Virus record (IMG/VR): IMGVR_UViG_3300032086_002730
Span: 1 to 32,140 of that record
DNA: 32,140 bases
Source of the DNA: a virus
Strand: one strand, 5' to 3'
Shown here: one piece after another, positions 1-32,140 of the stretch
Layout: each line of letters begins with the position of its first letter
Position numbering within the stretch: the first letter of the stretch is position 1
Translations under genes and position numbers: made by a program
Notes under the pieces: model-generated
The model's database searches: none
The model's input: only the letters and a program-made list of their open reading frames with translations
Told to the model about the DNA's origin: nothing

Positions 1-1226
1 GCAGGAGGACTCACGTTGAGCAGGTAGATTCCAGAGTCCAGGTTGAACACAACTTCGCCTGAGCTACCTGTTGCAAGCGTTAGTGTCGTACCATCGACGT
101 TCACACGAGCACCTTGCAGTGCGTTGTTACTTGAGTCTTCAACACGCACGGTGACCTGATAGAGCCCAGATCCGCCTGCTCCTGCTCCACTGACTTGAGC
201 ATCGAGGAAGTAACCAAGCGTTCCTGCGGTGACGTACACGCTTTGATCTTGGTTTCCCCAAGCATCGACGATCTCTTGGGCTGTTGGTGCTGAACCACCA
301 CCAGCAGCAGAGACTTGAGAATCGAGGAAGTAGCCGAACGTATCTACCGTGGTATGACCTGCTTGAGGCTCGTCCCAGACTCCATCTGCAATTTCACCTA
401 GGGAGTGCTCATGAGTTGCGAGGATGAGGAACTCATCTGCATCAGCAGGAACAGAGGTGAATGCTTGACTGACAGTGACTGTTTTTGTGGTTCCGCTGTA
501 GTTTTCAATGTGCCTAGCTTGCCCTGCCAGATCACCGCTGACGAACACGATGACTTTATCGTGGAAAAATCCATCGACTGTTTCTGTCAGGTTAGTGATG
601 AAACTGGTTGCAGTTGCAGACGCATCATCAACAGATCCATCTTGGCTAATGACTCCCTCTTTGAGTTGCTTGAGTGCCTTGCCAGTCGAGCCAGCAGAGT
701 TGTGGCTTGAGATCGACGCCTCCCAAACAGCATTCTCGACTTGTACGGCAGAGAGATCATTGAGTGCTGAGATGCTCGCAGCAGTTGCCAAGGCAGACAC
801 ATCAGCTTGGCTCGCAGTACGCGATGCTGCATCAGTGGTGACTGCGTTGGTGACAGACGCTACCGTTGTTACATTCGCGACTGCATCGCTTGCTGCATCG
901 AAGGTTGATGCATTGTCAGTCCCACGCTCTGCTGCAAGGATCTCAAAGTTCCAGGATTGAACGTATGCCTGACTGCTGATGGTTGCAGTCTCTTGGATTG
1001 TGAAGCAATCACCTTCTGCTTCGGACGCAGGGTTGTAGTAAGCATCATAGATGCCTGTCGTTGCGCTGCGTTTCGTTACGGTCACAACATCTGCTGTGAG
1101 CGTCCCGTTTTTGTAAACAACGACAGTGGGGGTGCTGTCTGCATCAACAAGCACTCCTGCCGAAGTGTAAGTCATGATCGTCCAATAGGATGTGTTTCCT
1201 ATTTTCAGCGTAGCTGGTCTACTCAT
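1..1226 (-). CDS. Tail fibre / receptor-binding type protein, 3' end cut by window edge
   Basis: An open frame of at least 408 codons runs from an ATG at 1226-1224 off the left edge with no stop, so the C-terminus is missing. The first ~100 residues look like a beta-rich attachment domain. A low-complexity Ala/Ser/Thr segment follows. Next come two diverged repeats typical of phage fibres, each ending in GYFLD-S/A-QVS, the first preceded by an EIADGVWDEPQAGHTT element. The last visible ~55 residues resemble an Ig-like or carboxypeptidase-regulatory domain (YQVTVRVEDSSNNALQGARV). The start overlaps the stop of the LamG gene as ATGA, so translation is probably coupled. A role as a distal tail adhesin is inferred from repeat style and from the neighbouring LamG protein; no catalytic motif is seen. 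Confidence 0.7.
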   Translation of the reverse strand, partial: MSRPATLKIGNTSYWTIMTYTSAGVLVDADSTPTVVVYKNGTLTADVVTVTKRSATTGIYDAYYNPASEAEGDCFTIQETATISSQAYVQSWNFEILAAERGTDNASTFDAASDAVANVTTVASVTNAVTTDAASRTASQADVSALATAASISALNDLSAVQVENAVWEASISSHNSAGSTGKALKQLKEGVISQDGSVDDASATATSFITNLTETVDGFFHDKVIVFVSGDLAGQARHIENYSGTTKTVTVSQAFTSVPADADEFLILATHEHSLGEIADGVWDEPQAGHTTVDTFGYFLDSQVSAAGGGSAPTAQEIVDAWGNQDQSVYVTAGTLGYFLDAQVSGAGAGGSGLYQVTVRVEDSSNNALQGARVNVDGTTLTLATGSSGEVVFNLDSGIYLLNVSPP

Positions 1227-3328
1227 CGGAGCCTCGTCTGAAAAAGTTGTTTGAATGCGTGTGTGATGAATGCGTTGTATTGTGTTGCTGTACTTGGCGA
1301 ACCCTCAATGCCCCTGCTGGTTGCTAGGTGGGTGATCTCTGCTTGAGTTAAAACTCTGCCGTATATACGAGCATCGTCTAACATTCCGGCAGGAGCCACC
1401 TCAGATGATCCCCTATAGCCGATTTCCCATCTATAGGTGTTTTTTGCAGATATGTCCAAGGCACTTGACACAGTAGCAACCAAGACCCCATCCCGATATG
1501 CCCTGTACTCACCAGCCCCAACATCTGCAACCGCAACAAAATGTTTCCAAGTGTTCACGGGCGATGCTGACTCAACGTGGATTGTCACGTTCCCGCCAAG
1601 GTTTGAGTCATAAATGCGGATGTTAGTCCCATACTGGTAGATCATTATGTTGCTGTTGGCTTGACCGCCAGTCCAGCCGCCAAGCCAGTTTTCTATTGTG
1701 CTGGAACTGGATGAACTGTTGTTGATCCAGACTGACATTGAATAACTGCCACCTGTAATGCCAATTTCTGCTGGCATTTGTATACCTTCAGTGGAGCCGT
1801 TGAGGTCATAGGCAAGTGTCCCGCCTTCACCTGTATCAGCAACAGTACCCATCCCGCCTTGGTAGGTTCCGTTGTTACCGTTCCCCGAAATGTCATTGGC
1901 ACTGTCACTCAGTGAGGGACACAGCCAGAGTTGCTCGTCACCAAGGCCAGTGTACGGAGAACCCTCGATACCTCTGCTGGTTGACAGATGGCTAACATCG
2001 GCCTGTGTTAGCGTGCGGTTATAGACTCTGATGTCATCCATCAGACCAGCCGTATACCCTCCACTGCCTGCGCCGATCTTGAGTGCTGTTGTGATATTAA
2101 CTGTGTTTGGCACAGAGGCTGTTTTCGACGAATCCAACGACCCATCTATGTATATCTTCACCTCGTTTTGATTGCCATCGAACACACACGCAACGTGCCG
2201 CCAAGTTGAGTCATACACATCCCCAGTTGACTTCAACTGTTGTGCGGAGTTGTATGCAGTGCCTAGTGATTGGTACAAGAAGGTTAGTTTGCTGTCGCCT
2301 GATATGCTTGAAGCAAGTGGACCCCTTGCACCAGCACCAGCGTCATAACTGCCCACTGTCCCATCTGTTCCAGAACCAGATGCAGACGCATTGATCCAGA
2401 AAGCATAAGAGAAAACTGTGTTCTGGTGGACTGTGGTGCTTCCAGTGTCGATGAGGTCATTCACGCCATCAAAACTATAGGCCAGCGTGCCGCCGTTAGA
2501 GGTATCAGCAACAGTTCCCATACCACCTAGGTAGGTTCCGTTGTTCCCATTGCCTGAGATGTCATTGGCAGAGTCATTGATGCTAGGACACAACCACAAC
2601 TGTTCATCGCCAAGCCCAACTGGAGGTGGACCTTCTATTCCTCTCGCTTCTGCTAGGTGAGTGATCTCTGCTTGGGTAAGTACCCGCGTAAAAGAACGTA
2701 TGTCATCCAGCTTGCAATCAGAATAAACCTGTGTCGCACCACCTGATATTGAAGCTCGCCCGATCTCCGCGTAGTTTGTCTCCCAGTCTGAGTCACCAGA
2801 AATGACCACTGAGCCAATCGACGCCCCATTCTTGTAAAGCGTCATGGTGTTGGTAGCAGAGTCATAAGTTGAAGCTATGTGATACCAGACGCTACTTTGG
2901 TAAGTGAAGTTCACAGATAGACCAGTCGTTCCGTTGCCAATCTTGTAGAGGGCACGAGTCCTAAGGCCAGTATTGTCCGACATGAGAATTTCTGGCCTCT
3001 GGTCATTACCGCCAGAGGCTCCGTCTGTTTCATACCGATTGAAGTAGAGTTGATCAATGTTAGTGACATCATTGTTGACCCATAGCGACGTGGAATAACT
3101 CCCACCAAGTGGGTACTGCCCAGACAAGCCCTGTATGTCGATGTAGTCATTCACGCCATCAAAGTCATAGGCATACGTCCCGCCCTCACTGGTGTCAGCA
3201 ACCACAAGCGTACCAGACGCAGTGCCATTATTACCGTTCCCAGACTGGTCATTGAACGCAGTCGAGGTTCCGGTGTTGTCGTTCGTAGCACTCAACCAAA
3301 GTTGTTCGTCGCCAAGTCCAGTAGGCAT
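1223..3328 (-). CDS. Triple LamG/concanavalin-like repeat protein (putative adhesin)
   Basis: This 701-residue protein consists almost entirely of three tandem ~225-residue jelly-roll modules. Each module opens with GLGDEQLWL (residues 4, 238 and 461), continues with SGNGNNGT and an FDGVND-like strand (LNGSTEG in the third), and closes with LTQA-E/D-I/V-xHL...RGIEG. This is the LamG/ConA-like lectin pattern usual in carbohydrate-binding fibres and surface proteins. The final ~20 residues (TQYNAFITHAFKQLF...) are a separate basic tail. No signal peptide is seen. The stop overlaps the start of the downstream fibre gene (ATGA), and the 208-residue gene ends 3 nt upstream. Glycan or host-surface binding is the likely role, inferred from the fold; the ligand is unknown. 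Confidence 0.72.
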   Translation of the reverse strand: MPTGLGDEQLWLSATNDNTGTSTAFNDQSGNGNNGTASGTLVVADTSEGGTYAYDFDGVNDYIDIQGLSGQYPLGGSYSTSLWVNNDVTNIDQLYFNRYETDGASGGNDQRPEILMSDNTGLRTRALYKIGNGTTGLSVNFTYQSSVWYHIASTYDSATNTMTLYKNGASIGSVVISGDSDWETNYAEIGRASISGGATQVYSDCKLDDIRSFTRVLTQAEITHLAEARGIEGPPPVGLGDEQLWLCPSINDSANDISGNGNNGTYLGGMGTVADTSNGGTLAYSFDGVNDLIDTGSTTVHQNTVFSYAFWINASASGSGTDGTVGSYDAGAGARGPLASSISGDSKLTFLYQSLGTAYNSAQQLKSTGDVYDSTWRHVACVFDGNQNEVKIYIDGSLDSSKTASVPNTVNITTALKIGAGSGGYTAGLMDDIRVYNRTLTQADVSHLSTSRGIEGSPYTGLGDEQLWLCPSLSDSANDISGNGNNGTYQGGMGTVADTGEGGTLAYDLNGSTEGIQMPAEIGITGGSYSMSVWINNSSSSSSTIENWLGGWTGGQANSNIMIYQYGTNIRIYDSNLGGNVTIHVESASPVNTWKHFVAVADVGAGEYRAYRDGVLVATVSSALDISAKNTYRWEIGYRGSSEVAPAGMLDDARIYGRVLTQAEITHLATSRGIEGSPSTATQYNAFITHAFKQLFQTRLR

Positions 3329-3331
3329 TTT

Positions 3332-3958
3332 CTACTCAACAGATACTGGGAAGTTGCTTGCCATAAGATTCAACGCATCAGACCAGTCAGCATCAGTTAC
3401 ACCAGGTTGGATCTGCAAAGGTGCGATGTACTCGTTGTAGAGTTCGTCGTAGCGTGCTTTTTTCACAGCAAAGTTTGCGCGTGCCTCGCGTTCTGCTTCT
3501 GCCGCTGCTTGTTCTGCCTCGTATGCTTCGCGTGAAGCAACAATGTCACCAACGCTCGCATCTGGGTTCGGATGACCTCCTGCTGCATCAGCTAACGCAG
3601 ACACAGTTGCCTGCAACTCAGCAGGCATCGCGGAGGTCACAGACGCCCACTGGATACTACGAGGGTAGACGTTTGTGTCTATCTCGCTTCCGCCTTCAAA
3701 CACATGCTCAATAAAATACGCGATCAGAACTTGAGCCTCGCTACCTACATCAAGTGTTTGGTAGTAAGAAATAAGCAGACCGCTTTTGTCGCCGGTGACA
3801 GGATCAATGATGACCGCACCGTTCTCTTGCAGTATCTCCTTTGCTGATGAGCAAGGAATTGCAGACGCAGTTGCATCGCGGAGGTGCTGTGCGATGACAT
3901 CATCAGGCACGCCTTCATCTTCAAGTGGTTTTACATCACGCAGGTAATCAATACTCAT
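3332..3958 (-). CDS. Hypothetical protein with C-terminal coiled coil
   Basis: This 208-residue acidic protein is not a family I recognise. The N-terminal half (MSIDYLRDVKPLEDEGVPDD...) is globular and includes an AVIIDPVTGDKSG strand pair. Residues ~145-185 are rich in Ala, Glu and Arg (EAEQAAAEAEREARANFAVKK) and should form a helical coiled coil, followed by a short C-terminal domain. The start ATG overlaps the stop of the 77-residue membrane gene as ATGA. Its place directly before the LamG fibre gene suggests a virion-associated or fibre-assembly role, but nothing in the sequence proves that. Confidence 0.6.
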   Translation of the reverse strand: MSIDYLRDVKPLEDEGVPDDVIAQHLRDATASAIPCSSAKEILQENGAVIIDPVTGDKSGLLISYYQTLDVGSEAQVLIAYFIEHVFEGGSEIDTNVYPRSIQWASVTSAMPAELQATVSALADAAGGHPNPDASVGDIVASREAYEAEQAAAEAEREARANFAVKKARYDELYNEYIAPLQIQPGVTDADWSDALNLMASNFPVSVE

Positions 3959-4191
3959 CAGTTGTATCCTTCATTTTTAGTAGGTGGTTTGTTGCCTTGG
4001 TCAGCAAGTGCTTTCCAAATTTCCAAGCGGTCCTGCTGACAGTCCTCAGCCAGTTTTTCTGCTCTCTCCAAACGTGCCTCAGTCACGCCAAGATGTTTCA
4101 TTGTCTGTCTCCAGAGTACAGTAATAGCACCTGACATTCCGGTCAGTGCAGTCACTAGCACTCCAAGAGTTGTTGGATCTGGCGTGCTCAT
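3958..4191 (-). CDS. Small membrane protein with one TM segment and a helical tail
   Basis: This 77-residue protein has a hydrophobic N-terminal stretch at residues 8-26 (TLGVLVTALTGMSGAITVLW) that should span the membrane once. A charged helix follows (VTEARLERAEKLAEDCQQDR), then a polar C-terminus. This architecture is common among phage accessory membrane proteins near lysis or fibre genes (holin accessory or spanin-like), but no family signature is visible. Both ends are ATGA-overlapped with neighbours, so it belongs to the same translationally coupled chain as the thioredoxin-like and protease genes. Confidence 0.6.
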   Translation of the reverse strand: MSTPDPTTLGVLVTALTGMSGAITVLWRQTMKHLGVTEARLERAEKLAEDCQQDRLEIWKALADQGNKPPTKNEGYN

Positions 4192-4610
4192 CGGTTCCTC
4201 GCGATTACATTTCTAACCCATTGAAAAAATGACCTTCTGTTCCTGTACCCGCTTTTGGAGGCAACGACCTTGCCACCTAAGCAAAGGTCAAAGCTAGGAG
4301 TTCCTCGCGAATCAGGACTGGCCTTGGTCATCCTCCACCCTGCTTTGCGTAATGCAGGAACGCAGTCACGCTCGAAAGCTTTGCACGGGGCACATGATGG
4401 CTGACTGGTAAAGATAATTTCAGAGGTCAGGTCAGGTTCCTCTTCAATGATAGGATCTTCCTCAATTAAAGGCTCTTTGACTTCAATTGGGTCGAAGCTT
4501 TCTGCTTCTTGCTTGTGTTTACGCTCTGCTTGCGTTGCACTGGAGATGATCGCAAGGATCACAACAGTCGCAGCGGAGTAAAGCAGTACATCAAATAATT
4601 TTGCCGTCAT
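4188..4610 (-). CDS. Membrane-anchored thioredoxin-like protein (CAPC)
   Basis: The 140-residue protein starts at the ATG at 4610-4608, which overlaps the protease stop as ATGA. The frame is open upstream, but only as a shadow inside the protease gene. Residues 5-24 (LFDVLLYSAATVVILAII) form a signal anchor. An acidic linker follows (repeated EED/EEEP, residues ~40-60). Then comes a thioredoxin-fold domain with a C73-A-P-C76 redox pair after a beta strand (SEIIFTSQPSCAPC) and a cis-Pro candidate at residues 103-105 (GTP). Two further Cys (83, 110) are present. The acidic linker suggests the domain stands away from the membrane. The likely role is disulfide exchange at the envelope, possibly supporting the adjacent cysteine protease; this is inference. 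Confidence 0.75.
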   Translation of the reverse strand: MTAKLFDVLLYSAATVVILAIISSATQAERKHKQEAESFDPIEVKEPLIEEDPIIEEEPDLTSEIIFTSQPSCAPCKAFERDCVPALRKAGWRMTKASPDSRGTPSFDLCLGGKVVASKSGYRNRRSFFQWVRNVIARNR

Positions 4611-5356
4611 CAAATTACCTTTGCTGATTTGATCGCAACGTACTCTTGAGCAATGCAATTTCGACTGCCTTTCTCCCAGAGCACCTGCATTCCATCGCTT
4701 GACCAATTTTTGCCCCAGGAATTCACGATGAGGATTCCGTATCCTTTGCCCTCTTCGTAAACACCTTTGATTCCAAGTACCAAGTGACCCCACCAACTCA
4801 GACCTAGAGTCACAGGTGAGCAGTCAGGTGCAATGAGAGCACTGAAAGCAGTCTCGAAATCTCTGCTTGGTATTTCTTCGTATTCCGCAATCCCATACTT
4901 CTTCGCAGAGTTCTTGACTATCGATCTTTGGGCATGTGTGCGTGAGATCAACGCTTCCTGAAAAACCTGGACTGTAGGTATCCCGTGCTCTTGGACAGCT
5001 TGGACTGCTTGCATGGCCCAGCCACCAACATTGCGGTAGTTCTTGTACAACTGAGCCGGATAGCTTGCAGAGAGATGCAGAGGTGGTGACTCGTCGTAAC
5101 CAGACTGGGCTAAGGCAACAGCAACGCCTTGCACCAAGCCAAAGCACCAACAATAGTTCGTTCTAGCCTGATTCAGTATCGGACAGTTTGCTGACTTGAA
5201 CACATGCCAAGGTGAGCAGTCGCGTTTGTCCTGCTCGCGAATCATGTCACGCCAGACATCACGCGGATACTTCTCGCCTGAGTATTCTGGAACGACCGAT
5301 GCAAACGGTTGAGCTTCAAAGTCCCTGTCGATAAAGCCTGTTCCGAACTCGCTCAC
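4610..5356 (-). CDS. Papain-like (C1 family) cysteine protease
   Basis: The 248-residue protein has the papain catalytic layout. The oxyanion Gln is Q63 and the nucleophile is C69, in QARTNYCWCF, the same Gln-to-Cys spacing as papain's QGSCGSCW. The catalytic His is H191 (SWWGHLVLGI) and the Asn is N212 in VNSWGKNW, the NSWG motif of the family. The YPAQLYKNYRNVGGWAMQAV region matches the usual helix after the LS-x-Q segment. The length is close to a bare peptidase domain, without an obvious long inhibitory propeptide or signal peptide. The start is GTG, overlapping the upstream stop as GTGA, with GAGAGGA ~10 nt before it. It sits in a cassette of small membrane proteins where a lysis enzyme is expected. 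Such proteases are unusual in phages. Substrate unknown. Confidence 0.85.
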   Translation of the reverse strand: MSEFGTGFIDRDFEAQPFASVVPEYSGEKYPRDVWRDMIREQDKRDCSPWHVFKSANCPILNQARTNYCWCFGLVQGVAVALAQSGYDESPPLHLSASYPAQLYKNYRNVGGWAMQAVQAVQEHGIPTVQVFQEALISRTHAQRSIVKNSAKKYGIAEYEEIPSRDFETAFSALIAPDCSPVTLGLSWWGHLVLGIKGVYEEGKGYGILIVNSWGKNWSSDGMQVLWEKGSRNCIAQEYVAIKSAKVI

Positions 5357-5793
5357 CTTGCACCAATCCTCTCGCGGAAGTCTGCAACTGAAGAAGGTGC
5401 ATCAAACGACTTTGAATTACCAGATTCATCCATGACTGCAATGCAAGGCGACTCAGACTCATGCTTAAGAAAAAGCTTCTGCAACCACTCAGGTGCTCCA
5501 GATATCTCACCCGGTGCATCGTCGATCACTCGAAACTTGATACCACGCTGGTCGGCAATCTCATCAAGCACTGGACTGGACGCTGTGTACTGCTGGTCAA
5601 CGGTCATGTCAGGCGACTTGATCAGCAATGCAGAGCTCACTTCAATCGCCTGCTCTTCGCGATCTTGTGATGGCAACCAATTTTTGTAGTACCCTGAGTC
5701 CCATACAACGAAGCAAAGAGCAGCAAAAAGCATGACGGGCAATTTGCTCTCTTGCTGAGAAGGTGCAGACGATTTCTTTTGAATGTCAATCAT
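5353..5793 (-). CDS. Membrane-anchored protein with possible thioredoxin-like domain lacking CxxC
   Basis: The 146-residue start at 5793 is chosen because GGGAG lies ~6 nt before its ATG and it overlaps the upstream stop by 8 bp; an upstream start at 5835 would overlap much more. Residues ~18-36 (LPVMLFAALCFVVWDSGYY) form one transmembrane segment. The soluble part ends in a strand-helix pattern (SPCIAVMDESGNSKSFDAP followed by SVADFRERI) that resembles the second half of a thioredoxin fold, but there is no CxxC and only one Cys in that region. The stop overlaps the protease start as GTGA. Exact role unknown; it may be a partner of the protease or of the CAPC protein. Confidence 0.65.
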   Translation of the reverse strand: MIDIQKKSSAPSQQESKLPVMLFAALCFVVWDSGYYKNWLPSQDREEQAIEVSSALLIKSPDMTVDQQYTASSPVLDEIADQRGIKFRVIDDAPGEISGAPEWLQKLFLKHESESPCIAVMDESGNSKSFDAPSSVADFRERIGAR

Positions 5794-6175
5794 CCTCGCT
5801 CCCTTCCACTTTGCGCAGACGCTCGTCAAGGTCATTGAGCACGCTGGTTAGCTTTTCGACATCAATTGCATCCTCAATTTTGTCAGCAACTGCGTCAACC
5901 TTTGGGAACTTTTCTCTCACTGCATCGACCGTCCACTCGGCCAGAGGCTTCAGGACGTTTGAGACTATCAGAATGCTGATGATGCCAACGAACTGAACCG
6001 CACTAACTAAGCTCGTCAGCACAAGCGTTGCTAGCGATACGCTCTCCATGCCTTCAGAAGGCTCATCGTCAAGCAAAAACGCAAAGACCCCATTGGTGTA
6101 CATGTAATACACCAATGCCAAGGTTCCCACGCCGCAGATGAACTGAAACGATTTGTTGCTTCGTAGCTCATTCAT
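5786..6175 (-). CDS. Two-TM membrane protein, holin candidate
   Basis: This 129-residue protein has two hydrophobic segments: residues ~10-35 (FICGVGTLALVYYMYTNGVFAFLL) and ~46-77 (VSLATLVLTSLVSAVQFVGIISILIV). A charged C-terminal helix rich in Lys, Asp and Glu follows (EKFPKVDAVADKIEDAIDVEKL). Two TM helices plus a charged cytoplasmic tail in a compact gene fit a class II holin, but the tail is longer than usual and there is no diagnostic motif. The gene is overlapped by 8 bp on both sides. The holin call rests on topology and position only. Confidence 0.5.
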   Translation of the reverse strand: MNELRSNKSFQFICGVGTLALVYYMYTNGVFAFLLDDEPSEGMESVSLATLVLTSLVSAVQFVGIISILIVSNVLKPLAEWTVDAVREKFPKVDAVADKIEDAIDVEKLTSVLNDLDERLRKVEGSEDD

Positions 6176-6464
6176 AACCTGGTTCCCCTGCTTGATATCC
6201 TGACTGAACTTCTTCGCCGCTTAGGTTTTCGTCAATCCACTGCTCAATGATCTGCGTTAAAAGCTTTGTTGCGATGCTCAACAGCAATGCGTTAAGAATA
6301 CCACCGTATTCTGGAGAGTCACGCAGTCTTTTCACTGCATTCTTGCGAGCAATCCGAGAGATGGTTGCTTTCTCGGTGTAGAAGTCGTGCATCGCGCACG
6401 CGATTAGATATTCCTGCCTCGCGATTTCCCGAATCTTTTCGCGAGCATTCTTTCGCAAGAGCAT
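6168..6464 (-). CDS. Hypothetical basic protein, 98 residues
   Basis: The first half is Arg/Lys-rich and helical (NAREKIREIARQEYLIACAMHDF). It is followed by a hydrophobic helix (ILNALLLSIATKLLTQIIEQW, residues ~56-76) and an acidic tail. The hydrophobic stretch could be amphipathic or membrane-associated. The stop overlaps the start of the two-TM gene by 8 bp. The start at 6464 has only a weak ribosome site (GGTG), and the first 146 bp overlap another small frame that begins at 6561. A +1 shift joining the two frames would give one ~130-residue product. Function not recognised. Confidence 0.55.
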   Translation of the reverse strand: MLLRKNAREKIREIARQEYLIACAMHDFYTEKATISRIARKNAVKRLRDSPEYGGILNALLLSIATKLLTQIIEQWIDENLSGEEVQSGYQAGEPGYE

Positions 6465-6561
6465 TTTTCACCATCAAATTGGCCGAAGTCTTGCCGACGA
6501 GCTTTTCAATTCTGCACTGAGCAGACTGAATCTTTTGTTTAAGCAAATCGACGTTTTTCAT
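6319..6561 (-). CDS. Small leader gene overlapping the next gene, uncertain
   Basis: An 80-residue frame starts at the ATG at 6561, with GGGA 6 nt upstream, directly after the terminator at 6587-6616. The first ~35 residues (KNVDLLKQKIQSAQCRIEKL...) look like a genuine helical protein. The remainder overlaps the 98-residue gene in another frame and has a Ser/Arg-rich, shadow-like composition. Either it is a real small gene with a long overlap, or its 5' part belongs to the following gene through a frameshift or sequence error near 6465. No family is recognised. Confidence 0.35.
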   Translation of the reverse strand: MKNVDLLKQKIQSAQCRIEKLVGKTSANLMVKNALAKECSRKDSGNREAGISNRVRDARLLHRESNHLSDCSQECSEKTA

Positions 6562-6586
6562 GATTTTCCCACGTTTTATTGACTGC

Positions 6587-6616
6587 AAAAAGCGTGGACG
6601 AGTAAGGTCACGCTTT
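6587..6616 (-). terminator. Intrinsic terminator after helicase, minus strand
   Basis: On the minus strand AAAGCGTG (6616-6609) and CACGCTTT (6596-6589) form a perfect 8-bp stem around a 12-nt loop, and the RNA continues into a run of U. It lies between the helicase stop and the first gene of the left-hand block. Confidence 0.75.
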
Positions 6617-6650
6617 CTGTTTCGCAGTCAACCAACTTGCTCTACCACGC
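6587..6650 (-). ncRNA. Short leader RNA / attenuator between promoter and terminator
   Basis: A transcript from the promoter at 6657-6685 should begin near 6650 with GCGTGG and end at the terminator, giving an RNA of ~60-65 nt. The 5' GCGTGG (6650-6645) can pair perfectly with CCACGC (6597-6592), which is also the 3' arm of the terminator, so the two helices exclude each other. The 5' part (GTGGTAGAGCAAG) also looks like part of a tRNA D-arm, but no full cloverleaf folds. Likely a control leader for the lysis/fibre genes or a stand-alone small RNA. This is inferred from sequence only. Confidence 0.45.
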
Positions 6651-6656
6651 AGAAAA

Positions 6657-6685
6657 ACCATAGCAAAAAATGCAAAATTTGTCAA
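6657..6685 (-). promoter_or_regulatory. Sigma70-like promoter for left-hand block
   Basis: On the minus strand TTGACA (6685-6680) is separated by 17 nt from TATGGT (6662-6657). The -35 box is perfect and the -10 matches at four of six positions. It lies just after the helicase stop and points into the attenuator and lysis/fibre genes. Confidence 0.65.
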
Positions 6686-6688
6686 TTC

Positions 6689-8371
6689 TCAGAAAGGACA
6701 GTCATCTTCCTCCAAGTGAACAAACTCAGGCTTTTCAGTGAGTTTGTAGTCGGTAATCCTGTGGTACTTCCCGTCCGGCTTCACCTTGATTTCTGTCGGT
6801 ACGCAAAGGCAACCTTTCTCAGCAAGTTCGACGCCTTCAAAGATGGTGATTGGTGGCTCATTCCTGCTTCGTGCCATCCACCACCTCACTGCCTTCTGCC
6901 TCGGAAAACCTGCATGTGCAAGACATATCCATTCGTTGAATCTGCGCGTAGACAGGTTGCCATCTCGCGACTCGTCATCAAGAGGCTCAACCGTGTACTG
7001 AACACGCATGGACTGTTCTTTGTCCTCATCTTTAGGAGTGTGAATGAAGTAATCAACGTCAACGACTTCATACCATTTCGGTTCGTTGCCTGCCTGCATG
7101 ATCTGAGCAAGACCGTCTGCTTTTTTATCGACGTTAGACTCAAACTCAAACCGGAATCCACATTCGCAGTATCGTGTTCCGCTGGCAACTACAGCCTGAC
7201 AAGCTGGACACTCTTTGGTCGGTGCTTCGCCTGGTTCGCCTGAAGATCCACGCACCGAACCGATCCCGAACTCAGGATCGTCTATCGCACCGTGCCTCCG
7301 CGTGTTGCCACCAAAGTCTAAGACGAGGCACTCTGTCTTTCCTTCGGCTAGTCTTAGCCCTCTTCCTACCATCTGAGCAAACAAGCCGGGGCTGAGTGTC
7401 GCGCGGCAGAGAGCAATCAGATCGGTTCTCGGAGCATCAAAGCCAGTCGTCAGCACTGAGCAGTTGACAAGCCATCTAAGAGCACCTGTCTTGAAGTTCT
7501 CAAGGCTTGTCTCACGCAGAATCGGGAGAGTGTCACCCGTCACAACAGCAGTACGCTCACCAGTCTTCTGCTCGATGATTTCAGCCAGGTCTTCTGCATG
7601 CTTAACGCTGGTTGTGAAGCACAAGCACTTCTTGCGATCCTCCGCGTTGGCAACAGAAATGATCTCATCGGCATTTGCCTCGACGGTCGCCTCAAAGGTG
7701 CTCGCAAGCTCCGAGAGGTTGAAGTCCCATCCAGATCGACGCACGCTGCTTGTATCGACGGTAGAGACGCTTGCAGTCCTGACAGGACAAATGTATCCAC
7801 CATCGAGCATACGCTTTACAGTGACCTCGTAGGCAGTCCCGTCGAACATCTGATCTGGTCCGACGATGGGTCCACAATCGAGTCTGAACGGGGTCGCAGT
7901 CAATCCTAGTGTCCTTGTCTTAGGGTTGTAGGTCTTGAGATCAGCAAGGAACCTCGCATACTGAGTATTCTCGTTTGAAGAGACTTGATGAGCCTCGTCG
8001 ATGATAGTCAATTGCCTTGCCCCAAAGATGTCTGCATGACCTGACAGTGACTGAATGGTCCCAAAGATGATGTCTTTGTCAGTTTGCTTTCTTCCAAGTC
8101 CCGCACAATAGATACCTGCATCGACATCAGGACAGAAACGATTGAGAGCAGCAAGGTTTTGCTGGACAAGTTCCTTTTGCCTGCATATCACCAACCCCCG
8201 ATATCCGACTGCAACGAGTCCCTTGCAGATGTCAGCAATGATGACTGACTTGCCAGCAGCAGTCGGAAGGATGAGGACAGGGTTGCCTTCAGATTTTCGT
8301 ACATAGTTCCAAAAGCCGTTGACTGCATCTTGTTGGTATTCACGCAGGGTATATTCGTATGTTGGTTTCAT
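6689..8371 (-). CDS. DEAD/DEAH-box superfamily II helicase with zinc ribbon
   Basis: This 560-residue phage helicase resembles the RAD25/type III restriction R-subunit group. Visible motifs are Walker A (PTAAGKS, residues 36-42), DEAH (125-128), TATP (158-161), TTGFD (308-312) and QMVGRGLR (333-340). A CxxC...CxC cluster at 388-404 (CPACQ...YCECG) is a likely zinc ribbon, followed by a C-terminal domain of unknown fold. AAGGA precedes the ATG at 8371. It neighbours genes for a DUF669 protein and a RecA-fold ATPase, a common phage replication/recombination set in which this enzyme would unwind DNA for replication or annealing. Confidence 0.88.
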   Translation of the reverse strand: MKPTYEYTLREYQQDAVNGFWNYVRKSEGNPVLILPTAAGKSVIIADICKGLVAVGYRGLVICRQKELVQQNLAALNRFCPDVDAGIYCAGLGRKQTDKDIIFGTIQSLSGHADIFGARQLTIIDEAHQVSSNENTQYARFLADLKTYNPKTRTLGLTATPFRLDCGPIVGPDQMFDGTAYEVTVKRMLDGGYICPVRTASVSTVDTSSVRRSGWDFNLSELASTFEATVEANADEIISVANAEDRKKCLCFTTSVKHAEDLAEIIEQKTGERTAVVTGDTLPILRETSLENFKTGALRWLVNCSVLTTGFDAPRTDLIALCRATLSPGLFAQMVGRGLRLAEGKTECLVLDFGGNTRRHGAIDDPEFGIGSVRGSSGEPGEAPTKECPACQAVVASGTRYCECGFRFEFESNVDKKADGLAQIMQAGNEPKWYEVVDVDYFIHTPKDEDKEQSMRVQYTVEPLDDESRDGNLSTRRFNEWICLAHAGFPRQKAVRWWMARSRNEPPITIFEGVELAEKGCLCVPTEIKVKPDGKYHRITDYKLTEKPEFVHLEEDDCPF

Positions 8372-8386
8372 TATTCTTCCTTGTGG

Positions 8387-9742
8387 TTAATTGTTTTGAT
8401 CATGTATTTCGAGTAGTCGTTCAGCAACAACTTGTGCAACTTGAGGAACAATGGCGTTGCCTAGGCATCTAAGTCTGTGTGCTCGATTCGGAATTCCACT
8501 AGCTACTCTTGGTGTCCCATCCTCCCACTGACCGCGTTTCCACATCTGCGGGAATTGTGATGGTGTATTGCATGACAACTTCCGCAAAGCGTCTGCAAGT
8601 TTCCAAGAGAGTTGTCTTTTATGTTGTGATTGCAATGGTGTACATGCAGATTCGATTCGCTTCCACAGTTCTCGCAAAGTCCTTTCTTTTGCTTCCTTGC
8701 TTGCCATCTCCACCCATCGTTGGTTTTCTGTCTCCGAGAATTCGCACATGATAGAGAGCAGAACCTGCGTTTCTGAAACACTGTCAAGTCTTCTAGCCGC
8801 GTCCCGTATCTCTTCCTCATCATAAATTCCCCGCACCACTCGCAAGATTTCTCCTGCTCTTTCTTTCTCTTCATTTGTCAGACCTTCGTCCAATTCTCTG
8901 GAAATCCCATTTATTGTTCCACCCACACTGGGTTCAGTTGCCCACTTTGTTCGTTGGTTCTCACCGCTTCGTCTAGATTCCCGCGATATTCTGGACTTCC
9001 CGCGTAGCGTTTCTTGCTCGCACCCTTTGCATTGCTTGTCGTCGGAGTCGGCCAGAGTGCCGCAATCTGCACTGCTTGCGTCAGTCCCTTCTGGCAAAGT
9101 CTCCCAGTCTCCTTGTCGTAAAGTCGCTGGTTTGAATGCGTTGGCTGATTTCCGTTTTTGTCTACCAGTCGTTCCGTTTTGATCCCCGGTTCCTGCGCTG
9201 AGGGAGTCGGCCACGCATCCAATGATAAACACTCGGTCGCGTCTGTGCGGCGCACCCACGGAGGCCGCTGATACAACTTCCCACTCCGCATCGTACCCAT
9301 GCGAGGCAAGCGTTCCGAGTACCTGATCCATCCCTCTAGTAAAGAGCGCTGCCACGTTCTCAAGGACAACGTATTTTGGTCCCACCAAGCGAACGATTCG
9401 CATGAACTCATAGAAGAGTCCTGATCTTTCGCCATCTAACCCTGCTCCCTTACCTGCGTAACTAATGTCTTGACATGGAAAACCACCGATCAGCACATCC
9501 ACCCGCTCAGTCGTTTCGTTCGGCCAGGTGCAAACATCATCGTGACGCTGCACATCAGGCCAATGCTTTTCAAGCACCTTTGTTGCGTATGGATCGCACT
9601 CGACTTGCCACCGTGTTTCAAAACGACCCGTTGCTTCAAACCCAAGTTCAAAACCGCCGATGCCACTAAAAAGACTGCCGACAGCAAGAGTACCCGCATC
9701 AGGAATCGAACCTGACTGGTCAGGGAATGTTGAACTTTCCAC
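8387..9742 (-). CDS. DNA (cytosine-5) methyltransferase
   Basis: Numbered from the GTG at 9742 (451 residues), motif I is SLFSGIGGFELG (~24-34). Motif IV is GGFPCQDIS with catalytic C90. Motif VI is ENV (128-130) and motif VIII is GAPHRRDRVFI (~163-173). The motif X region is LGNAIVPQVAQ near the C-terminus. The start is uncertain: the GTG has AAGGGA 9 nt upstream; an ATG at 9787 has no ribosome site; a TTG at 9901 lies upstream of an intrinsic terminator. The protein is longer than the ~330-420 usual for the family because ~125 residues (290-413) are encoded where the HNH gene lies in another frame. It likely methylates phage DNA against host restriction. Target sequence unknown. Confidence 0.88.
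   Translation of the reverse strand: MESSTFPDQSGSIPDAGTLAVGSLFSGIGGFELGFEATGRFETRWQVECDPYATKVLEKHWPDVQRHDDVCTWPNETTERVDVLIGGFPCQDISYAGKGAGLDGERSGLFYEFMRIVRLVGPKYVVLENVAALFTRGMDQVLGTLASHGYDAEWEVVSAASVGAPHRRDRVFIIGCVADSLSAGTGDQNGTTGRQKRKSANAFKPATLRQGDWETLPEGTDASSADCGTLADSDDKQCKGCEQETLRGKSRISRESRRSGENQRTKWATEPSVGGTINGISRELDEGLTNEEKERAGEILRVVRGIYDEEEIRDAARRLDSVSETQVLLSIMCEFSETENQRWVEMASKEAKERTLRELWKRIESACTPLQSQHKRQLSWKLADALRKLSCNTPSQFPQMWKRGQWEDGTPRVASGIPNRAHRLRCLGNAIVPQVAQVVAERLLEIHDQNN
8503..8874 (-). CDS. HNH endonuclease nested in the methyltransferase gene
   Basis: The 123-residue frame lies wholly inside the methyltransferase gene, same strand, different frame. It carries a first Cys pair set (C11, C14, C39, C43: CEWCGEF...RRFCSLSC) and then a typical zinc-bound HNH core (CENCGSESNLHVHHCNHN followed by NLQTLCGSCHAIHHH), with paired HH at 79-80 and CxxCH at 97-101. 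GAAGG lies 8 nt before its ATG, so it can be translated independently. The motif density makes chance unlikely. HNH genes of this type are common phage homing or nicking enzymes. Here the host gene stays open across the insertion. Confidence 0.75.
   Translation of the reverse strand: MKRKKEQEKSCEWCGEFMMRKRYGTRLEDLTVFQKRRFCSLSCANSRRQKTNDGWRWQARKQKKGLCENCGSESNLHVHHCNHNIKDNSLGNLQTLCGSCHAIHHHNSRRCGNAVSGRMGHQE
8911..9435 (-). CDS. WPTP-type phage protein nested in the methyltransferase gene
   Basis: The 174-residue frame inside the methyltransferase gene uses the same alternative frame as the downstream HNH gene. It has its own ribosome site (GGGAG and AGGG just before the ATG at 9435). It contains SLRTWQRSLLEGW, YSERLPRMGTMRSGKLYQRPP, two WPTP motifs and a terminal GQLNPVWVEQ. 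From memory, phage proteins with this motif series occur with C5 methyltransferase genes and normally end ...NPxWVExLMGFPxxWT. Here a TAA replaces the expected Leu codon, and MGFPENWTKV follows in frame after the stop. It is therefore probably shortened by ~11 residues, or ends there naturally. Function unknown. Confidence 0.6.
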   Translation of the reverse strand: MAKDQDSSMSSCESFAWWDQNTLSLRTWQRSLLEGWIRYSERLPRMGTMRSGKLYQRPPWVRRTDATECLSLDAWPTPSAQEPGIKTERLVDKNGNQPTHSNQRLYDKETGRLCQKGLTQAVQIAALWPTPTTSNAKGASKKRYAGSPEYRGNLDEAVRTNEQSGQLNPVWVEQ

Positions 9743-9795
9743 GGTATCAGTTCCCTTTCTTTTGTGTGATGACCAGTGACCACTCATGCGAGCAT

Positions 9796-9823
9796 AAAAA
9801 AAGAGCACATCAACGCCGTGCTC
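9796..9823 (-). terminator. Intrinsic terminator before methyltransferase gene
   Basis: On the minus strand GAGCAC (9823-9818) and GTGCTC (9808-9803) pair around a 9-nt loop and are followed by seven T (9802-9796). It ends transcripts arriving from the ATPase/DUF669 genes and argues that methyltransferase translation starts downstream, at 9787 or 9742. Confidence 0.8.
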
Positions 9824-9890
9824 AAAGCGACCACCCTCGCGAGATGGGTGGATTTTCTGCACACGCTCCTGCTGAACGTCAGCAGAAGTT

Positions 9891-10364
9891 TTAAAATGCA
9901 ACTGGACCCGTAGGCTCAGTCACAGCAGACTCGACAGTGGTCGTCTGGGTCTTTGAGACAGGGTAGTAGCGTTTAACATCAACACCGACTCCGTATCCTG
10001 TGTCAGGAGTGTTCTTGATGTCTGCAATCACAACCTTCTGATGGATCTCAGAAGTGTCGGTAATCTTCGTGATTCCGCAACACTCAAGCAAATTTCTAAA
10101 CTGCTGATGGCCGATCTCAACTGCCTTCGGATTCGCGTTGACGACGTTGAAATTTTGAAAGATCACGCGGTTCTGAAACTCGCCGGAAACAATTTGAAAC
10201 TTGACGCGAATGTACTGACCAAGCTTAGGATCGTTTGCTTCCTTGGCTTTTTTGGTCAGCATCAAATCAGTCTCAGTGACGACCATCGTGTACCTACCGG
10301 CAGGGATCTGCTGGTACTCATCTGCTGCTTCTACTTGGTTGTTATCAAAACTAAATTCTGCCAT
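9891..10364 (-). CDS. DUF669-family phage protein
   Basis: This 157-residue protein has the DUF669 pattern: an N-terminal IPAGRYTMVVTE strand, then YIRVKFQIVSGEFQNRVIF, then FNVVNANPKAVEIGHQQFRNLL, and a GYGVGVDVKRYYPV strand near the end. DUF669 proteins are frequent partners of phage RecA-like ATPases and helicases and are thought to bind DNA or act as single-strand-binding partners. The gene lies 4 nt after the RecA-fold ATPase gene and is followed by a strong terminator. A direct DNA-binding role is inferred from family and context. Confidence 0.8.
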   Translation of the reverse strand: MAEFSFDNNQVEAADEYQQIPAGRYTMVVTETDLMLTKKAKEANDPKLGQYIRVKFQIVSGEFQNRVIFQNFNVVNANPKAVEIGHQQFRNLLECCGITKITDTSEIHQKVVIADIKNTPDTGYGVGVDVKRYYPVSKTQTTTVESAVTEPTGPVAF

Positions 10365-10368
10365 GTTA

Positions 10369-11085
10369 CTACTTTGTAGTTGAGGTTAAAAAACAGTCCA
10401 CTGGATCATTCATGTCAATCTTGTCTGCAAGCGTGATCCTTCGTTTGCTGACATAACTCGGATGAGAATCCGACTTCAAAATTCTTCTACCCGAAGTTGT
10501 CGCTATTCCACGCTCGCGACCAAACCCTTCGTCTTTGCTACTGACGAAAGTTTCGATCTCAGCGTGTAGCACCTCGTCTGCCCACTCAAGCAAACGCCCA
10601 CAGGCTTTCTTGCTTAACTTTGGCTGAACGCGATCCCACGATGCACCTGACACAGACTCGACTTTTTTTGTCTCTTCATGTGCAATCAGAATCACAGTTT
10701 TTCCATTTTCGATGCACAAGTCAAGTTGCTCGAATAACTTTCCAATCCTTCTTGCAACCTCGACAGTGCCTTTTCCAAAGTCTTGTTGAAAGCCTTCAGC
10801 ATGCAAAGCATCTTCGACAAATTTTTCAAACCAATCAATCGAGTCGATGATAATTGTCTTGAACTCCGAAGTAGACGCTTCGTTTGCAGCTTGCAAAACT
10901 TCCAACGCGCTGTCAACAGACAGTCTTGCTACGTCAATGTCGCCTGAGCCATCTTCGGTCGCAATGACGAGTGCGTCAGGGAAACGCGAGGCCCAGGTTG
11001 TCTTGCCGACGCCGTGAGATCCGTAGACACAAATGCGTCTTGGCTTGGCAACCTTACCTCTTTTTACTTTCTCAAGTAGGCTCAT
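10369..11085 (-). CDS. RecA-fold phage ATPase (AAA_24 / Sak4-like)
   Basis: The 238-residue ATPase has Walker A GSHGVGKTT (residues 22-30), Walker B KTIIIDSIDW (D81) and a sensor-like VILIAHEE (~131-138). The overall pattern (ICVYGSHGVGKTTWASRFPDALVI) is that of the AAA_24 family, which includes Sak4-type phage recombinases. The start has AGGAG upstream and overlaps the preceding gene by 14 bp. With the DUF669 protein and helicase it forms a single-strand annealing or replication-loading set. Sak4 activity itself is inferred, not shown. Confidence 0.78.
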   Translation of the reverse strand: MSLLEKVKRGKVAKPRRICVYGSHGVGKTTWASRFPDALVIATEDGSGDIDVARLSVDSALEVLQAANEASTSEFKTIIIDSIDWFEKFVEDALHAEGFQQDFGKGTVEVARRIGKLFEQLDLCIENGKTVILIAHEETKKVESVSGASWDRVQPKLSKKACGRLLEWADEVLHAEIETFVSSKDEGFGRERGIATTSGRRILKSDSHPSYVSKRRITLADKIDMNDPVDCFLTSTTK

Positions 11086-11473
11086 TTTCTCTTCTTCTCC
11101 TTGCTTTCAGTGACCTCTCGGCCAGTTCTTGTGGTGTAAAGATTTCGTAAACTCCGCGGGCCTCCATCAGGCTGTACCCGTTTCCATCGTCGCAAATAAT
11201 GATCAAGTCGATTGATATCTTCTCGTCGCACATTTCTACGTCTGCGCGAGAAAACACTGGCAGCAGGTCGTGCTTATCGAGCCCCTTGGTATTTACAAAC
11301 GGACTCAAGTAGTCAGTCCTAAAGTGATTTGATATCAACCCTGCGGCTCGACGCAGATTGAATGCACGACTTTTGTCGTTGCAATCGTCTGCTGCTTCCC
11401 TGAGCCAAACAACAAATTGGAAGCATGTTTCGCAAGTCAGCGAGACATTTAAATAGTTGCTTTTTCCCTCCAT
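11072..11473 (-). CDS. Hypothetical protein at head of ATPase operon
   Basis: The start at 11473 (133 residues) is chosen because AAGGA lies 10 nt before the ATG and a promoter sits just upstream; an in-frame start at 11545 would run into the divergent gene. The N-terminal part contains SLTCETCFQFVVWLREAADDC and a helix-rich AFNLRRAAGLISNHFR segment. The middle has a strand pair (IDLIIICDDGNGYSL), and the tail is Arg-rich. Not a family I recognise. Its position at the head of the replication operon suggests an accessory or regulatory role. Confidence 0.6.
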   Translation of the reverse strand: MEGKSNYLNVSLTCETCFQFVVWLREAADDCNDKSRAFNLRRAAGLISNHFRTDYLSPFVNTKGLDKHDLLPVFSRADVEMCDEKISIDLIIICDDGNGYSLMEARGVYEIFTPQELAERSLKARRRRENEPT

Positions 11474-11485
11474 TTTTGCTATATC
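11457..11485 (+). promoter_or_regulatory. Candidate promoter for RusA-like/MPP island
   Basis: TTGCTT (11457-11462), a 17-nt spacer and TATATC (11480-11485) precede the plus-strand gene at 11534 by a ~40-nt leader. Moderate match. It overlaps the start of the divergent gene. Confidence 0.45.
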
Positions 11486-11502
11486 CTTGCTGCTGCTTTC
11501 CG

Positions 11503-11532
11503 ATTCTAATCGCGTTTTGAGATCAAGGTCAA
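11503..11532 (-). promoter_or_regulatory. Candidate promoter for the minus-strand replication operon
   Basis: On the minus strand TTGACC (11532-11527), an 18-nt spacer and TAGAAT (11508-11503) lead into AAGGA and the ATG at 11473. It faces away from the plus-strand promoter, and its -35 box abuts the start of the plus-strand gene. Confidence 0.55.
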
Positions 11533-11533
11533 G

Positions 11534-11992
11534 ATGGCATTTCAAGATTTTTCGATCTCGGTGAATGACAAGCTCTTTACGCTAACTCTGCAAAAAGAGT
11601 TAAAAAACGGCAACACTGGACGCACAAAGCACTTTTCTGCAGCACATCGTGAAAAGCAGCAATGGCTTGCTGCCATCCCGCAGGGGCGTGTTGTAACGGC
11701 CCAAGGCATCGAGATGACCCTTGGGCAGTTCTATCATGAGGTGCTTTTAGAGGACGTTCTAGCCCAGCCTGTTGGGTTGGTTATTGAAAGAGTGCTCGGC
11801 AAACGCCAGCGTCTTTGGGATCACGATTCTACTTTGCGTGGAGCCAAGGAACTTGTTGATTCTCTGGTGACCTATGGCATTTTGCAAGACGACAACGCAA
11901 AGCACGTTGCATGGTGTCTCGGAGTTCAAGATGCAGACGACAAGGAGAACGGACCCTACGTCCGAATACACTTTTTTGAAAGCCAAGGATGA
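11534..11992 (+). CDS. RusA-like Holliday-junction resolvase (putative)
   Basis: The 152-residue protein has the RusA layout in its second half: WDHDSTLRGAKELVDSL, then VTYGILQDDNAKHV. That is an acidic pair (D96/D98), a helix with Lys and Asp (K105, D109) and a DD pair (D119-D120), matching the catalytic aspartates of RusA enzymes. The N-terminal half is less typical. AAGG lies 5 nt before the ATG. The stop overlaps the phosphoesterase start as ATGA. The expected role is resolving branched replication or recombination intermediates before packaging. Assignment rests on motif spacing. Confidence 0.55.
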   Translation: MAFQDFSISVNDKLFTLTLQKELKNGNTGRTKHFSAAHREKQQWLAAIPQGRVVTAQGIEMTLGQFYHEVLLEDVLAQPVGLVIERVLGKRQRLWDHDSTLRGAKELVDSLVTYGILQDDNAKHVAWCLGVQDADDKENGPYVRIHFFESQG

Positions 11993-12696
11993 GCAAGTCA
12001 AATCGAGTTGGAATAATCGGAGATAGTCACTGTCCGGTGATGCTAAAAGGGTATGCAGAGTGGTGCATGAGCATTTTCGAGCAGTGGCAGGTCAACCGCA
12101 TAATTCACATTGGTGACCTTGCTGATCATCACAGTGCAAGCTTTCACGATTCTGAGATTGGCTTTACTGACATCGTCGGTGAGATGGAAGCTGCAAGGGA
12201 CCAGATACAGCACATGCAGAGCATCTTTGGCAAAGATGTTGAAGTCATGACTGGTAACCATGACGCTAACCTTGCACGAAAAATGAAGGCAGTTGGCCTC
12301 GACCCTTCACTGCTGAGAAAGCAGGCTGAAATATGGGGCATCGATTGGAAGTTCTACCCCAGATATCACAAGTTGCAGATTGACGACTATCAAGTCTTTC
12401 ACGGTGACCAAGGACGCGGAGGCAAGACTCCTGCAATTGCTAAAGCAGAAGCAGACTGGACATCATCAGCCATCGGACATCACCACACTGCTGGAGGTGT
12501 CACCTGGGGATGCAACAACAATTCACGCTACTGGGGCATGTCTGTCGGATGTGGGATCGATCATAAACACGCTGTCATGGCCTACGGTGCATCGTTCGCA
12601 CAGAAACCAATCATCTCATGTGGTGTAGTGATTGACGGTGTACCTTACTTTGAACCGATGCCAAAGAAGAACAAATATGGACGCAGGCTTAGGTAG
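11989..12696 (+). CDS. Calcineurin-like metallophosphoesterase
   Basis: The 235-residue protein carries the full two-metal phosphoesterase set: GDSH (D12, H14), IGDLAD (D43), TGNHD (N90, H91), an FHGD with H138, and GHHH (164-166). The C-terminus is basic (KKNKYGRRLR). There is no signal peptide, so it is cytoplasmic. It is coupled by ATGA to the RusA-like gene and ends 8 bp inside the convergent minus-strand gene. Phage enzymes of this family act on nucleic-acid ends, nucleotides or phosphoproteins. The substrate cannot be read from sequence. Confidence 0.85.
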   Translation: MSKSNRVGIIGDSHCPVMLKGYAEWCMSIFEQWQVNRIIHIGDLADHHSASFHDSEIGFTDIVGEMEAARDQIQHMQSIFGKDVEVMTGNHDANLARKMKAVGLDPSLLRKQAEIWGIDWKFYPRYHKLQIDDYQVFHGDQGRGGKTPAIAKAEADWTSSAIGHHHTAGGVTWGCNNNSRYWGMSVGCGIDHKHAVMAYGASFAQKPIISCGVVIDGVPYFEPMPKKNKYGRRLR

Positions 12697-12964
12697 CTTT
12701 CTTAGCGTTCTCAATTGCCTTGTTGACAAGTTGCTCGGCAACCAGTTTCTTCATTGTCTTTGGAACGAGCTTGAACGCTGGGATGAGGTGCTCTGACTGA
12801 GACATCAAGTGTGCAACGATTGTGTTTTTGTTGTCTTCGCACCACACAATGCCGTATCTGTCCATTTTTGTTGCCATGTCAGAGCATTTGCACTGACTAT
12901 TTGACTGAACAACCCATTTTGGGATCAACAAACCAAGCTCATGTCCTACGCCATTAGATGTCAT
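12689..12964 (-). CDS. Hypothetical small protein at end of tail operon
   Basis: This 91-residue protein has three Cys in its first half (QCKCSDMATKMD, IVWCEDN) and a Lys/Ala-rich C-terminal helix (VPKTMKKLVAEQLVNKAIENAKKAT). GGAAGA precedes the ATG by ~9 nt, and the start overlaps the upstream gene's stop by 11 bp. It converges with the phosphoesterase gene with 8 bp of overlap and no clear terminator between. Not recognised. It ends the contiguous morphogenesis operon. Confidence 0.6.
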   Translation of the reverse strand: MTSNGVGHELGLLIPKWVVQSNSQCKCSDMATKMDRYGIVWCEDNKNTIVAHLMSQSEHLIPAFKLVPKTMKKLVAEQLVNKAIENAKKAT

Positions 12965-13910
12965 TGCAATGTCTTCCTCCGCTTATTGTAAAAGTAAAAA
13001 CATCAGCACTGTTTCCTATGTTTGTCCAAGTTGTGTTGCCTTCACATGCATTCATTTCGTAGTTTGCAACAACGACCCCAAACTGATTGTATAACGCTAT
13101 TCTGTTGCTTCCGTTTGCTAAAACGCTTGGTTTGCCGAATCGCCAGTCGCTACCTGCATCATTGGGAACAACAATGTAGTCTCCCGACATTCCTCCCGAT
13201 GTCCAACTGCTAGATCCGTTTTGATTCCCATCATTATTTCCGCTGAGTGTTTTAACTCCATTCGTGAGTGTCATGTTTGACATGTCGCAACCAGTATAAT
13301 TGCCGTGCCAGTCACAAATATTGAAGTCTTTAACAGTAGTAAACGTCAGTTTTTTGTAGTATTGCAAGTTTGAGGTTGTGCCTGACACAATGCTGTCTGT
13401 TTCGCACAAAGACTCTTGCGTTGGTATAGAGGTACTAGCAGAAAGTGTGCTGGTAAATACTTCTTGTGCTCCTGCATCCCCAAACTCAACACGCATTGTT
13501 GTTGAATTGTTATTGCAAGTAAAATAGACGTTTAACTCCCAAGGAGTCACTTGATTGTCGTTGTATTGGGTTCCATTTACATAGGAATACCAAGCGTTTT
13601 CGTTTAAATAGTCATACGCTCCAATCGGTTGACCTGTGTCCCATCCATCACCAACCACAAAATCTTTGTACTGGTAACAACCTGTTGGCAGTCCTGATGT
13701 TGAAAGTGTCATGTTTGATGCAATCAACTCTGCCGATTGCCAAACGTATGGGCCAGTAGTTGTGTATTGAGTCACTGGGTACAGCAGGCTTGTAACGACT
13801 ATTTGCGATGGTGGGTTGCACCGGCAGCAACTCGCATAGGTAATCGGAGGAATGCCATTACACCCACAAGACGGGCATCGAGCACCCATCCATCTCATTC
13901 CGTTTGTCAT
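12954..13910 (-). CDS. Putative virion/tail protein with Cys-rich N-terminus
   Basis: The 318-residue protein begins with a Cys cluster (CPSCGCNGIPP followed by ASCCRCNPP, seven Cys in residues 12-31). A beta-rich Ser/Thr/Asn body with few charged residues follows, ending in FTFTISGGRHCNDI. More scattered Cys (CYQY, CNNN, CETD, CDWHGNYTGCD) raise the possibility of disulfides or metal binding. AGGA precedes the ATG. It sits near the end of the tail operon, where adhesion or tip proteins are usual. No family recognised; the composition looks like an extracellular structural protein. Confidence 0.6.
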   Translation of the reverse strand: MTNGMRWMGARCPSCGCNGIPPITYASCCRCNPPSQIVVTSLLYPVTQYTTTGPYVWQSAELIASNMTLSTSGLPTGCYQYKDFVVGDGWDTGQPIGAYDYLNENAWYSYVNGTQYNDNQVTPWELNVYFTCNNNSTTMRVEFGDAGAQEVFTSTLSASTSIPTQESLCETDSIVSGTTSNLQYYKKLTFTTVKDFNICDWHGNYTGCDMSNMTLTNGVKTLSGNNDGNQNGSSSWTSGGMSGDYIVVPNDAGSDWRFGKPSVLANGSNRIALYNQFGVVVANYEMNACEGNTTWTNIGNSADVFTFTISGGRHCNDI

Positions 13911-13919
13911 CTGTTCTTC

Positions 13920-14492
13920 CTAAGCTGGGCAAGAAACTTGAACGATGACATATTTTGCACCGTCTTTGTAGCAGGTCAACATTGCACCGGATGCAATTGA
14001 TTCCTCCCAAGGGTTGATAATGTCCACATCTGCGAGCCCTGCTGTCTCGTAGGCAGTCCCAGCAGAATTTATCTGCAACAAATCTGCTGTCCCTGTGCCA
14101 AATGTCAAGCCGCTTGCAGCAGTGATTGCTGAAGTTGCCGTCAACTGCTTTAGGCTTGATCCAGATGTAGCATCAAAAACCCAACTCTCCCGAAACCGAA
14201 AACAACTAATGTAAGCGTCTGCCTCAACGTCTTCCTCGGTAAAGTTCCAGACCTCAACTTCTTCTGTATTGTCCTCGACATCACCATCCTCGGTGATGTG
14301 AACAACAAAGCATTGAGCACTTGAGCATTGCCCAGATGCTTTGGCATCAATGCCATCAGAAGGTGCTTTGACAAGTATTGTCTCAAGGCCACCAGGAGCA
14401 CCAATCTTGCGTCCTCTCTCAAAGTCCATCGTCTTTGAGAACTCTGATAATTTCTCCGCATCACGACGATTATTAAATCCAAAGACAGTCAT
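13920..14492 (-). CDS. Putative tail-associated protein
   Basis: This 190-residue protein has a short basic N-terminus (FGFNNRRDAEKLSEF), a central strand-rich part with an acidic patch (TEEVEVWNFTEEDVEAD), and a Ser/Thr/Ala-rich stretch typical of fibrous or tip proteins (LKQLTATSAITAASGLTFG). It lies between the 349-residue tail protein and the Cys-rich protein, separated by only 3 and 9 nt, so all are read as one unit. No family recognised; a minor tail component is inferred from position. Confidence 0.55.
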   Translation of the reverse strand: MTVFGFNNRRDAEKLSEFSKTMDFERGRKIGAPGGLETILVKAPSDGIDAKASGQCSSAQCFVVHITEDGDVEDNTEEVEVWNFTEEDVEADAYISCFRFRESWVFDATSGSSLKQLTATSAITAASGLTFGTGTADLLQINSAGTAYETAGLADVDIINPWEESIASGAMLTCYKDGAKYVIVQVSCPA

Positions 14493-14495
14493 TTT

Positions 14496-15545
14496 CTAAA
14501 CCTGCAAAAATGTTGAGAAATCAATCCTGTCCTGACTTCGGAAAAACATATACGAAGGTCGGTCGTCTGCTGCGCCGACTGCTGAGGGTTCTCTTACTTT
14601 TCCACTTGCTTCGTAAATGTAGCCAGTCGTCGGCTCTTTTGTCTTTGGATGAATTATTGGTTTCAATTGAAATCGAGTGTCTCCAGATCCACTGCCTGTG
14701 TCAAAAATATAGTGATCATCAACCAAAGGTCTTGCCTGAAGGTGACCGTATTCAAAAATCTGATTTGCTGTCTCTCCTTGTGGCTCGTTGTTTACGACAA
14801 CCTTAAACTTATTTGCAGCAAAAGTAATCGGATAAGTGACTTTTGCTGCAGTAACTACTCCTGATGCAAGCCTTACCTTCACTTCAGATGCTTTGACTGC
14901 GCCAATCATCCAAGAATCTTGAACTTGATTTCTGTACGCTGCTGAGTTCAGTTTGTAGCTTCTGGCAAGCATTGTTGCAAAATCAATTGACGTTTCGTAC
15001 TGAGTCACGATGATCGTCAGAACAGGAACAGTTTCAACAATAGGGTTTGTAAATGGAGTGCCTGTGAATGGAAGCCTCCAGCATTGCTTGTCATCTTTAT
15101 CGGACCACATTGGCCGAAGTTGACTTGTGATTTGACTGGCAACACTTGGTGTGATGTCACTTAAGTTTGCAGGAGGTGATTGCGGTTGTTGCTCAGACTT
15201 AATTGGATCTGGACTTTCAAAACTGCAATCGACAATGAACTTCAATCCATTGGTTGTGTCTCTTGTGACATTCTTGGAGATGCAAACAAGATACGGATTG
15301 ATGAGTCCAGAATACTCGTAGGTTGTGACATTGACCTCTGGCAACCCGGCCAGAGACCTAATGTGATCAGTGCTTATGTCAGCAGGCGTAATATCTGCGC
15401 CTCCCCCAACTCTCGCCTTGTCAACAATGACCTGATACGAAACGCTTGCAGTCATTTTTAAGCTATCAGCGTTGTGCCTCGTTGCACCTGACTTGCCATC
15501 TCTTAGCTCGCAGATCGTTTGAGTAAAATCAGTAAAAGCTGTCAC
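14496..15545 (-). CDS. Putative minor tail / distal tail protein
   Basis: The 349-residue protein follows the tape-measure gene directly, the usual place of distal tail or tail-tip proteins. The start is GTG at 15545, with AAGGAG 9 nt upstream. The sequence is beta-rich, with several YEY/VTTYEYSGL-type strands, a Pro/Gln linker (SEQQPQSPPANLSD) and a polar C-terminus. I do not recognise a named family and see no peptidase or hydrolase motif. Role inferred from order. Confidence 0.55.
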   Translation of the reverse strand: MTAFTDFTQTICELRDGKSGATRHNADSLKMTASVSYQVIVDKARVGGGADITPADISTDHIRSLAGLPEVNVTTYEYSGLINPYLVCISKNVTRDTTNGLKFIVDCSFESPDPIKSEQQPQSPPANLSDITPSVASQITSQLRPMWSDKDDKQCWRLPFTGTPFTNPIVETVPVLTIIVTQYETSIDFATMLARSYKLNSAAYRNQVQDSWMIGAVKASEVKVRLASGVVTAAKVTYPITFAANKFKVVVNNEPQGETANQIFEYGHLQARPLVDDHYIFDTGSGSGDTRFQLKPIIHPKTKEPTTGYIYEASGKVREPSAVGAADDRPSYMFFRSQDRIDFSTFLQV

Positions 15546-15546
15546 T

Positions 15547-17724
15547 TCAGTCTACTCCTTGGAGTTGCTTATCTTCGCCGCCAGTTAACTCTCTGGTCTG
15601 CTCTTTAATTGTTTCTTTAAAACTGCTTGCCATGAACTCGGCCCAGTCTTTTGTTGTCTCATCTTGCTCCTTGGCTTTTGCCAAGTCTTTTTTGTACTGT
15701 CTCCTTAACTCACCAGCTTCTTCTTCATAGCCTCGACGCTCCGATTCGCTTAGGGTTGTTCCGTAAGAACCTTCTGAGGTCTGCACAGCATCTGTCATCT
15801 TCCACTTGTCATAGATTTCTCGTTGTCTTTTACGATAATCTGATTTGACTTGCTCTGTGGCAGACATTCCATATTGAGAAGCAGGTACGCCACCTTCCCC
15901 AAGTGGCTCATAGCCTGTGATAGGGAAAGGCATTGGCATCATTGACTGAGGGTCCATGCCCAATCGCGTTCTTAGTGCTTGTCTTGATGGATGGTGTCTT
16001 CGGTTTGTTCGGTGACCTGCCTTTTCACCGTTCATGATTTGCAACTGCCTGGTCTGCTCTTTTTGCTCTGCAAGACTCTTCATTGCAAGGTTGCGGTCTT
16101 CCATCATCTTGTCGCGAATAAAGTTGTATTCGTCGATTGTTCCAGGCCCAAGGTTACCGGGAAGCCCCGCTGCTTGCTTTGCTGCCTCTGCTAAGTTTTC
16201 TGCTGTCGTACCTGTAAGAACATTGGGGTCTCCACCTGTTCCTGCGACTGGCGATGGAAGCTCAATCCCTTTTTTCTCCAATTTTGCTTCTATCCTAGCT
16301 TGCTCTTCTCTCTGTTGCTGCAGTTCTTGCTGTGATTCTAAATAAGCCTCTTGCTCAGACTTTACTAACTCAGACCAAAATCGCTTAAGGCTAACCAAAG
16401 AACTCATGTACCACGGCACATCTGGGTCAAAATAAGCACCCATGCCTTCGCTAAATGCTCTTGTAAATTCATTTGTGCCGACTGAACCTGGCAAAAAACT
16501 TGATGAAATTCCTCGGCCAGTGCCTTCTTGTTGTTGCTCGCTTGGTTCCAGAAGTTTTCTTAGCCTTAATGTTTCTTGTCTTGATTTTTCAAGCTCATTT
16601 GCTTGAGATATAACGCTACTAGCTTCTGAAAGAACTTCATTTAAGCTTTTCAAAAGAACAGAAAAACCACCTTCGCCACTTTCTCCAAGATTTGCAAACA
16701 AGTCATTAAAGTTGTTTGTCAGCAAATCTAGTTGACCATTGAGAGTTTTTGACTTCTTTTCAAGACGACCAAAGTACAAACCACCTTCGCTAGTTGCTTT
16801 GATGAGTGCATCGTTAACATGCTTTGCACTAATTGCACCTTCTTCCATTGCCTTGGAAAAGTTGGTCATGCTGACGCCAGCTTCGTCAGCAATGATCTTC
16901 AGAGAGAATCCAGCATTGATTAACTGGTTCTTCTCTTGACCCATCAGCTTGCCAGCAGCATTAACCTGAGCCATTGCTCGCGTGAGGTTGTCAAACGCCT
17001 CTCGTTCGCCCCCTGCCGCGATGCCAAGTCTCTCGACCATGTCTACAATGTTTTCGGTCTCAAGACCGTAGGACGCCCAGACCCTTGCGTTCTTGATAAG
17101 TCCTTTTGTGGTCAGGGATGATTCGCGTGCAATCTTGCGGAACGCATTTGCAGACTCTTCCCCAAACTCTTCTCCCAAAAAGACTTTTAGGTCGGTTGCT
17201 GCCTCTTGAAGATCACCGAACTCTTCCATCATCCTTGCAGTTGCATAAGCACCTCCGAATGCTGCTGCTAAACCAATGCCTGCTGGACCTCCGGCCATTG
17301 CACCAATTCCGATGCCTCGACCAACAGCAGCACCACCTCGACCACCAAACATCGACGCAGCAGCACCTCCGATGTTTGCTAGGTTCATCCGAGAGGATGC
17401 AGCAGTATTGGCATTTTTTGCTTTTGTGTTTAAAAGCAACGCATGTGAATTTTTTTTCAGTAAAGCAGTCTCTTCGTAATACTGTCTTTTGAGCCTGTTC
17501 TTTGCGTGCAAGTAAGCTTTTTGATCAAGCAACCCCGCTTTCATGGCGCGGTTAGCCTGCATTATTTCTTTCGTGTATCTCTCCAAAGGCGTGCGTGTGA
17601 CAGCAATGTCCTTGGCAAGCTTCCTGCTCATTTTTGCAGCTTTATCAACACCTCGCGAGAACAAAGTACTGTCTGCGATGATGTCATATCGGAGAGCTCC
17701 GATGCGGACATTATTTGCGGCCAT
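15547..17724 (-). CDS. Tape measure protein
   Basis: The 725-residue tail length ruler has the tape-measure core: an N-terminal helical region (SRGVDKAAKMSRKLAKD...), a long Gly/Ala hydrophobic segment at ~115-165, and the conserved domain with EFGDLQEAATDLKVFLGEEF, then ARESSLTTKGLIKNARVW, then AGGEREAFDNLTRAMAQ and QEKNQLINAGFSLKIIADEAG. The C-terminal third is charged and coiled (ESQQELQQQREEQARIEAKLEK). GAGG precedes the ATG, and its 5' end overlaps the GT frame by 14 bp. By the usual ~1.5 Å per residue relation, the tail would be ~110 nm. That is a rule-of-thumb estimate. Confidence 0.9.
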   Translation of the reverse strand: MAANNVRIGALRYDIIADSTLFSRGVDKAAKMSRKLAKDIAVTRTPLERYTKEIMQANRAMKAGLLDQKAYLHAKNRLKRQYYEETALLKKNSHALLLNTKAKNANTAASSRMNLANIGGAAASMFGGRGGAAVGRGIGIGAMAGGPAGIGLAAAFGGAYATARMMEEFGDLQEAATDLKVFLGEEFGEESANAFRKIARESSLTTKGLIKNARVWASYGLETENIVDMVERLGIAAGGEREAFDNLTRAMAQVNAAGKLMGQEKNQLINAGFSLKIIADEAGVSMTNFSKAMEEGAISAKHVNDALIKATSEGGLYFGRLEKKSKTLNGQLDLLTNNFNDLFANLGESGEGGFSVLLKSLNEVLSEASSVISQANELEKSRQETLRLRKLLEPSEQQQEGTGRGISSSFLPGSVGTNEFTRAFSEGMGAYFDPDVPWYMSSLVSLKRFWSELVKSEQEAYLESQQELQQQREEQARIEAKLEKKGIELPSPVAGTGGDPNVLTGTTAENLAEAAKQAAGLPGNLGPGTIDEYNFIRDKMMEDRNLAMKSLAEQKEQTRQLQIMNGEKAGHRTNRRHHPSRQALRTRLGMDPQSMMPMPFPITGYEPLGEGGVPASQYGMSATEQVKSDYRKRQREIYDKWKMTDAVQTSEGSYGTTLSESERRGYEEEAGELRRQYKKDLAKAKEQDETTKDWAEFMASSFKETIKEQTRELTGGEDKQLQGVD

Positions 17725-18282
17725 TTGTCAACCTCTGTAGTGCTTCGTCGGGATCTAACATTTCAGACGATGATGTCGTCTGCTGTTCCGCGACTTCAAA
17801 TGCGATCCATTGATCGACCAAGAGAGGACTGACTGTGTTCATCCAATGGCAGGGGTCATCGATGCCAAGCTTTTGGCAAATCTTGAACACCCATCGCAAT
17901 CGGAAGTTTTTGTCGAAGTGCTTTACAAGCCGATCTACTCGGCCTCGTCGTTTCCCTCAAGCTCTCCATTGATGAGCATGACTGCCTCAATGAACGGATC
18001 GAGTTTGCTTCCATCAAGTGCAAGCAAATCCTTTGAGTCGCCTTCGTTGAACATTGCGTTTCCATCTTTGTCGCAGATGTGATCAATGATCAAATTCACC
18101 CTGCGTCTTTGCTTTGACTCGTTGGTCAAATTGCCATTCTTGTCAAACATGTCTGCAATGCGTTTGGATCTCTGGAGCTCTGTCGAAGGCTTGACGTACA
18201 AGACGCCAAGTCCTTCGATGTTTACCTCTTTGACCTCAATCTTGCAGTGATCAAGCAGTAACTGTTTCGTCAGGGAAGTCAT
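17711..18282 (-). CDS. Tail assembly chaperone fusion gpGT via -1 frameshift
   Basis: This is the long product of the tail chaperone pair. Ribosomes read the G frame from 18282 for 111 codons to the heptamer G GGA AAC (17956-17950), slip back one base and continue for 79 codons to the stop at 17713-17711, giving a 190-residue fusion. The -1 frame is closed by a TGA just upstream of the heptamer and open all the way after it, as expected for programmed frameshifting. The T part (LRWVFKICQKLGID...LLVDQWIAFEVAE) has no good start codon of its own and resembles phage T-type chaperone tails. The fusion recruits tape measure and tail tube protein. Confidence 0.8.
17935..18282 (-). CDS. Tail assembly chaperone gpG-like protein
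   Basis: The 115-residue unshifted product begins MTSLTKQLLLDH, with AGAGGA 8 nt before the ATG at 18282; in-frame ATGs further upstream lie inside the previous gene and lack such a site. The region VNIEGLGVLYVKPSTELQRSK and the central GNAMFNEGDSKDLLALDG match the usual tail chaperone layout, a short strand-rich start followed by a helical half. It sits between the tail tube gene and the tape measure, the canonical position. It is normally made in large excess over the GT fusion. Confidence 0.78.
   Translation of the reverse strand: MTSLTKQLLLDHCKIEVKEVNIEGLGVLYVKPSTELQRSKRIADMFDKNGNLTNESKQRRRVNLIIDHICDKDGNAMFNEGDSKDLLALDGSKLDPFIEAVMLINGELEGNDEAE
17950..17956 (-). promoter_or_regulatory. 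Programmed -1 frameshift slippery heptamer
   Basis: The sequence G GGA AAC in the G frame matches X XXY YYZ exactly and lies 12 nt before the G-frame stop. It is analogous to the GGGAAAG site of lambda G/T. Confidence 0.82.
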
Positions 18283-18550
18283 CGTGGTAGTCCTCTTCAG
18301 GAAGATCGGATGCGTCATGCTCAGGTGGCATGACGCTTTTTGCGTCATCGCCAAGAATAGCATTAACTTGCTCTTCGATCAAAGATTTGTCAACTGGTGA
18401 GACTCTTCCGACAAAACAAATCGAACTTCCAAAGTTCCAAGATTTGTATCCAACCAAAGTGCCATCAACGACGACCCTGTACTGCTTGAACACATCTTTC
18501 TGACCTGTGGCAAGGTTCTTTGCCTCGCACGGTAGAAGTTCGACTTTCAT
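18251..18550 (-). CDS. Small hypothetical protein between tail tube and chaperone genes
   Basis: This 99-residue protein has a strand-rich N-terminal half (VELLPCEAKNLATGQK, FKQYRVVVDGTLVGYKSW) and a very acidic tail (PPEHDASDLPEEDYHDDF). Its 3' end overlaps the chaperone gene by 32 bp, and that chaperone's ribosome site lies within it. It may be a further chaperone or tail-tube accessory, but no family is recognised. Confidence 0.58.
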   Translation of the reverse strand: MKVELLPCEAKNLATGQKDVFKQYRVVVDGTLVGYKSWNFGSSICFVGRVSPVDKSLIEEQVNAILGDDAKSVMPPEHDASDLPEEDYHDDFPDETVTA

Positions 18551-18552
18551 GA

Positions 18553-19008
18553 TTATGCTGCCTCTGGACTAAATGCTGGACCTGTGTCACCGTCATACGC
18601 GAATGTGACATTCACAACAGCCAGTGTACCATTGCTCAAGTCTGGCAGCGAGTAATTCGTGATGAATCCCGTGCCAGTCAAGGTCGCGTTAGTAGTGTTC
18701 CCCGCGTGACCAATCGGAAAAGTGATCGTCAAGGTATCAATGTTTCCTACTACCCCATCAACATCTTGTGCATCGGATGGATTGTCAAAAAAGTCAAATG
18801 TTGGATCAAAGATGATTTCCATTTGACATTCGCCGGGATCGCTAAGGTCACCTGGAATGTACTTCATAAAACCGACAGTTGCCAGACACGAAGCATCAAT
18901 CTTGTCCATCGTTATTTCAGGTAACGTCAAACTGCGCACACATCCGACAATCGCACCAGCAGTGAGAACTGCGGTGGTCCCTTGTCCTGTCATTCCTTGG
19001 TATGTCAT
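18553..19008 (-). CDS. Major tail (tube) protein
   Basis: The 151-residue protein has the tube-protein pattern: an N-terminal QGTTAVLTAGAIVGCVRSL stretch, an MEIIFDPTF strand, IDTLTITFPIG in the centre, and a C-terminal TGTGFITNYSLPDL then GTLAVVNVTFAYDG, typical of lambda gpV-type subunits. It precedes the chaperone and tape-measure genes and follows the tail-completion genes, the expected order. It would polymerise into the tail tube. GAGAAGAAG precedes the start. Confidence 0.82.
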   Translation of the reverse strand: MTYQGMTGQGTTAVLTAGAIVGCVRSLTLPEITMDKIDASCLATVGFMKYIPGDLSDPGECQMEIIFDPTFDFFDNPSDAQDVDGVVGNIDTLTITFPIGHAGNTTNATLTGTGFITNYSLPDLSNGTLAVVNVTFAYDGDTGPAFSPEAA

Positions 19009-19020
19009 ATTTCTTCTTCT

Positions 19021-19431
19021 CTAAAATGAGTTGTAAGAGATTTCAAAAGTTTGAATTGTGCGAAACAGCCAATGGTCTGTCCCGTCGTTTGGTTTATCGA
19101 CTAAGTACACTCGGCCAGTGTCCTGACCGATGCCTTTGATAAACGTGTTGTCATAAACTCCGCGTTCACCGTTGAGTGCTGCCCTTGCTGCTGCGTGGAG
19201 TGCATCAGCTTGACTGCGTGTTTCACCGTAGCATTCTACTCTAATTTTTGCAGTTTCAAATCCAACAAACCCACTTAGGCAGTCTTCAGCGTCTTCTGAC
19301 ACGATATATAGCAGCAATGCAGGCATGACTGATTCTTCAGGAATGAAGTCAACAGTGACTCGATTTCCTGCCAGAGATGTCACGGTTGCATCGTCAGCAA
19401 TGATTTGTCGAACTGCGGTCGCAACGCTCAT
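19021..19431 (-). CDS. DUF3168-like tail completion protein
   Basis: The start at 19431 (136 residues, MSVATAVRQII...) overlaps the previous stop as ATGA; a longer frame from 19524 is a shadow inside the gp10-like gene. The pattern VTSLAGNRVTVDFIPEE, then MPALLLYIVSED and IRVECYGETRSQADALHAAARAALNG, is that of DUF3168/gp17-type tail completion proteins that cap the tail tube. Position between gp10-like and tail tube genes agrees. Confidence 0.78.
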   Translation of the reverse strand: MSVATAVRQIIADDATVTSLAGNRVTVDFIPEESVMPALLLYIVSEDAEDCLSGFVGFETAKIRVECYGETRSQADALHAAARAALNGERGVYDNTFIKGIGQDTGRVYLVDKPNDGTDHWLFRTIQTFEISYNSF

Positions 19432-20048
19432 GGTTTCAGATACCTTTTCATGCGTGCTTTGATAATCCGAATCATTGCCTGACGCTGAAGCATAATGGTT
19501 GACTTTGCAGCAGGAGCAAGCCACGGGCGTTGCATGTGCATTTTTCCGCTATCGCGGCCCCACATTACATGTCTTGCTGGGCCTTCTCCGACTCGCGGCT
19601 CATGAATGTGACCAAAGTTGTACTGGTAATAATCAGTTCCGACGATTGCTGTGCTAGGTGCTCGTTTTCTGTACTTGAGAGTCTTGCGTGTGACCGCTTT
19701 GCTCATGTCATTTCCGGTAGGACCAACTCTGCTCGCGGCCATTTTCTTTGACCACAATTCTCGCGTGCCTGTCTTGCGTGAGTTTCCAAGCTTCCCTGTG
19801 TAGGGAATGTTGCGTCTTCCGACGATTGATATTTGCACTGACGCTTCTGTTTCAACAATCTCAGCCGCTGCTTTGACCGCTGCGGTCATAACTCTGCGAT
19901 GAAGCTCTTTCGGCAAATGGTCAATCATCTGCTTAATTTCTTTGTCGTTAGACAAGATGTTTATAACAACACCGTGCTTTCCCTTGCGTCCTGGCTTTTG
20001 GCTTATAATTTCTCTTGCAGCTTGTGCAGCACGTTTCGCGTAGCTCAT
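19428..20048 (-). CDS. HK97 gp10-like connector protein
   Basis: This 206-residue basic protein shows the gp10-like pattern: an N-terminal helix (YAKRAAQAAREIISQK), a central HLPKELHRRVMTAAVKAAAEIVE helix, then a Gly-rich GTDYYQYNFGHIHEPRVGEG loop and a PWLAPAAKSTIMLQRQAM C-terminal helix. These proteins complete the head-tail interface. It is coupled to the stop of the upstream gene (4-bp overlap) and to the start of the DUF3168-like gene (ATGA). Confidence 0.75.
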   Translation of the reverse strand: MSYAKRAAQAAREIISQKPGRKGKHGVVINILSNDKEIKQMIDHLPKELHRRVMTAAVKAAAEIVETEASVQISIVGRRNIPYTGKLGNSRKTGTRELWSKKMAASRVGPTGNDMSKAVTRKTLKYRKRAPSTAIVGTDYYQYNFGHIHEPRVGEGPARHVMWGRDSGKMHMQRPWLAPAAKSTIMLQRQAMIRIIKARMKRYLKP

Positions 20049-20401
20049 GAGTTGTTTTCACCTCTGAGTTCTACGCGGATCTCCATGCTGATCCCATCTG
20101 GATCTGATGTGTTTGTGATTCCGTACTTAATGCCATCGATGACGCATCTGTCTTTGACAGTGATCTCCCCGATTCCAAAGAACTCGCCAAACGCAACGTG
20201 AGTTGTCTTCTCAGTCACCATTCTCCCACGAAGAACTTCACCTCCGACTGTCGTGACGAGCTCGCAGGGCCATCCTGCGGTTACAATACTCCACGAGCTA
20301 TCATCCGCGTATGTTGGTTGACCATAGGCATCAACCGATCCATCATGCCGATAAAATGTTGCCGAATGTCGTCTGAATCCAATCCTCTTTCTGATACTCA
20401 T
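20045..20401 (-). CDS. Head-tail joining / head closure protein
   Basis: This 118-residue small beta-barrel-type protein begins with a basic segment (IRKRIGFRRHSATFYRHDG). The GWPCELVTTVGGEVLRGRMV strand set and closing GITNTSDPDGISMEIRVELR are typical of phage head-tail joining (SPP1 gp16-like) proteins. Position between the gp6-like connector and gp10-like genes is canonical. The start at 20401 overlaps the previous stop by 4 bp (ATGA). Confidence 0.75.
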   Translation of the reverse strand: MSIRKRIGFRRHSATFYRHDGSVDAYGQPTYADDSSWSIVTAGWPCELVTTVGGEVLRGRMVTEKTTHVAFGEFFGIGEITVKDRCVIDGIKYGITNTSDPDGISMEIRVELRGENNS

Positions 20402-20991
20402 GGATAGGACGACCTCGCGAGAAGAGCAACAATACGCTCGTAAGCAACCTCTTGGCTATGAAGTGCAGATCCCTCTTGAGCAGGATCAAAAAACCACTTG
20501 CCTACACCAAGCATGATTGCTGTTTTAAAGAGCCTCGGCACGCAGTCGGCACTTGGTCCGTATCCAGCACAAAAGTCGATTACAACACCGTTGGGGTCGT
20601 CTGCAAGGACTTCAGGCCACGTTGTGCCTGCTGCTGGGAAGATGCTACACCTTCCCTTGTCGAAGATGTAGTCGTCGCTGTCAAGAGTGACAGTGTTACC
20701 ATCAACATCGACGTACTTTACAGTTGTGATTGAGCACACTGCTTTTTTGTTTAGTTTGACCTCAGCAGTATCGCCTCCCCAGTTAAACCGGGTCACGCGA
20801 AAGTCTGCTGTTATGACCTGTCGGTCCAGGTCTTGCTCAAGACGCTCAACCGCTGCTTCGATTAGCAGCGTGAGATTAGCGTCATGAGTGGTATCACTTG
20901 AGCTTAGTCTTAGATGAGACTTTACTTCGCTTAGACTTACCGGCAGCACGCTTGGTGCTGACGTTCGGATCAGAGTCCAGTTTGTCGTCAT
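20398..20991 (-). CDS. Head-tail connector, gp6-like
   Basis: The 197-residue start at 20991 (MTTNWTLIRTSAP...) is preferred over a TTG at 21015. The sequence PVSLSEVKSHLRL, then LTLLIEAAVERLEQDLDRQVI, is the hallmark start of HK97 gp6-type connectors that build a ring under the portal. The C-terminal helix GVGKWFFDPAQEGSALHSQEV closes the domain. It overlaps the preceding small gene by 98 bp at the start, unusually long for this operon. Confidence 0.8.
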   Translation of the reverse strand: MTTNWTLIRTSAPSVLPVSLSEVKSHLRLSSSDTTHDANLTLLIEAAVERLEQDLDRQVITADFRVTRFNWGGDTAEVKLNKKAVCSITTVKYVDVDGNTVTLDSDDYIFDKGRCSIFPAAGTTWPEVLADDPNGVVIDFCAGYGPSADCVPRLFKTAIMLGVGKWFFDPAQEGSALHSQEVAYERIVALLARSSYP

Positions 20992-21109
20992 CTTTGACTT
21001 CCACGCAATTGCCAAATGATATCAGAGTCTTCGCAACACCAATGTTGCTAATGACCACCACGGCCCCGACTTGATGACCAAGGCAGGGCTTTAAGATTTT
21101 AACTCTCAT
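20894..21109 (-). CDS. Small SH3-like protein following capsid gene
   Basis: The 71-residue protein starts at ATG 21109, just 2 nt after the capsid stop; a TTG start at 21115 is less likely. The first ~45 residues (MRVKILKPCLGHQVGAVVVI...FGNCVEV) show the short barrel pattern of small proteins often encoded right after HK97-type capsids. The remaining tail is Lys/Ser-rich (KRAAGKSKRSKVSSK). Its role (capsid accessory or connector) is unproven. Confidence 0.6.
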   Translation of the reverse strand: MRVKILKPCLGHQVGAVVVISNIGVAKTLISFGNCVEVKDDDKLDSDPNVSTKRAAGKSKRSKVSSKTKLK

Positions 21110-21111
21110 GA

Positions 21112-22377
21112 TCAAGTAATGGTGATCTTGGAGAGAACCTCAGGTGCAGCCGCAGCAATATCAATGCGGCTTGTACAAACCACACCGATTTGGTCATTGA
21201 CTGCAAACAGCTGGTCGAGCACTTTGAAGCTCAACTGACGACGATCACCGAAGTAGTGAGAAACGCTGAGGTCACCGAAGACTGCGAGCAAGTCACCGGA
21301 GGTCGATGCAGAAGCACCAGGAATGGCGTTGCAAAGAACAACCTCGTAACCGAAGAGACTTCGCTGGACTCCAGCAGCAACGTCTGCACTGGCGTTTCCA
21401 CCAGCAGCGTTGAGCAAGTCGCGAACCTGACCGTTCCACAGAGTTGGATTCATGTAGAACTTAGGATTCAGCCCACGCTCTTGACCACTGGCAACCACCA
21501 TTGCGGTGAGGTCAGTAAGAGCGAGTGCTCCAACTGATGCCACGTTGGTGTCTGCAACATTTGCATCACCTTCGATACCACCTGTGTAGATGGAGCCACC
21601 AGTGAACAGATTGTCGTCTTCAGCCTTGCTAAAGCCCCAAGCTAAGTCATCAACAACAGTGTCAAGCATCGAGATGATGCTGTCTTCAGCGATCTCAGAT
21701 GACATCTTGACAAGACCGGCCATTTTCTTGGCGGTCAGCGTGATCTGGCTGAAGGTCAAATCGGACTCAGTGATTGCCGCAGCCTCAGCTGGGTAATAAA
21801 CGACCGAGTGTCCACTGATTTTTGGAACGCTCCAAGTCGAAGCTCCCATGACAACGCGACGGCAACTTTGCCGTGCGTGACCGTACTCTTCAACGAGGTT
21901 GATGAGTTGATCCGACAACGGCTGGGGAACAGAAAAACCGCCTTTGTTGTCAGTCAGCGACTGAGCGGCCATGAAGTCCTGAGCCTTTTTGTTTCCGCCG
22001 ATTGCTGCGAGAAACATGCCAGCTTCGTAAGCATCTTCGTTGTTATCGAAATGCCGTGATTTTGCGTACCGTGCTTTGGCTGGAATTGCCATTTTGTTGT
22101 TTTCCTTGGGGAGGTCTTCCGAAACACTCGGCTGAACACCAGCCGCAGGAGCGTCCGCTGCCTCCGCTGCAAGCTTGCGCCGTGCAACAATCTCAGCTTT
22201 CGCTTTCTCAAATTTCTTTGCCTCATCGTGCTTTGCTTCAAGCTCCTGCGCCTCTTTGTTGAGTGCAAGAATTTGCTCCTGATGCTCTGCGGATGGACTG
22301 TCGCCTGCAACCTCGATCAATGCTTCCACATCGACCGAGATTTCAGCAAGCCTGTTTTGAATATCGTGCAGATTCAT
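21112..22377 (-). CDS. HK97-fold major capsid protein
   Basis: The 421-residue protein has an N-terminal coiled scaffold (delta) domain over ~95 residues (Glu/Ala/Lys-rich helices). It is followed by the mature HK97 fold: LTDNKGGFSVPQPLSDQLI, an SVPKISGHSVVYYPAEAAAI strand pair, KMAGLVKMSSEIAEDS, FYMNPTLWNGQVRDLL, and a C-terminal FGDLSVSHYFGDRRQLSF. The scaffold is probably removed by the upstream ClpP-like protease. AAGGA lies just before the ATG; the leader contains a hairpin and a promoter. Most abundant virion protein expected. Confidence 0.92.
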   Translation of the reverse strand: MNLHDIQNRLAEISVDVEALIEVAGDSPSAEHQEQILALNKEAQELEAKHDEAKKFEKAKAEIVARRKLAAEAADAPAAGVQPSVSEDLPKENNKMAIPAKARYAKSRHFDNNEDAYEAGMFLAAIGGNKKAQDFMAAQSLTDNKGGFSVPQPLSDQLINLVEEYGHARQSCRRVVMGASTWSVPKISGHSVVYYPAEAAAITESDLTFSQITLTAKKMAGLVKMSSEIAEDSIISMLDTVVDDLAWGFSKAEDDNLFTGGSIYTGGIEGDANVADTNVASVGALALTDLTAMVVASGQERGLNPKFYMNPTLWNGQVRDLLNAAGGNASADVAAGVQRSLFGYEVVLCNAIPGASASTSGDLLAVFGDLSVSHYFGDRRQLSFKVLDQLFAVNDQIGVVCTSRIDIAAAAPEVLSKITIT

Positions 22378-22406
22378 TTCTGATCCTTGTTTTCAAATTG
22401 CTGAAC

Positions 22407-22424
22407 GGACGGTAGCGCCCGTCC
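22407..22424 (-). other. 5' leader hairpin before the capsid gene
   Basis: GGACGG and CCGTCC pair around a 6-nt loop (GCGCTA on the minus strand). No U-run follows, so it is not a terminator. It lies at the predicted 5' end of the capsid transcript and could stabilise the mRNA. Confidence 0.5.
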
Positions 22425-22435
22425 ACACTTTTGCC

Positions 22436-22464
22436 TATTTACTCTATTTTGACATTTTTGTCAA
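22436..22464 (-). promoter_or_regulatory. Candidate promoter for the capsid gene
   Basis: On the minus strand TTGACA (22464-22459) overlaps the protease TGA stop, followed by 17 nt and TAAATA (22441-22436). The -35 is perfect and the -10 is weak (3 of 6). TTGACA and TGTCAA form a palindrome with a 4-nt centre over the -35. Confidence 0.45.
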
Positions 22465-23090
22465 TTATCACACTTCAACCGCATGCGAATCCTGCGTGCA
22501 GATGCCTCTGCAACCGCTGCATAGAACGGGCTGATGACTTCAGCTTTCTTTTCAGGTTCTTTCATTTTTCTACTGATCTCGTGGATCTCATCAACGAAAC
22601 CAAGGTCATAAGCCTGCTCTGCTGACATCCAAGTTTCTGCTTCCATCATTGCAAGCAGTTCATCTTCAGGCAGATCGGTTTTGTCTCCGTAGGCAGAGGC
22701 AATGTCAGCATCCATCAATTCAAGGATGTCAGCCATGCTTCGGAATTCAACGCTGTTTCCCATCGCGACTGTCCAAGCACGATGAATCATGAACTTTGCA
22801 TTTGAGTTCATGACAACGCGATCAGCAGCACATGCAATGACAGTTGCAATGCTTGCACAGATTGCGTCAATATGAACCGTGACGCTGCCACTGTACTGCA
22901 TAATTGCGTTGTAGATCGACAATCCATCTGTGACGCTTCCACCTTCGCTGTCGAGCAAGATGGTGACATCTTCTCCTGCGTGCTCAGACAGAGCACTCAA
23001 AAAGTCATCTGCTGAAATATGGTTTTCAAAGTCACCGATGCCACCACGCATGGTGATGGTTTTTGCTGTTGGATTAGTTTCAAGTTTCAT
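22461..23090 (-). CDS. ClpP-like prohead protease
   Basis: The 209-residue protein starts at ATG 23090, with GAGGA nearby; an earlier in-frame start at 23138 lies within the portal gene. The ClpP fold is clear: LLDSEGGSVTDGLSIYNAI, the nucleophile S80 in AICASIATVIA and H103 in FMIHRAW, with the ETWMSAEQAYDLGFVDEI end typical of phage S14 head proteases. It likely trims the capsid N-terminal scaffold during maturation. It overlaps the portal stop by 11 bp. The C-terminal tail is basic. Confidence 0.88.
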   Translation of the reverse strand: MKLETNPTAKTITMRGGIGDFENHISADDFLSALSEHAGEDVTILLDSEGGSVTDGLSIYNAIMQYSGSVTVHIDAICASIATVIACAADRVVMNSNAKFMIHRAWTVAMGNSVEFRSMADILELMDADIASAYGDKTDLPEDELLAMMEAETWMSAEQAYDLGFVDEIHEISRKMKEPEKKAEVISPFYAAVAEASARRIRMRLKCDN

Positions 23091-24381
23091 CTTGATCTTC
23101 CTCAATTTGAGTTTCTGGTTCTTCTCCACCTTTTGCAAGGTCGTTGTCTTGTGGGATATTTCCGCTACCTGCGTAGTAATCCTCGTCCAGACCTTCGACT
23201 GGATTCATTCCATGAATCGCACGCACTTCGTTACCTGAGATCACTCCTTGTTGACGCAGGGTTGATGTGTAGCTTGCAAGGAACTCAAGGTTGTTGTTGT
23301 AGATACTTCTTGCGTCCATGCAGTACCTGAAAGAACCTGCTGACCGCTGACGTTTGCTAAGTAGCTTGAGATCACATTCGTTCTCAATCTTTGCAATCCA
23401 TCGACCGAGGCAATTAGTCAGGTACGCTGACTGTCGCTCTGTGACAGACTTGTAAGATCCACCTGAGTTGTCACCGAGGACTGTCTCAAGCAGGAAGATG
23501 ATAGCTTGGCTTTCACGCCCGAACTGACGCTGAGAAACGTACCCAGTGCTGTTAGTGTCATGAGGCAAGACCTGTGCCTTCATGCCTTCTCTGATCATTC
23601 CGGTCTTGCCAGTATTATCGAGTCCTTCGTGAGCCTCGTTAAACTGATCTAAAAAGTCTTGAGCTTCTTTGGCAGTTCGGAAAGCTCCGCGTGGTGCTTC
23701 CAGCAGTAAACCTGGTCGCCCTGCATTTCTGAACGTCGAGCCAGATGCTTCAGCACCAGCTATGGCAAGCCCAAACTGATCACGCATGATGTCAAGCAGG
23801 CTTTCTCCCCACCAACCATTTCGAGACAGTCCCATGATGACGAGCACATCGCGGTCAGGAAGTCGATACATCGTTCGATCTCTGCCGGTTTCTGCTTTGA
23901 GAGTTCCTACAGCAGTTCCATCATCAATGCTGACCAGATGCCAGCGTTCACCTTCTGCAACAACGGTTGTTGTGTCTTCTGCTTGAATAGGAAGCAGGCC
24001 AATCGGCTGGCCGAGACTGTTACGCTCGATGTAGGCTCTTCCGTTTCCGTACAAAAGTGCATCGAGCATGACTTTTTCAATCAGCGTGAACTTGGTGAAA
24101 TACTCATTTGGATTGCGTATTGCCTTGGCCCCGAAGTCACTTGGGAACGGCATCTCCTTGCCGTCTTTCATCTCTTTGCAGGTGATAGGCATTTGGGCCA
24201 AGTGACCGCTGATCTTGCTGACCGCGTTGAACACCTCTGGAATACCTAAGACGCTACGCATGGTGATGGGGATGCCACTGGAGGACTCACCACCACCAAG
24301 CATCTGGACAAGCCAGTCTGAAGGGTTTTTCAGGCTTGACGTTGCTTGAGCAAACATCTCACCTACTTTGCTGATAAACAT
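23080..24381 (-). CDS. Portal protein (HK97 type)
   Basis: The 433-residue protein carries the HK97-family portal pattern: an EVFNAVSKISGHLAQMPITC N-terminal helix, MLDALLYGNGRAYIERN, YRLPDRDVLVIMGLSRNGWWGES, and GPG-free but typical EKIENECDLKLLSKRQR and YNNNLEFLASYTSTLRQQGVIS toward the C-terminus, ending in an acidic tail. It forms the dodecameric channel at the unique vertex through which terminase pumps DNA. It lies between the large terminase (9-nt gap) and the prohead protease genes. Confidence 0.88.
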   Translation of the reverse strand: MFISKVGEMFAQATSSLKNPSDWLVQMLGGGESSSGIPITMRSVLGIPEVFNAVSKISGHLAQMPITCKEMKDGKEMPFPSDFGAKAIRNPNEYFTKFTLIEKVMLDALLYGNGRAYIERNSLGQPIGLLPIQAEDTTTVVAEGERWHLVSIDDGTAVGTLKAETGRDRTMYRLPDRDVLVIMGLSRNGWWGESLLDIMRDQFGLAIAGAEASGSTFRNAGRPGLLLEAPRGAFRTAKEAQDFLDQFNEAHEGLDNTGKTGMIREGMKAQVLPHDTNSTGYVSQRQFGRESQAIIFLLETVLGDNSGGSYKSVTERQSAYLTNCLGRWIAKIENECDLKLLSKRQRSAGSFRYCMDARSIYNNNLEFLASYTSTLRQQGVISGNEVRAIHGMNPVEGLDEDYYAGSGNIPQDNDLAKGGEEPETQIEEDQDET

Positions 24382-24390
24382 GTTTCGATC

Positions 24391-26127
24391 CTAATATGTG
24401 AAGTAGCCATTTGATTTGGATGATGCATGCATCGCGCGTCCCAGTGCCATCGTCATGGCAACAACACCGTCAATTTTCTCAGCCGAAGCTTTTTTATCGA
24501 ACATCACTCTGTCTTGACGGTCATGAACAAGCACTGCATTGCCTATCATCCACTTCAGGCAGGGGTTGCCATCGTGCAGAAACCGGCCATCAGCAATGCA
24601 TGCACGCAATTCTTGAATTGGTTCGTTTTGATACCTGCATGACTGCGTCATCGATGCCGGCTCAAGACCTTCTGTTTCTAGCCTTTCTGCTGTGCTCTGA
24701 GAGTTGTAAGGATCGTAGGCAACATCATAACATCGATACTTCTGACATGCTCTCAGCAAATCCCTTTCTAACTCATTGGTAGGGAACCTGGTCGTTCTGA
24801 TGAGGTCATTCTCGACGAAGTCAGCAAACGGTCTTTGCGTGATGTCCCGCGTTGTGTCGGTCGAGATGTATTGCCACGTTCTGGCCTCGTATCGGTAGAT
24901 CGGGACTTCAGGTGCATGTTCATCGACCTGCGTGAACTCCCCGGTTTCAAATCGAGCCACCAGTGCAAATGCGGCCAAGTCGTCGCGTCCTCCGAGGTCA
25001 ACGCCACAACCGACTGCATCAGCATCTTCCCAGTCTGAGAACTCACCTGCACAAGCATCCCACTGTTCCAAGTCGAAAGCAGCAGAGTTGCTTGATGTCA
25101 CGATGTTGCAGTGATACTTCTTAAATCGACGCTCAACGATGACATCTGTCTTGGCAGGCTTGGCTTGGTCTTCAAGGTACTCAGGCATGATGGTCACACC
25201 GAGGCACGGGTTTGCTTTGATCCAGTTTTCGGGATCGTAGACATCGTCATCTTCATCGAGTTCATAATTCAGAAAGAAGTAGCTTTCATCGTCGAAATCG
25301 CCAGAGACTACACCTTTGCCGTAGTTGTATTGCTCAAGCCACAGAAACGAGTTGTCGTTGCCTGCTGTGGTGATGAACAGAGTCAACGGTTGTGACCTAG
25401 CACCACCTTGTGTCAACATCGTTTCGACGAATGCTTTCTGACCTCCATCACTTCTGAACGCTGCCAGTTCATCGATGACTGTCAGTGATGCCGAGAATCC
25501 ATCGAGTGGTTTGTCTGAGCCAACGCAGAAGATTGTGCCTTGGTTGTGTTTGAAGAATATCTGGTTGTTCTTCAGCGTGCTCATGGAAGACAGTTCTTCC
25601 GACTGAGAACGCATGCGACACGCTTCAGCAAAGACAACTCGACTGGCTTGTTCTTTTTTTGTAGCTGCAAGAAGCACCTGGGCTACATTCTCAAACCCTT
25701 TGCTAACTGGGTTGTAATCCATCGAGCCAGCAAACAATGCAATGGCAGCAGCAAGCGTTGACTTACCATTCTTGCGTGCAGGCGAAACCATTGCCTTTGA
25801 AAACCTGCGGCAGTCATCTGATGTTTTTTTCCATCCGAAGATTGAAGCAACAGCAAAAACTTGCCAAGGCTGGAGCACCAACGGTTGACCAACATCACGC
25901 CCGATAGAGTGTTTGATCATCACCGGAAAAAACGAAACGACTGCTTCTGCGTAGTCACGGTCAAAGTAGTACGGGAAGTCATCGGTGCGTTGTTTTTCAA
26001 GATCACGGAGGTGACGCTCGACTGCATTTTTGACTGTCTTGCAACTTCGGATCTCACCAGAGAGCACATCCTCAATGTACTGATCCATTTCTTCCATTGG
26101 TTGGTAGTGCTCGAAATCAAACGACAT
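24391..26127 (-). CDS. Large terminase subunit
   Basis: The 578-residue packaging motor has an ATPase domain with SPARKNGKST (Walker A, residues 115-124) and LTVIDELAAF (Walker B, 215-224), then coupling motif LFITTAGN (~250-257). The nuclease domain has its first catalytic Asp in GCGVDLGGRDDLAAF (D377) and later ARTWQYISTDTTRD and VAYDPYNS segments. The pattern is that of the HK97/P27-associated terminase family. The start ATG overlaps the small-subunit TAA by 1 bp. Confidence 0.92.
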   Translation of the reverse strand: MSFDFEHYQPMEEMDQYIEDVLSGEIRSCKTVKNAVERHLRDLEKQRTDDFPYYFDRDYAEAVVSFFPVMIKHSIGRDVGQPLVLQPWQVFAVASIFGWKKTSDDCRRFSKAMVSPARKNGKSTLAAAIALFAGSMDYNPVSKGFENVAQVLLAATKKEQASRVVFAEACRMRSQSEELSSMSTLKNNQIFFKHNQGTIFCVGSDKPLDGFSASLTVIDELAAFRSDGGQKAFVETMLTQGGARSQPLTLFITTAGNDNSFLWLEQYNYGKGVVSGDFDDESYFFLNYELDEDDDVYDPENWIKANPCLGVTIMPEYLEDQAKPAKTDVIVERRFKKYHCNIVTSSNSAAFDLEQWDACAGEFSDWEDADAVGCGVDLGGRDDLAAFALVARFETGEFTQVDEHAPEVPIYRYEARTWQYISTDTTRDITQRPFADFVENDLIRTTRFPTNELERDLLRACQKYRCYDVAYDPYNSQSTAERLETEGLEPASMTQSCRYQNEPIQELRACIADGRFLHDGNPCLKWMIGNAVLVHDRQDRVMFDKKASAEKIDGVVAMTMALGRAMHASSKSNGYFTY

Positions 26128-26612
26128 TACTTGCCGCCTAGTTTTTCAAGCAACTGGCCTACCTTGTCACTCTGCTTCGGACCCTGTGGTGTAGCCAAGC
26201 GAGTCCGCGCTGATGGAGTCAGTGCAAGCTCTTGCAGCAGTTTCATGTGATTCGCCAGAAAGCGATGATAATTCACTGCGTGGACAGTGCTCTTACCACC
26301 ACCTCGCTGGCTTTCGATTTCTATCCCGTCTTTACGCATGGCTTGGATGCACAGCAGCAACTCTCGATAGTTACATGCGTAGGTTTCGATGATGGGACCA
26401 TCCTGTTCACTGAGGCATCCCATCTTCTGCATAGAATCGCAGGTTTCCTCAAATATCTGGAGAGTCAGATCATCTGCCTGACAGACGAGAGAGGGTTTGG
26501 GGCGACCATCGATAGCTTCGATAGGCAAGATTCTTGTTCTTGCTTTTTCTTTATAGTGACCCTCGATTTTCGCAAGGGTCGGATGTGCCGGGGCTTTCCC
26601 TCGCCTTTCCAT
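26127..26612 (-). CDS. Small terminase subunit (P27 type)
   Basis: The 161-residue protein has a basic N-terminus (ERRGKAPAHPTLAKIEGHYKEKAR) and the P27-family helical body (LTLQIFEETCDSMQKMGCLSEQDGPIIETYACNY). It ends with the family's YHRFLANHMKLLQELALTPSAR helix and a short linker. It would recognise packaging-initiation sites and feed DNA to the large subunit. First gene after the promoter at 26662-26689; GAGAGAG precedes the ATG. Confidence 0.85.
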   Translation of the reverse strand: MERRGKAPAHPTLAKIEGHYKEKARTRILPIEAIDGRPKPSLVCQADDLTLQIFEETCDSMQKMGCLSEQDGPIIETYACNYRELLLCIQAMRKDGIEIESQRGGGKSTVHAVNYHRFLANHMKLLQELALTPSARTRLATPQGPKQSDKVGQLLEKLGGK

Positions 26613-26661
26613 ACCACTCTCTCATCTGCCAGACTATCCTCAACCACAAGGAGATGCACCT

Positions 26662-26689
26662 ATATTAGCCAGATGACCCAAAGTGTCAA
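26662..26689 (-). promoter_or_regulatory. Late promoter before small terminase
   Basis: On the minus strand TTGACA (26689-26684), a 16-nt spacer and TAATAT (26667-26662) lead into the terminase operon; transcription should begin ~26655. A second TTGACA (26704-26699) overlaps the stop of the upstream primase gene, 15 nt upstream of the first. Confidence 0.7.
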
Positions 26690-26700
26690 GCATGTGGCTG

Positions 26701-28866
26701 TCAACTGACCAATGCGTAATACAAAATGCCGTCTTTACCCTGCTCAAGTCGTATCCGATCTGACTCAAGCAGATCCTCGATGACATCCTTTCGGGTCTTT
26801 TTAGACAATTTGTCATAAACGCTAATTCGGCCTTTTGGTATCCGACCACCGCGATTCTTCAGTGCAGTGAGCACTTTTTGACGATCTGCGTCAGCTTGTG
26901 ACTTCACCAGTTCTGTTTGAACCTTGTGAATGCTTCGGTAGGTCAGGCGTTTGACGATGAGGATTGCACGCAGGGTATCGGCCACCTCGACGACTCCGTT
27001 TTGGACTGGTCCTAGCCGTGAGCACGCGAAGAGGAGTGCAAGTTTCTGGATTTTGTCTGCGGTACGCCTCCAGAGTCCTGTGTTTTCTTTCCCGCGTGTT
27101 GAGTTGAGTTTGATCTCATCAGACAGAGCAAGCAATTCGTTTTTTGAATCTTTACTGAATGTCCAGTTCAGGCGATTGCCGGGAAACGACTCAGGAGGCA
27201 AATTGCCGTGAGAACTTGCATCGTTCCAAGCTTTAGCTTTATCAACGATGCTCTCGGTTGCAGTCATCTGCTGGTAGATGCGTCCGAGTGAAATGTCGTA
27301 ATTCTCCTGACTGAATATCAGCAGTCTACCTAGCAGTCCATCGTTCACGCTGTCAGGAGAGAACCGCGAATAGAAAAGATCAGGAGTCGTCGTCCCGTAG
27401 ATGATCGGAAACGGTTCGCGCACTATGATGTTGTTCTTTGCATCGGCGCGACAATTGGGTTTCCATTCTGGATCACCGGACGATGAATAAGCCTGCTTAA
27501 GAAGTTTGCCGGTCTTTGCCATGTAATGATTAGCATCACCCATCTCACCGAACATCTCTGCTATCTCATCAAGCTGGAAGAGTTGCACGTTCTGAGTCTC
27601 AAGTGATTTCACAAACCCCTCGCCGGAAGAGAGCACTTCGGCACCTAGCACATCAGAGAAACCTGCACGATAGAGGGTGTCCCGCGTGAGCTTGCGGCCA
27701 AAGTCTTTGCCTGCACCCGATGGTGCAAGGCCGACCATGAAAAGGTTTGGGTGCGTGCCTTCAGCAGTGACTTTTCCGCAGGTGATAGCGGACATGGTTG
27801 CAAGAGCACTAGCAAACGCAAGCTCTGGTAACCATGACTCAGCAAGCTCTTTATTACGCTGCATGATCTCCGAGATTAAGCCAGGTGCGTAGAAGTCTAC
27901 ATCTTTGAGCTCATACTTCTTTCTCGACTGCGCAGACTCCCAAAGTTGTCTAACATCGAGCACCATCTCATCAGTGTGCTCAATAGGCTCATACCTGAAC
28001 TCTGACTCACCCTTTGGCTCCCTCGGCGTGCCGTTCTTGTTTGACGACTTCACCAAGCTTGTGACCTCAGTGAGAGTCAATGGTGGTGAGACATTCGCAA
28101 GTTGCCACTGCTGAAGCAGTGCAATCACCATCGAAGATTCAAGGCCGAAGGAAAACAAATGACCAGCAAGCCCGAACAGTGAAGAGTTCCTGCTTCCTTC
28201 AGAGATAGGTCCAATCTTAGAGAGGTAAAGGGTTGCACGCTCAACACTTGACTGGCCTGAAGGCATGACAGTTTGTTGTTGTGGTTCAGGTTGCTCGTTG
28301 GTTTGATTGAGTGCAACCTTAACGGCATTGCGTAGCATGTCGGGATCGTCTTTCCCGAAGTTTCCTTCATTGGGAATCACATCTCCTGTGATTGTCCAAA
28401 ATCTACTTTTGCCGTAGACCTCGATAGCCTGAGTTCCTTCGATGATATTCCTGCAACGGAATCCTTTCGGCTTTTCTCCAGCAACCAGTGCCTTGAACCC
28501 TTTTCCGCTGGGGGATACCTCCGCGTAGCAATCACGCTTGATGAGATCCCAAACCTCTCTGGCCCAAGGTTGCATCTCACCTGACTCAGTAAAGCAGTCA
28601 TCGAAATCAAAGCCGGTCACCGGATGATCGCAATCTTGGGTTCCGATCTCGAAAGCCAATCCGAGGTTGTCATGCTCGCGGCTGAGTTGCTTGTGAGCTT
28701 CGACTGCAATGTCAAAAGTCGTCCAAGTTGACGGGTCATTTGACCTTGCTGACTTCATCCCCGAAGTAGCCTGAATGGGGATCTTTCTTCCCTTAACGTC
28801 TTTCCAGAGATGCCATCGAGGGATGATTTTTAGCGAATCTGGAATTTCTGAATATTGAACTTTCAT
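26701..28866 (-). CDS. Primase-polymerase / DUF3987-type helicase
   Basis: The start at 28866 (721 residues, MKVQYSEIPDS...) is preferred because the first 22 residues of a longer frame from 28932 look non-coding; neither start has a strong ribosome site. The N-terminal part resembles phage prim-pol proteins: IPRWHLWKDV, then GTQDCDHPVTGFDFDDCF with acidic FDFDD (~86-90) and PSGKGFKAL. A PriCT-like helical linker follows (SRNSSLFGLAGHLFSFGLESS, ~225-280). The C-terminal ATPase has Walker A GLAPSGAGKD (379-388), QLFQLDEIAEM as Walker B, and a DUF3987-like body. It primes and unwinds at the phage origin, probably in the adjacent AT-rich region. Confidence 0.75.
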   Translation of the reverse strand: MKVQYSEIPDSLKIIPRWHLWKDVKGRKIPIQATSGMKSARSNDPSTWTTFDIAVEAHKQLSREHDNLGLAFEIGTQDCDHPVTGFDFDDCFTESGEMQPWAREVWDLIKRDCYAEVSPSGKGFKALVAGEKPKGFRCRNIIEGTQAIEVYGKSRFWTITGDVIPNEGNFGKDDPDMLRNAVKVALNQTNEQPEPQQQTVMPSGQSSVERATLYLSKIGPISEGSRNSSLFGLAGHLFSFGLESSMVIALLQQWQLANVSPPLTLTEVTSLVKSSNKNGTPREPKGESEFRYEPIEHTDEMVLDVRQLWESAQSRKKYELKDVDFYAPGLISEIMQRNKELAESWLPELAFASALATMSAITCGKVTAEGTHPNLFMVGLAPSGAGKDFGRKLTRDTLYRAGFSDVLGAEVLSSGEGFVKSLETQNVQLFQLDEIAEMFGEMGDANHYMAKTGKLLKQAYSSSGDPEWKPNCRADAKNNIIVREPFPIIYGTTTPDLFYSRFSPDSVNDGLLGRLLIFSQENYDISLGRIYQQMTATESIVDKAKAWNDASSHGNLPPESFPGNRLNWTFSKDSKNELLALSDEIKLNSTRGKENTGLWRRTADKIQKLALLFACSRLGPVQNGVVEVADTLRAILIVKRLTYRSIHKVQTELVKSQADADRQKVLTALKNRGGRIPKGRISVYDKLSKKTRKDVIEDLLESDRIRLEQGKDGILYYALVS

Positions 28867-28936
28867 GGTCTGAAAATCTGTGGTTGAGGACGAGGTTCGA
28901 CGGAGTGTCTCACCAATCGGGGGGTAGAGCATCTTA

Positions 28937-28954
28937 CTCGGATGGTCATCCGAG
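28937..28954. promoter_or_regulatory. Perfect 18-bp palindrome, operator candidate
   Basis: CTCGGATG and CATCCGAG are separated by 2 nt. A perfect two-fold site of this size upstream of the primase gene is typical for a dimeric repressor. The XRE-type regulator encoded at 29404 is a possible binder; this is inference. Confidence 0.6.
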
Positions 28955-28980
28955 GCAATATCAAATCTGAAAAACGGTCT

Positions 28981-29071
28981 TTTTCATCTCGTTTTCATGA
29001 AAAAAAAGAACGCAGAAAGAGCGTAAATAACGTAATAATAATAATAATATATATATTTTCATACTTTTCAT
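28981..29071. repeat. TTTTCAT heptamers flanking TAA/TA tract, possible origin
   Basis: TTTTCAT occurs at 28981, 28992, 29056 and 29065, as two close pairs either side of a (TAA)n(TA)n tract at 29033-29059. Iteron-like repeats next to an AT-rich stretch and a primase/helicase gene suggest an origin or a regulatory cluster. Not proven. Confidence 0.45.
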
Positions 29072-29281
29072 CTATACCCTTTGTCTCTTCTTTCTTTTCT
29101 TTGCTTGATCGTGTTTAGGGGTCTGAAAAAACGGAAAAACGTGAAAATGGATTTTGGCTTTTTTGGTTTCTAGTGAATCGGCCTAGCGTTCCAGATCCCG
29201 CAGTCGATCCTAGCCACCTGAGAGCCTCTGTGTGGCCTTTGGATCAAAATCCTGTCTCATCACACACGATTTAGGCAAAAT

Positions 29282-29340
29282 GGGCAGGATGGGGCATTCT
29301 GCGGCCTCAGAGAGATATGAAAAAAATGGCCCATCTGCCC
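29282..29340. repeat. Long imperfect inverted repeat
   Basis: GGGCAGGATGGGGCATT (29282-29298) and AATGGCCCATCTGCCC (29325-29340) are near-complementary arms (one bulge, one mismatch) around a 26-nt loop, followed by TTGTTTTT. It could act as a plus-strand terminator or a structured element just before the XRE promoter. Confidence 0.6.
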
Positions 29341-29370
29341 TTGTTTTTAGGTCGGGGAAGTGCCTATATT
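29341..29370 (+). promoter_or_regulatory. Candidate promoter for XRE/early operon
   Basis: TTGTTT (29341-29346), an 18-nt spacer and TATATT (29365-29370) precede the XRE start at 29404 by ~34 nt. It is directly adjacent to the inverted repeat. Confidence 0.5.
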
Positions 29371-29403
29371 CGGTTTTCCGGTCAACCACCAATGGAGTCA
29401 AAA

Positions 29404-29769
29404 ATGCCAAGAGGCATGTTCGACGCGGAAGGATTCTTCGCCGTTCTGGATGGACATCGAATTCAACGAGACGCGACTTGGCGACAGGTCGCGAAGGAGT
29501 CGGGCGTGAGCCCTTCGACGCTGACGCGGATGGCCCAAGGTAAACGGCCCGATGTGGATAGCCTGGTCTCGCTATTGGCGTGGTCTGGCGAATCGGCCGA
29601 TAGCTTTATGGTTGTTGACGGCGAGAAAACTGCCACCACAGACGCTCTTGCCAACGTGACCGCTCAGTTTCGGAAAGACCCGCGTCTTCCGCCCGAAGCA
29701 AAGGCGGCGATCGAGGCAACGGTGAAGGCGCTTTACGAACAGTTCGCAACAACACGGAAGGCGAAATAG
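29404..29769 (+). CDS. XRE-family helix-turn-helix regulator
   Basis: The 121-residue protein starts at ATG 29404, with GGAG 6 nt upstream; an upstream in-frame ATG at 29317 lacks one. The HTH is clear: ATWRQVAKESGVSPSTLTRMAQGKRPDVDSL (residues ~24-54), followed by an acidic middle and a helical C-terminus (PPEAKAAIEATVKALYEQF). Base composition is distinctly GC-rich here (38 G+C of 60 at 29461-29520, against 24 of 60 at 30421-30480), suggesting recent acquisition. It is the only clear DNA-binding regulator in the window and first in the right-hand operon. Confidence 0.8.
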   Translation: MPRGMFDAEGFFAVLDGHRIQRDATWRQVAKESGVSPSTLTRMAQGKRPDVDSLVSLLAWSGESADSFMVVDGEKTATTDALANVTAQFRKDPRLPPEAKAAIEATVKALYEQFATTRKAK

Positions 29770-29771
29770 CC

Positions 29772-29948
29772 ATGGCGTTTCGGTTTAGGCGAGGCTTCAA
29801 AACCGAAGCCGAAGGCCATGCTCTTGAGCTTCGAGGTGAGCTTAACTTGGCGGACCAGATGCTGACAACTACCCCTGCGAATCTTGCGGGGAAAGCAAAG
29901 TTCAAGGTCCAGACAATCTTCTCGCGATGGGACTCGTTGAATGACTAG
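29772..29948 (+). pseudogene. ImmA/IrrE-like N-terminal remnant
   Basis: This 58-residue frame begins 2 nt after the XRE stop. Its opening (FRFRRGFKTEAEGHALELRGELNL) closely resembles the start of ImmA/IrrE-type metallopeptidases that usually follow an XRE regulator. A full protein would be several times longer and carry HExxH, which is absent here; the frame stops at TAG 29946-29948 after ...SRWDSLND. Probably a truncated relic of a host or prophage XRE-ImmA pair. It may still be translated, since the next gene's start overlaps it by 8 bp. Confidence 0.5.
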
Positions 29949-30192
29949 CTACACAGTCAGTTTCGACTTTCGTGAGTCATTGGGATCTTACGAAGGCGAG
30001 GTCATCGACAAGAAAGCCAGGTTTGAGGAACTTGAAACAGTTCTACGCAACATGCAAGCAAAGTGTAAATCTTCAAAAGATTACCCTCATGTCAAAATCC
30101 GCTGGGGAATTTTCCGCGAGACTTTGATCTCAGGTGATATCGAAAAATGCTTGCGTGCAGTTTCAACAAAAAAAATTGAGAAGCAGGATTAG
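29941..30192 (+). CDS. Small hypothetical protein, 83 residues
   Basis: The start at 29941 overlaps the preceding remnant by 8 bp, with GGGA ~8 nt upstream. The first strand (TSYTVSFDFRESLGSYEGEV) is followed by helical, Lys/Glu-rich sequence (KKARFEELETVLRNMQAKCK) and a C-terminal DIEKCLRAVSTKK. No family recognised. From here on, base composition returns to that of the rest of the window. Confidence 0.55.
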   Translation: MTSYTVSFDFRESLGSYEGEVIDKKARFEELETVLRNMQAKCKSSKDYPHVKIRWGIFRETLISGDIEKCLRAVSTKKIEKQD

Positions 30193-30201
30193 GAGAAAAA
30201 G

Positions 30202-30345
30202 ATGCCTAGCCGAGACTGGAGAACAGTAAATCGTGCGATTGATTCAATTTGGGAAATCATCATGACGATAGAGCTTTCAGACGAGGAAAGAGAGCAACTG
30301 TCTAGTCAAATGAAAAAACTTTACGAGATCAGGAAGAGATCATGA
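30202..30345 (+). CDS. 47-residue early-type protein
   Basis: The protein begins PSRDWRTVNRAIDSIWEII. It has an excellent ribosome site (AGGAG with a short A-rich spacer) and a helical, charged composition (SDEEREQLSSQMKKLYEIRKRS). The stop overlaps the next start as ATGA. Function unknown; translation is well supported by the ribosome site. Confidence 0.6.
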   Translation: MPSRDWRTVNRAIDSIWEIIMTIELSDEEREQLSSQMKKLYEIRKRS

Positions 30346-30449
30346 GTTTCTACAGTTATTTTATCATTACGATGGCAACTTTGCCTGCCATCGCGGGAAT
30401 GATAACAATTGCAATCAGCATTGCTGATGACTTCAACCACAACCGATGA
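30342..30449 (+). CDS. 35-residue single-TM protein
   Basis: Sequence pattern SFYSYFIITMATLPAIAG then MITIAISIADDFNHNR gives one membrane helix and a short polar tail. GGAAGAG precedes the ATG. The start overlaps the preceding stop (ATGA). Its own stop lies just before the ribosome site of the next gene. Such tiny membrane proteins are common in phage early regions. Confidence 0.5.
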   Translation: MSFYSYFIITMATLPAIAGMITIAISIADDFNHNR

Positions 30450-30463
30450 AAAAGGAAAACGAG

Positions 30464-30856
30464 ATGACTAAGAAACTGAGAACCACTGCGTACCGTGCAT
30501 CCACGCGAGAAAAGTTTGCACGCATTTACCAAGACGAAGGCACGATGGGAGTCGAGGCACTCATCGACATGTTCAATATGGAACCTAATGAATTCCAAGG
30601 CAAAGAGGTGTACGCAAGCAAAGTGTACGTCAAGGCCCTCTGCGAAGCACTTGAACGCATGCATGATTGGCAACAAGACGCGGAAGAAATGTTCCACGCT
30701 GCCAACGAAGATGAGCAGCGTGAGCTACGCATCGAAAAGCCAATCCTCGATGAAATCCTTTTCTTGCATCTCATTTGCGATGAGGTGGAGAGAACAGAAG
30801 AGCCAGTGCTCTTGGTTCAGCAAGCAATTGACTGCGACCTGGAGCACACCGAGTGA
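30464..30856 (+). CDS. Hypothetical acidic helical protein
   Basis: The start at 30464 (130 residues, MTKKLRTTAYRAS...) is chosen because AAGGA lies ~8 nt before it; a start at 30446 would be coupled to the TM gene but lacks a ribosome site. The body is helical and acidic (MHDWQQDAEEMFHAANEDEQ), ending ...DCDLEHTE. No family recognised. The stop overlaps the DUF1289 gene start as GTGA. Confidence 0.6.
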   Translation: MTKKLRTTAYRASTREKFARIYQDEGTMGVEALIDMFNMEPNEFQGKEVYASKVYVKALCEALERMHDWQQDAEEMFHAANEDEQRELRIEKPILDEILFLHLICDEVERTEEPVLLVQQAIDCDLEHTE

Positions 30857-31179
30857 ACTCCCCCTGCAATGGTAAGTGCATGCTCGATCTCGGAGTATGC
30901 ACAGGCTGCCTGCGTACAGCAGAGCAAATTCACGATTGGCGATTTTACTCAGACGACTACAGAAAGAAATGGATTGATGCAATGAAAAAAAGTAAAGAAC
31001 AGCCTTCAATCAGAAGACCTGAGACAGTCGAACTCTGGGTCAAGCTAACCGGCAAAAAACTGTTCTGGTGGGAACCTATTGCAAACGCAAACAGTTTCGT
31101 GGTATGCGATACTAACGCAACCGAATACATCGTGCGTCAAAACGCTGGCGACATTGAGTTTCGACAAATTTCAAGGTAG
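30853..31179 (+). CDS. DUF1289-domain protein
   Basis: This 108-residue protein starts at GTG 30853, overlapping the upstream stop as GTGA. The N-terminal half is a clear DUF1289 domain: SPCNGKCMLD, then VCTGCLRTAEQIHDW, with C5, C9, C16 and C19 as likely metal ligands. The rest (LWVKLTGKKLFWWEP...) has no assigned domain. DUF1289 proteins are usually bacterial; their activity is not established. Unusual content for a phage early operon. Confidence 0.78.
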   Translation: MNSPCNGKCMLDLGVCTGCLRTAEQIHDWRFYSDDYRKKWIDAMKKSKEQPSIRRPETVELWVKLTGKKLFWWEPIANANSFVVCDTNATEYIVRQNAGDIEFRQISR

Positions 31180-31183
31180 GTGA

Positions 31184-31288
31184 ATGATGCAATACTTTTT
31201 AACTGGACTGCTAGTCTACGCAGCATTGTCCGCGATTGCTCTCTATGCAATCAAGACTGCGCCACTGCGTGATGATCTTGATGACTGA
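31184..31288 (+). CDS. 34-residue single-TM protein
   Basis: Two adjacent ATGs (31184, 31187) follow AGGTGA. The sequence QYFLTGLLVYAALSAIALYAI makes one membrane helix, followed by a short charged tail (KTAPLRDDLDD). The stop overlaps the next start by 8 bp. Function unknown. Confidence 0.45.
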   Translation: MMQYFLTGLLVYAALSAIALYAIKTAPLRDDLDD

Positions 31289-31574
31289 CGCGAAAGCTAT
31301 CGCGAGAGTTATCCGAAGTGTCTGTGAGACATTTCGCAAGAGAGGCTGGAAAGTCAAAACGACGAGATCACCAAAGAGTCTTTCGAGGTACGTCCATGCC
31401 TCGCGAGGAAACAGAAAACTGACTGTCAGAGTCAGCGACCACAAGCCAAATCAAAACACACGTTTTGACTTGAGTTTTCACCCTAGATACTATCAACAAA
31501 CTCGGTTAGCATCGTATATCGATGGCCGCAAGAAGAAATCAAGAACACGCAACCACAAATGGAGAAACAGATGA
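31281..31574 (+). CDS. Small basic protein, 97 residues
   Basis: The start at 31281 (MTDAKAIARVIRSVCETF...) overlaps the preceding stop; earlier in-frame ATGs lie deeper in the TM gene. The protein is strongly basic (RKRGWKVKTTRSPKSLSRY, KKKSRTRNHKWRNR) with short strands between, suggesting nucleic-acid contact, but no family is recognised. The stop overlaps the next ATG as ATGA. Confidence 0.5.
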   Translation: MTDAKAIARVIRSVCETFRKRGWKVKTTRSPKSLSRYVHASRGNRKLTVRVSDHKPNQNTRFDLSFHPRYYQQTRLASYIDGRKKKSRTRNHKWRNR

Positions 31575-31786
31575 AAGTCTGGAAAATCACCTGGCTGGAC
31601 AAACGAGGAAGAAAGCGAACACGCTACAAGACCAATCAGCATGAATCGCTGAAAAGGCTTGCAAGAATCAAGCGGGATGGACTCTCAGGAATCATTGAGT
31701 CTGCAAGTATACCCGGTAACAAGTTTGAACTTGTTGACTTCATCAATGGTCAGATCACCATCGCGGAGGGTGATTCAGATGATTGA
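31571..31786 (+). CDS. Small hypothetical protein, 71 residues
   Basis: The start at 31571 (MKVWKITWLDKRG...) has GGAG 6 nt upstream. It is basic at the start and acidic at the end, with a strand-rich pattern (WKITWLDKRGRKRTRYK ... NKFELVDFINGQITIAEGD). The start overlaps the preceding stop and the end overlaps the next start by 8 bp. Not recognised. Confidence 0.5.
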   Translation: MKVWKITWLDKRGRKRTRYKTNQHESLKRLARIKRDGLSGIIESASIPGNKFELVDFINGQITIAEGDSDD

Positions 31787-31859
31787 GTTTTGGATGTTTG
31801 TCGTCGGGGTCATTCTGGTCCTCACAGGCTTGGTTCTTAGATCGAAAAGAGGGTGGTGA
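31779..31859 (+). CDS. 26-residue membrane miniprotein
   Basis: Pattern IEFWMFVVGVILVLTGLVL followed by RSKRGW: one membrane helix with a basic cytoplasmic end. GGAGG lies 9 nt upstream of the ATG. It overlaps both neighbours. Short, but well placed in the coupled chain. Confidence 0.42.
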   Translation: MIEFWMFVVGVILVLTGLVLRSKRGW

Positions 31860-32059
31860 TGAGCGGAGAGATTGATAGACACACATCTGATTGCGTTACC
31901 TCCCTGATCGAAGTGCAGTACGAGATTATCAACAAGCAGCGTGACGAGATCGAGCGACTGCGTGAGTTGCTGGGTAAGTGTGTGCCGTACATCGAGGCTT
32001 ACGACCCGTGGGATCGCGAACTGATCGACGACATCGAAAAGGAGGTGGGTGATGAGTGA
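31859..32059 (+). CDS. Small coiled-coil protein
   Basis: This 66-residue protein starts at ATG 31859 (TGATG overlap with the preceding stop; GAGGG close upstream). The centre is a coiled coil (EVQYEIINKQRDEIERLREL), then CVPYIEAYDPWDREL and an acidic end. Typical of phage early-region proteins of unknown role. Confidence 0.55.
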   Translation: MSGEIDRHTSDCVTSLIEVQYEIINKQRDEIERLRELLGKCVPYIEAYDPWDRELIDDIEKEVGDE

Positions 32060-32140
32060 GATTGCAGACGTAAAGGTTAAGATACTGTTCTTTGAGCCAT
32101 GCACCGCGACGAACTTTGAGCCAGAGTATCAGTTGCGACT
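32052..32140 (+). CDS. Start of a gene cut by the right edge
   Basis: The ATG at 32052 has GGAGG upstream and overlaps the preceding stop by 8 bp. Only 29 codons are visible (MSEIADVKVKILFFEPCT...). No identification is possible. Confidence 0.5.
   Translation, partial: MSEIADVKVKILFFEPCTATNFEPEYQLR

Follow-up and report, generated by a model that had tools for sequence, protein, structure and literature searches.

A phage cassette encoding a papain-family protease, membrane-anchored thioredoxin folds and holin-like proteins, and its possible role in the lysis of planctomycetes

The locus described here raises the question of what a phage might use to open a planctomycete cell, in which the load-bearing layer, peptidoglycan or Cys-rich protein, has long been disputed. 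The window analysed comprised the whole of IMG/VR record IMGVR_UViG_3300032086_002730 (32,140 bases). Its genes were those of a tailed phage and included TerL, portal, ClpP-type head protease, capsid, tape measure, primase and helicase; no integrase was recognised in it by Pfam scan. A preliminary description, made from the sequence alone, had placed five overlapped genes for a papain-fold protease, a thioredoxin and three small membrane proteins in the lysis position. The coordinates of these five open reading frames and the residues Q63, C69, H191, N212 and C73-A-P-C76 were reproduced exactly. The five genes were present as described, but the unit was larger, as two further genes at its ends, encoding proteins of 98 aa (6168-6464) and 208 aa (3332-3958), were syntenic in relatives. 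The genes are listed below with the kind of evidence used; the tail gene is given as context only.

6168..6464, minus strand: 98-aa protein g00a, charged towards its N-terminus and with a single hydrophobic helix at the C-terminus, which may act on the membrane (synteny, dN/dS, hydropathy)
5786..6175, minus strand: 129-aa holin-like protein g01 with two predicted TM helices and a helical tail (hydropathy, synteny)
5353..5793, minus strand: 146-aa TM-anchored protein g02 with a predicted thioredoxin fold lacking CxxC, PDI b'-like (predicted structure, Foldseek)
4610..5356, minus strand: 248-aa cysteine protease of the papain family, translated from a GTG start and lacking a signal peptide (Pfam, profile match, residues)
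4188..4610, minus strand: 140-aa predicted TM-anchored thioredoxin with C73-A-P-C76, acidic linker followed by domain 61-140 (AlphaFold, Foldseek)
3958..4191, minus strand: 77-aa protein g05 with a single TM at its N-terminus, then a helical tail (synteny, dN/dS, hydropathy)
3332..3958, minus strand: 208-aa protein g06, function not assigned, the final gene of the coupled series, followed by the LamG tail protein (synteny)
1223..3328, minus strand: 701-aa tail protein with three LamG (concanavalin A-like) domains, downstream of the cassette (Pfam)

The cassette spanned positions 3332-6464 on the minus strand. Neighbouring genes overlapped by a few bases, and the seven genes are therefore probably translated as one coupled operon. 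Wherever dN/dS was computable it was below 0.18 for every cassette gene, with synonymous changes far exceeding replacements (0.02-0.06 for the papain, 0.06-0.10 for g00a). Given these low ratios, the cassette genes are real and under strong purifying selection. The observation of a protease and thioredoxin cassette is confirmed and extended.

By sequence, the 248-aa protein is a papain-family (C1A) protease, with proteolysis itself predicted. About 60 aa preceded the oxyanion Gln of its catalytic set (Q63, C69, H191, N212), and the Pfam gathering score of PF00112 (Peptidase C1A) was reached narrowly (21.0 vs 20.7 bits); the papains of loci L072 and L076 also passed it. A profile compared with solved structures matched papains and cathepsins, among them chymopapain at 1.8e-18. 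The four catalytic residues were invariant among ten divergent relatives and aligned to chymopapain with papain-like spacing, and an NSWG motif was shared with the family. The papain fold proposed in the preliminary description was borne out by the Pfam pass, the profile match and the complete catalytic set. Unlike papain, chymopapain and the cathepsins, the protein is phage-encoded, has no signal peptide and has no Cys at the position of papain Cys22, and the phage papains carry a signature of their own, [FL][SN]WW[GKR]H, around the catalytic His. Groups of phage papains were 21-43% identical to each other. In the clade of the window a second Cys lies close to the catalytic one (C69-W-C71); C71 was conserved only within the group formed by the window, L008 and L010.

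For the 140-aa protein, neither the thioredoxin Pfam family nor a sequence profile compared with solved structures gave a match, hence its fold was taken from prediction. Residues 61-140 were modelled by AlphaFold as a thioredoxin fold with block pLDDT of 86-95, thioredoxins were the best solved-structure matches in Foldseek, and the counterparts of the protein in L021 and L025 passed PF00085. The prediction agrees with the TM-anchored CxxC thioredoxin described initially; its orientation was ambiguous by the charge rule, since K/R flank the TM on either side. The 146-aa protein g02 had been described as a one-TM protein. Its single anchor was retained, but a thioredoxin fold without CxxC, overlooked earlier, was also predicted (pLDDT 77-92 over residues 51-147, mostly about 90). 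Its best Foldseek match, a weak one, was the non-catalytic b' domain of PDILT (E 4.7e-3, prob 1.00), and most of its high-ranking structural matches were thioredoxin folds. No CxxC was found in g02, Cys27 and Cys117 being its only cysteines, and its predicted topology was N-in with the domain outside. The pair thus resembles known domains of thioredoxin and protein disulfide isomerase, with a CxPC thioredoxin in the 140-aa protein and a PDI b'-like fold in g02, but unlike those domains its members are both anchored by a TM, encoded by a phage and associated with a protease and holin-like proteins.

By hydropathy, both the 129-aa and the 98-aa protein are predicted to lie in the membrane. For the 129-aa protein, earlier called a two-TM holin candidate, TM2 was clear and TM1 was weak (hydropathy 2.31 and 1.34, respectively). 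Proteins like g00a, with a C-terminal hydrophobic helix, preceded the cassette in L026, L030 and L076 as judged by eye. The one N-terminal TM and helical tail that had been ascribed to the 77-aa protein were seen by hydropathy; a spanin pair (Rz/Rz1) would consist of a TM inner spanin with a coiled coil and an outer-membrane lipoprotein, and no lipoprotein partner was noticed in the window. As predicted from hydropathy alone, small TM proteins thus adjoin a soluble hydrolase, as in phage lysis cassettes.

The gene order of the cassette was kept, for the genes covered, in six close relatives, one of which (L004) lacked the 208-aa gene, and in L008 at 43% papain identity. The 98-aa protein was 48-95% identical and syntenic in six relatives and 31% identical in L008, the 77-aa protein was 79-95% identical in relatives, and the 208-aa gene was syntenic in L002, L003, L005, L006, L008, L010 and L017. 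In L004 and L006 the neighbouring helicase was only 43% identical, whereas cassette proteins were mostly 55-91% identical; judged from these values, the cassette is exchanged between phages as a module. A papain of the same kind was found beside the same partners in the distant phages L010, L011, L017, L020-L026 and L028. The unit thus recurred in unrelated phages as well as in planctomycete prophages, which answers whether it exists in other phages; no papain relatives were found at E 0.01 in 50,697 phage records of a cultured collection or in 72,556 plasmids. The thioredoxin fold without CxxC adjoined the papain in 17 of the 22 loci (by a profile for which seven of these were training sequences; L028 marginal). 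An exported or anchored CxxC thioredoxin was present in 13 of the 22 and was lost or not found in the cassettes of L010, L017, L026, L028 and L076, which argues that it is not essential to the cassette. A single fused protein in L010 and L017 comprised the holin-like protein and the thioredoxin fold without CxxC. In the cassettes of the genomes G196 and G822/G824 the CxxC thioredoxin followed a trypsin-like protease domain within one fused protein that bore a signal or lipoprotein anchor. That the protease, the thioredoxin and the membrane protein act together is best supported by these fusions.

In a genome scan the only convincing cassette was that of a Planctomycetaceae MAG (L030). Searching its phylum added G196, whose cassette sits on a 3.02-Mb contig in a clear prophage that also has integrase, capsid, portal and tail genes; order-level searches gave cassettes in 6 of 170 and 5 of 297 genomes. 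The copy in G764 also lay amid phage genes, and the flanks of the G822/G824 cassettes held few recognisable phage genes. In a control of 297 Bacteroidota genomes, that of L031 aside, matches were near 1e-10 to 3e-11 only, as would be expected of cellular papains. L031, a papain fragment at a contig end of a Sphingobacteriia MAG, was rejected as host evidence; it is probably an assembly chimera, since the fragment almost equals the phage sequence of L021 and breaks off into unrelated genes.

YTV proteins have been described as Cys-rich, located in the wall, possibly controlling its rigidity and confined to Planctomycetales/Planctomycetia; the same literature reports that most Planctomycetales lack peptidoglycan genes and that these are largely dispensable in Planctopirus limnophila (PMC8567305, PMC10632474). 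YTV wall proteins were encoded by 10 of the 11 Planctomycetota carriers of the cassette, several of which are incomplete MAGs, as compared with 40 of 392 genomes in the phylum sample. Both carriers within that sample had them (chance 0.010, confounded by phylogeny); the phylum-wide test comprised these two carriers, the other nine having come from searches around them. PBP transpeptidases were present in six of the 11 carriers and absent in five, thus carrier walls are not purely proteinaceous. The peptidoglycan of those six hosts would also have to be breached by a phage, and no enzyme for this was found. The occurrence of the cassette seems to track the Cys-rich wall more closely than it does peptidoglycan. 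The planctomycete host suggested in the preliminary description is supported by the homologous cassettes in Planctomycetota genomes and prophages, while for the window phage itself a planctomycete host is still inferred from these relatives.

On this evidence there is about an even chance that the cassette is a lysis module which attacks a disulfide-linked protein wall by cleavage and reduction, either instead of peptidoglycan or in addition to it. In such a module g00a, g01 and g05 would serve as holins or disrupt the membrane. Lacking a signal peptide, the papain would remain cytoplasmic until the membrane proteins released it, as a classical endolysin does. The membrane-anchored CxxC thioredoxin would reduce the disulfides of wall proteins and may also keep Cys69 of the protease reduced, g02 would hold substrate in the manner of a PDI b' domain while coupled to the holin-like protein, and the papain would then cleave the opened wall proteins. 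The broader proposal, that planctomycete phages use a separate class of lysis machinery in which protease and membrane thiol-disulfide exchange act on the YTV wall via holin-like proteins and replace the peptidoglycan endolysin, is put forward tentatively. The earlier suggestion that a protease with disulfide exchange would suit a Cys-rich wall gains from the trypsin-thioredoxin fusions and from the YTV proteins of the carriers, while lysis as the outcome is only inferred.

A lysis role for the cassette had to be weighed against a conventional endolysin elsewhere in the phage. As stated in the preliminary description, no lysozyme, amidase or transglycosylase was seen in the window: lytic-enzyme families were found neither by Pfam nor among the 25 of 58 PHROGs families listed. 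By Pfam, no muralytic family was found within the cassette, and no peptidoglycan hydrolase family in the window, in G396, G399, G402 and G403, in the G196 prophage or in the scanned part of G764. Amidase_2 alone was found in 0 of 15 viral records. The same Pfam procedure gave no endolysin in three cultured phages. One control phage, Aval, has an endolysin that Pfam missed and that a search against solved structures found at 7e-26, and endolysin absence by Pfam is for this reason weak evidence. The lack of an annotated endolysin was rejected as evidence altogether, as the cultured phages BgVeeders33, Aval and K303 also have no gene labelled endolysin. The search beyond the cassette thus found no such enzyme in the window record or in relatives, but by a test that the Aval control shows to be weak. 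The Aval result, together with the chance that the window record is a fragment, leaves some room for an ordinary phage with a divergent conventional endolysin elsewhere and the cassette as an accessory. We regard this as fairly unlikely, as the five main window proteins of unassigned function matched no lysozyme among solved structures, a comparison that helps and does not settle the matter, and whole or near-whole relatives also gave no peptidoglycan hydrolase.

Three further explanations concern what the protease and the thioredoxins act on. The thioredoxins might serve the protease rather than the wall, with Cys69, which would be oxidised outside the cytoplasm, kept or made active by the anchored CxxC thioredoxin and lysis thereby timed by redox state. 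Redox-controlled phage lysins (SAR endolysins) exist, and C71 two residues past the catalytic Cys, the thioredoxin adjoining the protease in 13 of 22 loci and the fusion of trypsin with thioredoxin next to the papain of two prophage groups would all fit. This reading appears improbable, given that C71 is not conserved outside the group of the window, L008 and L010, that trypsin, which needs no reduced Cys, bears the same thioredoxin domain, and that several cassettes lack the CxxC thioredoxin yet retain the fold without it. Modification of the envelope instead of lysis, in which surface proteins would be removed or altered, for example as a block to superinfection or a change of the lysogen surface, would be in keeping with anchored or exported partners and with cassettes in integrated prophages. 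It is quite improbable in our view: the cassette also occurs in phages such as the window phage that have no recognised integrase, the protease has no export signal, and cassettes lie amid late structural genes, not isolated like cargo genes. Cys-rich N-termini were also observed on tail proteins (window 12954-13910, G402 and G396). Such tail proteins might be folded by the thioredoxins while the protease processes a structural protein or acts at entry, and in L009, L011 and L026 the cassette adjoins capsid or tail genes. A role in virion maturation or entry is nevertheless very doubtful, as the window already encodes a ClpP-type head protease, and membrane anchors on both thioredoxin folds and coupled holin-like proteins misfit a soluble assembly role.

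The proposed wall-directed lysis module has its closest likeness in the holin-endolysin-spanin cassettes of the lambda S-R-Rz type, with which it shares adjacent small membrane proteins, coupled genes and a soluble hydrolase without signal peptide. In several unrelated phages it lay directly upstream of tail genes or of the gene for the large terminase, a placement that resembles lambda and is frequent in both kinds of cassette. It differs in that the hydrolase is a papain-family protease, not a peptidoglycan hydrolase, that two membrane-anchored thioredoxin folds are added, and that its part in lysis is a proposed one. SAR endolysins such as Lyz of phage P1 are redox-controlled muralytic enzymes with their own TM. 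They share with the cassette the idea that thiol/disulfide exchange may control a phage lysis enzyme; here, separate thioredoxins and a protease would take the place of a muralytic enzyme with its own TM. No published description of a phage protease-thioredoxin cassette was found in a literature search, and to our knowledge no earlier phage lysis system is built on proteolysis and disulfide exchange. Since a phage has to break through the structure that keeps the cell intact, its lysis genes reflect the load-bearing layer. If the cassette is a lysis module, phage evolution speaks for the protein layer as load-bearing in planctomycetes, and the cassette would be of use for opening planctomycete cells and for direct tests of YTV walls.

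In the window phage, one gene pair lies against the direction of its surroundings, and a second region holds two reading frames across the same sequence:

11534-12696, plus strand, a 152-aa gene and a calcineurin-like phosphoesterase gene, surrounded by minus-strand genes
8387-9901, C5 cytosine methyltransferase ORF, 504 aa
8503-8874, HNH ORF, in another frame across the middle of the methyltransferase ORF

The plus-strand orientation of the pair is conserved in relatives. In relatives, the methyltransferase gene is either lacking its middle part or absent entirely.

The tail region encodes a protein with a Cys-rich N-terminus:

12954-13910, 318-aa protein, N-terminal sequence ARCPSCGC...CCRCNPP

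Searches of the phage collection and of solved structures yielded no match to this protein. Cys-rich stretches were also seen at the start of, or within, tail proteins of the relatives G396 and G402. The PHROGs annotation of G396 includes a phosphoadenosine phosphosulfate reductase (phrog_424, among A6 members), which we infer to belong to the ORF at L040 10490-11269.

One contig of a Sphingobacteriia MAG carries a papain sequence at its edge:

L031 11-556, papain fragment

The fragment is near-identical to sequence of the phage locus L021 and then changes to unrelated sequence; this is likely an assembly chimera.

Two phage loci with related papain cassettes differed at the expected position of the CxxC thioredoxin, which was occupied by a short anchor-bearing remnant in L010 (5079-5306) and by a small ORF alone in L017 (6626-6820). 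Additional TM-anchored proteins without CxxC are encoded downstream of the papain gene in a further phage locus and in the Planctomycetaceae MAG locus, respectively:

L020 2889-3335, TM-anchored protein, possibly thioredoxin-like
L030 3349-3729, TM-anchored protein, possibly thioredoxin-like

Since L010 and L017 retained the thioredoxin fold without CxxC but had the CxxC thioredoxin reduced or lost, the two thioredoxin folds are separable.
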